Shown here one piece after another: positions 1 through 56,755 of a DNA stretch of 56,755 nucleotides. Numbering within the stretch: the stretch's first letter is position 1; the number at the start of each line of letters is the position of its first letter. Under the pieces are notes generated by a model that saw only the letters and a program-made list of their open reading frames with translations, searched no databases and was not told the origin of the DNA. The DNA comes from Ferrithrix thermotolerans DSM 19514. Lineage in GTDB: Bacteria; Actinomycetota; Acidimicrobiia; Acidimicrobiales; Ilumatobacteraceae. Made by a program: the position numbers and the translations under genes. The stretch lies in assembly GCA_945862025.1 (NCBI GenBank), contig CAMAWU010000004.1:1-56755 (forward strand), written 5' to 3'.

Positions 1-659
1 ATTGAAAAGTCAAAATAATCTGAAACGAATTCTGTATTGCCAGGACCAACCTGCAACACATTTAAGCCTTCAATAATTAAAATATCTGGTCGATGAACGA
101 CCTCTTCATGGTTCGCCATCACGTCATAGACAACATGGTTGTATACGGGGGCTGAAACTTCTGCTGTTCCGGCTTTGACATCACGAACAAACTGCAGCAG
201 TCGTTTTGTGTCGTAACTCTCGGGAAACCCCTTGCGATTCATCAGTCCACGTTCTTCAAGCACAGCGTTCGGGTATAAAAATCCGTCCGTGGTGATTAGT
301 TCAACGCGAGGGTGCTCAGGCCAACGCATTAACAATGACTGCAGAATTCGAGCTGAAGTGCTCTTGCCAACGGCGACACTGCCAGCAATGCCAATCACGT
401 AAGGCAGCTTTGGTGCCATCGTGCCAAGAAACGTCGCCGACACGCGGTGCAAACTTTGTGTCGCGGTGACATAGAGATTTATGAGCCTCGTCAGTGGCAG
501 ATAAATCGTCGCAACTTCGTCCAAGTCAATTCGATCGTTGATACCTCGTAATGATTCAAGTTCTTTTTCGGTCAGAGTCAGCGGCGTTTGGGCACGCAAC
601 ATTGACCATTGTTCACGGTCAAACCGCAAATATCTGTCTACATCATTATCTGCGATCAC
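1..659 (-). CDS. coaA: Type I pantothenate kinase (C-terminal part missing)
   Basis: Phosphorylates pantothenate in the first step of coenzyme A synthesis. The reading frame is open through the left edge, so only about the first 219 residues are present. The P-loop reads [12 protein letters not shown] (bases about 361-400), the form typical of bacterial type I PanK, and is followed by [10 protein letters not shown] and the IIEGLNVLQ segment that characterise CoaA. The GTG start at 659 is chosen because an in-frame TAA lies four codons upstream and the N-terminus ([18 protein letters not shown]) looks like CoaA. It begins 9 bases after the stop of the upstream hydrolase on the same strand, so the two may be co-transcribed. 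No clear Shine-Dalgarno is seen. Family assignment is secure. Confidence 0.93.
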
Positions 660-668
660 AGATTCAAT

Positions 669-1457
669 TTATTTCGTTACGCTTCGCAAAAATTCAAGCA
701 ATGGCGGATTAACCAACTTCGCATGAGTCAAGTTTGATGCGTGTGCAGCGCCTTCGATTGGGATGATCTTGCCTGCACCGACAAGGCCGGCCCGCAATGC
801 TTCGGCGCGCTCCATTGAAATCGCCGTATCTGCAGTGCCGTGAATGATTATTGCTGGACACTTAATCTCGCTAAGCCTGTCTGTGATGTCATCGCGATCA
901 AGCAAACAATTCGCCGTCGCTTTCACTGCGTCGATCGTGAAACTCTGCCACTTGGCAATTGACTTTTTGCTTTCGTTCGGTTCAGCGATGATGATATTGG
1001 CGATCACTGAAGTCAGGTCTGGTACCGGGCCGTGTTGCACCCAAGTGTCAACCATCATCCGATACCCAGCCAAAGTTTCTGCATCATCGTTATCAGCAGC
1101 AGTATCTATCAGTATCAGCGCAGTCACACGCTCAGGTGCGGTGAGTGCTGCGCGCATCGATAAAAATCCACCTTGCGACATTCCGCCGATGACACATTTG
1201 TTAATTCCGAGATGATCCATCAAGCCGAGACAATCGCTCGCTGAATCCCAATAAGTGAAATCCTTGCCGTCCCATTTGGTCTGCCCAAAACCACGTTCAT
1301 CCCAAGTGATTACGCGAAACTCCGGCGACAACGCTGCAACTTGAGCATCAAACATTGTTTGATCCATCAAGAAGCCGTGCGCCAAAATTACGACTGGCCC
1401 ATTACCACCTGAATCGGTGTAAAAAATTTCTTGCCCATTAATTTTTGCTAGCGCCAT
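669..1457 (-). CDS. Alpha/beta-fold hydrolase
   Basis: A 262-residue soluble alpha/beta hydrolase with the oxyanion-side HG at residues 27-28, the nucleophile elbow GMSQG with Ser94, a probable acid Asp210 (HGTADTAIS) and a catalytic His239 (GAAHASN). The DERGFGQT segment near residue 53 is usual for the haloperoxidase, epoxide hydrolase and 3-oxoadipate enol-lactonase subgroup. The substrate cannot be told from sequence. The ATG at 1457 is preceded by GGAAA at a good distance. It lies just upstream of coaA on the same strand, which says little about its role. Confidence 0.85.
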   Translation of the reverse strand: MALAKINGQEIFYTDSGGNGPVVILAHGFLMDQTMFDAQVAALSPEFRVITWDERGFGQTKWDGKDFTYWDSASDCLGLMDHLGINKCVIGGMSQGGFLSMRAALTAPERVTALILIDTAADNDDAETLAGYRMMVDTWVQHGPVPDLTSVIANIIIAEPNESKKSIAKWQSFTIDAVKATANCLLDRDDITDRLSEIKCPAIIIHGTADTAISMERAEALRAGLVGAGKIIPIEGAAHASNLTHAKLVNPPLLEFLRSVTK

Positions 1458-1525
1458 AAATTTCCTTTTTTGCCAGTTTTATTAAACGCTACATCTCGTG
1501 ACAGGTTAGGCAATTATCGATGTTT

Positions 1526-2506
1526 TTACTTTTTGAAAGGGGAGAAACCAGAAACGGCGCCCACTCCACCTGTTAAAACATCTACACCCGTCTCGGTTAC
1601 TAAAACCATGTGTTCAAATTGTGCGGTGCGCGTGCCGTCGGCAGTTACTGCCGTCCAGTCGTCATCCCACATCTTGTGTTGCCAAGTACCGAGTGTGATC
1701 ATCGGCTCGATTGTAAATGTCATGCCTGGACGCATCACAACTGAATTGCGTGAATCGTAATAATGCAGAACTTGAATATCAGTATGAAATTGCTCGCCAA
1801 TGCCGTGACCAACAAATGCTCTCACGACTCCAAGTTTGTTCAAGTTCGCGCGATCTTCAATTGCTCGACCAATATCACTTAACGGACGACCAGGTTTCAC
1901 TGCTTCGATGCCGCGCCAGATGCATTCTTCGGTGGCATCAATCAATGCCCGATTTTGCGCATCAATTTCGCCAACTGCGAACGTCGCATTGGTGTCTCCA
2001 TGTACGCCGCCGATATAGCAAGTCACATCAAGATTTACGATGTCACCTTCTTCAAGTTTGCGCGAGTCAGGTATTCCGTGGCAGATCACTTCGTTAACAG
2101 AAGTACAAACACTTTTTGGGTAGCCCATGTAATTGAGCGGGCTCGGATAAGAGTTTCGTTCAATACATAGATCATGCACATAAATATCAATTTCGTTAGT
2201 CGACATGCCGGGTTTTACGGCCTCACCAGCCAGACGCAAAACTTCAGCGGCAACCGCACCAGCGTGACGCATTCGTGAAATTATCTCCGGAGGTTTGATT
2301 GCCGGCTCGTTCCACCGAATGACTTCACCAGTATCGGCATAGGGAGGGCGAGCGATGCTGGCTGGCACGCTGCGACGCGGGCTTACTTCACCTGGTTGCA
2401 CGCGACCTTCGAGTGGTTTATGACAGCGTTTGTATTTGCGTCCGCTTCCACACCAGCAAGCATCATTTGCTGATGGCAAAACACTGGGTTGAGTCAAAAT
2501 CGTCAT
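1526..2506 (-). CDS. map: Methionine aminopeptidase type I with N-terminal SEC-C zinc motif
   Basis: Removes the initiator Met from new proteins. With the ATG at 2506 the protein has 326 residues. The five metal ligands are visible: Asp160 (NLDVTCY), Asp171 (GDTNATF), His234 (GHGIGEQFH), Glu267 (TIEPMI) and Glu298 (QFEHM), together with His143 (ICHGIP). An N-terminal SEC-C motif CWCGSGRKYKRCH (residues 17-29) supplies a zinc-binding or ribosome-docking extension, as in the longer bacterial MetAP isoforms. An in-frame TTG at 2554 would add 16 residues; it is disfavoured because a TAGAAT box (2529-2534, minus strand) lies between the two starts and would fit as a -10 element for the ATG. Confidence 0.93.
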   Translation of the reverse strand: MTILTQPSVLPSANDACWCGSGRKYKRCHKPLEGRVQPGEVSPRRSVPASIARPPYADTGEVIRWNEPAIKPPEIISRMRHAGAVAAEVLRLAGEAVKPGMSTNEIDIYVHDLCIERNSYPSPLNYMGYPKSVCTSVNEVICHGIPDSRKLEEGDIVNLDVTCYIGGVHGDTNATFAVGEIDAQNRALIDATEECIWRGIEAVKPGRPLSDIGRAIEDRANLNKLGVVRAFVGHGIGEQFHTDIQVLHYYDSRNSVVMRPGMTFTIEPMITLGTWQHKMWDDDWTAVTADGTRTAQFEHMVLVTETGVDVLTGGVGAVSGFSPFKK

Positions 2507-2587
2507 CTGCTGGTTGTTCCTGTTGAAAATTCTACCTTGATCACATTCACTCAATCGCCACGAATGCTTGCGATCTACCTAGTTTTG

Positions 2588-2593
2588 TAATCT
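2588..2593 (+). promoter_or_regulatory. Possible -10 box for a leaderless MFS transcript
   Basis: TAATCT ends six bases before the GTG start at 2600, and no Shine-Dalgarno is seen. This spacing fits transcription that begins at or next to the start codon, which is common in actinobacteria. No convincing -35 is visible, so this is a weak call. Confidence 0.3.
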
Positions 2594-2599
2594 TGTCGT

Positions 2600-3802
2600 G
2601 TGCAAGGTCCATGGTCGCCGCTAAAAATTCGCATCTTTCGAGCATTGTGGATTGCGGGTCTTGTTTCAAATATCGGCACCTTTATGCACATCGCCGCCGC
2701 CGCGTGGACAATGACAACGCTTTCAGATTCACCAACGCTTGTTGGCCTTGTGCAAACTGCGTGGGCAGTGCCAGGTTTTTTGCTCGCAATTTATGCCGGA
2801 GCTTTTGCCGACATGGTCGATCGTCGGCGCTTAATTTCAGTTGCTTCTTTTTTGGCACTAGTGATCGCTGCAGCACTTGCGATGTTGCAGTGGTCAGGCA
2901 ATCTCACAGTTGAACTTTTGATTCTCGGCACTTTTCTTGAATCGGTAGCGCTCACACTTTGCGCGCCAGCGTTTATGGCGATCACCCCCGAACTAGTTGA
3001 CGGTTCAAGGCTTCCGCAAGCAATTGGTCTTGATGCCGTGTCACGCAACATCGCTCAATCAATCGGGCCGGCATTTGCTGGGGCAATCATTGCCGCGATT
3101 AACCCTGGTGCCGTGTTCGCACTCAATGCAATTTCATTCGTTGGCATCGTGGTTGTAATGCAAACCAACAAGTCAGTGGATAAAAATGTGATTGATCGTG
3201 TGGCTATCAACGAAGTTATTAAAAATGGCATTAAACATGTAGTCGGCACGCGGTTGTTGCGCAACTTGGCGTTACGACTTGCAATCATGCTCGGTGTCAC
3301 ATCGGTGCTGACTTCAGTTCTGCCAATCGTTGCCAAACAAAGTTTGGGCGTGGCGTCTAGTGGTTACGGCTTAATATCTGGTGCACTAGGGATTGGTTCT
3401 GTCACGGTCGTGTGGGTGTTGCCACGGATTCGTGCCAAGTACAGCATTGAGTCAATCACAATGTTTTCTGCGGGCATCTGGTCTGCGAGTACTGCAGTTT
3501 TGGCTAGCACTACAAGTATGTTCGTAGCATTTTTTGCGCTTCTCGTATGTGGCGCTTGCACGATGGCGATGCTTAATACGATTTTTTCTGCGTTCATGAT
3601 GCAACTGCCAAATGAGTTACGTGGTCGAGGTTCATCATTGGCGATGATGATGGTCTGGTTGGGTATCGCTATCGGTACCTTTGTTTGGGGTGCTACGACA
3701 TCGATAGTTGGTGTCGGCGACGCGCTGGTCATCGCCGCAACTACTAATTTCGGTTTGGCGATCGTTAACCGATTTGCATTGCGGATAACTATTTTCTACT
3801 AG
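2600..3802 (+). CDS. MFS transporter, EntS/MFS_3-like exporter
   Basis: A 400-residue polytopic membrane protein with the usual spacing of about 12 hydrophobic helices. The start PLKIRIFRALWIAGLVSNIG and the loop ADMVDRRRL after helix 2 (the MFS motif-A position) match the MFS_3/EntS group of drug and siderophore exporters. No substrate can be assigned. The start is GTG at 2600, with 93 bases to the divergent map gene. Its TAG stop (3800-3802) directly abuts the TAA stop of the convergent hydrolase at 3803, with no base between them. Confidence 0.85.
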   Translation: MQGPWSPLKIRIFRALWIAGLVSNIGTFMHIAAAAWTMTTLSDSPTLVGLVQTAWAVPGFLLAIYAGAFADMVDRRRLISVASFLALVIAAALAMLQWSGNLTVELLILGTFLESVALTLCAPAFMAITPELVDGSRLPQAIGLDAVSRNIAQSIGPAFAGAIIAAINPGAVFALNAISFVGIVVVMQTNKSVDKNVIDRVAINEVIKNGIKHVVGTRLLRNLALRLAIMLGVTSVLTSVLPIVAKQSLGVASSGYGLISGALGIGSVTVVWVLPRIRAKYSIESITMFSAGIWSASTAVLASTTSMFVAFFALLVCGACTMAMLNTIFSAFMMQLPNELRGRGSSLAMMMVWLGIAIGTFVWGATTSIVGVGDALVIAATTNFGLAIVNRFALRITIFY

Positions 3803-4729
3803 TTACGAGCCAAAAACACTGTGCAGAAACTTAATGGTGGCGCTTGTTGCTAGACGATATGGCTCTGTGTCGCGATACGCCAATCCAAAGTGTCCGCCAG
3901 TGATTTCAATCAACTGCTTTGGCGCATTGATCAAATCAAAACATCGACGATTAGTCAATAGCTCACATACTGGTTGCTGGTCATCTGTGGCGATCACAAA
4001 TAGTGTCGGCACCTTCAGATATTTTGCGGGCAGTCTTGGCTCGTTGAATTGTGCTTCAAGTTTGCGTTGCAGAATAAAAACTTGATTAGACCAGTCACCG
4101 GGGTATTTCTTTCGCATCCGAGTCGTGTAACTTACGGCAGCGTCTCCCTCAACAATTACTGGCCCTTCGCCTTCATGAAGTCTGCACATTCGCACTGCTA
4201 ATTCACGGGCGGGCACGGTTGACAAATCTAAATCCGACCAGTTCTCTCGAAGCCAGTCGAATTTTTCGTTTGACGTATCAAATTTCGTGGCGCTATTGCC
4301 ACATACAGGTGTGTATGCAATCACTGCTCGCACACGGTCATCGAATACGCCAATAAATTGCGCTCCGAGCGAAGACGCACTTTCGCCAAACACGGCGATC
4401 TTTTGTTTATCAATGCCACTTTGGGTTGCAACAAAACTTATTGCATCGCGGTAGCCGCGAATCTGCAATAAATTGTCAAACCCATATCGCGGCGTGCCAT
4501 CGCTTTCACCAAAATTACGGTGGTCAAACAGCAAAACAGCAAAACCCGCTTGTGCAAAGTCGGTCGCGAAGTCATCTAACCACGCCGCCAATGCCGAAAA
4601 CCCGTGCGCCATGATTAGGACCGGCACCTCAGTAGTCAAGTCTGCAGCAATATCTACGGGGCGATATAGCCGCCCTCGCAAAGTAGCGCCCTCGGATACG
4701 AACTCAATCTGCTGATAATTCTTGGACAT
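3803..4729 (-). CDS. Alpha/beta hydrolase of the dienelactone / S15 / FrsA-like group
   Basis: A 308-residue hydrolase. HGFSALAAWLDDFA (from residue 42) and LLFDHRNFGESDGTPR (residues 66-81) are typical of the esterase/peptidase group that includes DltD-like and X-Pro dipeptidyl peptidase-type folds. The nucleophile elbow is GESAS with Ser117; the second conserved Gly of GxSxG is Ser here. Probable acid Asp249 or Asp250 (ATDDQQ) and catalytic His280 (GGHFG). No signal peptide, so probably cytoplasmic; substrate unknown. It is divergent from the Tad operon across a 241-base gap that holds a palindrome. Confidence 0.82.
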   Translation of the reverse strand: MSKNYQQIEFVSEGATLRGRLYRPVDIAADLTTEVPVLIMAHGFSALAAWLDDFATDFAQAGFAVLLFDHRNFGESDGTPRYGFDNLLQIRGYRDAISFVATQSGIDKQKIAVFGESASSLGAQFIGVFDDRVRAVIAYTPVCGNSATKFDTSNEKFDWLRENWSDLDLSTVPARELAVRMCRLHEGEGPVIVEGDAAVSYTTRMRKKYPGDWSNQVFILQRKLEAQFNEPRLPAKYLKVPTLFVIATDDQQPVCELLTNRRCFDLINAPKQLIEITGGHFGLAYRDTEPYRLATSATIKFLHSVFGS

Positions 4730-4817
4730 CTAATCACTCCAATTGTTTTTATTCGCCACAACTATAACTAGATGATCCCAAGTCATCAGTAATACATAAC
4801 GTCACTGTTATTTCAAT

Positions 4818-4831
4818 GTTGTAATTACAAC
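4818..4831. promoter_or_regulatory. Perfect 14-bp palindrome in the hydrolase/Tad divergent gap
   Basis: GTTGTAATTACAAC is a perfect inverted repeat in the AT-rich 241-base region between the divergent hydrolase (start 4729) and the Tad operon (start 4971). Symmetric sites of this size are typical dimeric-regulator operators. It has no loop and no T-run, so it is not a terminator. The regulator is unknown; the BTAD-type protein at the operon end is not an obvious fit, since SARP-type proteins usually bind direct repeats. Confidence 0.45.
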
Positions 4832-4970
4832 TCAATGAATTTAATTCTAAAACAATTTTAAAAAGTTTGAGCTCAGTTTGGCTTCAGATTTCAAACTCCG
4901 TTTGACTGACTTCAGGTACACACAATCTTTAGAATTTCCGATCGTTTTTAGAACTTCGAAAGGCTTACCA

Positions 4971-5687
4971 ATGGCAGAGCACGCTGTTATCGAAAACCTC
5001 ACAAGAACGCGTGCTCGTGCGATTCAAGATCGAGATGATTCTTCAGCCCAGAAGAAGACGATAAGACGCCATTGGCGAATTCCCGAACTTGCAATTGGGT
5101 TAGTGCTGATGTGCGGTGGTGCGGTCGGAGCAATTCTTTTGTCCCGCTCGGGAGACTCACTAGTTGTTGTAGTTGGCAGTTCTCACAATCTTGAACGCGG
5201 TACGCAGATCACTGCGCAAGATCTGATCGCGTTAGAGGTGCCGTCTTCGATTGCGAGTTCGTTCGTATCTGCTGAAAATGCGAAGTCACTAATCGGCCAG
5301 ACGATGCTGATTGATTTAAATGCCTCGGCACCACTTACTAGTGCAATGTTCAGTCCAACTGTTGAACTCGGAGCTGACGAAGCTTTGGCAAGTTCGGCTA
5401 TGGAGATTGGTAAGTTTCCGGTAGACCTCGCCGTTGGTGACAGCGTTCGAGTGGTGACCGTGCCAGATTTAGCAATCAGTGAGTCGCACGAGCCAGCAAT
5501 GTTTGCTGATGTTGTGACTGTCTATTCGATTACAAAAGTCACTGACAATAACGAGGTTGCGTTAATCACATTTCGCAGTTCGCTAGATCTCTCGATGGCG
5601 ATTGCTCGTGCCGGTGAAATATATCTTGTTCGTGTTGCCAATACTGGCTCGCAAATCCCAACCACCACTGTTGCAGGTGGTCCATAA
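4971..5687 (+). CDS. SAF-domain protein, CpaB/RcpC-like Tad pilus component
   Basis: 238 residues: a basic cytoplasmic N-terminus, one membrane helix (about 39-57), then an extracytoplasmic SAF domain (about 65-127; NLERGTQITAQDLIALEV is the conserved SAF start). CpaB/RcpC-type proteins act at the outer face of Tad pilus assembly. The ATG at 4971 is preferred because GAAAGG lies 8 bases upstream; an in-frame start at 4878 would add 31 residues with no ribosome site. Its TAA shares one base with the ATG of the CpaF gene (TAATG). It is the first gene of the pilus operon and is shorter than proteobacterial CpaB. Confidence 0.82.
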   Translation: MAEHAVIENLTRTRARAIQDRDDSSAQKKTIRRHWRIPELAIGLVLMCGGAVGAILLSRSGDSLVVVVGSSHNLERGTQITAQDLIALEVPSSIASSFVSAENAKSLIGQTMLIDLNASAPLTSAMFSPTVELGADEALASSAMEIGKFPVDLAVGDSVRVVTVPDLAISESHEPAMFADVVTVYSITKVTDNNEVALITFRSSLDLSMAIARAGEIYLVRVANTGSQIPTTTVAGGP

Positions 5688-7042
5688 TGACTGTGCTTGA
5701 GTTTCCACAAAAATCGTTAATTGATCGACAGTTGGTCAACGCGTTGGCTTCGCGACTCGGTGATGTTCTTGCTGAAGAGCGTCTAGATAGACGGGCACGC
5801 AATACTGCCGATCCAACTAATGATGAAGAGCATAATTTCGCTCGCACTGCTTTGCACGCCGAATTATTGCGACTTTCTGCAACTCGGCGTTCAGAAGGTC
5901 GCGCTGTGTTAACTGTCGTCGACGAGGCCGAAATAACTTCAGCTGCAATCGCCCAAGTGCTGGGACTTGGACGTCTTCAACCGTTACTTGAAGACGACGA
6001 AATTAGTGATATCCATGTTCGTGGTAATGCCCCCGTTTGGGTGAAACTGCGTAACGGTGTCCGAGAAATGCGTGAACCAATTGTTGAGAATGATGACGAG
6101 TTAATAGAACTTATTCGTCGTGCTGCCACCCGACTTTCGCGGCAAGAACGACGATTTGATGCTGGTACACCCGAACTAAATATGCAGCTGCCTGATGGGT
6201 CGCGCTTATTTGCAACAATGGAGGTCTCGCTTCGCCCGAGCCTTGTCATTCGGCGACATCGTTTTGAAATATCAAGTCTCAATGAGTTACGCATTCGCGG
6301 AATGCTTACTGTTGACTTGCAGAATTTTCTTACTGCTGCAGTGCAAGCCCGTCGTAACATCGTGATTGCAGGAGGCACTGGTTCTGGAAAAACGACTTTG
6401 CTCCGCGCACTTATCAATGAAGTACCAGTTACTGAGCGTCTTGTAACAATTGAAGATGCCTACGAACTAGGTCTAGATCATTTTGAGCATCTTCATCCTG
6501 ACCATGATTCGTTGCAATCACGCCCAGCAAATGTTGAAGGTCAAGGCGAAGTAACTCTTGCTGATCTGACGCGAATGGCATTACGGATGGATCCTGACCG
6601 CGTCATCGTCGGTGAGGTTCGCGGGGCAGAAGCCTTCCCGATGCTGATGGCAATGAGTCAAGGAAACAACGGCTCCATGTGCACGATGCACGCAGACTCA
6701 ACTCGATCAGTATTTCCGAAGCTTGCTGCATATGTATCAATGGCTTCAACAGGTTTGCCGATTGACACGGTAAACCTGTTACTTGCTAGCGCATTACATT
6801 TCGTTATTTACATCAGTAGCTCTGGCAGTGAGCGTCGTGTTGCGTCGGTTCGTGAAGTCGTCGACAGTGAAGGCGCCAACATTATTTCAAATGAAATTTT
6901 TACGTCAAATTCTCGTGGCGAACTGGTTCAAGCATTTCCTCTGCGCGAGTCAACTCGCGAATTACTTTCAAGTTTCAACTATGACGGTAGCGATGACGGT
7001 AATTACGACAGCAATTACAACCACGACCGGTCTGGTCAATGA
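5687..7042 (+). CDS. cpaF: Tad secretion ATPase (CpaF/TadA family)
   Basis: A 451-residue hexameric AAA-type ATPase that powers Tad pilus assembly. Motifs in order: N-terminal CpaF domain with DDEISDIHVRG (about 103-113), Walker A GGTGSGKT (229-236), Asp box TIEDAYEL (from 254), Walker B DRVIVGEVRG (304-313) and His box MCTMHADS (331-338). All catalytic elements are intact. The last 20 or so residues form a Tyr/Asp/Asn/Gly-rich tail encoded by imperfect repeats of GACGGTAN/GACAGCAAT. It starts in the TAATG overlap with the SAF gene and its stop overlaps the next start (ATGA), so translation is probably coupled. Confidence 0.95.
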   Translation: MTVLEFPQKSLIDRQLVNALASRLGDVLAEERLDRRARNTADPTNDEEHNFARTALHAELLRLSATRRSEGRAVLTVVDEAEITSAAIAQVLGLGRLQPLLEDDEISDIHVRGNAPVWVKLRNGVREMREPIVENDDELIELIRRAATRLSRQERRFDAGTPELNMQLPDGSRLFATMEVSLRPSLVIRRHRFEISSLNELRIRGMLTVDLQNFLTAAVQARRNIVIAGGTGSGKTTLLRALINEVPVTERLVTIEDAYELGLDHFEHLHPDHDSLQSRPANVEGQGEVTLADLTRMALRMDPDRVIVGEVRGAEAFPMLMAMSQGNNGSMCTMHADSTRSVFPKLAAYVSMASTGLPIDTVNLLLASALHFVIYISSSGSERRVASVREVVDSEGANIISNEIFTSNSRGELVQAFPLRESTRELLSSFNYDGSDDGNYDSNYNHDRSGQ

Positions 7043-7887
7043 TTACTTTATTAGTCATCTTGCTTTGTGGCGTCGTAACTGGCCTTGGCGCATTTATTAT
7101 TTTTCTCGCCATCCGTGGCAATCAAGTCAAATTTAGAAATAAAAACTCAGATCTTCAGGTCAACTTCAGTCGGTCAATAAATGTGCTCATCGCACCAGCC
7201 GTTGGAGTGTTGATCTTTTTTATTACTCGTTGGCTACTTGTTGCAGTTGTTCTAAGTCTGGTGTTCGTCGCAGTACCTGCGCTTAAGTCGAAGCAAAGAC
7301 TCCGTCGCGACGAACGCGGGTTAGCCGATGCAATCGCAACCTGGACAGAACAACTTCGCGACACGCTTGCAGGCGCTCATGGTTTAGAGCAGGCGATTGT
7401 TGCAACTTCAAATCATGCCCCTGCTGCAATTTCAAGTGCTGTTCGTCGTCTTAGTGCTCAAATTCAATACGGCAAACTTAGCGATGGTTTGCGCCGATTC
7501 GCTGACGATGTCGACCACCCAATCGCAGATTTTGTATCCGCAGCATTAATCACCGCGACAAAATATCAAGCTCGTGATCTCGCACAACTACTTGGGCACC
7601 TGGCACAGTGCGCCCGCGAAGAAGGCCGAATGAGAACAAGAATATGGGTTGGACGGGCGCGAACTCGAAGTTCTGTGCGAATCATTTCATCGGTCGTAAC
7701 CGGCTTTGTTGCGATGCTTGTGATATTTAATCGCGACTATCTAAGTGTCTATTCATCACTTGAAGGCCAAGTGATGTTGAGTTTCATTTTCATTGTGTTT
7801 GGAGTTGCTCTGATAATGCTTGATCAATTTTCGAGAATTTCAACTCCACAAAGATTTATTCGTCGGCGAGAAGCAGTTGCCCAATGA
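7039..7887 (+). CDS. tadB: TadB-like inner-membrane platform protein (T2SSF)
   Basis: 282 residues with two hydrophobic helices at the N-terminus (about 1-24 and 50-77), a cytoplasmic helical T2SSF domain (LADAIATWTEQLRDTLAGAHGLEQAI, from about 95) and C-terminal helices (about 220-265). This is the architecture of TadB, which forms the pilus platform with TadC. It overlaps cpaF by four bases (ATGA) at its start and tadC by four bases at its end. The assignment rests on fold, size and position between cpaF and tadC. Confidence 0.88.
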   Translation: MITLLVILLCGVVTGLGAFIIFLAIRGNQVKFRNKNSDLQVNFSRSINVLIAPAVGVLIFFITRWLLVAVVLSLVFVAVPALKSKQRLRRDERGLADAIATWTEQLRDTLAGAHGLEQAIVATSNHAPAAISSAVRRLSAQIQYGKLSDGLRRFADDVDHPIADFVSAALITATKYQARDLAQLLGHLAQCAREEGRMRTRIWVGRARTRSSVRIISSVVTGFVAMLVIFNRDYLSVYSSLEGQVMLSFIFIVFGVALIMLDQFSRISTPQRFIRRREAVAQ

Positions 7888-8702
7888 TAGCACTGGCTGT
7901 ATCTGGCGTTATTTTTGGTGCTGGAGCTTTTTTTATTCTCCGTCCCGGGGTGTTATCAAGCAGAGCCGAGACGGCGCGTGAACAAATTCGTAATGCAATG
8001 GTGTGGTTGGTGCAGAGGTCACAAGTTCGTCATCGAGCTGATTTAGCAATTGTTGGTCATCAAGCGTCTGAGATGGTGATCAGAAAACTTAGTTCACTTT
8101 TCATTGGGGTTATATCGGGTCTCGGTATTGATATTTTCTTTTATTTAACTGGGGTCAATATTTCAAAACTTATCGCCCTGATTATTTTGGTTGGGGCGGG
8201 AGTACTGGGTTTTCTGCTTCCAGATAGTCGTGTGCGAGTTCAAGCAACGCGCCGGCGACAAGATTTCCTTCACGCATTTTCAAGCTATTTAGATTTGACC
8301 AATGTTCTTCTAGCTGGTGGTGCTGGAACCGAAACAGCATTAATTGCTGCCGCTGACGCGGGTGACGGATGGTCGTTCTCTGAGATCCGCGATGCATTAA
8401 CAAGAGCCCGAAGCGCCCGTCGGTCGCCATGGGTTGAACTTGCAAATCTTGGTGATCTTTACAACATTCCAGAACTCGCAGAAGTAGCTGGAAGCGTTCA
8501 GTTAGCGGGAGAACACGGTGCGCGAATTCGACTCTCACTTTCGGCTCGAGCTGACTCGTTGCGTAATCGGCAAATGGGAGAGATAGAGGCTCAAGCTCAG
8601 GCCGCAACTGAGCGGATGGGACTTCCAATGGTGTTGTTATTTATTGCGTTTATCGCGCTGATCGGGTATCCAGCGGTGCACTTAGTTCTAGGAAGTTTTT
8701 AG
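7884..8702 (+). CDS. tadC: TadC-like inner-membrane platform protein (T2SSF)
   Basis: 272 residues: N-terminal helix (about 1-20), a helix pair (about 73-112), a T2SSF domain with FLHAFSSYLDLTNVLLAGGAGTETAL-type sequence (from about 128), and a C-terminal helix (about 245-270). A conserved helical turn GMGxP-like (ERMGLPMVLLFIAFI) precedes the last membrane span, as in other TadC proteins. It is the second platform protein, coupled to tadB by an ATGA overlap. A 102-base AT-rich gap follows before the pilin. Confidence 0.88.
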   Translation: MIALAVSGVIFGAGAFFILRPGVLSSRAETAREQIRNAMVWLVQRSQVRHRADLAIVGHQASEMVIRKLSSLFIGVISGLGIDIFFYLTGVNISKLIALIILVGAGVLGFLLPDSRVRVQATRRRQDFLHAFSSYLDLTNVLLAGGAGTETALIAAADAGDGWSFSEIRDALTRARSARRSPWVELANLGDLYNIPELAEVAGSVQLAGEHGARIRLSLSARADSLRNRQMGEIEAQAQAATERMGLPMVLLFIAFIALIGYPAVHLVLGSF

Positions 8703-8804
8703 TTAGCCAAGTTATTAATTTATTCACACAGATAATCGGAAAATGAAATAAAAGACAAGACAAATTACAAACAAGCTATAAACAAACTACAAACGGAGGA
8801 AATT
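8703..8804 (+). promoter_or_regulatory. AT-rich leader before the Flp-like pilin, with strong ribosome site
   Basis: This is the only sizeable gap inside the Tad operon. The second half is purine/A-rich and G-poor, with ACAAAC/AAACAAAC repeated several times, and ends in GGAGG (8795-8799) six bases before the pilin ATG. A GATAAT that could be a -10 lies near 8731. An unstructured leader with a near-perfect ribosome site fits separate or boosted expression of the major pilin. No terminator hairpin is evident. Confidence 0.5.
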
Positions 8805-8999
8805 ATGACATCAATTAAAAGCATTTGGCAGTATTACTGGATTCGATTTACTGCCTCGGCGCAAACCGACAGCGAAAGAGGCGAAGTTAGTGCAACTACG
8901 GTTGTGATGGCCGCTGCATTAATTGCTCTTGCCATAGCTGTTGGTGCGACGATTACGAGTCGGGTAACTAATAAAGCAAATTCACTGAACCTCGGTTAG
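8805..8999 (+). CDS. flp: Flp-like pilin (small type IVb-like pilin)
   Basis: 64 residues: a 26-residue polar leader ending ...DSERG, then a hydrophobic stretch (about 29-50) and a short polar tail. The RGEVSATTVVMAAALI junction resembles a class III prepilin site with cleavage after Gly26. Unlike classical Flp, there is no Glu at +5 and no Tyr at +6, so processing may differ. Position straight after tadC, small size and the strong GGAGG ribosome site argue for the major pilin subunit. A TadE-type minor subunit is the alternative. Confidence 0.72.
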   Translation: MTSIKSIWQYYWIRFTASAQTDSERGEVSATTVVMAAALIALAIAVGATITSRVTNKANSLNLG

Positions 9000-9033
9000 T
9001 TAATTCAGCACCCAGCGACTTGCAGGATTGACA

Positions 9034-9423
9034 ATGAAAACAGCAATCAGCAGATTTGATTCTGGCGACACAGTTGTACAGGTTGTGATTGCCGTGCCAA
9101 TTGTGCTGATGCTGTTACTCATTGCAGTTCAATCGATGCTATTTATGCATTCGGCACATATTGCAACTCTGTCAGCAGCCAAAGGTGCAGCAGTTGCTGC
9201 GTCGACAAATGGTGACGCAGTTTCAGCAATTGATTCGGCAACGCGCACTGCTGCTGAACTTGGCGCACAGCTAATCGGAACCCCGACACTCGAAGTAAGC
9301 AATGGATTTGTCGCAATGCGAGTGAGGGTTTCGGTGCCAAATGTGTCACTTTTCTTTCCACCGTCAGTTGAGCGGCGCGGTGAAGAGCCATTAGAAGAGT
9401 TCGTCTCTGAAATAGATCGATGA
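9034..9423 (+). CDS. TadE-like minor pilin
   Basis: 129 residues with a short N-terminus, one membrane helix (VVQVVIAVPIVLMLLLIAVQ, about 14-33) and an extracytoplasmic domain. TadE/TadF proteins are pseudopilins processed by the Tad prepilin peptidase. The ATG at 9034 is preferred because AGGA lies six bases upstream; a TTG at 9028 would add two residues. Its stop overlaps the next start (ATGA). The sequence of the outer domain is too variable to assign further. Confidence 0.75.
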   Translation: MKTAISRFDSGDTVVQVVIAVPIVLMLLLIAVQSMLFMHSAHIATLSAAKGAAVAASTNGDAVSAIDSATRTAAELGAQLIGTPTLEVSNGFVAMRVRVSVPNVSLFFPPSVERRGEEPLEEFVSEIDR

Positions 9424-9818
9424 TTTCTGAACGCGGGTCAGTCACTGTTGAACTGGTGATTCTCACACCGTTGCTAATGATGCTCGTGCTATTTGGTATT
9501 TATGCTGGTCGCGCATCAGAAGCTGTCATCCAAGTTCGACATGCTGCTGATCAGGCGGCACGGGCCGCATCTAAGGGCGGTAAATCACGAATTCAGTCAA
9601 CAGCAAAGCAAATTGCTGAGAGGGCATTGCAAAACAGTGGAACTTCGTGCACAGAAATAGTTGTTAATTCGTCGCTGATCAGTCAAGGTGAGGACTCAGC
9701 AGTTTTGGTAAAAGTTGACTGCACTATTAAAAATAATGATCTGTCAATCCTTGGAGTCCGACCTCGAATCGTTAGCGCGTCATCAAGCGAAGTTATAGAC
9801 AGATGGCGAGTTGACTGA
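9420..9818 (+). CDS. TadE-like minor pilin
   Basis: 132 residues with the classic TadE start ERGSVTVELVILTPLL (residues 4-19): a Gly followed by a helix that carries the conserved Glu11. The helix continues to about residue 28. The outer domain carries two Cys, Cys77 and Cys101, that could form a disulfide. It overlaps its neighbours on both sides (ATGA upstream, TGATG downstream), so the three minor subunits are translationally coupled. Confidence 0.85.
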   Translation: MISERGSVTVELVILTPLLMMLVLFGIYAGRASEAVIQVRHAADQAARAASKGGKSRIQSTAKQIAERALQNSGTSCTEIVVNSSLISQGEDSAVLVKVDCTIKNNDLSILGVRPRIVSASSSEVIDRWRVD

Positions 9819-10210
9819 TGAAATCTCGAATTCACGAAGAGGGTGTGGTAACAGCATTCGTAGTTGGTTTGCTGATGACTTTCATTGTTTGTGCTGGACT
9901 AAGTGTTGATGGTGGGCGATTAATTGCTGCGCGACTGACTCTCGCCGATCATGCCGAAAATGCTGCACGCTTCGCAGCACAAGAATTGGTTTCATTGCGC
10001 ACCGGGTCGCCGAAAATTGATCAGCAGGCAGCACGACAGTCAGCAGTGCAGTATTTAAGCGACAATAAGTTGATTGGAGAAGTTGCAGTAAATGTAGAGT
10101 CCGTAACGGTTACTGTTTCACAAACTGTTGAGATGTCGTTGCTGCAACTATTTGGCGCTAGAGATCATTTAATTTCGGTTACCCGACGAGTTGAGCCGCG
10201 CAGTGAATGA
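9818..10210 (+). CDS. TadG-like / TadE-like pilus protein
   Basis: 130 residues: an N-terminal membrane helix (about 9-29, EEGVVTAFVVGLLMTFIVCA) followed by SVDGGRLIAARLTLADHAENAARFAAQE, the segment shared by TadG N-termini and the actinobacterial secretion-neighbourhood TadE-like family. It is much shorter than proteobacterial TadG and lacks a von Willebrand domain. It starts at the TGATG overlap and ends in an ATGA overlap with the regulator-like gene. Confidence 0.78.
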   Translation: MKSRIHEEGVVTAFVVGLLMTFIVCAGLSVDGGRLIAARLTLADHAENAARFAAQELVSLRTGSPKIDQQAARQSAVQYLSDNKLIGEVAVNVESVTVTVSQTVEMSLLQLFGARDHLISVTRRVEPRSE

Positions 10211-12090
10211 AGATTGGTCGAATTAAAGTGATTGATTTTCCTTTCGGTATGTCACAACAACAGTCCGTTGTCGCAATTTTAGTTTTTATTATGTGTGTGG
10301 CTTTTTTGTGGATAATTGCTCACGCACTGGTTGACCTAATTAGATATTTGATCTTTCATTTTTCACACCGTAGTAAGTTCACCCCACGCAGTTGGTTATT
10401 CATCACTATTGCAAGCCTGTTGAGCATCGTATTTATCGCTCGTGGCCAAGTCGCAAAGGCAGCAAGCGTTGAAATTCGTGCTGACTCAGAAACCCAGAAT
10501 AAAACCAATCCAAGTCAAGATTTAATCCCTGTCCTATCTTGCTCTGTTGTCGTAGCCGGCTTAATTTTTGAGATTGGCAAGCAACGCGGTATCCGACTTC
10601 GTCAATTGCAAACAAACTCGCGCCTTAATCACCCCTCAGCAACAGCAGTTAGAACCGAGGTTGCATTAAGAGCAACACTTGAAGTCAAACCAGCACAAAC
10701 TGAAAATATTTATCTAGATGCCAATTCGCAGAATCCAATTTTTGTCCCATTTGGAATCTGTGATTCGAAGATGGTGTTTATCGATATTGGGCAGAGATCA
10801 ATTATTAATATTTTGAAAGAGGATGCGACACAGACAATTGCGATCGTCGATGCCTTGGTAGCGGCAACCCTGTTTTCTACTCGAAATAAAGTCAAACCAG
10901 TTTTTTTGATAAAAGATCGTGACAAAGTCGACACCTCAAGTCTGTTGTTTCCACAAGTTGCAGTAGTTTCAAATGTTCAGGAAGTTTCTGAGATCACTGC
11001 GAACGTTAGAGAGCATTGCGTCGTCTTTACCGCTTCGCAAATTAGCCAACTAGAAGTTGATCAGCTCTTAGCTAATAACTGCGCTGTTATCAGCACTTCA
11101 GCAATATCTTGTGCAACCGTTGTGTTGCAAGCAAATCAGTGTCAATGGCGGTTACTGCCGAGCAATATTGTGATGACTCCATTTGGATTGTTGAGCAACG
11201 AAGCGCATGCAATAAATGAGCTACTCATTGATGTTGATCGGTCGCTGCAACTCGACACGAATTTTGCGAATATCACAAATACGCGAGATTTGAATTCCGA
11301 AAATTTACATCGCAATTGCGAGAAATGGAATGTGTTGGTTCGTACTCTTGGGCCAGTTGATGTTCAACTCAACGATGGCACAGTCATTGAGTTTGAGAAG
11401 TCGAAAACCAAAGAATTATTAGCCTGGCTGACAAGTCACCGATCTCGCCCAACACGAAGTGCAGCACGCACCGCACTATGGGATGTCAACGTTGCCGATG
11501 CGACTTTCACAAACATAGTTTCAGATGCGCGGCGAATGCTTAATCAAACTCACTTAATTTCAAATAGTGAAGAATGGCTCCCAAGAACTTTCAATGATCA
11601 ATTGCCTTTTCACATCTCAATAATTAGCGATGGTGAAATTCTTGAATCTTGTATTACTAGGGCCCACGAACTTGAGCCAAACCAGGCGATCGCAGAATTG
11701 CATAGAGGACTTGAACTTGTTCGTGATTTACCATTCTCTGGCACTGGATATCTGTGGCCCGATGCTGAAGGAATAACTTCGCAGCTAGTGCTGAATGTAA
11801 TTACTGCTTCAGCAATGGCTGGAGAACTAGATCTTCAACGCGGTGAAATTGAGGGTGTATTTTGGGCAACATCCAAGGGTTTAAAAGTTCTTGGAGCGCA
11901 CGAAGAACTGATTGCATTGCGAATGCGGGCTCATGCCCTTCGTGGCGATTTTGCTGGGGTGCGCGGTGAATGGCACTCGTATGAGCGCGCCGTTAAGTCA
12001 GACTCTTGGGCAAATAGTCAACCGTCGCCAAAACTTTTGAATTTATACAATCAACTAAACAGTGGTATGCCAGTTTCGCTAGCGCGGTAA
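10207..12090 (+). CDS. Membrane-anchored BTAD/SARP-type protein at the end of the Tad operon
   Basis: 627 residues. Three hydrophobic segments occur near the N-terminus (about 19-50, 62-79 and 106-121). They are followed by a variable middle region (about 140-370), a winged-helix-like segment with LGPVDVQLNDGTVIEFEKSKTKELLAWL (from 381) and RSAARTALWD (417-426), and a C-terminal helical-repeat region (about 485-595) that resembles the bacterial transcriptional activator domain. This order is known from actinobacterial SARP-like proteins coded within Tad clusters. No AAA or NB-ARC module is present. It is coupled to the TadG-like gene by ATGA and overlaps the convergent ppm1-like gene by 12 bases. 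The direct role as regulator of the pilus operon is inference. Confidence 0.75.
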   Translation: MKIGRIKVIDFPFGMSQQQSVVAILVFIMCVAFLWIIAHALVDLIRYLIFHFSHRSKFTPRSWLFITIASLLSIVFIARGQVAKAASVEIRADSETQNKTNPSQDLIPVLSCSVVVAGLIFEIGKQRGIRLRQLQTNSRLNHPSATAVRTEVALRATLEVKPAQTENIYLDANSQNPIFVPFGICDSKMVFIDIGQRSIINILKEDATQTIAIVDALVAATLFSTRNKVKPVFLIKDRDKVDTSSLLFPQVAVVSNVQEVSEITANVREHCVVFTASQISQLEVDQLLANNCAVISTSAISCATVVLQANQCQWRLLPSNIVMTPFGLLSNEAHAINELLIDVDRSLQLDTNFANITNTRDLNSENLHRNCEKWNVLVRTLGPVDVQLNDGTVIEFEKSKTKELLAWLTSHRSRPTRSAARTALWDVNVADATFTNIVSDARRMLNQTHLISNSEEWLPRTFNDQLPFHISIISDGEILESCITRAHELEPNQAIAELHRGLELVRDLPFSGTGYLWPDAEGITSQLVLNVITASAMAGELDLQRGEIEGVFWATSKGLKVLGAHEELIALRMRAHALRGDFAGVRGEWHSYERAVKSDSWANSQPSPKLLNLYNQLNSGMPVSLAR

Positions 12091-12816
12091 GTGTTTGCGG
12101 CCGATACCGGTGCGGAGTGCGAAACCCCAGCGAGTAACAAGCATCATTGATTCGCGCATGATGCGGGTGTTCATCTTTGACTCACCGAATGCTCGGTCAA
12201 CATACACAATTGGTGATTCAACTATTGAGCCGAGTTTCTTGCGCGAAATCACAAATGCCATCTCGGAGAGAAAAGCGTAACCATCGGCTTTTAGTCCATC
12301 TAGATCAATATTTTTAAGGCTGGATGCCGAATATGCACGAAACCCTGAAGTGCAGTCTTTTATCTTTAGGCGTAGACAAAACGCCGTGTATAAATTGCCC
12401 CATTTTGAAAGCAACCGACGAAACAGTGGCCAATTTGTAACTCCGCCACCTGGCACATATCTTGAGCCGATAACAAGAGCCGTGTCTGAATTGACTAATG
12501 AAATTAGTTTTGTGAGAACTTTTGGGTCATGAGAAAAATCAGCATCCATTGTCGCGATCACTTCGTATCCGCTTTCGATTGCTGCAAGCATTGCATCGCG
12601 GCTAGCCGGCGCATAGCCGCGCCGACTGGTGCGATTAATCACTTTGATCGAGCCAAGCCGCTGCGCAACTGACTCGGCAATCTTTGCTGTGCCATCAGGG
12701 CTGTTGTCATCAACAACTAAAATGTCTGTGTTCGGTGAGTCTGAACGAACCTGCGTCAAAAACCGCTCAATGTTTTCGGCTTCATTAAAAGTTGGAATAA
12801 TTAAAACGGATTTCAC
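12079..12816 (-). CDS. ppm1: Polyprenol-phosphate mannosyltransferase (Ppm1/DPM1-like GT2)
   Basis: A 245-residue GT-A glycosyltransferase without membrane domain, expected to make polyprenyl-phosphate mannose from GDP-mannose at the inner face of the membrane. Motifs: IIPTFNEAENI (6-16), DDNSPDG (36-42), DAD (91-93), SGFR (157-160) and the DPM-typical VDRAFGESKM near residue 208. The usual GLG acceptor-side motif is replaced by RRGYAPASRDAM (65-76). Its 3' end overlaps the convergent BTAD-type gene by 12 bases. It lies 10 bases downstream of radA on the same strand. Confidence 0.88.
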   Translation of the reverse strand: MKSVLIIPTFNEAENIERFLTQVRSDSPNTDILVVDDNSPDGTAKIAESVAQRLGSIKVINRTSRRGYAPASRDAMLAAIESGYEVIATMDADFSHDPKVLTKLISLVNSDTALVIGSRYVPGGGVTNWPLFRRLLSKWGNLYTAFCLRLKIKDCTSGFRAYSASSLKNIDLDGLKADGYAFLSEMAFVISRKKLGSIVESPIVYVDRAFGESKMNTRIMRESMMLVTRWGFALRTGIGRKHLPR

Positions 12817-12826
12817 TGATTAAACG

Positions 12827-14197
12827 CTAGTTGATTGATAAGCCTGCAAGGGCTAAAGCCTCAGCAACCGTGTGTGCTGGTTCAAGTTTGATGCCAGAAA
12901 TATTTAGATCTACTGCACTGCTAGCAGGAATAATCGCGCGTGTGAAACCAAGTCGTGCAGCTTCGGCTAAACGGCGCGCGGTATTGCTGGCTTGGCGCAA
13001 CTCACCTGCTAGACCAACTTCGCCGCACGCAACTAAATTTTCTGCCAGTGGTCGATCTGTAGCTGCCGAAACAAGCGCCAGACACAAACCAAGATCTGCA
13101 CCCGGTTCACCGAGTTTGACACCGCCGACAACTGATGCGAACACTTCATGTTGCGAAAGATTTACACCAGCACGACGCTCAAGAACTGCGAGCAACATTG
13201 CTAAGCGTCCTGAGTCAACGCCTTGCGCTGATCGTCGCGGAGAAACATGCGACGGTGAAAGATTCGTTAGTGCTTGTACTTCAACCAATAACGGTCGATG
13301 CCCTTCAAGTGCCGGCACGACAATTGAACCAGGTACACCTGCTCGGCGGTCGGCAAGAAATAATTTGCTGGCGTCTGGCACACTGCGTAACCCCAACTCG
13401 GTCATCTCAAATAGGCCAAGTTCGTTAGTTGAGCCAAACCGATGTTTTACTGCGCGCAATAAACGCAAGGCGTGGTGCCGTTCTCCTTCGAATGACAGCA
13501 CAGTGTCAACAACATGTTCGAGCACTCGCGGCCCAGCAAGACCACCGTCTTTAGTGACATGCCCAACCAAAACAATCGGTAGATCACGAGCCTTGGCTTC
13601 TTGTACGAGGCGATGTGCACAGCCTCGAACTTGCGCAACAGAACCAGGCGCAGAATTCAACAGTGGATCAGCGATTGCTTGAATGCTGTCTATGACTACA
13701 AGTTGTGGTTCAACTTGGTTGATGCAATTAATAATGTTCGTCAGAGACATCTCTGCAACAAGCCATAGGTCTGGTTTGACTGCATTGAGTCGTTCGGCAC
13801 GCATGTGCACTTGCTGGGCACTTTCCTCGGCGGTGACATAAAGAGTTCTGCCAGACCAGGCTGCAAGCAATTGCAGCAGCAAAGTTGATTTGCCGATGCC
13901 AGGCTCACCGCCGAGCAAAGTCACAGAACCTGGCACAAGCCCACCACCGAGTACACGGTCCAACTCTTCAACGCCAGTTGTTTGCGGCTCAGAAATTATT
14001 GCGTCAAGTGCATTGATCGGTTTTGGCTCACCAGGGGGCACAAGAGCCATGCCAGTTGCGATAGAAATTAATTCTTCGTCACCTTCAACATCTTCAACGA
14101 GGCTGTTCCATGCGCCGCAAGAACCACAGCGACCAGCCCACTTTGGCAAGGCAACACCACAGTCGGTGCATCTATATACAGTGCGAAGTTTCACCAT
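12827..14197 (-). CDS. radA: DNA repair protein RadA (Sms)
   Basis: A 456-residue branch-migration helicase of recombination. It has an N-terminal C4 zinc finger (Cys10, Cys13, Cys24, Cys27), Walker A GGEPGIGKST (about 96-105), a RecA-like core with VVIDSIQAI (167-175), the RadA-specific motif and a C-terminal Lon-like domain with SPRRSAQGVDSGRLAMLLAV. The RadA signature KNRFG reads KHRFG here (251-255), a change of the second residue. It lies 13 bases after the LppM-like gene, so it is probably in one unit with clpC, lppM and ppm1. Confidence 0.96.
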   Translation of the reverse strand: MVKLRTVYRCTDCGVALPKWAGRCGSCGAWNSLVEDVEGDEELISIATGMALVPPGEPKPINALDAIISEPQTTGVEELDRVLGGGLVPGSVTLLGGEPGIGKSTLLLQLLAAWSGRTLYVTAEESAQQVHMRAERLNAVKPDLWLVAEMSLTNIINCINQVEPQLVVIDSIQAIADPLLNSAPGSVAQVRGCAHRLVQEAKARDLPIVLVGHVTKDGGLAGPRVLEHVVDTVLSFEGERHHALRLLRAVKHRFGSTNELGLFEMTELGLRSVPDASKLFLADRRAGVPGSIVVPALEGHRPLLVEVQALTNLSPSHVSPRRSAQGVDSGRLAMLLAVLERRAGVNLSQHEVFASVVGGVKLGEPGADLGLCLALVSAATDRPLAENLVACGEVGLAGELRQASNTARRLAEAARLGFTRAIIPASSAVDLNISGIKLEPAHTVAEALALAGLSIN

Positions 14198-14210
14198 CTC
14201 GCACTAGACA

Positions 14211-15020
14211 TTATTCGCTCGGTGTACGAGGATCGTCTTTGCGTTTAGCCGCAACTCTCGAGATGATCATTGTCATACCGATCAGCCAAAATACAAGAAC
14301 AAACTTGAGTATCACGGATGCATATTTGGCGACAATCGCGGTTATCGCAGTGTTACGAGAAGTTGTCGTGACAAGTTGCGCATTTCCATCCAACGGCACT
14401 TGCCAAGTAATCGTGCTTTGCGTTGCCGTGCCCGTTGTTTGTTCTATTTTGCCCGGAAGATTAACAACAAAGTTGATGCTTGAAACACCAGCCAAATTTA
14501 AATCATTTAATTCTAAATTTTGAGCGAATGGTTCAGCACCGATTGTTTTCAGCAAATCGGCATCTGAGAATGCCGCAAGGCCACCATCAACTTGTAACGC
14601 CCCGTCTAGTTTGAAAGTTGAATCAGAATCTTTTCCGATGCGAGTTAAAGTCAGTTGCTTAAACGGCCCATTGGCACCCGAGAGTTGCGCGAGCAAAGTT
14701 GTTGCTTGAGATGCGTTACTAAAGGCGTGACTTATCGAAACTTGTAAACCACCATCGGCCAACACATTTGGTCCAGCCACGACCCAGCCAGCAGATTTCG
14801 CATCATCGAATCGAAAATCAGTGGCCAATTTTGGGGTTTGGTCAATGACTTGTTTATCGGCGGTCAAGTTCACAGTCAGTGTTCCCGCACCATTTGGGAA
14901 AATATCTAAGGTCACCACCGTGTCAACGCGACATGCGGTGAGCATCGTTAGCCCGAGAACAATTAATGAGACTCGTAAAAAAGCGAGTCGATGACGCGCG
15001 CGCGGCACGCTACTGCTCAC
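14211..15020 (-). CDS. LppM-like lipoprotein with C-terminal membrane helix
   Basis: 269 residues: a signal peptide with lipobox LTAC (Cys30), an extracytoplasmic beta-rich domain beginning RVDTVVTLDIFPNGAGTLTV that matches the LppM/DUF3153 family of actinobacteria, and a C-terminal helix (about 236-257, ILKFVLVFWLIGMTMII) followed by a charged tail. In mycobacteria LppM takes part in cell-surface glycolipid and phagosome traits. The start overlaps the clpC stop by four bases, so the two are coupled. Membership is judged from the N-terminal pattern and topology. Confidence 0.72.
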   Translation of the reverse strand: MSSSVPRARHRLAFLRVSLIVLGLTMLTACRVDTVVTLDIFPNGAGTLTVNLTADKQVIDQTPKLATDFRFDDAKSAGWVVAGPNVLADGGLQVSISHAFSNASQATTLLAQLSGANGPFKQLTLTRIGKDSDSTFKLDGALQVDGGLAAFSDADLLKTIGAEPFAQNLELNDLNLAGVSSINFVVNLPGKIEQTTGTATQSTITWQVPLDGNAQLVTTTSRNTAITAIVAKYASVILKFVLVFWLIGMTMIISRVAAKRKDDPRTPSE

Positions 15021-17551
15021 TCAGGTGTAGTTGGAGTTGTATCGCTCGCACCAGCGAGAACTACTGCGGTCGGCGACACGAAACCTTCAACAGCCTTGAA
15101 TGTAAATCGCTGCTCGTCCTTTTTGTCTGGATCGTCTTCAACGCCAACAACAATTATCTCACCGGCATGAAACTCTTTGAGAAGTAACTTCTCGGAGAGT
15201 GGGTCTTCGATGAATCGTTGCAACGCTCGACGAAGTGGTCGTGCGCCGAGTTGTGGATCATAGCCACGCTTGGCAAGAAGACCCTTGGCAACTTCAGTGA
15301 GTTCAAACCCGAGCCCAAGACCCTCGAGTTGGCCAGTCAAACGCTTGCTCATCAGGTCAACCATTTGCACTACTTCAGCCATCGCAAGTTCGTGGAACAC
15401 GATCACTTCGTCAATGCGATTAAGAAACTCAGGCTTGAACTGAACTTTGAGTGCCTCGTTGACTTTTTCTTGCATTCGAGCGTATGAAAGCGCTTCATCG
15501 TTTTTGCCGAAACCAACATTGGCTTTGCGCAAATCTTGCGTGCCTAAGTTGGAAGTCATAATCAAAACAGTGTTTCTAAAGTCAGTGCTACGACCTTGTG
15601 CGTCGGTCAAACGACCTTCTTCAAGAATTTGTAACAGCGTATTAAACACGTCAGGGTGTGCTTTTTCAATTTCATCAAACAACACAACTGAGAATGGCTT
15701 GCGACGAACAGCCTCTGTGAGTTGACCGCCCTCTTCGTAGCCAACGTATCCAGGGGGTGAACCAACAAGGCGACTGACTGTGTGCTTCTCCATGTATTCA
15801 CTCATGTCGAGAGCGATCAGTGCATCTTCGTCTCCGAACAAAAATTCAGCGAGAGTTTTTGCGAGTTCAGTTTTACCAACACCAGTTGGCCCGAGGAAAA
15901 TAAAAGAACCACTTGGACGTTTCGGGTCTTTGAGCCCGGCGCGAGTACGACGAATACTTTGGCTGACTGCCTTGATTGCGTTTTCTTGACCGATGATTCG
16001 CTTGTGGAGTTCGCCTTCCATGTTTAGCAATTTGGCGGTCTCTTCTTCAGTGAGTTTGAACACTGGAATACCTGTCCACATACTCAATACTTCAGCGATT
16101 GATTCTTCGCTAACTTCGTCGAAAAGGTCAATGCCTTGAGCCTTAACATCAACTTCTTTTTGTGATCGCTCTTCGAGCAGTGTTCGCTCTTGATCGCGCA
16201 AACGACCCGCTTCTTCAAAGCGTTGTTCTTCGACGGCTTTTTTCTTGGCCTCTTGAACATCATTGATTTTATTCTCAATTTCTTTGAGGTCTGGCGGCGT
16301 GGTCATACGTTTGATTCGCAAACGACTTCCTGCTTCATCAATTAGATCGATTGCCTTGTCTGGCAAGAAGCGATCAGAGATGTAACGATCGGCAAGGTTT
16401 GCAGCCGAAACGAGTGCCTGGTCGGTGATTGTGACGCGGTGATGCGTTTCGTACTTGTCGCGGATGCCCTTCAAGATTTCGATTGTGTGCGCAACCGATG
16501 GCTCGTCAACTTTGACTGGTTGAAAGCGTCGTTCAAGAGCGGCATCTTTCTCGAAATGTTTGCGAAATTCATCAAGCGTTGTTGCGCCAATTGTTTGCAG
16601 TTCGCCACGAGCAAGCATTGGTTTAAGGATTGATGCAGCGTCAATTGCGCCTTCGGCGGCACCGGCGCCAACGAGTGTGTGAATCTCGTCGATGAACAAA
16701 ATAATGTCACCGCGTGTTTTGATTTCTTTCAAAACCTTTTTGAGACGCTCTTCAAAATCCCCGCGGTAACGACTGCCGGCAACGAGAGCGCCGAGGTCAA
16801 GTGTGTACAACTGCTTATTGGTTAGTGTCTCAGGAACTTCGTTGGCGACGATTTTTTGGGCGAGACCCTCGACGATTGCGGTTTTACCTACACCGGGCTC
16901 GCCGATTAGTACCGGGTTATTTTTGGTTCGACGAGAGAGGATCTGCATTACCCGCTCCATCTCTTTTTGGCGACCGATAACAGGATCAAGCTTTTTGTCG
17001 CGCGCAAGTTGCGTCAGGTTGCGACCGAACTGATCAAGAATTTGACTGCCACCCTTTTCTTGCGGTGTGTCTTTCGTGCTAGTTGCTTCGCCTTCCGCCT
17101 TGCCACCAGGACCTTGGTAACCGCTAAGTAACTGAATCACTTGTTGGCGAACGCGACCAAGATCAGCTCCCAGTTTGACGAGAACTTGTGCTGCGACGCC
17201 TTCTCCTTCGCGAATCAGGCCAAGCAAAATGTGCTCTGTGCCGATGTAGTTGTGGCCGAGCTGCAACGCTTCGCGCAGTGAAAGTTCGAGAACTTTCTTG
17301 GCTCTTGGCGTAAATGGAATATGTCCAGAGGGCGACGATCCACCTTGACCGATTATTTCTTCGACCTGCGCGCGAACCGCTTCAAGAGAGATGCCAAGTG
17401 CTTCGAGTGCTTTGGCAGCGACGCCTTCACCTTCATGAATCAGGCCGAGCAAAATGTGCTCTGTGCCAATGTATGAATGGTTGAGCAGGCGGGCTTCTTC
17501 TTGAGCAAGTACAACGACCCTGCGGGCCCTATCCGTAAAACGTTCGAACAA
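15017..17551 (-). CDS. clpC: ClpC AAA+ unfoldase of the Clp protease
   Basis: 844 residues. Two N-terminal Clp-N repeats (about 1-70 and 78-145, each with [20 protein letters not shown]), AAA domain 1 with Walker A GEPGVGKT (217-224) and FIDEIH (287-291), a UVR/middle domain (about 424-460), and AAA domain 2 with Walker A GPTGVGKT (554-561). It feeds unfolded proteins to ClpP. The start is TTG at 17551, which gives the family-typical [17 protein letters not shown] lies about 6-12 bases upstream. No CtsR or McsAB genes are nearby, as usual in actinobacteria. A rare TTG start may limit translation. Confidence 0.97.
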
Positions 17552-17704
17552 CTTTGACCGCCTTGTGAGTTACTTGAGGTTGCTTAAAGTGTATCGGTGA
17601 GAGTGCTGGGGTTTACGACAGCTATATTTTCTTCGCAGAATTTGAAATGTGACGCACGGCGCTTAGTTCGCAGTTTCACAAGCCAAGTTGCGTAGCCTGT
17701 GGAT

Positions 17705-18688
17705 ATGAGCACTGTCTCGCCGTTACTGTCGTTGCCGTTCATGGCATCAGATCGTGAACGCGTTGATCGTGCGTTGCGAACTGCCGTTGAGACAAAAGAT
17801 TCTCACTTAAATGAACTAGCTTCGCATCTGATTATTGCTGGCGGAAAGAGGTTGCGCCCAGTGCTGTCTATCGCGGCTGCACAAGTGGGTAGTGAATCTA
17901 CTGTCAGTGACGAAGTGATCCAAGGTTCAATCGCCTGCGAACTCGTTCATCTTGGTTCGCTGTATCACGACGATGTAATGGATGAATCGATGACGCGGCG
18001 CGGTGTTGACACCGTGAATGCACGATGGGGAAATCTGCAAGCAATTCTTGCTGGTGACTTTATGTTGGCTAAAGCATCTGAGGTTTCAGCAGCATTAGGA
18101 ACAGAAGTTGTAACTTTATTGGCCCAAACAATTGGAAAATTATGCGAAGGACAGATTGAAGAACTTCGCGCGACTTACAATGTGTCGCGATCGATTCCGT
18201 CGTATCTAGTCAGCATTGAAGGAAAAACTGCTTCGTTGTTTGCGACTGCTGCCCGAATTGGTGCAATTGTTGCCGGCCAGGACCGCAAACTTATTGACGC
18301 TCTAACTATTTACGGCACGGCCTACGGCATGGTATTTCAGATTGTTGATGACATCTTGGATGTGATCGCTACTGATGACGAACTTGGCAAACGCGCTGGT
18401 CATGACATGGAAGAGGGCGTGTACACGCTTCCAGTTTTATTGACACTTTCTTCAGATTCGACAGATGCAATTGAGTTGCGCGATCTACTTGGTCGACCAT
18501 TTGTTGGTAATGAACGCGATAAAGCGCTACAAATAGTTCGTTCTAATTCTGGTATTGCCAGCGCAATTGAGACTGCTCTCGATTATGTCGCAATTGCCGA
18601 AGTTGAATGCAACAAGTTGCCAGCGTCAAGTGCAACCACAGCGCTACGCACCGCACCACGGATTCTTTTAGAGTCAGTTATTCGTTAA
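17705..18688 (+). CDS. Long-chain polyprenyl diphosphate synthase
   Basis: A trans-isoprenyl diphosphate synthase (heptaprenyl/octaprenyl type) that supplies the side chain for menaquinone. The first Asp motif is DDVMD and the second is DDILD, with GGKRLRPVL near residue 46 and GQIEELR after the first motif; all catalytic residues are in place. ATG at 17705 or GTG at 17699 (two residues longer) are both possible, and neither has a ribosome site. TAGCCT at 17693-17698 is six bases before the ATG and would suit a leaderless transcript. Product chain length cannot be read safely from sequence. Confidence 0.92.
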   Translation: MSTVSPLLSLPFMASDRERVDRALRTAVETKDSHLNELASHLIIAGGKRLRPVLSIAAAQVGSESTVSDEVIQGSIACELVHLGSLYHDDVMDESMTRRGVDTVNARWGNLQAILAGDFMLAKASEVSAALGTEVVTLLAQTIGKLCEGQIEELRATYNVSRSIPSYLVSIEGKTASLFATAARIGAIVAGQDRKLIDALTIYGTAYGMVFQIVDDILDVIATDDELGKRAGHDMEEGVYTLPVLLTLSSDSTDAIELRDLLGRPFVGNERDKALQIVRSNSGIASAIETALDYVAIAEVECNKLPASSATTALRTAPRILLESVIR

Positions 18689-18720
18689 GTCGCGTTTAAA
18701 AAATTGTAGAGAAGTTAAGT

Positions 18721-19230
18721 TCAGCGCAATTCGTGAACGCGCAAAATAAGTTCGCGAGAATCTGGATCAAGTTGTCGACCAGCAATTCGCTCTGTAAGAA
18801 TTATCGCTTGCGAAGCGTCATCAACTAATCCAGACCACCTGATGTAGCCCCCCATCAGCCCATGCAGACGCTCACTTACTTCTTCGGCATGGATAATGAT
18901 TTTCGTTCCGCGCTGAAGATTTTGAGAAAACTCTGTGTACAGAGCCTTTAGCCACTGATCCAAATCATCCGAGCTTGGCATTGGACGATGCTTATATGGC
19001 ATTTGAAGCTCTTCGTAGCTATGCAAATTATGCGGTGCCGCACTAATTGAGATAACAGATCCAAAATCGTTTTCTCTCAGCCAAATAATTTCTTCTTGGC
19101 GACGCACGCGTCGATGGTTTGCGCCGAAGCCGCCAGGTCGCTCGCAGACCGCCAGTTTGTCTTTAATGATCCAAGTTAAATGACGAGGCTCAATTCCGAG
19201 AGCCCATTTTCCGCGAAGTTTTGGTGGCAT
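18721..19230 (-). CDS. Dual-specificity-phosphatase-fold protein lacking the catalytic Cys
   Basis: 169 residues. The fold signature is clear: VISISAAPHNLHSYEELQMPYKHRPMPSSDDLDQW-type strand and loop (58-93), then IIIHAEEVSERLHGLMGGYIRWSGL (111-135), which aligns with the P-loop strand, HCxxGxxR signature and following helix of DSP/PTP enzymes. The nucleophile Cys is Ala115 and the P-loop Gly is Val118, while His114 and Arg121 are kept. As a phosphatase it should be dead, so a binding or scaffold role is likelier. AAGG sits at a good distance before the ATG. It precedes no obvious kinase or partner gene. Confidence 0.7.
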   Translation of the reverse strand: MPPKLRGKWALGIEPRHLTWIIKDKLAVCERPGGFGANHRRVRRQEEIIWLRENDFGSVISISAAPHNLHSYEELQMPYKHRPMPSSDDLDQWLKALYTEFSQNLQRGTKIIIHAEEVSERLHGLMGGYIRWSGLVDDASQAIILTERIAGRQLDPDSRELILRVHELR

Positions 19231-19328
19231 CAGTAAACCTTTTTCAAAGATGTGCCACTTGAACTAGAAACGACCAACATTGAAACCAAACTTTACCACA
19301 GCAAATTAACATTGTGTTTTGTTTTTAA

Positions 19329-20219
19329 TTATTTTGTAAAGATTTGCAAGCGCTGTTGGCTGCGCCGCACTTCACGGTTTGAGCCAATCTCGCAAGCAAG
19401 AGTAATTCCCCGAGCAACATCTAGAACGCGCTCGACGGTCGCAGAATCTGGCGGATAATTTTCCGTGAGCCATTGCCGAATAGCGCGTCGAGACAAGGCA
19501 ATTGGTGCGTTGGCAAGCATTTTGGCGTCAGTAGCGTCGATGCTCTTTGCGAGTTCGTCTAGCAACAATGAGTCGTCTCGAAGTATGTCGGCTTGGCGAT
19601 CAAGGATTGCCGCGACATCGCGTTGCGAAATTGCATCCATCAGTGGAATCAGTTCGTGGCGAACCCGATTGCGTTGAAACTTTGGATCAGTATTTGACGG
19701 ATCATCAATCGTCTGAATTCTCAATTCGTTGCACAGTCGATGCGTTTGTGTTCTTCGGAGCGCCAAGATTGGGTGCCGCTGATTGCGTTGCATGCCTGAA
19801 AGCCCAGCCAACCCTGAACCGCGCAATAAATTAATTAGAACTGTTTCTGCTTGGTCGTCTGCTGTGTGGCCGGTCATTACATCTTGGGGCATGACCTCAA
19901 ATCGACTAGTTCGAGCGCGTGCTTCGAGATTCGCGCCAGACGCAACCTTGATTGTTCGCGAAACAAATTGTGCACCGAGTTCTGTCGCAAGTTTTTCTAC
20001 AACTACATATTCGTTTTCTGAGTCAGTTCTTAGAGCGTGGTCAACATGAATTGCAGTCACCTCGCATCCTGCAACAACTGCCAGCACTAAAAGCGCCATG
20101 CTGTCTTGACCACCAGAAACAGCACATGAAACTTTTGTGCCCGATTTTGGAAAGTCGCACTTGGCAACTAATTCAACTACAAGTTGATTCTCTTTTATTT
20201 CAGTGACTCGGGCGTTCAT
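19329..20219 (-). CDS. tilS: tRNA(Ile)-lysidine synthetase
   Basis: A 296-residue PP-loop ATPase that modifies C34 of the AUA-reading tRNA-Ile to lysidine. The ATP loop is SGGQDS (35-40); the TilS-specific segments IHVDHALR (57-64), GHTADDQAETVLINLLRGSGLAGLSGM (about 117-143) and FQRNRVRHELIP (about 180-191) are all present. It is shorter than E. coli TilS because the C-terminal domains are reduced, as usual in actinobacteria. ATG start, with 13 bases to the upstream small membrane protein gene. Confidence 0.95.
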   Translation of the reverse strand: MNARVTEIKENQLVVELVAKCDFPKSGTKVSCAVSGGQDSMALLVLAVVAGCEVTAIHVDHALRTDSENEYVVVEKLATELGAQFVSRTIKVASGANLEARARTSRFEVMPQDVMTGHTADDQAETVLINLLRGSGLAGLSGMQRNQRHPILALRRTQTHRLCNELRIQTIDDPSNTDPKFQRNRVRHELIPLMDAISQRDVAAILDRQADILRDDSLLLDELAKSIDATDAKMLANAPIALSRRAIRQWLTENYPPDSATVERVLDVARGITLACEIGSNREVRRSQQRLQIFTK

Positions 20220-20232
20220 CGGCCCAATGGAG

Positions 20233-20430
20233 TTATTTTTGCGCTTGTCGTTGTCGACGGTTTGGATACTTCAGCGCGGTAACTTGCTTGATATAACCCG
20301 CAACGACGCTCAAAACTGCGCCGATGCCGGCGATCAACAGACCTGCCCCTAACCACCAGTGCCAGACAACTGCTGAAATCATTGAGATAATGCTAGCGAT
20401 TAATCGAATGACAAACCAATCAACTGCCAA
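20233..20430 (-). CDS. Small membrane protein, unknown function
   Basis: A 65-residue protein with two likely membrane helices (about 5-23 and 27-46) and a basic C-terminal tail (KYPNRRQRQAQK). It resembles no family I can name. Its start lies inside the 3' end of rmuC (11-base overlap), and 13 bases separate it from tilS, so it is probably translated with both. The overlap and reading-frame compactness favour a real gene. Confidence 0.6.
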   Translation of the reverse strand: MAVDWFVIRLIASIISMISAVVWHWWLGAGLLIAGIGAVLSVVAGYIKQVTALKYPNRRQRQAQK

Positions 20431-21604
20431 GTTCTTTAGTGTGTTCTGGCGCCGAAAGTCGACGCGGTGCCGACTCGATATTTGAAATTTCTGTGAGTTC
20501 GGAAGATGTCACACCAACATCTTTGAATTTACGAAGTGTGGACAACATTCGACCTTCAATTGAGCCAACCATCTTGTTGTAGGCGCCGATTGCAGTTTCA
20601 AGACCGCGCCCCGTTTTTTCGACACTTTCAAGCACGGTGTCAACTCGCTCATAGAGTTCACGACCAATGGCGGCTATTTTCTCGGCATTTTCTGCGATCT
20701 GAAATGCCTGCCAACCTTTAGCAACAGCAAGTAGAAGCGCCAATAAATTGACGGGTGAAGCGATTAAGACTCGACTGCGCATCGCAACTTCGAGCAAGCT
20801 TCCGTCGGCGCGAAGCGCGTCAGCCAAAAATGATTCACCGGGAATAAACATGATCGTGTATTCAGGTGTGCGATCAAACTGCTGAAAATATTTTTTGTCA
20901 GCCAATACTTTGGCATGACTCGCGAGTGCTTTGGCATGCTCATTGAGTAGTTGTTGATGTAATGTCGCGTCAGATGTTTCTTGTGCTCTGAGATATGCAT
21001 CAAGTGGAGTCTTTGAGTCAATTACAACACATCCATCGTTTGGCAATTTAATTACCGCATCCGGGCGTTGCGTTTTGTCGTTGTTGGTGACGGTTGTTTG
21101 CTCGAGAAAATCGCAATACGGCAACATGCCAGCAAGTTCAATTACATTACGCAATTGTTGTTCGCCCCATGCGCCTCGGGCGCTCGAAGATTTAAGTGCT
21201 GATTGAAGCGCAGAAGTTGTTTGGTTCAGCGAATCAATTTGCTTGCTGATCGTTTGGGTTACACCAACTGTGTTCGTGTAGTTCGATTGCAGTGCCGTTA
21301 CAGCATTACGAAGTTCGTTCATTTGTGTCGCAACCGGGTCTAGAAGACTTTTTGTTTCGGTTGTCAAGGTTTGTGTGCGCGCCTGATATGTGCGGTCAAT
21401 CTGAGAGTTGACATTTTCAAGTGCTTGTTGCGTAGCTTTACCAACTTGTGCATCTACGGCTGTGCGCACTGCATCAACTAACGCAGCCTGATCAAAATTT
21501 TGTGGGTTTATAGGTAGCAAAGTTGATTTATTGGTTTGGCGCATCACCATCACAGCGAGAATCAAAACGACAATTACTAGTAATCCGATAATTAGTTCCA
21601 TCAT
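20420..21604 (-). CDS. rmuC: DNA recombination protein RmuC
   Basis: About 394 residues: an N-terminal membrane helix (MELIIGLLVIVVLILAVMVM), a coiled-coil region (about 40-160), and the RmuC nuclease-like domain with SARGAWGEQQLRNVIELAGM, DAVIKLPNDGCVVIDSKTPLDAY-type and MFIPGESFLADAL segments. RmuC limits DNA rearrangements; its restriction-endonuclease-like fold is known. The start is the ATG pair at 21604/21601, because this places the membrane helix at the N-terminus; longer in-frame starts to 21697 would run into the divergent gene's promoter. Confidence 0.92.
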   Translation of the reverse strand: MMELIIGLLVIVVLILAVMVMRQTNKSTLLPINPQNFDQAALVDAVRTAVDAQVGKATQQALENVNSQIDRTYQARTQTLTTETKSLLDPVATQMNELRNAVTALQSNYTNTVGVTQTISKQIDSLNQTTSALQSALKSSSARGAWGEQQLRNVIELAGMLPYCDFLEQTTVTNNDKTQRPDAVIKLPNDGCVVIDSKTPLDAYLRAQETSDATLHQQLLNEHAKALASHAKVLADKKYFQQFDRTPEYTIMFIPGESFLADALRADGSLLEVAMRSRVLIASPVNLLALLLAVAKGWQAFQIAENAEKIAAIGRELYERVDTVLESVEKTGRGLETAIGAYNKMVGSIEGRMLSTLRKFKDVGVTSSELTEISNIESAPRRLSAPEHTKELGS

Positions 21605-21628
21605 CAAAGTGTGGCACGGGGGTGTAGT

Positions 21629-21634
21629 TAGTAT
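21629..21634 (+). promoter_or_regulatory. Possible -10 box for a leaderless Ddn-family transcript
   Basis: TAGTAT ends seven bases before the ATG at 21642, and no Shine-Dalgarno precedes that ATG. The distance fits a transcription start at the A of the ATG. The -35 region is not clear. Confidence 0.3.
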
Positions 21635-21641
21635 TAGCCGT

Positions 21642-22091
21642 ATGTCAAGATCTGAAGTTATCGATAGCCCCACCGGTTTTGTCGCCGAGCACATCAAAAC
21701 TTATGTTGAAAGCAACGGAACTGAAGGTCACATTTGGCGTGGAGTGCCGACACTTTTACTGACAACACTCGGTCGCAGGTCAGGCGTTGGTCGTCGAACT
21801 GCTTTGATATATGGCCGCGATGGTGACGATTATGTAATCGTGGCATCAAAAGGTGGCAGCGCAACGCATCCGCTCTGGTATGAAAATCTCGTAACAGTTC
21901 CTGAAGTTACTCTGCAGGTCGGTGCAGAAATTTTTACTTGTATCGCTACGACATATGGTGAAGATGCCGAAAATCTCGCGCATCGTCAGAAGATATGGGA
22001 TGTAATGGTCGCAATTTGGCCAGATTTCGCGAACTACCAAGTAAAGACTGATCGTCGAATACCACTGGTAAAACTAACTCGCAAAAACTAA
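21642..22091 (+). CDS. Deazaflavin (F420)-dependent nitroreductase-family protein
   Basis: 149 residues of the Ddn family, a split beta-barrel that binds coenzyme F420 or lipids. The pattern TLGRRSGVGRRTALIYGRDGDDYVIVASKGG...HPLWYENL with PEVTLQVG is the family signature almost residue for residue. The ATG at 21642 starts the conserved domain; an upstream in-frame start at 21531 would overlap rmuC on the other strand. The gene stands alone on the plus strand between two minus-strand blocks. The natural substrate is unknown; menaquinone-like acceptors are known for relatives. Confidence 0.88.
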   Translation: MSRSEVIDSPTGFVAEHIKTYVESNGTEGHIWRGVPTLLLTTLGRRSGVGRRTALIYGRDGDDYVIVASKGGSATHPLWYENLVTVPEVTLQVGAEIFTCIATTYGEDAENLAHRQKIWDVMVAIWPDFANYQVKTDRRIPLVKLTRKN

Positions 22092-22101
22092 CTCGCAAAA
22101 A

Positions 22102-23115
22102 TTAATTAGTTGATTTACCAGCTTTGAAGTAAATCGCAATTACAACAAGTGGCGCGTAAGCAACAGCCACTCCAATGATTGGTTGCATTTGTTGGTCAAC
22201 AACCAGCCAAGCAATTGGTGCAAGCCAAAAAATATTAATCGCCGCAATGCCCAAAGAGACCTTCAAATGTTGGCTTGAATTAGTTGCTAAATGTTGATAG
22301 GCGTGTGAGCGATGGGCAAGATACACGCGCTGTCTCGTGATTAGTCTGCGAATTAAAGTCACTGTTGCATCAACGATAAAAACTCCAAGCAAAATGATCC
22401 ACGCCCAAGTAAATAGAGGCTCAGTTTTGGCGATGACTAATGACATCGTGCCGACAGTAAAACCGATGTAACCACTGCCGATGTCTCCGAGAAAAATTTT
22501 TGCTGGTGGCCAATTGAAATACAAAAAACCAAGTACAGCGCTAGCAAGAAGCATTGGCATTTGCCATTGGTCGCCAGCGGTTTTATTAATTAGTAAAACC
22601 GAGATAATTACACAACTACTCAAAGTTTCAATGCCGGTAATTGAGTCAATGCCATCCATGAAGTTGAAAAGATTTAATAACCAAACTAGATAAATGACTG
22701 CGATCAAATTGCCCAATAAACCAAGATTGAGCGTTTCGCCAAAAATTGGCATCGGTGGAAGGCCGCCCAATATATAAACAGCAATTAAGCCCGCAACAAT
22801 ATGAGCAAGCAGCCTGATACGAGCAGCAGTCACTTTGCCAAGATCGTCTAAGTAGCCAACAATCGCGACCAGCAAACCTGGGAGAAAAATGGCGACGAAC
22901 ATTTCTGGTTTAAGGTCGCCACGAATTAGTAGAACTATTAATCCAAAGGTGAAGGCGATGACGACTGCGAGCCCTGCACCCCGCGGAGTTGGTTGATTAT
23001 GCGAACTGCGCTCATTTGGAATATCAAATTGGTTGCGTTTAATCGCTGTTCGTCGCACAAAACTCGTGACAAAAAAGCTCAAAACAAGCGTGGCTGAAAC
23101 TATCAATAGCATCAT
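22102..23115 (-). CDS. WecA/WbpL-type polyprenyl-phosphate HexNAc-1-phosphate transferase
   Basis: A 337-residue polytopic enzyme (GT4/MraY superfamily) with about ten helices that starts a glycan on undecaprenyl phosphate. Conserved cytoplasmic motifs: DIPNERSSHNQPTPRGAGLA (33-52), LDDLGK (88-93), NLFNFMDGIDS (about 148-158) and FLGDIGSG. These match the WbpL/WecA group rather than MraY itself. It is the last gene of the long minus-strand polysaccharide locus and is the likely initiating transferase. The start overlaps the stop of the epimerase upstream by four bases, as in known epimerase-WbpL pairs. Confidence 0.9.
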   Translation of the reverse strand: MMLLIVSATLVLSFFVTSFVRRTAIKRNQFDIPNERSSHNQPTPRGAGLAVVIAFTFGLIVLLIRGDLKPEMFVAIFLPGLLVAIVGYLDDLGKVTAARIRLLAHIVAGLIAVYILGGLPPMPIFGETLNLGLLGNLIAVIYLVWLLNLFNFMDGIDSITGIETLSSCVIISVLLINKTAGDQWQMPMLLASAVLGFLYFNWPPAKIFLGDIGSGYIGFTVGTMSLVIAKTEPLFTWAWIILLGVFIVDATVTLIRRLITRQRVYLAHRSHAYQHLATNSSQHLKVSLGIAAINIFWLAPIAWLVVDQQMQPIIGVAVAYAPLVVIAIYFKAGKSTN

Positions 23116-24023
23116 TTCGTTTCCGATTTATACCACGCAACTGTCTGCTCAAGTTCTTGTTTTGTTGTAAACGGTGGAGACCAGTTAAGTGTTTGACAGG
23201 TTTGCGAAATGTCGACTTGAAACGAACCACAAAGTTGTTCATAGATTCTCGGACGACCAATAAGTTGGCTGGCCAACCGTAAACCTAGGTGAGGAAACGC
23301 AACAAGGCGAGATTTTTTATTCATCACCGAAGCAAGAGTTTGTAGAAGTTCAGTTGTTGAAAGATCGTGATTATCGGAAACATGAAATATTTGATTTCGT
23401 GAGTTGACATTGGTGATACAAGTTTCAATTAAATCAACCAAATTTCTGATGCCGACAAAACTGCGCAGATTTTGAGTATTCGCAAGCGGCAAGAGTCGTT
23501 GATCATCGACCCATTTAATCATGGATAGAAAATTCGCTTTTACTCGTGGTCCATAAACAAGTGGTGGTCTGATAATCGTGAATTCAAGATTGCTACCACT
23601 ACAAACGCTTTGCAATTCTGTTTCTGCTTGTGCTTTCGAAAGCGAATATGGATCTATGGCATTGATTAAATCGTCGTTTTTAAATTTGGTATTTCGGCTG
23701 GTTGAACTTCCGAGTACTTTGGCCGTACTCATAAATATGAAGTGCTTTTTATCAGTTAGCGAAAGTCGCTGAGAAAGCAGAGCTGTCAGAGCAGAGTTAG
23801 TTGCAAGATATAAGTCGCGTTGAGAATTGGATCTGTCGGTTGTGACATGTGCTCGTGCTGCTAGGTGAACTAGTACATTGCACCGATCAACTGCTTCGTG
23901 CCATTGCGAATTATTAGCGCTAACCAGTCGTGCGTCAATAACCGTGACATCGTGTGCTCGCTGAAGTTTCGGCACGAGGTGAGAGCCGATGAAGCCTGTT
24001 GCGCCTGTTACTAGAACTTTCAT
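23112..24023 (-). CDS. NAD-dependent sugar epimerase/dehydratase (WbpV/WbpK-like)
   Basis: A 303-residue extended SDR enzyme. GATGFIGSH (7-15) binds NAD; FMSTAKVLG contains the catalytic Ser/Thr region, and YSLSK holds the catalytic Tyr and Lys. IRPPLVYGPRVKANF is the usual substrate-side segment. Such enzymes adjacent to WbpL-like transferases commonly make the UDP-HexNAc (4-epimer or 4-keto-reduced) that WbpL transfers; this role is inferred from position. It overlaps both neighbours by four bases. Confidence 0.87.
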   Translation of the reverse strand: MKVLVTGATGFIGSHLVPKLQRAHDVTVIDARLVSANNSQWHEAVDRCNVLVHLAARAHVTTDRSNSQRDLYLATNSALTALLSQRLSLTDKKHFIFMSTAKVLGSSTSRNTKFKNDDLINAIDPYSLSKAQAETELQSVCSGSNLEFTIIRPPLVYGPRVKANFLSMIKWVDDQRLLPLANTQNLRSFVGIRNLVDLIETCITNVNSRNQIFHVSDNHDLSTTELLQTLASVMNKKSRLVAFPHLGLRLASQLIGRPRIYEQLCGSFQVDISQTCQTLNWSPPFTTKQELEQTVAWYKSETK

Positions 24024-25174
24024 GTTGTTTGAAATGAATCGTAAACGGTTTGTGTTTGCTGAATAATAATCGCGTTGGCAAATTCGAGTTCGGCTTTAAG
24101 CCTGTTGGTGATGCCCATTTTCTCACGGAGATCTGGATCAGCGAGCAGTTTGTTGATTGCAGTAGCCAGAGACTTTGGATCTTGAGGAGGCACCAAAAAG
24201 CCGTTCACTCCTTCGGTTACTACTTCGCGACAACCCGGGACATCGGTTGTCACGATGGGTCGACCCGCTGCTGCCGCTTCAATCAGTGATTTTGGCAAGC
24301 CCTCGCGATATGAGGGAAGGCAAGCGATGTGACATGAAGTAAGCAATTCTGCAACATCAGTTCGTGCTCCAAGCCAGTAAACACTGCCGTCTTGGTTCCA
24401 ATTTTCTAGTTGTTTGCGGCTGATGGAGGTCGGATTGCCTTGATCGGCTTCTCCGACAAGCAAAAATTGAACTTCACTTTTCGTTTCATTGATTAGTCGT
24501 GCCGCCTGAACAAACTCTTCAACTCCTTTATCTCGCAACATTCTTGAAACCATAATCACTTTTATCGGTGCGGGCGGTTGTTGTTGATAAGAAAATTTCT
24601 CTAGATCTACACCGGCTCCTTTAATCAACGCAATCGATTCTCTCTTGACAAATTTGCCGGCGACTAGATTGTTTAAATCATCGTTGTTCTCAATAATAAC
24701 TTTTGTATTTTGATGGTTTAATACGTATCGAATTAGTGAGTTAACAAACGGTCGCAGTAACCGTGCTTGCTTCTCGGTCGATGTAAAAACATATCCCATT
24801 CCAACAAGGGCATTTACAACATTTTGTACTCTGGCAAATTGCGCGGCAATTGAACCAAGCACTACTGGCTTAAGTGCAATATTGTGAATTATGTCTGGTT
24901 TTAACTGGCGAAAAATTTTGCGTAGTTGAAGAATCGTAAGAATTTCTTTGAGTGGGTTTAGTCCGCGCCGAGCAAACTCAATATTTCTAAAAGATAGTCC
25001 GAGTGTTTCAAGTTGCTTCGCAGTTTCTCGACTTCGTGTTACAACTGTTACCCGGTATCCACAAGCAAGTGCAGCCAGAGAGCGATCTAAAAAATGTGAA
25101 GCAAAGAACCAGTCTTCGGTTATGACATAAACCAAGTGGCGATTTTGTTGCTGAATACTTGCTAGTTCTTCCAT
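24020..25174 (-). CDS. GT4 glycosyltransferase (PglA-like)
   Basis: A 384-residue GT-B retaining glycosyltransferase. The N-terminal domain has KLKPDIIHNIALKP-type sequence; the C-terminal domain has VSRMLRDKGVEEFVQAA (about 215-231) and SYREGLPKSLIEAAAAGRPIVTTDVPGCREVV (about 302-333), whose EGLPKSLIE is the E-x7-E nucleotide-sugar site. No signal peptide; acts at the inner membrane face. Its start overlaps the upstream membrane-protein gene by 13 bases. Likely adds the second sugar to the lipid-linked primer, given its place next to the initiating enzymes. Confidence 0.88.
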   Translation of the reverse strand: MEELASIQQQNRHLVYVITEDWFFASHFLDRSLAALACGYRVTVVTRSRETAKQLETLGLSFRNIEFARRGLNPLKEILTILQLRKIFRQLKPDIIHNIALKPVVLGSIAAQFARVQNVVNALVGMGYVFTSTEKQARLLRPFVNSLIRYVLNHQNTKVIIENNDDLNNLVAGKFVKRESIALIKGAGVDLEKFSYQQQPPAPIKVIMVSRMLRDKGVEEFVQAARLINETKSEVQFLLVGEADQGNPTSISRKQLENWNQDGSVYWLGARTDVAELLTSCHIACLPSYREGLPKSLIEAAAAGRPIVTTDVPGCREVVTEGVNGFLVPPQDPKSLATAINKLLADPDLREKMGITNRLKAELEFANAIIIQQTQTVYDSFQTT

Positions 25175-26283
25175 GATTCAATTTCATATATGGTCGGTTG
25201 ATCTGTGGTTTCACTGATCTTTCGTTGCTGGATGCCTAAAAGAGCCAGGACACCCATGATTGAGAGAAACGGCAAGTTTTGGCGTGATGAGTTGAAGCTA
25301 GTCTGCGTGGCTACTCCAAGAAAGAATACGAAAGAAATATAAACCTGAATTCGCATTGCCGTATGTTTAAGGTTTCGATTTAGCAAAGTAAAAATAAATA
25401 AAGTTGGAATCAAAAAAGTATCAATGAAAAACAGGCGCAGAGTCAATAACTGACCGACAGTCATCTTGACAATGTCGTTTCCAAATGTGAGAAATTGAAG
25501 TCCGAGAATATTCGCAAAGAATCTCCACCACGCTTGTTGAACAAAAATTACTGGCGATCTGTAATTAAGTTTGTACTTAATTAGTCCGCCGATTGCATAT
25601 CCATAACCCCCAGCGAAAAAGCCCCCAACCGTAAGTGCCATAACTGCGAGTGGCATTCGTTTTAACGGGTGTCGCACCAACCATAGATTTATAAGCCAAC
25701 CGAAAAATAGTGCAACCGTGAGGTGGGGGCGAAGCAACGCGGAAACACCAAGTGCAAAAAAACGTAGTGACGAAGATTTAGCAAGAAAGAAATATGAGAC
25801 GCAGAGCACAATTTCTAAGTCACGAAGACCGAGCACCGATAAGAAAATAAATAGCGGCCCACAGAACAAAATTGCATGCCATAATTTAATTCTCAGCCCC
25901 TGCTCCGAGACGAAATCGGTACAAACCCTGTAAGTGAAGAGCAGACAGATTGCCTGGAGAAATTTAAAAGCGAGTAATGGGTCAAGGCCGAATGACTTAA
26001 GAAGCCACACGGGCGCAACCACGATGTACCGACCTCCGATAAATCGGTCAAGCGAAAATGAAATCCCATCATCGACAAACTTTTGCAATAGTTCAAGTTG
26101 TGTACCTTGGTCGCTTGAATAAAAAGCGGAATGGTCAACTCCATAGATGACACGAATTGTGATTACCGCAATTGTCCACACGACAGCAAAAAGACAACTG
26201 TAGAGGTCGAAGCGTCCGGACCTTCTTGCGAATAGCAGAAGTACTAGGCCTAGAACCAAAACCTGCGCAGTAAATAAAATCAT
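25162..26283 (-). CDS. Polytopic membrane protein, candidate Wzy polymerase or GT-C transferase
   Basis: 373 residues with about ten hydrophobic helices and a large loop after helix 2 (about 48-85, YGVDHSAFYSSDQGTQLELL...) that contains Asp and Glu. Such a loop is found in both Wzy/EpsG-type polymerases and GT-C glycosyltransferases. It is the only strongly polytopic protein in the locus besides the WecA-like enzyme, so it is the best candidate for repeat-unit polymerisation. No diagnostic motif was recognised, so the function is open. It is tightly packed with the genes on both sides. Confidence 0.6.
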   Translation of the reverse strand: MILFTAQVLVLGLVLLLFARRSGRFDLYSCLFAVVWTIAVITIRVIYGVDHSAFYSSDQGTQLELLQKFVDDGISFSLDRFIGGRYIVVAPVWLLKSFGLDPLLAFKFLQAICLLFTYRVCTDFVSEQGLRIKLWHAILFCGPLFIFLSVLGLRDLEIVLCVSYFFLAKSSSLRFFALGVSALLRPHLTVALFFGWLINLWLVRHPLKRMPLAVMALTVGGFFAGGYGYAIGGLIKYKLNYRSPVIFVQQAWWRFFANILGLQFLTFGNDIVKMTVGQLLTLRLFFIDTFLIPTLFIFTLLNRNLKHTAMRIQVYISFVFFLGVATQTSFNSSRQNLPFLSIMGVLALLGIQQRKISETTDQPTIYEIESWKN

Positions 26284-27071
26284 TTATTACTCGTGTCCAG
26301 GTTCTGCGACTTGTTAATTTTTTTGAGCCAGTCCCACCTACCATCAAGTTTTTGCTGCAGCGCATTTCTATTGTCTAAATTCCAAATGTCAATTCTCGGA
26401 ATTCGCAGTGGTTGGGTTCCTACTTTGTAGCAATCCCAATTGCTTGTTGCCGCAAACATGTATCCAACCGACGAGGCAATCTCTTCAACCAGTGAATTAA
26501 ATGCGCCATGCGGATAACTCATCGTTAATACGCTCTTACCGATTTTGTTTTCAAGCCACTCCTTGCTTGACTTGAGCTCGTCGGTAATTTCTTTAGGCGA
26601 AAGACGATTTAGATGCTGATGAGAAAACCCGTGGGCACCGATGGTTGCTCCGGGGATTTTGCTTAGTGCAATGAGTCCATCACTAGATAAATATTGCGGA
26701 CTACCACTAATGATGTTTTCTGGTGTCACAAAAACATGAAACGGCAAGTTCTTAGCCAAAAGAAGTGGTGCCGCAATTGTAAGTGTGTCGTTGTAGCCAT
26801 CGTCAAAAGTAATTGACACTCCGTAAGGGTCTGAGTCTTCAAGCGAAACCACCTTGCGTTGACCAGTTTCGTTTTGTTGGGCCATCAGATCGACATGACT
26901 TGTGAAGTAAGTTTCAGAAATTGAATAGATGTCGGGTGCTTTTGTTGCAATGTCGGCATCCTTGACTACCGAGTGGTACATCAAAACTCGACGCAATCGT
27001 TGCTCGCTGCGATTGGGCAGAAAGTTTGTGGCACTAACGACTTGAGCCAACCGATACTTCAATAGATTCAT
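26280..27071 (-). CDS. Polysaccharide deacetylase (NodB/CE4)
   Basis: A 263-residue CE4 esterase. Motif 1 is TFDDGY (Asp90, Asp91), motif 2 is HGFSH (His147, His151, metal ligands) and motif 3-like is SYPHGAFN (about 179-186). It removes N-acetyl groups from sugar polymers. No signal peptide or membrane anchor is evident, so the enzyme may act on a lipid-linked intermediate or be exported by an unrecognised route. The start overlaps no gene upstream (45 bases); the stop overlaps the membrane protein start by four bases. Confidence 0.88.
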   Translation of the reverse strand: MNLLKYRLAQVVSATNFLPNRSEQRLRRVLMYHSVVKDADIATKAPDIYSISETYFTSHVDLMAQQNETGQRKVVSLEDSDPYGVSITFDDGYNDTLTIAAPLLLAKNLPFHVFVTPENIISGSPQYLSSDGLIALSKIPGATIGAHGFSHQHLNRLSPKEITDELKSSKEWLENKIGKSVLTMSYPHGAFNSLVEEIASSVGYMFAATSNWDCYKVGTQPLRIPRIDIWNLDNRNALQQKLDGRWDWLKKINKSQNLDTSNK

Positions 27072-27116
27072 TTGGCGTTTAGCCCTTCGATGCTGGGGCA
27101 GTGCAGATAGGGGGAG

Positions 27117-28106
27117 TTACAAGTTTCTTCGATACCCGATCAGTCTACCTACCAATGGCCGAACGAAGAAGGGAGTTCCGCAATCCCACTCGCCCAAGTA
27201 GTTAATTTCGGTTGCGCCGGTGCCATGTTTGAAATCATAGACACCTTTATTTTTAACTGGGTCAACTCCACTTAAGTCATAGTTTGAAATTTTTTTATCA
27301 GCACAAGAATTAAATAGTTTCCACAGCGTTGGATAAGACGAGTATTGCTTTCTACCTTGCGGAGTTACGGCTGCAAAAATATCCCAAGCTTTTGCGCCGA
27401 ATCTCAGCGCACCACGAATTGCAAGCGGGTTCCCTTGTTCATCGTCGCATCGAATTAATAGAAGGTATTCACGACAATTATTTATCAGCGAACTAATTGT
27501 TTCAAACGATGGGGTGTCTACATCTGGGGCAAGATCTTTGTATTCGGAGAGTTGCGTATAGACATCTGCGATTTCTTGCGCGGTGTAATTACTCCAAATA
27601 TATGGATCTGTGTTGCGAGTTTCGCCTCGCCTGAGATTTCGGCCCCAGTTTGAAGAAAGTGATTCGCGGCGAGTTGCTTGTGGTGCAAGCAATGAATAAT
27701 TTAGGCTCATTCCAGTTGAGAACTTATTATTTGCCGAGGCCCAATTATTAGATTTCAATTGTTGCTGACTTTTTTGGCTCATCATTTCAAGTGAATTAAT
27801 TCGAATATAGAGTCGTCGACTTTGAGTAAGTTTAAGAATCTGCTGATTAAAAGTTTTGTCTAATTTATTGAAATCTCCTGCAGGTCCACCAGGGACCCAC
27901 GCAACGGTTGTGCCGAATACCCTCTTGGTAAGAATCTGCGCGCAGCCTGAATTCTGCGAACTTTCTACAAGTCGTGTGACACTCCAACCAAAGTCAGCAC
28001 GATGATCACCCCAACTTGAAGATTGATAGACGCAAGCATTTGGAAATTTCAAAAGTTGTTCGTCCCACTGCACATCTGTGCCTGTCCATACAATCCATTT
28101 AGACAT
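27117..28106 (-). CDS. FemAB/GNAT-like acyltransferase
   Basis: 329 residues of the FemAB/Acetyltransf_6 type: an N-terminal MSKWIVWTGTDVQWDEQLLKFP segment with VYQSSSWGDHRADFGW (the usual S-W-G/ FxW pattern), AWVPGGPAGD, and a C-terminal half with IRGALRFGAKAWDIFAAVTPQGRKQYSSYPTLWKLF, which resembles the GNAT acceptor/CoA region. In other clusters such proteins transfer aminoacyl or acyl groups to amino sugars. The ATG at 28106 begins 5 bases after the aminotransferase stop; an upstream start at 28190 would overlap that gene by 79 bases. The acceptor is probably the amino sugar made by the neighbour, which is inference. Confidence 0.75.
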   Translation of the reverse strand: MSKWIVWTGTDVQWDEQLLKFPNACVYQSSSWGDHRADFGWSVTRLVESSQNSGCAQILTKRVFGTTVAWVPGGPAGDFNKLDKTFNQQILKLTQSRRLYIRINSLEMMSQKSQQQLKSNNWASANNKFSTGMSLNYSLLAPQATRRESLSSNWGRNLRRGETRNTDPYIWSNYTAQEIADVYTQLSEYKDLAPDVDTPSFETISSLINNCREYLLLIRCDDEQGNPLAIRGALRFGAKAWDIFAAVTPQGRKQYSSYPTLWKLFNSCADKKISNYDLSGVDPVKNKGVYDFKHGTGATEINYLGEWDCGTPFFVRPLVGRLIGYRRNL

Positions 28107-28111
28107 TGTCG

Positions 28112-29074
28112 TCACCGAAAGTTCAGCAACTGAACTTGTCGATAGTGCTCTGGTGCGGTCGGCAAAATATCCTGGGGGAGTTCTGGCCAAGTCATCAGCG
28201 TGACACGATATCGGCGAGCCAATTTCGAAAGAGTTCTACTGAACTCTGGCGAGGCATAAACAGGTAATCCGTATGGACAGGTGCCGTTTGGCAAGGATTC
28301 AAAAATCGGTTTGATTCCAAGTTTGATCACCTCAGGTAATAACTTTTCAAATAGAGATCTTCGGCGTGAAATTTCTTTTGCTTGGTCGAGTTCAAGCATC
28401 TGTTTGACACTTGATGTGTGTGGATTAGCCGCACCAGGAATTCGCGTCTCTACATCCGCATCTGTTGCTGGAAATTTTGATCCAGTGCGAATGTAGCGGA
28501 TCAGCCGTGACGCAGTCTGAGCAAAATTAATTATTGGCATTTTTGTAACTTGCTGAATTCGTGCCAAGATTCGCGATGCGTCCATTCTTAGACCATTCGG
28601 AGTATCTATAGATTCAAGTTGTGGTGGGAGTTTGCTTTCTTGAATTGAGGCTGAGAGAGTTGCGCCATCAACAACATGTAAAGTTTTTCGAAAACTTGTG
28701 ATTCCGAATGTCGTGCGTTGGCCCAGGATTTGATTTTCAGAATCACGACTGAGAAATCCGTGGGCATTGTCTTCAATGACAATCGCACCAGTTGCAGAAC
28801 CAAAAGCAATAAACGGCTCGAGATCTTGAGCAAATCCAAAATAATTGACGACAATAATTGCTCTTGGATTTACGGATTGATCAAGTATTTTTGGTTGCAA
28901 ATTAATGTCGACTTCATAAAACACCGGTACAGCCCCGAGCGACCTAATTGCTGCAAGTAAGTCGCGACAAATAAAGCCCGGAACCATGACTGCATCACCG
29001 GTCTTTACCTCTGCAAGTTGTAATGCAACTTTCATTGCGTGTCGACCAAGGCTGAAGTGTCTGAGTGTTGTCAT
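28112..29074 (-). CDS. DegT/DnrJ-type sugar aminotransferase
   Basis: A 320-residue PLP enzyme of the DegT/DnrJ/EryC1 family, a little shorter than usual. VIEDNAHGFLS carries the PLP-binding Asp, and GITSFRKTLHVVDGATL contains the likely PLP Lys (FRKTL). Start assigned to ATG 29074, which overlaps the stop of the upstream glycosyltransferase (ATGA); a longer in-frame start at 29155 would intrude 85 bases into it. Adds an amino group to a nucleotide-linked keto sugar. Which keto sugar is unknown; it sits next to a FemAB-like acyltransferase. Confidence 0.8.
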   Translation of the reverse strand: MTTLRHFSLGRHAMKVALQLAEVKTGDAVMVPGFICRDLLAAIRSLGAVPVFYEVDINLQPKILDQSVNPRAIIVVNYFGFAQDLEPFIAFGSATGAIVIEDNAHGFLSRDSENQILGQRTTFGITSFRKTLHVVDGATLSASIQESKLPPQLESIDTPNGLRMDASRILARIQQVTKMPIINFAQTASRLIRYIRTGSKFPATDADVETRIPGAANPHTSSVKQMLELDQAKEISRRRSLFEKLLPEVIKLGIKPIFESLPNGTCPYGLPVYASPEFSRTLSKLARRYRVTLMTWPELPQDILPTAPEHYRQVQLLNFR

Positions 29075-29973
29075 GGCTTTTTTGCGCCCAAAACTGTTCG
29101 TAACACCGTAATTATCAAGCCTGGATAAATTCGTAAGACAAATGGTGAAAGGCAAAATGCTGACGCAAACAAGCTAAACGATTGCTTTGGTTGTGTGGTT
29201 AATTGTCGAGCGGCCCCGTAATGTGCAATTGCTCGCCGATGTCTGATTCGAAGTTTAGTTGAGATCGTTTGTGGTTGTGTTGCAAAATGTTTATTCAAAA
29301 CCTGCAACTCCGCAGTGAAATTTCTGATGACACTGCTACTCGCACTTTCGGCTAGTCGGTGAAACTCACCAAGTAACTCGGGGATGAAAACTGTTCTCGG
29401 ATTCTTCGCAGCAAGGCGAAGCCAAAGGTCGTAATCCTCAGTGGTAATAATTTCAGGATTTTCGTCAAAACCATTGACTGAATCAATTAGTGACTTTGCA
29501 ATAAAAGTCGCCGAAGTTGAGATGCAATTGCCGGTGAATAAAAGACGATCATAAGTAGCACGCGACGCAGGTCCGTACATCACTGGTCGTGTTGTCAGAT
29601 CACTATTAATCCATAGTTCGCCGTGACAAATAAACTGATTTCCAACTTGAGCCTGGTCGACACATTTTTGAAGTTTGTTTGCGTACCAAACATCGTCTGA
29701 GTCAAGAAATGCGATGAATTCACCGTTTGCCTCTTTTGCGCCGCGATTACGCGAAGCCGCAATCACGCCAGAGTTATTGAAATTAAGCAGTTTGATTCTT
29801 GGATCTGTAAATGAATTGACAACTTCTACAGTGTCGTCGGTTGAAAAATTATTTACGACTATTGCTTCCCAGTCTTTGAAAGTTTGCGCTAAAACTGAAT
29901 CCAGTGCCTTCTTCAGTAACTTTGCATGGTTATATGTTGGAATCACTACCGAAACAAATGGTTTGTGATTCAT
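29071..29973 (-). CDS. GT2 glycosyltransferase
   Basis: A 300-residue GT-A transferase. VSVVIPTYNHAKLLKKALDSV (7-27) is the nucleotide-binding start, and DSDD (91-94) after NGEFIAFL is the DxD motif. ITTEDYDLWLRLA (about 165-177) is the usual ED acceptor/base region. It has no obvious membrane helix apart from a hydrophobic C-terminal stretch (LIITVLRTVLG). Acts at the inner membrane face on the growing repeat unit. Coupled by ATGA to the aminotransferase. Confidence 0.88.
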   Translation of the reverse strand: MNHKPFVSVVIPTYNHAKLLKKALDSVLAQTFKDWEAIVVNNFSTDDTVEVVNSFTDPRIKLLNFNNSGVIAASRNRGAKEANGEFIAFLDSDDVWYANKLQKCVDQAQVGNQFICHGELWINSDLTTRPVMYGPASRATYDRLLFTGNCISTSATFIAKSLIDSVNGFDENPEIITTEDYDLWLRLAAKNPRTVFIPELLGEFHRLAESASSSVIRNFTAELQVLNKHFATQPQTISTKLRIRHRRAIAHYGAARQLTTQPKQSFSLFASAFCLSPFVLRIYPGLIITVLRTVLGAKKP

Positions 29974-29974
29974 T

Positions 29975-30934
29975 TTAGTTTTGCAACTTAAACCAAGTTT
30001 TGCAGTTCTTTAGCAACGCATCGATTTCGTTTTCAATATTATTGTCTAACATCAGTCCAGTTGACAGAAGTTTTTTCGAACTGTATTCAAACGAAGCAGG
30101 AGTCACACCTGGCAATTCGGACGGCTTATTGATCGGTGGTCTAAATCCAAGAACGGCTTCGCAACGAGCGGCAATAATTTCGGCCATTTGAATTATCTTC
30201 AGGGGTGTTTTACCACCAAGGTTGAACAACCCGTCCCCGATTTGTTGTACCGGGATTTCAAGTAAGTGTTTGACTGCGGTGCAGACATCAGTAAACGGAA
30301 TAAAATTACGAAACTGCAAGCCATGCGATTTTAGAGTTAGTTTTTTATTCTCAATTGCTTGGCGACATAAATCGTTGGCAATAATTTGCCATATTTTGAC
30401 AGCTGGTGTCATCGGCGAACCAAAACCATTTGCAGACCTAAGTCTGACGCCTTCTATTTTTTTAAATTGATGTGCCTGTTCTACAATTCGCTCGGCGTCA
30501 AGATGTGTTTTCGAATATGCGTCAGACGGGTTTGTCGGCGAAATTTCTGTCGTTACTCCAGTCAGATTATTGCCATAAACCTGAATTGTTGACAGATAAA
30601 TAATTCTCAGATTTTCTAACCGGCAAGCCTGATCAATAATCCATTGCGTATATTCAACGTTTACATGTTCTGCTTTTTCAGGGTCAGCGCGACACTCGTA
30701 ATCATTTAGTGCAGCGAGATGGACAACATGGGTTACACCTTCAAACATTTGTTTTATTGAGTTGTGATTTTCAAAGTCAACACAAAAAACTTCAGCGTTT
30801 GGGGCCCAGGTTGGAGCGCTTTGCTTTTCTCGAGATGCGAGTCTTAACTCAATTTCTGGATTTTTTGCGAGTTCATCGGCGATACGACCGCCAAGTGTGC
30901 CAAACCCCCCAGTCAGAAGGACTTTCTTGGTCAT
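29975..30934 (-). CDS. NAD-dependent sugar epimerase/reductase of the CDP-sugar branch
   Basis: A 319-residue extended SDR protein. The dinucleotide motif is GGFGTLGG (9-16); IIYLSTIQVYG contains the catalytic Ser/Thr and AYSKTHLDAE contains Tyr and Lys. It is coupled by ATGA to the cupin epimerase and lies directly after rfbF-rfbG, so it probably reduces or epimerises CDP-4-keto-6-deoxyglucose derivatives. The exact product is not decided by the sequence. Confidence 0.83.
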   Translation of the reverse strand: MTKKVLLTGGFGTLGGRIADELAKNPEIELRLASREKQSAPTWAPNAEVFCVDFENHNSIKQMFEGVTHVVHLAALNDYECRADPEKAEHVNVEYTQWIIDQACRLENLRIIYLSTIQVYGNNLTGVTTEISPTNPSDAYSKTHLDAERIVEQAHQFKKIEGVRLRSANGFGSPMTPAVKIWQIIANDLCRQAIENKKLTLKSHGLQFRNFIPFTDVCTAVKHLLEIPVQQIGDGLFNLGGKTPLKIIQMAEIIAARCEAVLGFRPPINKPSELPGVTPASFEYSSKKLLSTGLMLDNNIENEIDALLKNCKTWFKLQN

Positions 30935-31380
30935 CGATGGATTAGTTGCCAGTTATATGGAAAGTAAGGATCAGTTGGTTCGCGTCGATGTATTTCCGAT
31001 GGATCATGAGGAATTCCGGCGCAGTTCGCAACGATCGCCATCTCGGTTCCAATTCCTTTGAAGCCGTTCCACACTTTCGGTGGAACAGTCACCAGCCAAT
31101 AATTTTCCTCACCAAGGAACAACTCTTGAACCTCGCCTTTTGTCGGGCTATCAGGGCGATCATCGTAAAGCACAAATTTAATTCGACCATGCGGTACTGC
31201 ATAGTTAAGGATCATTTTGTCGTGAAAGTGCCACGCCTTTACAGCATCGGGAAACACGCACGAGAAATAAATTTCGCCAAATGTCTGAAAAGCCGCATCT
31301 GTGCTTTTTAACATGTGCATTACTTTGCCTCTTTCGTCGGCGATTTGAAATAGAGGAGTGATTATTACGCCATCGATCAT
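30931..31380 (-). CDS. RmlC-type cupin, nucleotide-keto-sugar 3,5-epimerase-like
   Basis: 149 residues of the dTDP-4-keto-rhamnose 3,5-epimerase fold. The catalytic His is in VKAWHFHDKMILNYAVPHG (about 48-66); DDRPDSPTKGEVQELFLGEENYWLVTVPPKVWNGF is the RmlC core pattern. It is shorter than RmlC because the C-terminal dimer segment is reduced. In this position (after CDP-glucose 4,6-dehydratase) the substrate is more likely CDP-linked than dTDP-linked. Overlaps both neighbours by four bases. Confidence 0.83.
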   Translation of the reverse strand: MIDGVIITPLFQIADERGKVMHMLKSTDAAFQTFGEIYFSCVFPDAVKAWHFHDKMILNYAVPHGRIKFVLYDDRPDSPTKGEVQELFLGEENYWLVTVPPKVWNGFKGIGTEMAIVANCAGIPHDPSEIHRREPTDPYFPYNWQLIHR

Positions 31381-32453
31381 TTTGAGTGCTCCAGATAATT
31401 GGTGATTTGATATTCAGACATTTCTCTAACTGACTTACCTGCATTGACATCTCGATACCACGAGACAGTGTTTGACATCGTTTGCAAGAAATCCCACCGC
31501 GGTCGCCACTTCATTTCGCTTTTTGCTTTATCACAGTTCAAATGTAATAGTCCTGCCTCATGCACCTGTGTAACTGGGGCATCAATTTTGATCTCACCAG
31601 ATCCCCAAATTTCAATCGTCTGTTTCGCAACATCGTTAACACTGTATGCATCCGATTCGTCTGGTCCGAAATTCCAGGCACCATTAAATGACTTTGGTGA
31701 GATAAGTAGGTAGTGCGCAAGTTGCAGATATCCAGAAAGTGGTTCAAGAACATGTTGCCATGGACGAGTTGCGTTTGGGTACCGCAACACGATTGGTTTG
31801 TGAGATGTCAACGAACGAATGCAGTCGGGGATAATTCGGTCTTGCGCCCAGTCGCCGCCGCCGATTACATTGCCAGCGCGAACTGTGGCTGCACCGAAGT
31901 TTTCACGGTTGGATAAAAACGAATCAAAAAATGAAGAAAAAATTAGTTCGGCTGCGGCTTTTGAAGCACTGTAAGGGTCTCGTCCACCAAGTTCGTCTGT
32001 TTCGCGATAGCCGATACGAATTTCTCTATTTTTGTAGCACTTGTCCGAGGTGACGAAAATCAAAGATTTGATCGAGTCAGTATTTTTAACTGACTCCATC
32101 AAGTTGACGGCGCCACCGATATTTGTGTCGTAAGTAGTTTTTGGGTCGGCGTATGAGCGACGAACCAGTGCTTGTGCTGCAAGATGAAAAACTATTTCGG
32201 GTTTTGCAGCTTGCATGAAACTTTTTAAATTTTCCGAATCTCTGATATCGCCATCTTGGTGCGTTATCAAACTATTTAGATTCAATTGATTGAAATGGCT
32301 TTGCTCTGATTCGGCGGGAAGCGCATACCCGAAAACTTCTGCTCCGGCAAGATGCAGCCACAGCGAAAGCCAAGAGCCTTTGAAACCAGTATCGCCAGTA
32401 ACAACAATGCGTTTTCCTTTAAAACTTTCAACGGCTTCTAAGAGCGAACCCAT
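31377..32453 (-). CDS. rfbG: CDP-glucose 4,6-dehydratase
   Basis: A 358-residue extended SDR enzyme that turns CDP-glucose into CDP-4-keto-6-deoxyglucose. TGDTGFKGSWLSLWL (19-33) is the RfbG/DdhB form of the NAD motif, TSDKCYKN holds the catalytic Thr and Asp/Lys, and YSASKAAAE holds the Tyr and Lys. The GNVIGGGDWAQDRIIPD segment is equally typical. Its start overlaps the rfbF stop by 16 bases. rfbH (3-dehydratase) is not seen in the window. Confidence 0.94.
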   Translation of the reverse strand: MGSLLEAVESFKGKRIVVTGDTGFKGSWLSLWLHLAGAEVFGYALPAESEQSHFNQLNLNSLITHQDGDIRDSENLKSFMQAAKPEIVFHLAAQALVRRSYADPKTTYDTNIGGAVNLMESVKNTDSIKSLIFVTSDKCYKNREIRIGYRETDELGGRDPYSASKAAAELIFSSFFDSFLSNRENFGAATVRAGNVIGGGDWAQDRIIPDCIRSLTSHKPIVLRYPNATRPWQHVLEPLSGYLQLAHYLLISPKSFNGAWNFGPDESDAYSVNDVAKQTIEIWGSGEIKIDAPVTQVHEAGLLHLNCDKAKSEMKWRPRWDFLQTMSNTVSWYRDVNAGKSVREMSEYQITNYLEHSK

Positions 32454-33217
32454 GGTGCCTTCCCAGACTTAAGCATTTGATTCAGCAGTTCCCAGTCGCG
32501 GTAGGTGTCCATGCATTGCCAGAATTCATCATGTGGATACATCGTCATTTGTGCATCGTGCACGATCTGTTGAATTGGTTCTTTCTCGAATACAAGATCT
32601 TCGCGTTTTTCAAGAAATTTAAAAACACTTGGTTCACATACAAAAAACCCACCTGAAATTCTTCCTCCAGATGCCTGAGGTTTTTCATTGAAGCCGGTGA
32701 CATTGTTTGTGGCATCAACTTGTAGTTCACCAAATCGGCTTGGGGGGCGCACACCCGTCACGGTTAAAAACTTTTGGTGATCTTTATGATGTTGCACAAG
32801 TTTGTCAAGATCAACATCACTTAAGCCATCGCCGTAACTGAGCATGAAGGTCTCGTCACCAATCAATTTTTGAACTTTACGCAGCCGCGCACCGGTCATT
32901 GCTTCTAAACCAGTGTCAACGAGCGTCACGACGCAGTTGTTGTTGTCTACTAAACCGGTGAATTGATGGATATTTGGCAACTCAGGCTCTGGAAGTAATT
33001 TCTTTAATTCTCCATTTTGAGTACGAAAAAAATCGACAACAGTTTCGGATTTATAGCCAAGACATAAAATAAATTCACGAAAGCCGAACTTTGAGTAGTA
33101 ACCCATCAGGTGCCAAAGAATTGGCATCTCGCCAACTTTAATTAACGGTTTTGGAATATCATCGGCAACATCACGTATTCGAGTGCCGAACCCTCCGCAA
33201 AGCAGAACTGTTTTCAC
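32438..33217 (-). CDS. rfbF: Glucose-1-phosphate cytidylyltransferase
   Basis: A 259-residue enzyme that makes CDP-glucose from CTP and glucose-1-phosphate. LCGGFGTRIRDVADDIPKPL (6-25) is the nucleotide-binding motif specific for RfbF, followed by MPILWHLMGYYSKFGFREFILCLGYK. GDGLSDVDLDKLVQ contains the metal Asp. GTG start at 33217, overlapping the pgl stop by four bases. Gives the entry to the CDP-deoxysugar branch with rfbG downstream. Confidence 0.95.
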   Translation of the reverse strand: MKTVLLCGGFGTRIRDVADDIPKPLIKVGEMPILWHLMGYYSKFGFREFILCLGYKSETVVDFFRTQNGELKKLLPEPELPNIHQFTGLVDNNNCVVTLVDTGLEAMTGARLRKVQKLIGDETFMLSYGDGLSDVDLDKLVQHHKDHQKFLTVTGVRPPSRFGELQVDATNNVTGFNEKPQASGGRISGGFFVCEPSVFKFLEKREDLVFEKEPIQQIVHDAQMTMYPHDEFWQCMDTYRDWELLNQMLKSGKAPWVRS

Positions 33218-33909
33218 TTTGCTGCTGCCTGATCTAAAATTATTGAAGTTGGTTCAAAAAGCCTTATCGGCGTTTGCGTGTTTAGCGCGAACTCGCGCAC
33301 GGCTTTATTTTTAGAAGCACCAGTTGTTACGACGATTCGATTCTTGGTATTACTTAGAACTTTCAAACCGAGCGAAATTCGTGTGTGTGGCAAATTTGGT
33401 GAGTCGTTGACCAAACAACATGAATCATTTGAAGATAACGCGGGGTGACCAGGAAATAGGCTCGCGATATGGCCATCATCGCCCATTCCTAAAAGACAAA
33501 AGTCAAACATACTGATCGACCTAATTCTACTTGCATAATCTTTGACTGCTTCGCCAACATTAATATCTGCTCGCGGACTAGTTAGGTTGCCATATTTTTC
33601 ACCAATAGTTTTTAATAAAACTTCTCGCAGTTGGCGATCATTACGCTGATCGCTATCGCCATCTACAGATCGCTCATCAGCAAGAAACCAGTTAACTCGT
33701 TGCCAATCTGTTGACTCAGGAGACAGGCACTCTAAAGTTTTACAAATAGATCGACCAGCAGCAATAATCACATTGCATTTGGGTCTTGAACTAGAAGCAG
33801 TTTGAATAATTTCAGTGATTAGATTTGCTGTAAATTGAAAAACTTCCTGCTCAGTAGCAAAAACATTTAATCGCGAGTCTTGCCTTGAAAAGTTGCGGGC
33901 ACTAGACAC
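33214..33909 (-). CDS. pgl: 6-phosphogluconolactonase (DevB type) inside the polysaccharide locus
   Basis: 231 residues of the Pgl/glucosamine-6-phosphate isomerase fold. WFLADERSVDGDSDQRN (74-90) and LLGMGDDGHIASLFPGH (139-155) carry the conserved Pgl Asp, Glu, Arg and His. The usual GGSTP near residue 50 is AAGRSI here. GTG start at 33909, coupled to rfbF by a four-base overlap. No other oxidative pentose phosphate gene is in the window. It could hydrolyse a sugar lactone for the locus, or act as an isomerase; not settled. Confidence 0.8.
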   Translation of the reverse strand: MSSARNFSRQDSRLNVFATEQEVFQFTANLITEIIQTASSSRPKCNVIIAAGRSICKTLECLSPESTDWQRVNWFLADERSVDGDSDQRNDRQLREVLLKTIGEKYGNLTSPRADINVGEAVKDYASRIRSISMFDFCLLGMGDDGHIASLFPGHPALSSNDSCCLVNDSPNLPHTRISLGLKVLSNTKNRIVVTTGASKNKAVREFALNTQTPIRLFEPTSIILDQAAAK

Positions 33910-33942
33910 TTTATAATTCTACGATTTTTGTGTCTGGCTTGC

Positions 33943-35811
33943 TTAAATTCCGATTAGCGATTTCCATCTAGGTAACTGTGGATCGAGGTTGAACAACGTA
34001 TGAGGCTCAATTTTTGGTGGAATCGCAGTTAAATTAGTCAGCGCATCTTCCAGTTCTTTACTTGTTCGAACAACTTGTATTTCAGTACGGCCGCGCAGTG
34101 GACTCAAATTGAACGACTGCGGATCCAGGCATTGGATCACTGGTAATCCAGCACAAGCGCCGTCAATTACTGCCGAAGTGATCGCACTGCAATACAAGAC
34201 ATCACATTGATCAAAGTATGTTGAAAGATCTTCTTTTCCAGAAACAATCTCAATCAATGGATTTAAATTCCTAAATGACTGACTCCAGTGAGGTTTTAGC
34301 AGTACTCGAATACTTTCGGAGTTCGTCGTCAGAAAATCGTTAAGAAGTTTGATTTGAGTTTGCGTTGCGCTCTCGAGATAGTCGGTCGCAACCAGAATTG
34401 TCTTGATTGACTGTTTGGATTTGAGTAGTTTTCTGTCGGGTGTATCTCCAAAATGCTGATACATCAGAGCTTCAACTTCTCTGATTTCAGTCGCTGGATA
34501 TCCCGCCGCAATTAATGACTCGCTTGCAAGGGGGCCGTTAACCGCAATCAAATCTGGGCGCGGCATCGGGTTATTCGAGTTGTTCGAGAATCTTCGAGGG
34601 TCAGACATCAGTCGAAGATCCCAAAAACGAACTGTTGAATGAGCAACACCAATAAGTTGTCCGTGACCATATTTGCGCCAAAGATGAACCAACGCCATCT
34701 CCCATGGTTGGTTTTCAATTAAATAGAAACCGATTCGTTGTTCAGGTAGTTTTCGCAGAATTTCATTAAGTCGACTGAATCGCAGACAGTTAATCATCGC
34801 CTCGTAGCCGCGAAGAGAATTCAGCCATTCTCGTCGAAAAATTGGCCAGAGTTCAATTTTTTTATCGCTGATTGTAAATGCCGAAGAATATTTTTTAGTT
34901 TGAAGTGATCCGATTAGAATTCTTCGATAGTTGTTTAGAGATTTCAAGACAATCGAGGTACTAAAACTTGCGTCAATAATTTGATGCTGATGATTTTTGT
35001 CAGCAGAATTAAAATTAGTAAGCAATGACTTTGCTTCATGAAGCGGGCGTTTTCGCCGCTGGTCAACGAGATTGTGAAACCAATTTACATTTAAGTTTGA
35101 AAGTTGGCCAACTAGGGCGGTCCAGTATTGTGATTCAAATTTTCGAGTTTGATTGACAGCTGTACCAAATCGGTACCAGTAATCAAAAAATGCGATTGTT
35201 CCGCTGTCGCTGGTTGGTGGCAAATCTTTATCTCGCAGATGCGAAGACGATCTAATTTGTTGAAACAGGGCCAAGAGTCCAAGCACGGGCCTTGGAGTTA
35301 AATTCTTGAACTTAGTTTTAATTGGCTTTGATTGTGCTGAACCACTTTTTGAAGCCACTTTAAATTCTAAATTATTAGCTTTAGCAATTGAGGCGATTAC
35401 CCGTTTCAAATCCTTATTGGTTGAAATAAAAACAATCTTTTGAAATCTGTTAGCTTCAACTATTTTGATCAGTGCAAATATCTTCGCCAAATTATTTAAT
35501 TGTGCAGATTGCGTATATGGCCGAGAATGAAATTGTGTCATCCAATAATAATTAAATTCAGATTCAATTAAGAGACCAGATTTTGCGCCACCGTTGATAT
35601 TTTCTCCGACATCATAAATAAAACCGAGAATCATTGTTCTAATTTCGGCTGAATTTTGTTCAACTATGTCAGAAATTGAAACTGTATTTAGTGGATGCTC
35701 GGCACCGACAAATTGTTGCCAAAGCAACAATGGCTCACTACCTAAAAAATCGGTTTGATCAGAGTCCCAAATTTTAAGTGTTGTCACCTCATCTGAAAAT
35801 AATTCGTACAT
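33943..35811 (-). CDS. Large surface-carbohydrate protein, TIGR04326-like, putative transferase
   Basis: A 622-residue soluble protein. The region from about residue 330 looks like a GT-B transferase: ENQPWEMALVHLWRKYGHGQLIGVAHSTVRFWD, then LPVIQCLDP after CSAITSAVIDGACAGLPV (about 565-585), which recalls the nucleotide-sugar side of sialyltransferase-like and CDP-glycerol-transferase-like enzymes. The N-terminal half has no recognised domain. From memory it resembles the TIGR04326 family of surface carbohydrate biosynthesis proteins known from Leptospira; I cannot confirm that here. It precedes pgl and follows the KdsB-like gene, so it could transfer an ulosonic acid. Confidence 0.5.
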   Translation of the reverse strand: MYELFSDEVTTLKIWDSDQTDFLGSEPLLLWQQFVGAEHPLNTVSISDIVEQNSAEIRTMILGFIYDVGENINGGAKSGLLIESEFNYYWMTQFHSRPYTQSAQLNNLAKIFALIKIVEANRFQKIVFISTNKDLKRVIASIAKANNLEFKVASKSGSAQSKPIKTKFKNLTPRPVLGLLALFQQIRSSSHLRDKDLPPTSDSGTIAFFDYWYRFGTAVNQTRKFESQYWTALVGQLSNLNVNWFHNLVDQRRKRPLHEAKSLLTNFNSADKNHQHQIIDASFSTSIVLKSLNNYRRILIGSLQTKKYSSAFTISDKKIELWPIFRREWLNSLRGYEAMINCLRFSRLNEILRKLPEQRIGFYLIENQPWEMALVHLWRKYGHGQLIGVAHSTVRFWDLRLMSDPRRFSNNSNNPMPRPDLIAVNGPLASESLIAAGYPATEIREVEALMYQHFGDTPDRKLLKSKQSIKTILVATDYLESATQTQIKLLNDFLTTNSESIRVLLKPHWSQSFRNLNPLIEIVSGKEDLSTYFDQCDVLYCSAITSAVIDGACAGLPVIQCLDPQSFNLSPLRGRTEIQVVRTSKELEDALTNLTAIPPKIEPHTLFNLDPQLPRWKSLIGI

Positions 35812-35819
35812 TCGATGAG

Positions 35820-36566
35820 TTAGTTATTGCTGGATTTCATTAAGCGCTCAACTTCAACAACATCAGCGGGGACATCAACAGCATGAGTCCTGTAAGCAGT
35901 GCGTTGCATTCGTATTTTGATTCCATGTTCGAGAAATCTGAGCATGTCGACTGACTCGTAGATTTCTAATGGTGTTGGTTCTAGTTCAGTGAATTTTTGT
36001 AGAGCGTTGCGACGAAATGCAATTAGTCCAAGTTGTTTACCTGATGGTCGTTCAATGCCATCTGTTGATACAGGAATCGGTGCACGAGACATATATAAGG
36101 CGTTTCCTGCGAGATCCATAACGACCTTGACGCAGTTCTGGCTATTGAATTCCCCTGGTTGGATATCGGCGTATAGATTGACGACTTCTAAATTCGTGTC
36201 TTGAGCAAATGGTCGCAGCACATCGGAAAGCATTCGTGGGTCTGTCATCGGCTCGTCGCCTTGGACCATCACGACAATGTCAAAAAAAGTTTTAGATTCT
36301 GTTTCAATCTTAGAAATTGCTTCAGCGCACCGATCCGAAGCTCGCTCGTGAAGATTGCTTGTCAACACTGCTTTGTAGCCCAGTAATGTCACATGATCAA
36401 CGATTTCTGAGTCGCAAGTAGCAACGGCGACTTGGTCAATTTCTTTACAAAGTTGTACACGCTCAACAATGTGTTGGAGCATTGACTTTCCAAGAATTTG
36501 TGCCAAAGGCTTATTAGGAAATCTTGTACTTGCCATGCGAGCCGGAATCAGGGCAATAACTTTCAT
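35820..36566 (-). CDS. KdsB-like 3-deoxy-ulosonate cytidylyltransferase
   Basis: 248 residues of the CMP-Kdo synthetase family. IPARMASTRFPNKPL (7-21) is the CTP-binding start; ASDRCAEA (76-83) replaces the Kdo-type GTDRIAEA; VVMVQGDEPMTDP (98-110) has the conserved Asp. It would activate an ulosonic acid with CMP. Kdo is not expected in a single-membrane actinobacterium, and no kdsA, kdsC or kdsD is present, so another ulosonate is likelier. It shares one base with the stop of the dehydrogenase upstream (TGATG). Confidence 0.8.
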   Translation of the reverse strand: MKVIALIPARMASTRFPNKPLAQILGKSMLQHIVERVQLCKEIDQVAVATCDSEIVDHVTLLGYKAVLTSNLHERASDRCAEAISKIETESKTFFDIVVMVQGDEPMTDPRMLSDVLRPFAQDTNLEVVNLYADIQPGEFNSQNCVKVVMDLAGNALYMSRAPIPVSTDGIERPSGKQLGLIAFRRNALQKFTELEPTPLEIYESVDMLRFLEHGIKIRMQRTAYRTHAVDVPADVVEVERLMKSSNN

Positions 36567-37486
36567 CAGAGAAGTTTAATTTCCATTAGTGCATTAACTA
36601 AAAGCTGACTCGCTTCTCGCTCCATTAAGTCCCGAGTTTCTCGTGCATACGAACCCATATGTGCAGTAATTTGAACATTCTCAAAATTTCGTAATTCGCC
36701 CTCATAAGGTTCGTGCTCAAAACAATCAAGTGCTGCTCCAGCAATTTGGCCAGATTTCAATGCTGCAAGCAATGCATCTTCGTCAACCAATCCACCGCGA
36801 GAGATGTTGACGACGTACGAGCCGTTTTTCATCATGTTCAATTGCTTTTCATTTATTATGTGATGAGTTGAGTCGTTATATGGAAGATGCAAAGTAATCA
36901 CATCAGACTTGGCGCAAAGTTCGTCTAACCCAACATTTAAGTAGGCAGTTGATGATGTCTGTTCATCAGAGATAATAATTTTTGCCCCAAATGCAGAAAG
37001 TAAGGCAGCAACCCGTTTTCCGATTCTTCCAAATCCGATGATTCCTACGGTTTGGGTTTGTAGCAGTGATCCCATCAGACCCTTCCAAACTCCATTTCGA
37101 ATTTGTCGATCAGCTTGGGGGATATTTCGAAGCAATCCCAAAATGTGTCCGAGAGTTAGTTCGGCAACTGCTTGTGTTGGCGCATCGGGGGTATTGAGAA
37201 CAGTGATGCCAAGTTTTTTTGCGGCCACAAGATCAACACTGTCTAGGCCTGTTCCAACTCTGGCAATTACTTTTAGAGACTTTGCTGAATTTAAAACTCG
37301 GCCAGTGAGTGGTTCGAGTCCTGCTATCAGACCAATCGTGTTTGCACCAAGCAACTCAATCGCTTGATCTTCTGTCAGGCGTGTCGCAAATGGGTTTAGC
37401 TTCACTTCGATTTGTGCTTTATTTAGCAACTCAAGTTGTGCAAAGTTGTCCAAGTTAAATGTCGATGTTGTGATTAGTACTTGCAA
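36566..37486 (-). CDS. D-2-hydroxyacid dehydrogenase (SerA-like, no ACT domain)
   Basis: A 306-residue NAD-dependent 2-hydroxyacid dehydrogenase. The Rossmann motif is GFGRIG (151-156), and the catalytic triad is Arg230 (NISRGGLVDE), Glu259 (FEHEPY) and His276 (ITAHMGS). The substrate helix RVGTGLDSVDL (76-86) resembles 3-phosphoglycerate dehydrogenases, but the regulatory ACT region is absent. Next to a KdsB-like gene it may oxidise a hydroxy acid for an ulosonate path; this is inference. It lies downstream of the second 384-residue paralogue by 62 bases. Confidence 0.82.
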   Translation of the reverse strand: MQVLITTSTFNLDNFAQLELLNKAQIEVKLNPFATRLTEDQAIELLGANTIGLIAGLEPLTGRVLNSAKSLKVIARVGTGLDSVDLVAAKKLGITVLNTPDAPTQAVAELTLGHILGLLRNIPQADRQIRNGVWKGLMGSLLQTQTVGIIGFGRIGKRVAALLSAFGAKIIISDEQTSSTAYLNVGLDELCAKSDVITLHLPYNDSTHHIINEKQLNMMKNGSYVVNISRGGLVDEDALLAALKSGQIAGAALDCFEHEPYEGELRNFENVQITAHMGSYARETRDLMEREASQLLVNALMEIKLL

Positions 37487-37548
37487 GACCGCACTCCCTA
37501 ATTGTATTTGATAACGCTAGTCGGGAATTTGTAAAATATTTGCTGTTA

Positions 37549-38703
37549 TCACCACTCAGCGCGCAGCGACTTGAGTGTTTCAACAAATTGAGAGTTGTTT
37601 TCGTCGTAACTAATAATTTCGCGAATTGTTTCTAAGCGAACCTTGTCCCAATCTGTATCTGAGACCGTGACCAAATAATCAAGTATTTCTTGAAATCGCT
37701 TCTCGTCAAGTCGATTTGTCCAAAATTTTCCATCGTCCTTGACTATTGCAGGCCAGCCAAACCTAAGTGCATCTGCATCAAGCAATTTTGCATCAATCAG
37801 AAGCGCAGCAGTTTTGGTACCCCGAGCTAAAGCTTCGTACCCAAGTGTGCTGCTTGTGAATACCACTATCTCTGAATTATCTATGACCTCATAACTATTT
37901 AAAGCAGATCGCCTTGGCTCTAGAGTCCAAGAGTAATTTCTCAAGAGTTTTTGATAGTAGAGATTTTCCGAAGCGAAGTCTTCATCTTTGCCGACGATTA
38001 TTAGTTCAAATTTATTTGATTTACAATATTCGGCGACGAAAATAATTGTTTGTTCTCGGCGAAGAGTAATTTGTTCATAAGTAACTGGATTATTCGGTTC
38101 ATAGTCAGAAACAATGAAATTTCCAGAGATGCTTGGTCGGTAGGTTGAAATGTATGCAATTGATTTAGATTTACCAATACTTTTTGGAATTGAATTATTC
38201 TTGAAACTGCCAATTGGGATGATGTCGCCAGAAATATATTTATGGTAAATTCTTCCGACTGCTGAGCCGAAGACGAACATGTGGTCAACATGGTTGCCCT
38301 CTAATTTGAGTTCTTGAAGTAAGTCTCCAAATAAGTCACCTCGCTCGCTCCGTATTCCATTTTGAATCATCATCGTTTGTATGTTAGGAAAACGTTTTTT
38401 TATTTGGAAAAATGGTGGATAGTTGTCAACATAAGTCAATATCAATTTTGGTTTGACAATTTTGATGTATCGCGTTGCATAATTTTGTGCACTCAGGTCT
38501 CGGTCAAAAATGCAAAGCAGAGCAACCGAGATATTTATTTCATTCTCACGAAGATCAAGGATCTGCATCTCGTTTTTTACGAAGTAGGGCATGATAACTT
38601 CGGAGCCTGTGACAAAATAAAGCAGGACATTTGTACTTCTGGGTGGAAATATTCTCCAACGAAGTTTCAATAACGACCTTAGTAATCTTAAAAATCGAAT
38701 CAT
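37549..38703 (-). CDS. 384-residue surface-carbohydrate protein, copy A (putative GT-B transferase)
   Basis: 384 residues, paralogue of the protein at 39025-40179: same length, with 38 of the first 60 residues identical by hand count. N-terminal half: NVLLYFVTG, SAQNYATRYIKIVKPKLILTYVDNYPPFFQIK and IQNG; C-terminal half: RREQTIIFVAEYCK, IIVGKDEDF and EIVVFTSSTLGYEALARGTKTA, the last like the donor-side loop of GT-B enzymes. From memory it resembles the TIGR04396 group of Leptospira surface-carbohydrate genes. A four-base ATGA overlap joins its start to the end of the decayed pseudogene upstream. Function unproven. Confidence 0.65.
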   Translation of the reverse strand: MIRFLRLLRSLLKLRWRIFPPRSTNVLLYFVTGSEVIMPYFVKNEMQILDLRENEINISVALLCIFDRDLSAQNYATRYIKIVKPKLILTYVDNYPPFFQIKKRFPNIQTMMIQNGIRSERGDLFGDLLQELKLEGNHVDHMFVFGSAVGRIYHKYISGDIIPIGSFKNNSIPKSIGKSKSIAYISTYRPSISGNFIVSDYEPNNPVTYEQITLRREQTIIFVAEYCKSNKFELIIVGKDEDFASENLYYQKLLRNYSWTLEPRRSALNSYEVIDNSEIVVFTSSTLGYEALARGTKTAALLIDAKLLDADALRFGWPAIVKDDGKFWTNRLDEKRFQEILDYLVTVSDTDWDKVRLETIREIISYDENNSQFVETLKSLRAEW

Positions 38704-39005
38704 TTTGACCAGGAAGATTCAAGTCCAGTTAAAGGACTTGGCATTTGCAAGTAATAAACAAAAAATGCGTGCTTAAATTTCTGTACCCATTTTTTAGTGA
38801 AGCAATAAGACGCAAAATCCCAATAGGTGATAGCGAGATCTGTTGACTTGGTGACGAAGAGCCCACTACCCTCAACTGTACGACTACTGATGGGGTCGGC
38901 AAAACGAGTTCGCCAATTTTTTAAGTAGTTCAAGTTAATTACCGGTTACCCAAATATCTTTGGTGTCTTTCGAGACTCTCAATCAAAGGGGATAACAGGA
39001 GGGAC
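38700..39005 (-). pseudogene. Chimeric remnant: wbpG 3' end joined to sulfotransferase-like 3' end
   Basis: This 300-base stretch holds no intact gene. Read on the minus strand, it first matches the end of the amidotransferase at 42013-43320: KIFG*PVINLNYLKN against KMFEQPIMDLNYFNN, with TAA in place of Gln. After a frameshift, WALRHQVN matches WSLRYQVK, and TTGACTTGGTGACGAAGAG (38843-38861) differs by one base from 42017-42035. It then jumps to the end of the protein at 40176-41216: PSPLTGLESSWSK against PSSLVDLESIWTR, ending in the same ATGA junction with the 384-residue gene. A 77-codon open frame (38700-38933) spans the joint but is a chance product of the debris. It marks a tandem duplication that lost hisF and most of both flanking genes. 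Confidence 0.85.
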
Positions 39006-39024
39006 CTCTTCCTAACGTTTGAGA

Positions 39025-40179
39025 TCACCATTCTGCGCGCAATGACTTGACTAATTCAACAAATTGAGAATTGTTTGTATCGTAAGAAATAATTTCTTGA
39101 ATTGTCTCTGAGCGAATCTTCTCCCAATCTACATCTGAGACCGTGAGCAAAAAATCAAGTATTTCTTCAAATCGCTGCTCGTTATATTTATTTGTCCAAA
39201 ACTTTCCATCTTCTGTCAAGTTCACTGGCCATCCGAACTTAAGAGAGGGTATTGGAATGATTTCAGCATCTAGTAAAAATCCTGCTGTTTTGTTGCCTCG
39301 CGCAAGTGATTCGTAACCAAGAGTGCTACTCGTAAAGACAACAATTTCTGACGCGTCTAATTTGTCGTAGTTGGTTGTTGAAGTTCGTCTAGAAGAAAGT
39401 TTCCATGAGAACTTATTTAATAGCCGACTGTAATAGGCCTCCTCTGCAAGGAAGTCTTCATCTTTACCGACGATTAATAAATCAAGATTGTGACTCTCAC
39501 AAAATTTAGCTAAAAAGATTATTGTCTGCTCGCGGCGATCTACTATTTCTCCATAAGTAACCGGGTGAGTCGAGATTGAATCTGGGGCAATAAATGTTCG
39601 AGGTATTCCTGCTCGATGAGTAGAGATGTATGCAAGAGTCCTTGATTGAGTTTTATTTATAGGGACTAAATTATTTTTAAAACTTCCGATCACTGTTATT
39701 TTTCCGGAAATATATTTACCATAAATAGAACCAATTGCTGATCCAAGCACAAACATGTCATCGACTTGATTCTTACCCAAGTGGGTTTGATTACTATCTT
39801 CGCTGAATAAATCATGGGGGTCTGCTCTGGCCCCATTTTGAATCAAGATGATATGTATTTCAGGAAATTTATTTTTAATTTGAAAAAATGGAGGATAGTT
39901 ATCAATAAAAGTAATTATCAATTTTGGCTTAACAATATTGATATATCGCAACGCATAATTTTGTGCGCTTAGATCTCGATCTCTGGCACACAATAGAGCC
40001 ACGGCAAGGTTAACTTCACTTTCACGTATATCTAATATTTGTATTTCTTCGCGAGAAAAATAAGGCTTAATTACATCGGCACCAGTCCGAAAGTACAGCA
40101 ACACGTTTTTCTGCCGAGGCGGCAAAATGCGCCACCGTAATTTTATTAGTGACTTAATTAGCCGCCAGTAGCGCGTCAT
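39025..40179 (-). CDS. 384-residue surface-carbohydrate protein, copy B (putative GT-B transferase)
   Basis: The second of two tandem 384-residue paralogues, with the same domain pattern as copy A: NVLLYFRTG, SAQNYALRYINIVKPKLIITFIDNYPPFFQIK, RREQTIIFLAKFCE, LIVGKDEDF and EIVVFTSSTLGYESLARGNKTA. The ends are nearly identical (NNSQFVE..KSLRAEW in both). Some stretches diverge, mainly around residues 120-135 and 190-210, which may give different specificity. ATGA overlap with the sulfotransferase-like gene upstream. It is in the more complete half of the duplication, so it is probably closer to the ancestral arrangement. Confidence 0.65.
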   Translation of the reverse strand: MTRYWRLIKSLIKLRWRILPPRQKNVLLYFRTGADVIKPYFSREEIQILDIRESEVNLAVALLCARDRDLSAQNYALRYINIVKPKLIITFIDNYPPFFQIKNKFPEIHIILIQNGARADPHDLFSEDSNQTHLGKNQVDDMFVLGSAIGSIYGKYISGKITVIGSFKNNLVPINKTQSRTLAYISTHRAGIPRTFIAPDSISTHPVTYGEIVDRREQTIIFLAKFCESHNLDLLIVGKDEDFLAEEAYYSRLLNKFSWKLSSRRTSTTNYDKLDASEIVVFTSSTLGYESLARGNKTAGFLLDAEIIPIPSLKFGWPVNLTEDGKFWTNKYNEQRFEEILDFLLTVSDVDWEKIRSETIQEIISYDTNNSQFVELVKSLRAEW

Positions 40180-41216
40180 CTAGTCCAAATAGATTCAAGA
40201 TCAACGAGTGAACTGGGCCAACGAGAATTGTAATTTCGTATTGCTTCGTGAAATTCAGTAACAGCACTCTTGGATGCAATTTTATGTATAGATGTGACAA
40301 TCTGGGTATAAATTTCTGCTTCTGACGATGACGAATTTGTAACAAATGAAAATGTTGAAGTTGACCTTCCTGCTGAAATTTGTTCGCGCGGCAACGATTG
40401 TTGTTTGAGTACCCGACTGGTATGTTTTGTAGTTGCTCGATTAAGAAAAGCTTCGAGTTCCTTTGTCACACCAGTTGGATTGGTAACTGTTTGTTCAAAA
40501 GAAACAACAAGGGTGGGTTTCTGCGAGTTCTTTTGAGTATCTATCATTTCGATCACAGACTTTTGCACTCTTGCGATTGATAACAGGGCACGGTCGGTAA
40601 TGGATGACTCCGCGAACTCACTAGCCCATTGTGCGGCAAACCATGGAATCTTTACTCCATCATGTTCATAAGACAGGGTAAATTCTCGTGATCGTTCAAA
40701 ATTCTCGAAGTAGCTACATACGTTATAAAAAAGGTGAACCGGGTGTCGGACAACTTCAATCAACTTAATTCGAGATTCATATGCTTCAAATAAAACATTC
40801 GAGACGGAAAGCAATCCGTGCGATGCAACGAGTAGAGCAAGATTTTGTGAATTGATTTTTTCGGTGATCGAATCGCCACCTTTACGGAACAATCGACCGA
40901 GGTAAGCGAGACTTCCGGGGTTGTTGCGAAAGCCGGTGTCGTCAGACCATCTTAGATTAACTTCACGACCTATGAGACTGTTGTATTGTAAGTGGTCCGC
41001 ATAAATCTTTAAAAGTGTCATAGCGGCGTCTTGGCTTATTTTGCCAGCCGCATGTGTGATGCATACGTATTCAAAGATGCCATCAACTTTCTTTTTCTCA
41101 ACTCCTGTTAAAGAGCCAACGATTGAAGTTATGACGGACTTACCACCTCCCCAGAAGCCATCAACGAAAATTACGTCATTTGTGAAAGATTTATGATGCG
41201 TCAGATCAAGACTCAT
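40176..41216 (-). CDS. P-loop sulfotransferase-like protein
   Basis: A 346-residue P-loop protein. Walker A-like GFWGGGKS (20-27) is followed by the sulfotransferase 3'-phosphate-site-like segment LIEVVRHPVHLFYNVCSYF (about 150-168). KPTLVVSFEQTVTNPTGVTKELEAFL is the usual late sulfotransferase helix pattern. It would add sulfate, or use another nucleotide donor, on the surface glycan. Coupled by ATGA overlaps to hisF upstream and to the 384-residue gene downstream. A truncated copy of its last ~30 codons lies at 38700-38790. Confidence 0.65.
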   Translation of the reverse strand: MSLDLTHHKSFTNDVIFVDGFWGGGKSVITSIVGSLTGVEKKKVDGIFEYVCITHAAGKISQDAAMTLLKIYADHLQYNSLIGREVNLRWSDDTGFRNNPGSLAYLGRLFRKGGDSITEKINSQNLALLVASHGLLSVSNVLFEAYESRIKLIEVVRHPVHLFYNVCSYFENFERSREFTLSYEHDGVKIPWFAAQWASEFAESSITDRALLSIARVQKSVIEMIDTQKNSQKPTLVVSFEQTVTNPTGVTKELEAFLNRATTKHTSRVLKQQSLPREQISAGRSTSTFSFVTNSSSSEAEIYTQIVTSIHKIASKSAVTEFHEAIRNYNSRWPSSLVDLESIWTR

Positions 41217-42040
41217 AACACAATCTTTTCATCTAAGGCGCGAACTCTCGTGGCGATATGTCGATCGATGCAAAATTTTTTGATTTCTGAAACACTAAGT
41301 CTGTCGTAGTGTAAAGAATCAGCAATTGCGACTCCAGTTGGTTCGCTAACTTGCATCAACTCCGTTAAGTGATCTAACTTGCCGAATCCGCCGCTTGCAA
41401 CCACAGGTATGTCAACTAATTTGGTTACGGCACTTACTAATTCGCAATCAAAACCGTTTTTAGTTCCTTCTCGATCCACGGAAGTTAGAAATATTTCTCC
41501 AGCACCTAATTGGGCTCCTTGTTCTGCCCATTGCAAAACATCCAGGCCAGTTCGCTCTCGCCCATTGTCGGTGTAGGCCTCCCATTTGCCTGGCACAGTT
41601 TGTTTTGCTTCGATCGATAAGACGACTGTTGAAGAGCCCCAGACATCGGAAATTTTTGTAATCAAACTTGGATTTTTAACGGCAGCCGTATTGATCGCCA
41701 CCTTGTCGGCGCCAGCGCGAAGCAAAGCTCGAGCATCTTCAACCGATCTGATGCCACCACCAACAGTCATTGGTACAAAAACAAGTTCTGTCGCACGTGT
41801 CACGACGTCTAGCAAATTATTTCGTCCATAAAGACTGGCAACGGTATCCATATAAATTATTTCATCGGCCCCATCGTTATAATACTTTTCAGCATGCACT
41901 TGCGGGTCGCCGACAATTCGCAAGCCTTCAAGGTGGATTCCTTTGATTAAATTTATGCCCTTGATATCAAGGCGAGCAATTATTCGAAGAATTTGCGGAG
42001 GAGTAAGCCGATTTATTTGACTTGGTAACGAAGAGACCAT
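41213..42040 (-). CDS. HisF-like subunit 1 of an N-acetyl-sugar amidotransferase
   Basis: A 275-residue (beta/alpha)8 barrel of the HisF family. RIIARLDIKGINLIKGIHLEG replaces the histidine-pathway start; the first active-site Asp (Asp25) and the second (in LTSVDREGTKNGFD) are kept, and the phosphate sites GGGIRS and ASGGFG are visible. Its place after a WbpG-like gene, and no histidine genes nearby, indicate a role in ammonia channelling to sugar acetamidino formation. The start lies 28 bases inside the wbpG gene; the stop overlaps the sulfotransferase-like gene by four bases. Confidence 0.83.
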   Translation of the reverse strand: MVSSLPSQINRLTPPQILRIIARLDIKGINLIKGIHLEGLRIVGDPQVHAEKYYNDGADEIIYMDTVASLYGRNNLLDVVTRATELVFVPMTVGGGIRSVEDARALLRAGADKVAINTAAVKNPSLITKISDVWGSSTVVLSIEAKQTVPGKWEAYTDNGRERTGLDVLQWAEQGAQLGAGEIFLTSVDREGTKNGFDCELVSAVTKLVDIPVVASGGFGKLDHLTELMQVSEPTGVAIADSLHYDRLSVSEIKKFCIDRHIATRVRALDEKIVL

Positions 42041-43320
42041 TGGCCTTTATTGTACGACCATAAATGCGGTGAGCGAAACGAGTCTGCCAAGTTATTGAAA
42101 TAGTTGAGATCCATGATCGGCTGTTCAAACATTTTTGAAGCTTGGGGGAATTCTTTCTCGGGGATACTTAAGTATGCAAATATTTCGTCTGAGAACCTGG
42201 TCGGATATTCGCCATCAAATCTTTGCGCGAGTGCGACGCCTTCTTCACGATTGATATCTCCTGAGCGAATCTCTTGAGCAGCATCGTAAGTTGCACGGCC
42301 GATTCCATATTTTATAAAAGTTGTGTAGTAATGAAAGTCATCAATTCGATCGTCAATTGAGTTGTACTTGCTATATGTCCCTGGCGTGCGCTCGGGCGAG
42401 GCTTCAAAACCTCCGTGCTCGACGGAGTAGTAATAGCAACCTTGCGGATGCCACTTTACGTAGTAGCCGAGATAGTGAACTTCAATTCCAAGTTTTTCTA
42501 GTCCTGCTGGGTTCGCTGGCAAATAAGGATCTAGGTCTACATCTTCTAAACCAAAGTCGGTAGTGAGGTCTTTGATTGAAGTTCCACCTAGATGGATTGA
42601 AGACTTTTCTGGAGCAGAAAAATACTTCCACGATCTTTTGGCAGAGTCCGCATCACCGATTGGGTTTCCGTATTCAGCTTCGTTCTCTCCATAAAAAACT
42701 AAAGGTATTTGGTGCAACACTGCCATTTTTGGAGCCAATGACTTTTGCCCGAGAATGAACGCTTGAAATGGATGAAAAAGATTTTCAACGGCGAGTCGAG
42801 TTAGAAGTCGGTGTACGCGGCCATTTGGCGTGCAAAGGTAATTATCAAAGCCTGCATGAATCCATCGCTGAAAGTTTCGCCAGCCCCATTCGGTGTAAAC
42901 ATGTGGCGCCCATGTAACTGTCAGTGGGTGCATACCGTATTTGTATTTCAGCATGTGGGCTGCAACGAAACTATCTTTGCCGCCTGAACCCGGCACAAGA
43001 CAGTCGTATGACCCGTCTTTGCTTCGGTGTCGGTCGCATAGTTCTCGAAGTTCAGCGTCTCTGGCATCCCAGTCGGTAATAGATTTCTTTTCGGCGACGC
43101 GACACGCATCACAAATATTTTCAGTATCAATATGAATCGCTTGTTTAACGGAGCCAGCGGTGTGCTGAAACTCAATCGCCGAAATTGGTTTCTGATTTGA
43201 TGTCACGCATCGTTGGCAAAAACTAACTTTCTCGGGTAAACCATATTTTGCGGTCAGCGGTGCTTTGGATGGCTCAAAATCTTGAATATTTATAAATCTT
43301 GATTTTGGAAACAAACTCAC
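42013..43320 (-). CDS. WbpG-type N-acetyl-sugar amidotransferase 1
   Basis: 435 residues, PP-loop family. CQRCVTSNQKP and CDACRVAEKK are Cys pairs; VPGSGGKDSFVAAHML carries the ATP loop SGGKDS. FYGENEAEYGNP is the conserved WbpG pattern. It turns an acetamido group into acetamidino with ammonia from HisH/HisF partners. GTG at 43320 is shown; TTG at 43314 is possible, because AAAGGGGTGA spans the GTG and would be an excellent ribosome site for that TTG. Its C-terminal end recurs, decayed, at 38843-39005. Confidence 0.86.
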   Translation of the reverse strand: MSLFPKSRFINIQDFEPSKAPLTAKYGLPEKVSFCQRCVTSNQKPISAIEFQHTAGSVKQAIHIDTENICDACRVAEKKSITDWDARDAELRELCDRHRSKDGSYDCLVPGSGGKDSFVAAHMLKYKYGMHPLTVTWAPHVYTEWGWRNFQRWIHAGFDNYLCTPNGRVHRLLTRLAVENLFHPFQAFILGQKSLAPKMAVLHQIPLVFYGENEAEYGNPIGDADSAKRSWKYFSAPEKSSIHLGGTSIKDLTTDFGLEDVDLDPYLPANPAGLEKLGIEVHYLGYYVKWHPQGCYYYSVEHGGFEASPERTPGTYSKYNSIDDRIDDFHYYTTFIKYGIGRATYDAAQEIRSGDINREEGVALAQRFDGEYPTRFSDEIFAYLSIPEKEFPQASKMFEQPIMDLNYFNNLADSFRSPHLWSYNKGQWSLRYQVK

Positions 43321-43348
43321 CCCTTTACTGTACTTTCGTAATCGTTAA

Positions 43349-44137
43349 TCAGAGTGCGTTCTTTATTAAATTAAAATTCGGCAAGTCAATACCTAGGCTC
43401 ACAAGTTGTGCACGTGCTGAACCAAGTCCATCACCCATGAAGTTAAGTAGATTCGCCGTCGCAACCGCATCAACGCGAGCGTCAATTAATCCTTCGGCTA
43501 AATGTGAGTAATTGCCAACGCCACCACTGATAATAACTGGGATCTCAAATAGTTCGGGAAGGCAATTAAGAAGTTCAATTTGAAATCCGTTTCCTGTGCC
43601 GTCACGGTCAATCGAGTTAATACAAATCTCTCCGATTGCTAGATCTGAACATTGTTCTAAAAAATTTGTGAGAGTTAAATTAGTCAGGTTTGACCCATTA
43701 TTTGTTGCAATGTAAAAGTTGCCTTCAATTTGCTTACAGTCGACAGAGGCGATTATGCATTGACGACCGAATTCTCTAGCTAGTTCGAAGATAAGTTGCT
43801 GGTTGCTGTGCAACGCGCTATTCACGACTATTTTGTCAGCGCCTGAGCGAAGTAATTTTGTTGCATCTGCAACCGAGTTGATTCCACCTCCTGCGGCAAT
43901 CGGCGCAAAGCAATCATTGGTTAAAGTTTTTAGAACTTCTGAAAACTCATCGCGATTTCTAGCACTGCGGCTTACATCCAGAACAATTAATTCATCGATC
44001 GAAAAACCAACATTCGAAAAACCATAATTTTTTTCGAGCCAGTCAATGTCGCCAACTTTTTGAAGTCTGAAATTTCGTGAGAGCATGAACGAGCCACTGT
44101 CGTAAAGGAGTGTGAAAATGAGTCTTTTCTTTGCCAT
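43349..44137 (-). CDS. HisF-like subunit 2, first catalytic Asp replaced
   Basis: A 262-residue HisF-type barrel. GGGIN and SGGVGN hold the phosphate sites; INSIDRDGTGNGF keeps the second catalytic Asp. The start MAKKRLIFTLLYDSGSFML aligned with HisF (RIIPCLDVRDG) has Leu where the general acid/base Asp11 should be, so the histidine-pathway cyclase reaction is unlikely. It fits the non-histidine HisF partners of WbpG. Placed 3 bases after hisH and ahead of amidotransferase 1. Confidence 0.85.
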   Translation of the reverse strand: MAKKRLIFTLLYDSGSFMLSRNFRLQKVGDIDWLEKNYGFSNVGFSIDELIVLDVSRSARNRDEFSEVLKTLTNDCFAPIAAGGGINSVADATKLLRSGADKIVVNSALHSNQQLIFELAREFGRQCIIASVDCKQIEGNFYIATNNGSNLTNLTLTNFLEQCSDLAIGEICINSIDRDGTGNGFQIELLNCLPELFEIPVIISGGVGNYSHLAEGLIDARVDAVATANLLNFMGDGLGSARAQLVSLGIDLPNFNLIKNAL

Positions 44138-44140
44138 GAT

Positions 44141-44767
44141 TTATCTTTCGAGAAAATTCTTTAAAAGATGAAGCCCTGTTGACTGGCTCTTCTCAGGATG
44201 AAACTGAGTACCAGATATTTGGCCCTGCTCAAATGCCGCAACAAATTCAGTGCCATGATGACATGTGGCAACGCCCTTGATAGTTGGAGTCAGCCCCATG
44301 AAATATGAGTGAACAAAATAGAAGCATGACTCGCTAGGGATACTGCTGAAAAGCTTTGTGTTTGAGTCATGCTTAACTTCGCTGAACCCAACATGTGGAA
44401 TCTTCAATCTTGTATTTGCATCATTAGTAAATTTTTGCACCGTGTTTGGAACCAGTCCGAGTCCTTGTGTGTCACCATCTTCTGAACTTGTCGAACCAAG
44501 CAGTTGCATACCTAAGCAAATTCCGAGAAGTTTGGTGTCTAGTTGAGATAGCGATTGAAGAATGGCCTGATCAATTGAGTTTTTTCGGATTGCTTCCATT
44601 GCGCGTCGAAACGAACCAACGCCAGGAAGTATCAGGAATTTTGCTGAAGAAATTTCTTTTGCGCTTGTAGTGATGTGAGGTTCGGCACCGAGATGGCGAA
44701 TCGCACTGGCAACCGACCAAAGATTGCCCATGCCGTAATCAATGACTACGACCTGTTTTTTGCTCAC
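44141..44767 (-). CDS. hisH: HisH-like glutaminase of the amidotransferase system
   Basis: A 208-residue class I glutamine amidotransferase. DYGMGNLWSV (10-19), LPGVGSF (48-53), the nucleophile Cys84 in GICLGMQ, and His190 and Glu192 in FHPEKSQ make the full catalytic triad. It releases ammonia from glutamine for HisF/WbpG. It is the only HisH in the window and so must serve two HisF and two WbpG proteins, unless another is elsewhere. GTG start, sharing one base with the stop of the upstream amidotransferase (TAGTG). Confidence 0.92.
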   Translation of the reverse strand: MSKKQVVVIDYGMGNLWSVASAIRHLGAEPHITTSAKEISSAKFLILPGVGSFRRAMEAIRKNSIDQAILQSLSQLDTKLLGICLGMQLLGSTSSEDGDTQGLGLVPNTVQKFTNDANTRLKIPHVGFSEVKHDSNTKLFSSIPSESCFYFVHSYFMGLTPTIKGVATCHHGTEFVAAFEQGQISGTQFHPEKSQSTGLHLLKNFLER

Positions 44768-45879
44768 TATCTAATTGTAAAGGTTGGCTTCCATCGGCCA
44801 TCTTTTTTTGTAAATAGAGATGTATTTGTCCAACGATCAATTACATCTTCGAACTCGCCCAAGTTCATTTTGTAGTAGTCAAGGTATGCATCAATGTTTT
44901 CTTGTGGATATAAACCGTCGTAAAGTTTGACAAGGTTTATTGCCTGGTCGCGAGTCATTGCCCCTCGACGAATTTCGATTCCTGCGTCTTGCGTTGCGCG
45001 ACCGAAACCAAACTTTAAGTACATCATGTAGGCGTGGAGCGAATATAGCGCTTGGTCGTTTTGCGCAAAGTTTGTGAATGTTCCTGAATTTGTATCCGTT
45101 GCTTCAATTAATCCACAGTGCTCTTTTGCAACAAGATAATTTCTGTATGGATCCCAGTTTTCAAAATATGACCAGTGTGTGATCTTCAGTTCACCATCGC
45201 CGATTTCGTCTTTTGATGGAAAGCGGAAAAATGGCAGGGCTTCGTTTTCTAGTTTGGCTTCTTTGAATACGAGATCTTGGCCGCCTTCGAAGTAAATATC
45301 GCGGATATACCCAACATCATAAAATGGTTTGTTCTTTAGGGCGGTCGAACCACCGTATTCGGTTTCCCCTTCTTCACCATAAAAGATTAAAGAGATATTT
45401 AATTGTGCCGCAATTTTTAGAGGTCCCGTTTTAATTGCCATCAGCCAACCAAAATATGGAAATCCTTTGTGAATGAAACCAATTTTATTAAGTGTGCTCA
45501 TCACATCACTAGCGGGACTGATTTGTATGTGGTTAAATCCACTCGCAATAAAGTTTTTGAGATTTTGATTGCCTAAATCAAGAGCTAGCCCCGGGGTGAT
45601 TGTGACCGCAAGAGGGTGCATGCCATAAACATTTTTTAATTGGTGTGCGACATAAGAACCATCTTTACCACCGCTTACTGGCACCACACAATCAAACGAA
45701 CCGTCTGAAGACCGATGTGTATCTAAAATTTGTTTGAGTTCTGTTTTTCGGTCCGACCAATCTAATTTTTTCTTTTCTTCCGACCATTGACATGCATTGC
45801 ACCAACCGCTAGAATCAAATGTGATTCGCGGTCGGGTCGACATATTCAAACAATTCGTACACCAAAAAATCTCACTCAT
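44767..45879 (-). CDS. WbpG/PtmG-type N-acetyl-sugar amidotransferase 2
   Basis: 370 residues, PP-loop family, with CTNCLNMSTRP and CNACQWSEEK Cys pairs (zinc-like), VPVSGGKDGSYVAHQL as ATP loop, and FYGEEGETEYGG. It directly follows the ptmA-like gene and precedes hisH and hisF2, so together they should make the acetamidino group on legionaminic acid or its precursor, as PtmG does in Campylobacter. ATG at 45879 is preferred to a TTG at 45885 (two more residues). Differs enough from amidotransferase 1 to be an old paralogue. Confidence 0.86.
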   Translation of the reverse strand: MSEIFWCTNCLNMSTRPRITFDSSGWCNACQWSEEKKKLDWSDRKTELKQILDTHRSSDGSFDCVVPVSGGKDGSYVAHQLKNVYGMHPLAVTITPGLALDLGNQNLKNFIASGFNHIQISPASDVMSTLNKIGFIHKGFPYFGWLMAIKTGPLKIAAQLNISLIFYGEEGETEYGGSTALKNKPFYDVGYIRDIYFEGGQDLVFKEAKLENEALPFFRFPSKDEIGDGELKITHWSYFENWDPYRNYLVAKEHCGLIEATDTNSGTFTNFAQNDQALYSLHAYMMYLKFGFGRATQDAGIEIRRGAMTRDQAINLVKLYDGLYPQENIDAYLDYYKMNLGEFEDVIDRWTNTSLFTKKDGRWKPTFTIR

Positions 45880-45897
45880 TAGCAACTTGCCCTTGAA

Positions 45898-46722
45898 CTA
45901 CCATGCTGAAAGACCACCATCGACGATAACATTTTGCCCCGTTACATAACTTGATGCATCTGACGCCAAGTAAATTAGTGCGCCGACAAGTTCGGAGGCT
46001 TGACCCATTCTTCGCAATGGAACTCGGTTTGAATATTTTTCGTCAAAAGTTTTATTCTGACCACTAGAGATTCCTCCGGGCGTCAAAGAGTTGACACGAA
46101 TGCCACTGTTCGCCCAATAAGTTGACAGATAACTTGTTAACCCGAGCACGGCTGCTTTTGACGCGGAGTAAACGGCGGGTGTATTAATTGGTATTCCGTT
46201 GTACTCGGAGCCCTCATAAATTCGTTGGTCTGGAGCGACAACGCCATAAATTGATGATGTCTGGATAATTGATCCGCCACCTTGGAGTTTCATTTGTTTG
46301 CCAACTGCTTGTGCTACCAAAAATAATCCGTCAATATTTACCGACATAACCTCACGCCAAGTTTGCAAAGAATAGTCTTCAAACGGTTTAAAGAATTCAT
46401 CAAGACTTGAGCCCTTTGATGCGGCGTTATTAATCAATACATCAATACGATCGAGTTCGCTGACTACTGTTTTAACCATTATTGAAACTGACTCCGGGGA
46501 AGTTACATCGCACCCAACACCACAAACTTTTCTTCCGGATTTCGTGGCAATATTTGTGGCTACTGATTTTGCGGCTTGATCATCAATGTCAACCACGGCA
46601 ACATCTGCACCACTGTCTGCAAACGCTTGACAAAAGACTTGTCCTAGTAGACCAGCACCGCCAGTAACTAAAACGACTTTGCCCGACAGACTAAAAAGAT
46701 CTGCTGATTCTTTAGTCGTCAT
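45898..46722 (-). CDS. ptmA: SDR oxidoreductase, PtmA-like
   Basis: A 274-residue classical SDR. TGGAGLLGQVF near the N-terminus binds NAD(P), NNAASKGSS follows, and the catalytic set is Ser in IIQTSSIYG and YSASK with Tyr and Lys. The C-terminus SYVTGQNVIVDGGLSAW is usual. Position after a CMP-ulosonate synthetase equals that of ptmA in the Campylobacter ptm locus, where it helps supply the amino-sugar precursor. ATG at 46722 overlaps the legF stop (ATGA); a start at 46749 would intrude by 31 bases. Exact reaction is inferred. Confidence 0.82.
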   Translation of the reverse strand: MTTKESADLFSLSGKVVLVTGGAGLLGQVFCQAFADSGADVAVVDIDDQAAKSVATNIATKSGRKVCGVGCDVTSPESVSIMVKTVVSELDRIDVLINNAASKGSSLDEFFKPFEDYSLQTWREVMSVNIDGLFLVAQAVGKQMKLQGGGSIIQTSSIYGVVAPDQRIYEGSEYNGIPINTPAVYSASKAAVLGLTSYLSTYWANSGIRVNSLTPGGISSGQNKTFDEKYSNRVPLRRMGQASELVGALIYLASDASSYVTGQNVIVDGGLSAW

Positions 46723-47417
46723 GATTTTGCGCCTTTCGACATCATCCATTCAACCATTTCGAAATCAGCTTGCGAATCTATATCTAACGAGCGTTCCCGA
46801 GGCATTATAAATAAACGAGTACTAGGTGCGAACAGGCTTTGATTATTTAGCAGTGCATCACGCTTCCATACATAAATTGATGCATTCATATCAAAACACT
46901 CGGGCGAGTCTTGGCGCCGGGAGACTGACGTAAGTAGCGGTTTTGAGAGGTGCACTATTCCATTGGAATCAGTTTCAACAAGATTGAAATATGGTGATCG
47001 GTGCGCTGGTGTACCAGTGATTATATTGTCGGCATCAGTTGTTTTGAGAAGATCCACTGCCCCAATAATGTCTGCAACAATTCGTAGTGGCGCAGTCGCA
47101 TCTAAGTCAAGAACAATGTCGAATTTGCCAAATTCTTTCTCAGATGATTCAACACAGTGTCGAATCGCTGGAAGTTTTGGCGCCATATCTGATGCCATTT
47201 GCGCGGGGCGATCAACAACAAAAGTTGCTCCGTGAGCGAGTGCAGTCGTGCGAATCTCTGAACTATCACTGCTGACAGCGATTTGCGAAAATAGTTTTGT
47301 TTCAATTGCTTGTTGTAACGAATAAGCGATCAGCGGTAGTCCATTTATAAGTCTCAGGTTTTTGTTCGCCACACCTTTCGATCCTGCTCGTGCGCAAATC
47401 GTGCAGAGAATTTTCAT
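46719..47417 (-). CDS. legF: CMP-legionaminic acid synthetase (LegF/PtmB/NeuA-like)
   Basis: A 232-residue acylneuraminate cytidylyltransferase. ICARAGSKGVANKNLRLINGLP (7-28) is the CTP-binding motif; DIVLDLDATAPLR contains the metal-binding Asp and the substrate-loop pattern. It activates the nonulosonate with CMP for transfer. ATG at 47417 overlaps the ptmF-like stop (ATGA); ATG at 47429, four residues longer, is also possible. Its place within the Leg set gives the substrate; sialic acid is the main alternative. Confidence 0.88.
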   Translation of the reverse strand: MKILCTICARAGSKGVANKNLRLINGLPLIAYSLQQAIETKLFSQIAVSSDSSEIRTTALAHGATFVVDRPAQMASDMAPKLPAIRHCVESSEKEFGKFDIVLDLDATAPLRIVADIIGAVDLLKTTDADNIITGTPAHRSPYFNLVETDSNGIVHLSKPLLTSVSRRQDSPECFDMNASIYVWKRDALLNNQSLFAPSTRLFIMPRERSLDIDSQADFEMVEWMMSKGAKS

Positions 47418-48322
47418 TTCTTGATCCATTTTTGTTTTGATGATGCGATTTCTATTGATTCAATGGTTTTCACAACATTTAATGCTTCGGCGATTGAGCA
47501 GATCGTTTTTGAGTCTTTAGCGATCATCGCTTTGTGCTCGGCTAAGTAGGTGTGATCCGAGTCGACATTAAACACCTGAGTACTTTCATTGAATTGCGAC
47601 AACCCCGAGATTAAGTCAATTTTTATTGTGCCTTTGTCACCATTAACCGTGATCAATCTTTGTTTAATTCGGTCGAGATAATTCATCTGAATCGATAGTG
47701 CAGGACAAATATCTGTTTGCATCATTATAGAAAAGGTGTCATCTGTTTCAATTTCAAGGTTGCTGAACTTTCCACCAGATGAAGTTAGATAACGCCAGTC
47801 ACCAAAAAAATATTGGGCTAGATCTAGTTCATGACTAAGGTCTCGCAATACTCCGCCACCGTCTGCGATCGTTGCCGAACTTGAGTTTTGATACTTATCA
47901 TTTTTGCGCCAAGTTGGCAAATATTGTCCAACATAAAAATTTGCTGATGAGATGTATCCGAGTTGCGGCAATGTGTCGCGTAGCCATGCAATTGCAGGGT
48001 GGAATCGCAAGTTGTAGCCAACTGCCGCAAAGTCAAAATTATTTTTATGTAACTTTTTCAAACTAGTCAGAATTGGTTTTTCGACCAATACCTTGCCAGA
48101 AAACTTTGAAGAACTTAGTTCGCGTAGGTCCTCAAAGTGCTGCGAGGTTTTGCTGGCGACGACAACATATTCAAATTTTTCGTACTTAAGTGCATCGGAG
48201 ATTCTTTCGTACTTACCCGCACCTGATCGCCTTGAAATTACGACTACGTCATGTCTCGAATCTCGCAGTATCTGCGCATGTCTTGAACCGATTGATCCAG
48301 CGCCAACTATCGCAATTTTCAC
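47414..48322 (-). CDS. ptmF: Gfo/Idh/MocA oxidoreductase, PtmF-like position
   Basis: About 302 residues: N-terminal NAD-binding fold (KIAIVGAGSIGSRHAQIL), VLVEKPI with the conserved EKP, and a C-terminal domain with GGGVLRDLSHELDLAQYFFGDW that holds the family His. Between ptmE and legF, as ptmF in the Campylobacter locus (from memory). GTG at 48322 (GTGA overlap with the ptmE stop, GGGAAG just upstream) is preferred to ATG at 48340. It probably oxidises or reduces an amino-sugar precursor together with the SDR. Confidence 0.78.
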   Translation of the reverse strand: MKIAIVGAGSIGSRHAQILRDSRHDVVVISRRSGAGKYERISDALKYEKFEYVVVASKTSQHFEDLRELSSSKFSGKVLVEKPILTSLKKLHKNNFDFAAVGYNLRFHPAIAWLRDTLPQLGYISSANFYVGQYLPTWRKNDKYQNSSSATIADGGGVLRDLSHELDLAQYFFGDWRYLTSSGGKFSNLEIETDDTFSIMMQTDICPALSIQMNYLDRIKQRLITVNGDKGTIKIDLISGLSQFNESTQVFNVDSDHTYLAEHKAMIAKDSKTICSIAEALNVVKTIESIEIASSKQKWIKK

Positions 48323-49368
48323 TGAACTTCCCGGGGCCATTCGCGTTGTGCTCGCTCAAGCTCATCGAGTCGCCCGATGTCAACCCAATACTCATGAAGC
48401 GGAAAAGCAGTAGTTCGATGCCCGTCGGCGGCAAGTTTCGTAAAGTGTGTGGGCATGTCGTAATAAGTGCCCTTCGGAATATTCGCCAGACTTTGCTCGC
48501 TCAGCACGTAGATGCCGGCATTCACTAAATGTCGTTGTGTAGGTTTTTCTTTGACATCGATAATTTGTGTGCCGTCAACTTCAACAACTCCGTATGGAAC
48601 TTGATAATGATCTTCGCGAACAACCATTGTCGCAACAGCGTTTTCGCGTTGATGAAAATCTAGAAGTGCGTCAACAGAAATTCGCGTCAACAAGTCACCG
48701 TTCATCACAATGATCGGGTAATTAACTTCACTTGGTAAGAGCGATAACCCACCTGCAGTGCCGAGCCGAGTGGTTTCGTGTAGGTAGGTAATCGAAGCAC
48801 CTAGTTTCGAACCATCACCGAAATAGTCCGAGATTATTTCTGCTTTAAAATTTAACGATACAAAAAAATTTACATAACCTTGATCAATGAAAGACTGAAT
48901 GATTGTTTCCAGAATTGGTTTACCACCGACATTAAGCATTGGCTTTGGTGTGTCTTGCGTCAACGGATGAAGACGAGTGCCGAGCCCTCCAGCCATAATC
49001 ACGACTGCATTTGTTTTTTCTTGAGCCCCGAGCATGTCGTCGACTGTAAGCACATCAACAATCTGTCCAGATTCATTGACAATTGGCATTTGGTGGATTC
49101 TTTTTTCGCGCATTAACTTAATAATCACGGATCGTGGCGTAGATACAGAACTTGTAGTCGGAGACTTTCGCATTGCTTCTGCTGCCGCAATATTTAAATC
49201 TTTACCTGCCAAAATTGCTTTGCGAATATCGCCATCAGTGATCGTGCCAATAAGCTTGTGATTGTCGTCGACTACGAGTGCAATCTGAAGAGCACTATTG
49301 GTAATCGCTTCAATTGTCTGGCGCAATGTCATCGAACTCGACACGAGCGCATCTTGCCAACTAGACAT
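48319..49368 (-). CDS. ptmE: CBS-domain nucleotidyltransferase, PtmE (GlcN-1-phosphate guanylyltransferase type)
   Basis: 349 residues: two CBS domains (about 5-60 and 68-118; KLIGTITDGDIRKAI, QMPIVNESGQIVDVLTVDDM), then a sugar-nucleotidyltransferase domain with VIMAGGLGTRLHPLTQDTPKPM (122-143) and MNGDLLTRIS. This fusion is the hallmark of PtmE, which makes GDP-glucosamine in the Campylobacter legionaminic pathway. It argues for a GDP-linked rather than UDP-linked route here. The CBS pair could sense an adenine nucleotide. 10 bases after the acetyltransferase gene. Confidence 0.9.
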   Translation of the reverse strand: MSSWQDALVSSSMTLRQTIEAITNSALQIALVVDDNHKLIGTITDGDIRKAILAGKDLNIAAAEAMRKSPTTSSVSTPRSVIIKLMREKRIHQMPIVNESGQIVDVLTVDDMLGAQEKTNAVVIMAGGLGTRLHPLTQDTPKPMLNVGGKPILETIIQSFIDQGYVNFFVSLNFKAEIISDYFGDGSKLGASITYLHETTRLGTAGGLSLLPSEVNYPIIVMNGDLLTRISVDALLDFHQRENAVATMVVREDHYQVPYGVVEVDGTQIIDVKEKPTQRHLVNAGIYVLSEQSLANIPKGTYYDMPTHFTKLAADGHRTTAFPLHEYWVDIGRLDELERAQREWPREVQ

Positions 49369-49378
49369 TGCCTCTATT

Positions 49379-50020
49379 CTAATTGTCTAATTGCTTTGCG
49401 GGGTTCCCAACGACAATCGCAGATCCGTTGACATTATGCCGTACAACAGCGCCAGCACCAATAACACAATTATCACCGATTTCAATTCCTTGAATAATTA
49501 CGGCACCGGCACCAACAAAAACACCACTTCCAATTTTTACATCGCCACAAATGATTGCACCTGGCGAAATTATAGAGTGATCCCCTATGATGCCATCGTG
49601 GTCGACAGATGATCGGGTATTAAGAATTACATTTTTACCAATCTTCACATTATTTTGAACTATAACTCCAACCATTATTTGGGTCGTTTTGTCTATGTAG
49701 CAATTTCTTCGCACATTTGCTGATGGATGAGTTGCACCACTAAAAGTGAAACCTCGTTTAGATAAATCTTCAAACATTTTTCTGTGTAACTCTACGTTGC
49801 CAGTTGAACCAATCCCGTTTATGAGAACGTCAGTAGATGCGTCAATCGAGTCAATTAAAAACGAATCGTTGCCAACAACTGGTACTCCAAAAATCTCTGT
49901 ACCTAATTCAAGATTGGGGTCTATTATTCCAGTCACCTTTTGGTTTGAGGATAAAATTGCATCAAGCAAGGCAACACCATGTGCACCACCACCAATTAAA
50001 TACCTTAACTGTTTGGGCAT
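49379..50020 (-). CDS. PglD/NeuD/LegH-type sugar O/N-acetyltransferase
   Basis: 213 residues: an N-terminal Rossmann-like half (LRYLIGGGAHGVALLDAIL) and a C-terminal left-handed beta-helix of hexapeptide repeats (VIVQNNVKIGKNVILNTRSSVDHDGIIG and on). SSVDHD contains the catalytic His of PglD-like enzymes. It would acetylate the 4-amino group made by LegC, giving the di-N-acetyl sugar, as LegH does. Location between legI and ptmE supports this. Confidence 0.87.
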   Translation of the reverse strand: MPKQLRYLIGGGAHGVALLDAILSSNQKVTGIIDPNLELGTEIFGVPVVGNDSFLIDSIDASTDVLINGIGSTGNVELHRKMFEDLSKRGFTFSGATHPSANVRRNCYIDKTTQIMVGVIVQNNVKIGKNVILNTRSSVDHDGIIGDHSIISPGAIICGDVKIGSGVFVGAGAVIIQGIEIGDNCVIGAGAVVRHNVNGSAIVVGNPAKQLDN

Positions 50021-50025
50021 AAATA

Positions 50026-51108
50026 TTAGATTAACTCGTTTTCGGCGATATCACGCTGTGATTTAGTTCCGAGAAGATCCCAATATTTAAATGGTGACTG
50101 TCCTGTACCCGGTCGTTTGACGACGATATTTTCGGTGGTGAAAGTTTCTCCAGATTTAATTCGCCTACTAGCGACGATACTTCGGCGAGCGACTTGTCGA
50201 TTCTTAATTTCAGTTGCTGTCGGGTTTTTTTCTGAACTGCCAAGTGCTTTTTCGATGTCGCGGATATTTTCGACGAGAATTTTGAACTCTTGTGGTTCAA
50301 GCGAGGCCTTGTGGTCGGGTCCTTCCAAATTACGACTGGTTGTTAGATGCTTCTCAATAACAGTTGCACCCATCGCCACGGCCCCAACAGAAATATGAGT
50401 GCCAACAGAGTGATCAGACAAGCCAACTTGACAGTTAAATTTTTCGCGCAGAGTGCGCATTGCCTGAAGATTGACATCAAGTGGTGAGGTCGGATAGTCA
50501 GTCGTGCAATGCAAAAGCGTGACGCATTGGTTTATCGCTTTTTTGCCTGCATCACTTGCTAATGCTTTGCTACAAGCATTAGTCGTTGGTTTGAGAGTTT
50601 TCTCACAACTTAATCCAAAGGCAATAACCCCGAGTGCTAACTCAATCTCGTCAATTGTGCTCATTCCAGTTGAAAGAATAATTTGTTTTGCAGAGCGAGC
50701 GACTTCTAATAAGAATGGAGCATTTGTGAGTTCGCCTGATCCAACTTTAATTAGAGAAAGACCAATATCGTCGACTAGAAATTTCAGACTTTGAATATCA
50801 AACGGAGTTGAAAGAAATGCAATGTCTCGAGTTCTACAATATTTGAATAGTTCATGTTGCTGTGACTGAGATAATTCAAGTCGTTGCAACATTTCAAGTT
50901 GAGACTCTTGACCACCCGTTTGCACAATTTGATAGTCGGCTTTTTTCGCATTCTCTGTCACAATTGAGGTGGCGATAAACGACTGAAACTTTACCGCGTC
51001 TGCTTTAGCGGCAACTGCCGCATCAACCAGACTGCGTGCTAAATCCATTGAACCGTTATGGTTCACTCCTGCTTCGGCAATGATGAATGTGTTGGTCGTA
51101 TTGGTCAT
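50026..51108 (-). CDS. legI: Legionaminic acid synthase (LegI/NeuB)
   Basis: 360 residues. An N-terminal NeuB TIM barrel (IIAEAGVNHNGSMDLARSLVDAAVAAKADAVKFQSF start, KVGSGELTNAPFLLEVA, CTTDYPTSPLDVNL) condenses PEP with the di-acetamido-hexose, and a C-terminal SAF/antifreeze-like domain (about 300-355, ARRSIVASRRIKSGETF) closes the site. ATG at 51108 shares one base with the legG stop (TGATG); a TTG at 51111 is the alternative. The Leg context distinguishes it from sialic acid or pseudaminic synthase. Confidence 0.92.
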   Translation of the reverse strand: MTNTTNTFIIAEAGVNHNGSMDLARSLVDAAVAAKADAVKFQSFIATSIVTENAKKADYQIVQTGGQESQLEMLQRLELSQSQQHELFKYCRTRDIAFLSTPFDIQSLKFLVDDIGLSLIKVGSGELTNAPFLLEVARSAKQIILSTGMSTIDEIELALGVIAFGLSCEKTLKPTTNACSKALASDAGKKAINQCVTLLHCTTDYPTSPLDVNLQAMRTLREKFNCQVGLSDHSVGTHISVGAVAMGATVIEKHLTTSRNLEGPDHKASLEPQEFKILVENIRDIEKALGSSEKNPTATEIKNRQVARRSIVASRRIKSGETFTTENIVVKRPGTGQSPFKYWDLLGTKSQRDIAENELI

Positions 51109-52268
51109 CAAATGGTGTCAATGAATATTTTTTGTGTTGTCAGTTTCGTAGTTTTTAGCGTATCGGCTATGACTTGCGCGGTATTGCCGGAGCCATATTT
51201 GCTTTTGGTTGTAAGACAACGCGACTTAAAAGCAGGTGAGAGCGCTGTCTCAATTGCGGTACGAATTTCGTGTCGTTCAAACTTGCAGTCAATAATTGAA
51301 TCAGCACGAAGGCGACCATCTTGACGGGTACCGATATTGACAGTCGGCACATGCAGAACAGGAGCCTCAATGATTCCGCTTGAAGAATTTCCGATTACCA
51401 CATCGGCAACTCGCATTAAATTGAGATAGTTCTTTTGACCAAGTGAGTCGTGCACAACTCGTCTTAGCGGATCAGCCGCAACAAATTTTCGGATGGCATT
51501 ATTTATGTGCGAGTAACCAGGGTCGGCGTTGACCCCAGTGAAAATAATTGTCGACTCAGCAAAATGTTCAACAGCACTCAGCAATTCGTCAACTTCTTCA
51601 GGTATCGACATATCACTGCGAGTTGTTGGGTGCACAGTAACTAGTAGTAGCGGTGACCCGAGTGCAACGCCAACCGTAGATGCCAATTCGTCGCGCGTAA
51701 TTTCTGCAAGGTTGAGCAATATATCAATTCCAAGTGCACCGACATTGAAAACCGTTTGCGGTGATTCGCCGAGTTGGATCAACCTGCGTTGATATTCTTC
51801 TGCCGCACAAAAATGTAGATTTGACATTTTGGTGATTGCATGTCGGATGCTGTCATCAAATGCACCGGTCGTCACTTCACCACCATGAATATGCGCAATC
51901 GGAATTCCTAAAATTAGTGCCGCTTGTGCTGCACCAAGAATTTCGTATCTGTCACCTAATACAACAACCAAGTCAGGTTTGAGATTCGTAAATGCATCGG
52001 CGATTTGAGATGTCGCCCGACCGAGTGCGTGCGCGACGCTTAGAACCGAGTCGTCTTTAAGTTTTAAGTCGACTAGTGCATCAGCAACAAATCCGTCTTG
52101 CTCAATGAACTTAATTGTTGATCCATGCTGCGCGGATAAATGTGATCCAGTGACAACTAGTTGAAGGTCGATTTTGGGGTCTTGCTTTAGCAACGACATC
52201 AATGGTGCGAGCAGACCGTATTCTGCGCGAGTTCCGGTAACTACGCAGATTTTACGATTGAGACTCAT
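51108..52268 (-). CDS. legG: Hydrolysing nucleotide-sugar 2-epimerase (LegG/NeuC)
   Basis: 386 residues, GT-B fold. VVTGTRAEYGLLAPLM (9-24), VVLGDRYEILGAAQAALILGIPIAHIHGGE (catalytic Asp, Glu, His) and NSSSGIIEAPVLHVPTVNIGTRQDGR are hallmark segments. It releases the nucleotide and epimerises C2, giving the 6-deoxy-manno di-acetamido sugar used by LegI. It couples to legC (ATGA) and to legI (TGATG). Confidence 0.93.
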   Translation of the reverse strand: MSLNRKICVVTGTRAEYGLLAPLMSLLKQDPKIDLQLVVTGSHLSAQHGSTIKFIEQDGFVADALVDLKLKDDSVLSVAHALGRATSQIADAFTNLKPDLVVVLGDRYEILGAAQAALILGIPIAHIHGGEVTTGAFDDSIRHAITKMSNLHFCAAEEYQRRLIQLGESPQTVFNVGALGIDILLNLAEITRDELASTVGVALGSPLLLVTVHPTTRSDMSIPEEVDELLSAVEHFAESTIIFTGVNADPGYSHINNAIRKFVAADPLRRVVHDSLGQKNYLNLMRVADVVIGNSSSGIIEAPVLHVPTVNIGTRQDGRLRADSIIDCKFERHEIRTAIETALSPAFKSRCLTTKSKYGSGNTAQVIADTLKTTKLTTQKIFIDTI

Positions 52269-53443
52269 GACCCCAAGTTTGCACTGCTTGGCACATTAAT
52301 TAGAGAATTCTCAAGCATTTGAGCAACAGGCAATTCGGCTCTTGGCGAATTTTGATACATCGGTAGTTTGTGGAGCAAGTTCCATGCAGGGCGACATAAG
52401 TAACCTTGCACTCTTGCTGCTGCAAGCAATTCGTTTCGTGTCTGTAAATCTGGTTGCACAAGTCGAAAAGTATTCAGCCAATAGTTAGAAGTTGTTCCAG
52501 TCGGCTCACTAACAAACTTAAGAAACTGCGCATCAACTAGCGCGGTTTGATATTTTTTTGCGAGGTTCCGCTTATTTTTCAAAAATTCATCCAGTCGATC
52601 AAGTTGAGCGCAACCCAGTGCAGCATTTAAATTTGGCATCCGATAGTTCCATGCGGTTGCGTCATGGATAAATTCCCATTCGTGTGCAATTTTGGCTGTC
52701 GTTGCAAGATGGCGAATTTTTGTTGCAAGTATTTCATCATCAGTCAAAATCGCTCCACCACCACCAGTCGTAATGGTTTTATTGCCATTGAAACTTAAAA
52801 CTCCGCATCGACCAAAGGTGCCTGTGTGTTTTTTTCCGAAATAACTTCCGAGCGACTCCGCGGCATCCTCAACTATCGGCAGACCGAACTCTTTAGCAAC
52901 TAAATCAAGCTCATCGATTTGCATCGGATGCCCAAACGCGTGCATTGGCACAATTGCGCCGATGCGATTGCCAGTTTTTGTATTTACCAGATCGTCCCCT
53001 CGTTTAGTTGTCGTTGAGGTGAGGTGTTCTCTTAAAGAAATTGGATCCATGCCCAAAGTTTCTGAACTGCTATCTACAAAATGTGGAATCGCACCACAAT
53101 GTGCCACCGAGTTGGCGGTCGCAACAAAACTCAGAGTCGGAACAATAACTTCATTGCCTGGTTTTACTCCGACTGCATATAAAGCAAGGTGAAGGGCAGT
53201 AGTTCCATTAACTGTTGCTATGACATGTGCGGCGCCTGTTATTTTTGAAAGTTGATTTTCGAATTGGGTAATGAAAGCTCCGACCGAAGAAACCCATCCA
53301 CTTGAAAGACATTCAGCAACAAGTTGATGCTCATGTTCACCGATATTTGGTTCGTGTAACGCCAATGTTGAAGTTTTAACTGGCCCAAGCACCGAAGTCA
53401 GTACTTTAAGAAATTCTTGTGTTGCTAGATCGTAAGTCACCAT
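52265..53443 (-). CDS. legC: GDP/UDP-4-keto-6-deoxy-GlcNAc aminotransferase (LegC)
   Basis: 392 residues, DegT/DnrJ family. VEDAAESLGS (PLP ring Asp) and VLSFNGNKTITTGGGGAIL (PLP Lys in GNKT) are intact. VIVPTLSFVATANSVAHCGAIPHFVDSSSETLGMDP is characteristic of the LegC subgroup. It installs the 4-amino group. Four bases after legB. The enzyme is about the usual 390 residues. Confidence 0.93.
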   Translation of the reverse strand: MVTYDLATQEFLKVLTSVLGPVKTSTLALHEPNIGEHEHQLVAECLSSGWVSSVGAFITQFENQLSKITGAAHVIATVNGTTALHLALYAVGVKPGNEVIVPTLSFVATANSVAHCGAIPHFVDSSSETLGMDPISLREHLTSTTTKRGDDLVNTKTGNRIGAIVPMHAFGHPMQIDELDLVAKEFGLPIVEDAAESLGSYFGKKHTGTFGRCGVLSFNGNKTITTGGGGAILTDDEILATKIRHLATTAKIAHEWEFIHDATAWNYRMPNLNAALGCAQLDRLDEFLKNKRNLAKKYQTALVDAQFLKFVSEPTGTTSNYWLNTFRLVQPDLQTRNELLAAARVQGYLCRPAWNLLHKLPMYQNSPRAELPVAQMLENSLINVPSSANLGS

Positions 53444-53447
53444 CTAA

Positions 53448-54440
53448 TTAAATGTTGTAGCGATCTGCTTTGTAGCGCGCCAAATTAACCGGGTCTGAGA
53501 ACCAATCGATCGTTTGTTTTAGTCCAGTTTTGAAACCCTCAACCCCACTTAAGGTCGGTTGCCAATTGAGAAGTTTTTTCGCTTTTTCAATTGACGCGTG
53601 CAATCTTTCAACCTCAGAATTTTCCGGTCTTTCGCGTTGTTTATCGGTTGCGAGTTTCAGATCAATATTCATCAACTGGGCAATGGTTTTGGCGGTGTCT
53701 TCAACTGAGATTTCAAAACCACTACCAAGATTTATTGTCTCACCAACTATTGCATCGCTTTCAGCAGCAGCGATAAAGCCAGTTACTGTGTCTTTAACAA
53801 ATGTGAAATCTCGGGTCGGTGAAAGTGCACCAAGTTTTACTTCACGATTAGTAGCGAGTTGGCTGATAATTGTTGGAATAACTGCTCGCGCCGATTGTCG
53901 GGGACCATAAGTATTGAACGGTCGAAGAACTCCAACAGGCAAATCAAATGAAGCATGAAAACTTAAAGCGAGTTGATCTGCGCCAACTTTTGACGCGGCA
54001 TACGGTGACTGAGGGTGTAACGGATGTTTTTCGTCAATTGGAATGTATTGCGCTGTTCCATAAACCTCGCTTGTTGAAGTCTGAACAACTCTGCTAACCG
54101 AATGTCTTCGGGCAGCCTGCAATATATTTAACGTGCCCTTGATATTTGTATCAATGTAAGTGTCTGGTGAATGATACGAATAAGGGATTGCAATCAATGC
54201 GGCCAAGTTTAAAATTACTTGTTGTCCTGCAACGGCCGCATCAACGCCGTGCGGATCACGAATGTCTCCAGCAAAAACATCGATACTGTCCCGAACAGAC
54301 GGATCAGCATCGTCAAGCCAACCCCATGAATTAAAAGAATTATAAAGAACAAACGCACGAACTTCGTGACCTCGTTTTATCAGTGCTTCGACTAGGTGAG
54401 AACCGATGAACCCGTCAGCACCAGTAACAAGAATTTTCAT
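53448..54440 (-). CDS. legB: Nucleotide-GlcNAc 4,6-dehydratase (LegB)
   Basis: A 330-residue extended SDR enzyme. GADGFIGSHLVEALIKRGHEVRAFVLYNSFNSWGWLD is the typical LegB N-terminus, QTSTSEVYGTAQYIPIDEKHPLHPQSPYAASKVGADQLA carries the catalytic Thr, Asp/Glu, Tyr and Lys, and RPFNTYGPRQSARAVIPTI completes the site. It forms the 4-keto-6-deoxy sugar. It is the first enzyme gene in transcription order; a small membrane protein gene lies 3 bases upstream. Confidence 0.94.
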   Translation of the reverse strand: MKILVTGADGFIGSHLVEALIKRGHEVRAFVLYNSFNSWGWLDDADPSVRDSIDVFAGDIRDPHGVDAAVAGQQVILNLAALIAIPYSYHSPDTYIDTNIKGTLNILQAARRHSVSRVVQTSTSEVYGTAQYIPIDEKHPLHPQSPYAASKVGADQLALSFHASFDLPVGVLRPFNTYGPRQSARAVIPTIISQLATNREVKLGALSPTRDFTFVKDTVTGFIAAAESDAIVGETINLGSGFEISVEDTAKTIAQLMNIDLKLATDKQRERPENSEVERLHASIEKAKKLLNWQPTLSGVEGFKTGLKQTIDWFSDPVNLARYKADRYNI

Positions 54441-54443
54441 TTG

Positions 54444-54677
54444 CTATTGGCCCATTGATCCGGTGAGTTTAGAGAATAAGAGTGCAAGGATCACTGAAAC
54501 AAAAACAGCAAGTAGCACCGCGGAAAAGATACTAGTTAACCCAATCAATGCGATCGAACGAATGTTCCAAGAATTTGTAGTTGTTAGCGATAAGTTAGAA
54601 CCTTGACTATCAACTTGAGTGACAGATGTTCCGGTTTTGGTGCTATTTTTGTTTTCTGTGACGAGCCGCAAGGTGAT
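54444..54677 (-). CDS. Small membrane protein at the head of the polysaccharide locus
   Basis: About 77 residues from the ATG at 54677: a polar Ser/Thr-rich N-terminal part and a C-terminal membrane helix (SIALIGLTSIFSAVLLAVFVSVILALLF, about 43-70). The frame is open up to 54755, but longer forms would run into the divergent protease gene. No family recognised. It ends 3 bases before legB, so it is probably the first gene of that transcript; the 58 bases up to the protease start would then hold the divergent promoters. The start is uncertain. Confidence 0.45.
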   Translation of the reverse strand: MTLRLVTENKNSTKTGTSVTQVDSQGSNLSLTTTNSWNIRSIALIGLTSIFSAVLLAVFVSVILALLFSKLTGSMGQ

Positions 54678-54735
54678 CATGCTCAGCACGATGACGGCAA
54701 TAGACCTGACCGTAACATTAAAGACGGTAAGTGAC

Positions 54736-55899
54736 ATGAGCAACGACACAACCACGACTTCTTCAAGCGTATCGCCACCGATGTCTGCCGAGCAGGAAAC
54801 GATTATCGCACCACGTCAAAGGAATATGTGGTGGGCAATACCGATGCTGACAATCGCTTGGCTAATTACAGGAGTAATAATTGTTTCAGCAGTTGTGCGT
54901 GTCAACTATTGGGAAGTAGCGCCTGGGTCGGCAGAACAAGTCGCCTCACGATTCACGTTTGATGCGGCAGCACTTGAACTTGCTGATCGATATAAACCGA
55001 CTTCACCAGTTTTATTTGTCACCGCATTCGGATCAAAACTCAGTGCACTTGATGCGATTGTTGGAGTGGTTGACCCGGACGTGGATGTTTTGAATCGCCA
55101 GGAGAAGTTCGGCACCACAACACCAGGTGAACAAAAACAACTCGGATTTCAGGCAATGTCGACCGCCAAACAAATCGCAGAATATGTAGCACTAAGACGA
55201 CTTGGTTATGACGCAACGATCGCTTACGGAGAATTAATCATTGACCGATTTGTTTGTGAAGCAAATCCGCGACCCTTGAGTGCGTGCTTGCAACTCGGAA
55301 TTGGCGACACGATTACCGCATTTGACGGCAAAGAGATTCCGACATTGTCAGATCTATTACCGCTTATGAAAAATTATTCGCCTGGCGATGTAGTCGAGTT
55401 GACAGTTACGCCGCACAAATCAACTGAATCAATCACCAAGCGTGTTGAGTTGATTGTTAGCCCTGATGATCCGAATCGAACGATAATTGGAGTTTGGCCA
55501 GCCGATACGAGAAAAGTGACTTTGCCATTTGAAGTTGGGATCAATACAGATTTGATTGGTGGCCCATCCGCCGGTCTCGCTTTTACTCTCGCTTTGATTG
55601 ACGAGCTGACACCTGGCGAACTGACTGGCGGAGTCAAAGTAGCGGCAACCGGAACTATTGACGGCGATGAATCGGTTGGCGCAATCGGCGCATTGCGTCA
55701 AAAGACTGTTGCGGTTAAAGCCTCAGGGGCGAAAGTATTTTTTGTTCCAAGTTCGCAATCAGAGCAAGAAATTACAGCAGCCAGACGCGTTGCGGGATCT
55801 AAGTTGACTGTTGTTCCAGTTGCAAATCTCGGCGAAGCTTTGTCATACCTTAAAGGCTTGGGGGGAAGCGACATTACTAATGACGCGATAGAGCTCTAA
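54736..55899 (+). CDS. PDZ and Lon-like S16 serine protease (YlbL/SepM-like)
   Basis: 387 residues: N-terminal membrane helix (about 33-54), outer region, PDZ domain (about 180-240, GIGDTITAFDGKEIPTLSDL) and a Lon-type S16 domain with the catalytic Ser278 in GGPSAG and likely Lys323 in GALRQKTVAVKASGAKV. Anchored outside the cytoplasm, it processes exported peptides or proteins. The ATG at 54736 puts the helix near the N-terminus; a longer frame reaches back to 54619 but would overlap the divergent gene. Confidence 0.9.
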   Translation: MSNDTTTTSSSVSPPMSAEQETIIAPRQRNMWWAIPMLTIAWLITGVIIVSAVVRVNYWEVAPGSAEQVASRFTFDAAALELADRYKPTSPVLFVTAFGSKLSALDAIVGVVDPDVDVLNRQEKFGTTTPGEQKQLGFQAMSTAKQIAEYVALRRLGYDATIAYGELIIDRFVCEANPRPLSACLQLGIGDTITAFDGKEIPTLSDLLPLMKNYSPGDVVELTVTPHKSTESITKRVELIVSPDDPNRTIIGVWPADTRKVTLPFEVGINTDLIGGPSAGLAFTLALIDELTPGELTGGVKVAATGTIDGDESVGAIGALRQKTVAVKASGAKVFFVPSSQSEQEITAARRVAGSKLTVVPVANLGEALSYLKGLGGSDITNDAIEL

Positions 55900-55920
55900 T
55901 CGGGGTTTAACCTTATATAT

Positions 55921-56755
55921 ATGGCGATTTCCTTTTCGCGCCCAGACCCGTCGTCTCCGGCGGCAGTTGGTTCAGCACAATTTGAAGTAGTACGACGCGG
56001 TTATGACCAAGGCGAAGTTCGTGATTTTTTAAGAATGGTTTCTGCCGAGTTGGCAAGACTTCAAGAACGAGAGCGATTTTTAGAAAGTGAAATGCGAGCA
56101 ATACAAACTCGTGGGTTATCCGATCCGGGTGTGCTTGACGAAGCAACCGTAACGACTCTGTTAGGCGAAGAAACTGCTCGAGTTCTTTCCGTGGCACGCG
56201 AAGCAGCACAACAGATGCGTGTGCGAGCCACTGAATCAGCAGAACGCTTGGTGCGCGACGCAACTCTTGAAGTTGCAAGAATGCACGAAGAAGCAGACAT
56301 TGAAGTCGCTCGTCGTCGTAGCGATGCATTAGAAGACAGCGAATCAGAAATTGAACTCGCTAAGCAACAGGGTAGAGAAATGGTTAACGAGGCCCGAGAA
56401 TATAGTGAAAAAAAGTTGTCCGAACTCGCTCGCCGTCGTGAACTTGCCAAACAACAAATTGAACAGCTAATTCGTGACCGTGATCGACTGATGTCGGCGT
56501 TCGAGCGGGCTCGCTTGGCAGCAAATGATGTCATGGGTGATTTGACAGAATTTGATGAAGCGGCTGGAGAGTTATCGCAAGCAACTTCTAACGGAGTAGT
56601 TGATCGAACAATTCAAAATGTTATTCAGTTTGATCGCGAAAAATACGACGACGACACTTCTGAACATTCAGTTCCTGTGACCACCGATTTGTCAAAAACT
56701 GAACCAGTTCAACAACCTTTTCTAACTGGGCAGGCTGAATCAGTTTCTGAACTTG
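55921..56755 (+). CDS. DivIVA-domain coiled-coil protein (3' end cut by window)
   Basis: The frame is open to the right edge, 278 codons so far. After a short start, FEVVRRGYDQGEVRDFLRMVSAELARL (about 21-47) is the DivIVA/Wag31 N-terminal lipid-binding motif, followed by a very long coiled coil with Ala, Arg and Glu heptads (about 48-215) and a polar tail. Such proteins mark poles or septa and organise growth. There is no Shine-Dalgarno; TTATATAT runs right up to the ATG, so the start or a leaderless transcript is open to question. 21 bases after the protease gene. Confidence 0.85.
   Translation, partial: MAISFSRPDPSSPAAVGSAQFEVVRRGYDQGEVRDFLRMVSAELARLQERERFLESEMRAIQTRGLSDPGVLDEATVTTLLGEETARVLSVAREAAQQMRVRATESAERLVRDATLEVARMHEEADIEVARRRSDALEDSESEIELAKQQGREMVNEAREYSEKKLSELARRRELAKQQIEQLIRDRDRLMSAFERARLAANDVMGDLTEFDEAAGELSQATSNGVVDRTIQNVIQFDREKYDDDTSEHSVPVTTDLSKTEPVQQPFLTGQAESVSEL

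Follow-up and report, generated by a model that had tools for sequence, protein, structure and literature searches.

A chimeric gene remnant between two 384-residue paralogues of a glycan locus in Ferrithrix thermotolerans and its probable origin in the joining of two cassettes

Two genes encoding paralogous proteins of 384 residues, 384A and 384B, lie side by side in the window (the whole stretch of 56,755 nucleotides of Ferrithrix thermotolerans DSM 19514 analysed here), and the question raised by the locus is how the second family member was gained and what the broken sequence between the two genes records. A preliminary description read that sequence as the trace of a unit of four genes, wbpG, hisF, a sulfotransferase-like gene and a 384 gene, doubled in tandem. 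Its view that a second block of this kind lost most of three genes and kept the 384 gene is well supported, as is its use of that block to account for the two 384-residue genes; the proposed doubling of the adjacent unit within this lineage lacks such support. We consider it probable that 38700-39020 marks where a second, divergent cassette of this glycan locus once stood, a scar formed by the joining of two cassette types, B and A.

Make-up of the remnant

The interval 38700-39020 on the minus strand is a chimeric remnant of about 320 bases, composed of the worn-down ends of three genes, which follow one another in the usual gene order (wbpG 3' end, hisF 5' end, sulfotransferase-like 3' end) and retain the wbpG/hisF overlap of intact loci (Table 1). 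The scar spans the distance from the stop of 384B (39025) to the start of 384A (38703), and everything between the inside of hisF and the final 20 codons of the sulfotransferase-like gene is absent from it. The wbpG piece has lost about 50 nt internally and carries a one-base frame slip near 38922 as well as in-frame stops. The event is of an ordinary kind, with unusually clear traces.

Table 1. Features of the remnant and of the intact genes on either side, in window coordinates
Feature	Coordinates	Strand	Description
384A	37549..38703	-	intact, 384 residues, TIGR04441 (LA_1612 family), A clade, GT-B-like fold matches
Sulfotransferase-like remnant	38700..38759	-	last 20 codons of second gene; ATGA with 384A start
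Stretch without gene assignment	38760..38798	-	39 nt; expected site of hisF/sulfotransferase-like deletion junction
hisF remnant, 5' end	38799..38866	-	about 23 codons of second hisF, overlaps wbpG end
wbpG remnant, 3' end	38839..39020	-	about last 80 codons of second wbpG, TIGR03573 type
384B	39025..40179	-	intact paralogue, TIGR04441, B clade, 61% identical to 384A
Sulfotransferase-like gene, cassette B	40176..41216	-	intact; best Pfam match PF00685
hisF-like gene, cassette B	41213..42040	-	intact, HisF/WbuZ type
wbpG, cassette B	42013..43320	-	intact, TIGR03573 (N-acetyl sugar amidotransferase)

On the alignments, the wbpG piece is genuine beyond doubt. It matches the end of the window's own wbpG at 75% over 89 nt (E 3e-11), which bears out the earlier recognition of a broken wbpG end with frame slip and stops, and in local alignment against 11 wbpG ends of the genus the window remnant scored 49-144 and the remnant found in a second genome, G023, 78-140, with shuffle maxima of 23-37 (for the window remnant, the best of 200 shuffles was 23-35). 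When the window was scanned on both strands as about 113,400 words of matching length, the last 75 nt of wbpG fell on 38839-38913 with 54/75 matches for the own copy, 56 for G020:C35 and 58 for G026, against 35-37 for the best non-wbpG word, and the segment from -128 to -75 fell on 38913-38965 with 33-41/53, against 28-30 for the best other word. Further upstream, the segment from -240 to -180 of G026 found 38961-39020 with 37/60 (best other 31), while the own and G020:C35 copies gave 30-31/60 there, which is background.

The preliminary description took hisF to be missing from the scar, which is not so: the best window word for hisF nt 29-68 is 38799-38838, with 29/40 for G026 (next 22) and 28/40 for G020:C35 (next 23). 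In the same scan the corresponding segments of the window's own hisF and of the hisF of G004 did not find 38799-38838.

The sulfotransferase piece is shorter and the weakest of the scar, and comparison with the window's own gene alone leaves it marginal (34/60 to the own tail, with the next word at 30; an unanchored local alignment scored 20 against 30 for shuffles, not above chance). It is accepted because position, the ATGA junction and relatives support it. The last 60 nt of the second sulfotransferase copy of G028:C140 have 38700-38759 as their best word with 42/60 (next 32), compared with 37/60 to the window's intact sulfotransferase-like gene; the G020:C35 tail matched the piece at 37/60 (best other 32), and local scores were 42 for the G028:C140 second copy (shuffles 26) and 40 for G013 (shuffles 28). 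Ungapped, the tails of G026, G013, G002 and G027 gave 8-17/60, which is uninformative as their end lengths or coordinates differ, and the comparison omitted the G020:C16 second copy (cut) and G010 (coordinates without stop). A longer piece of about 30 codons, aligned by eye, was rejected: its part from -100 to -60 found nothing in the word scan and was therefore left without assignment. The earlier reading of a sulfotransferase-like end with its ATGA junction thus holds, though less strongly than that of the wbpG end, and of the predicted DNA matches beyond chance to the window's own gene ends, that of wbpG is clear and that of the sulfotransferase-like gene marginal.

Among the intact genes, the PF00685 match of the sulfotransferase-like gene lies below cut-off (E 0.0044, 16.9 bits vs 22), and a PDB sequence search with its protein returned 0 matches at E up to 1. 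Positions 41213-45885 hold two WbpG/HisF pairs and a single HisH gene. Between 384A and the dehydrogenase gene, the spacer 37487-37548 contains 19 bases, ATTCCCGACTAGCGTTATC on the minus strand, that are identical in six loci compared, A and B type included; a promoter or other site is possible.

Locus forms in the genus and the probable joining of two cassettes

The comparison of the locus covered 29 genomes of the genus, mostly incomplete MAGs, in which it occurs in three forms: (i) wbpG-hisF-sulfotransferase-384 directly after SDR (G020:C35, G026, G022), (ii) wbpG2-hisH-hisF2 ahead of these four genes (G004 and G002; also G027, G019 and G001, where the 384 gene is cut or out of view), and (iii) joined loci. 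At the three loci of the first form only the first WbpG/HisF pair was found, and no HisH. Ten loci show a whole first 384 gene and DNA beyond it: in 6 of the 10 the dehydrogenase gene follows directly, without any scar in between (G028:C11, G020:C35, G004, G013, G002, G022), in 2 a wbpG2-like gene comes next and then a second sulfotransferase gene (G028:C140, where a second 384 gene follows, and G020:C16, where the contig ends), and the remaining 2 carry the remnant (window, G023). An eleventh locus with a cut 384 gene, G027:C412, also runs on to the dehydrogenase gene.

Several further observations concern these loci. The third, wbpG2-like amidotransferase gene between 384B and the second sulfotransferase gene lies at L033 3056-5221 (G028) and L035 10550-12418 (G020) and represents another form of joined locus. 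Two locus versions occur within single MAGs (L033/L034 in G028, L035/L036 in G020), reflecting either mixed strains or two loci. The wbpG of G027 and the SDR of G004 each appear as two pieces in tblastn (L044 2482-3785 and L037 3884-4731), from real breaks or sequencing errors.

In the tree of 384 genes, 384A falls in a clade with G023, the second copy of G028:C140 and G020:C35 (99/96), and 384B groups with six others (90/92); members of both clades also occur singly at this locus elsewhere in the genus. This tree omitted the G027 and G010 fragments and matches at about 25-36% identity, and the wbpG tree omitted G027 (split), G028, G005 and G006 (cut), the G025 second copy (cut), and G001 and G019 (whole). 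Compared across 159 nt that cover the wbpG end and the hisF start, the window remnant matches G020:C35 at 122/159, G026 at 118/159 and its own copy at 104/159; the G023 remnant matches G020:C35 and G026 at 122 each and its own copy at 107, with the G001 copy (long locus type, 384 not seen) third at 111/159. When 243 nt of the G023 remnant were searched at the DNA level against the 29 genomes, the best matches outside the window and G023 genomes were G020:C35 (E 3e-29) and G026 (E 8e-29); the window's own wbpG reached E 2e-16. By these comparisons the remnant and 384A are nearest to an alternative cassette, A, as seen in G020:C35, and the window's intact genes belong to cassette B.

Contigs C16 and C35 of MAG G020 are alike over 2.76 kb (93%) up to just past SDR, with neuA and SDR 97% identical (dS 0.09 and 0.13). 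Beyond SDR, one has the long cassette with 384B and the other the short cassette with a 384A-type gene, at 77% DNA identity in wbpG and 64% in 384. The gene content thus differs behind a near-identical left flank, the right flank being absent from C16, in a MAG that may mix strains; if the bin is sound, both cassettes would occur behind one flank in close relatives. With neuA and SDR at 97% and A or B genes behind them, the locus looks exchangeable. Between the window and G020:C16 and G004, dS is 0.68-1.03 in hisF2, wbpG and hisF, intermediate in SDR (1.47), wbpG2 (1.57-1.73) and hisH (1.15), and 2.0-3.0 in neuA, the sulfotransferase gene and, for G004 only, the dehydrogenase gene. Transfer between species may have affected the central part of the cassette; uneven constraint at synonymous sites is an alternative. 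The flank-gene identities do not indicate which of the two cassettes, A or B, originally occupied the site.

We infer the order and number of events, the parental breakpoints and the reason for the persistence of 384A as follows. The genus has two cassette types at this site, A comprising neuA-SDR-wbpG-hisF-sulfotransferase-384A and B having wbpG2-hisH-hisF2 in front of wbpG, plus 384B. Recombination would have brought in a B cassette with one border after SDR and the other within the middle of an A-type wbpG, which would explain the observed gene order: 384B would run straight into the last 80 codons of wbpG-A, at about codon 357. This would have left wbpG, hisF and the sulfotransferase-like gene of cassette A redundant; wbpG-A would have broken, and a deletion of about 1.7 kb (its size estimated from intact genes) would have fused the start of hisF-A to the last 20 codons of sulfotransferase-A. 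The putative GT-B-fold transferase 384A would have been kept beside 384B, perhaps for its own linkage, as transferases set linkages and modification enzymes could serve both cassettes. Counting against the joining model, 384B and the second sulfotransferase gene of G028:C140 and G020:C16 are separated by a wbpG2-like gene rather than by wbpG-hisF, and G020 and G028 are MAGs possibly mixing strains; the predicted intermediate, a B cassette followed by an intact A block, is shown by no contig of the 29 genomes.

An unlikely but serious alternative is an older tandem duplication, in which the four-gene unit doubled before the B-clade species diverged, most lineages lost a copy, and the lineage of the window and G023 lost three genes of one copy. 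The gene order is consistent with it, recombination can collapse tandem copies and leave no scar, and the trees of 159 nt tolerate it: grouping the remnant with all B-type copies gave p-AU 0.288 in a first tree, without G001, G019 and G027, and 0.156 in a second that added all three. Grouping it with the A types G020:C35 and G026 gave 0.175 and 0.143. Both groupings score slightly below the free tree, where the remnant, the A types and the B types form one supported group (97/97; 98/97) whose inner fork is open on 159 nt. The older duplication requires several losses, however, with six whole-384 loci reaching the dehydrogenase gene free of any scar, and G020:C35 has only A genes after a flank that scarcely differs from the one preceding the B genes on the other contig, a pattern resembling cassette exchange. 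The intact double repeat of the four genes that the preliminary description expected in related genomes was not seen in the contigs of the 29, many of them incomplete.

Age, decay and reading frame of the remnant

The genome G023, of another species of the genus, holds the same remnant in the same place (321 nt, 86.6% identical, 0 gaps), between 384 genes that are 94% identical to those of the window. The frame slip and two later stops are common to both remnants, with further stops in that of the window, and the remnant therefore predates the split between the two. At 43 differences in 325 nt (distance 0.146), its dN/dS in the three frames is 0.78, 0.64 and 1.06, compared with 0.04-0.21 (dS 0.105-0.235) for nine neighbouring genes, and the substitutions look near-neutral. 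The lack of gaps is no sign of constraint, because the whole 19.7-kb alignment of the window and G023 has 3 gap columns.

Either origin would be compatible with retention of the remnant as a short leader frame, with re-initiation of 384A translation at the ATGA where the frame ends, and to this we give a slight chance. The ATGA-ending frame is open over 81 codons in the window and 103 in G023, both genomes have TTG 77 and ATG 14 codons before the stop, and 306 of 22,249 windows of 81 codons (1.4%) are open when 19 window genes are read in their alternative frames. With all 104 readable codons included, dN/dS is 0.64, a weak hint of selection, with changes of 14/13/14 by codon position. Over the last 81 codons, however, the changes are 10/11/7 and dN/dS is 0.98 (bootstrap 0.45-3.26, wide), so that selection on the frame is unsupported there, and an ungapped remnant would be expected anyway. 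A small chance is what we allow the broader proposal that three dead genes were fused into a coupling frame keeping 384A translated, with a glycan made using both 384-type proteins.

That the neighbouring unit was recently duplicated in tandem within the lineage of the window itself, as first proposed, is barely credible, although gene order and the ATGA junction are alike. The remnant is not a sister of the window's own genes: forcing 384A and 384B of the window and G023 into one clade was rejected (p-AU 0.0095), as was placing the remnant wbpG/hisF as sister of the own copies (p-AU 0.0011 in the first remnant tree and 0.0005 with the three added rows, the verdict unchanged), tests that uneven rates on 159 nt and long branches could mislead. 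The two 384 proteins are also just 61% identical. Chance resemblance or assembly error has a negligible probability despite the sulfotransferase piece scoring below shuffles in local alignment with the window's own gene, given the word scans and the same remnant in the MAG of another species, which rules out an assembly error as the source of the scar.

The 384 proteins and comparison with known systems

Both 384 proteins match TIGR04441, the LA_1612 family putative O-antigen biosynthesis protein, a name that states no activity, with 336 bits for 384A and 297 bits for 384B (cut-off 150). The structure model of 384A (mean pLDDT 80, pTM 0.73) has TagF as its best Foldseek match (E 2e-07, TM 0.51, 9% identity), followed by UDP-GlcNAc 2-epimerases, with polysialyltransferase at ranks 16 and 24 (TM about 0.5, 9-15% identity). 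The model suggests that 384A is likely a GT-B-fold protein, and fold matches and gene setting together point to a likely transferase. Other loci of the window's genome hold a distant 384 homologue (about 29% identical; L082 5497-6624) and, at a contig end, a second sulfotransferase-like gene (L081 9944-10261).

If the scar arose by joining, it offers a base-level view of how a second member of a surface-sugar family is gained: two cassette versions come together, modification genes that are no longer needed degrade, and the additional member of the family is retained. A pair of adjacent paralogues separated by a remnant is not necessarily the product of in-place duplication, even where gene order points that way.

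One account of Salmonella O-antigen clusters describes wzy remnants in groups B1 and D1 and an H-repeat remnant at the D2 junction (PMC3715488). The locus is like these in having broken gene pieces in a surface-glycan cluster, there attributed to recombination of cluster forms and serial deletions. It is unlike the junction described there, with its H-repeat element, in that the scar joins three gene ends and includes only 39 nt without assignment. In aquatic prokaryotes, replacement flexible genomic islands for exposed structures are exchanged between related strains by homologous recombination (PMC4033161). Unlike in such islands as described there, two cassettes would have been joined here, rather than one replacing another. 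Gene remnants and island exchange of this sort have thus already been described, and the scar is a further case.
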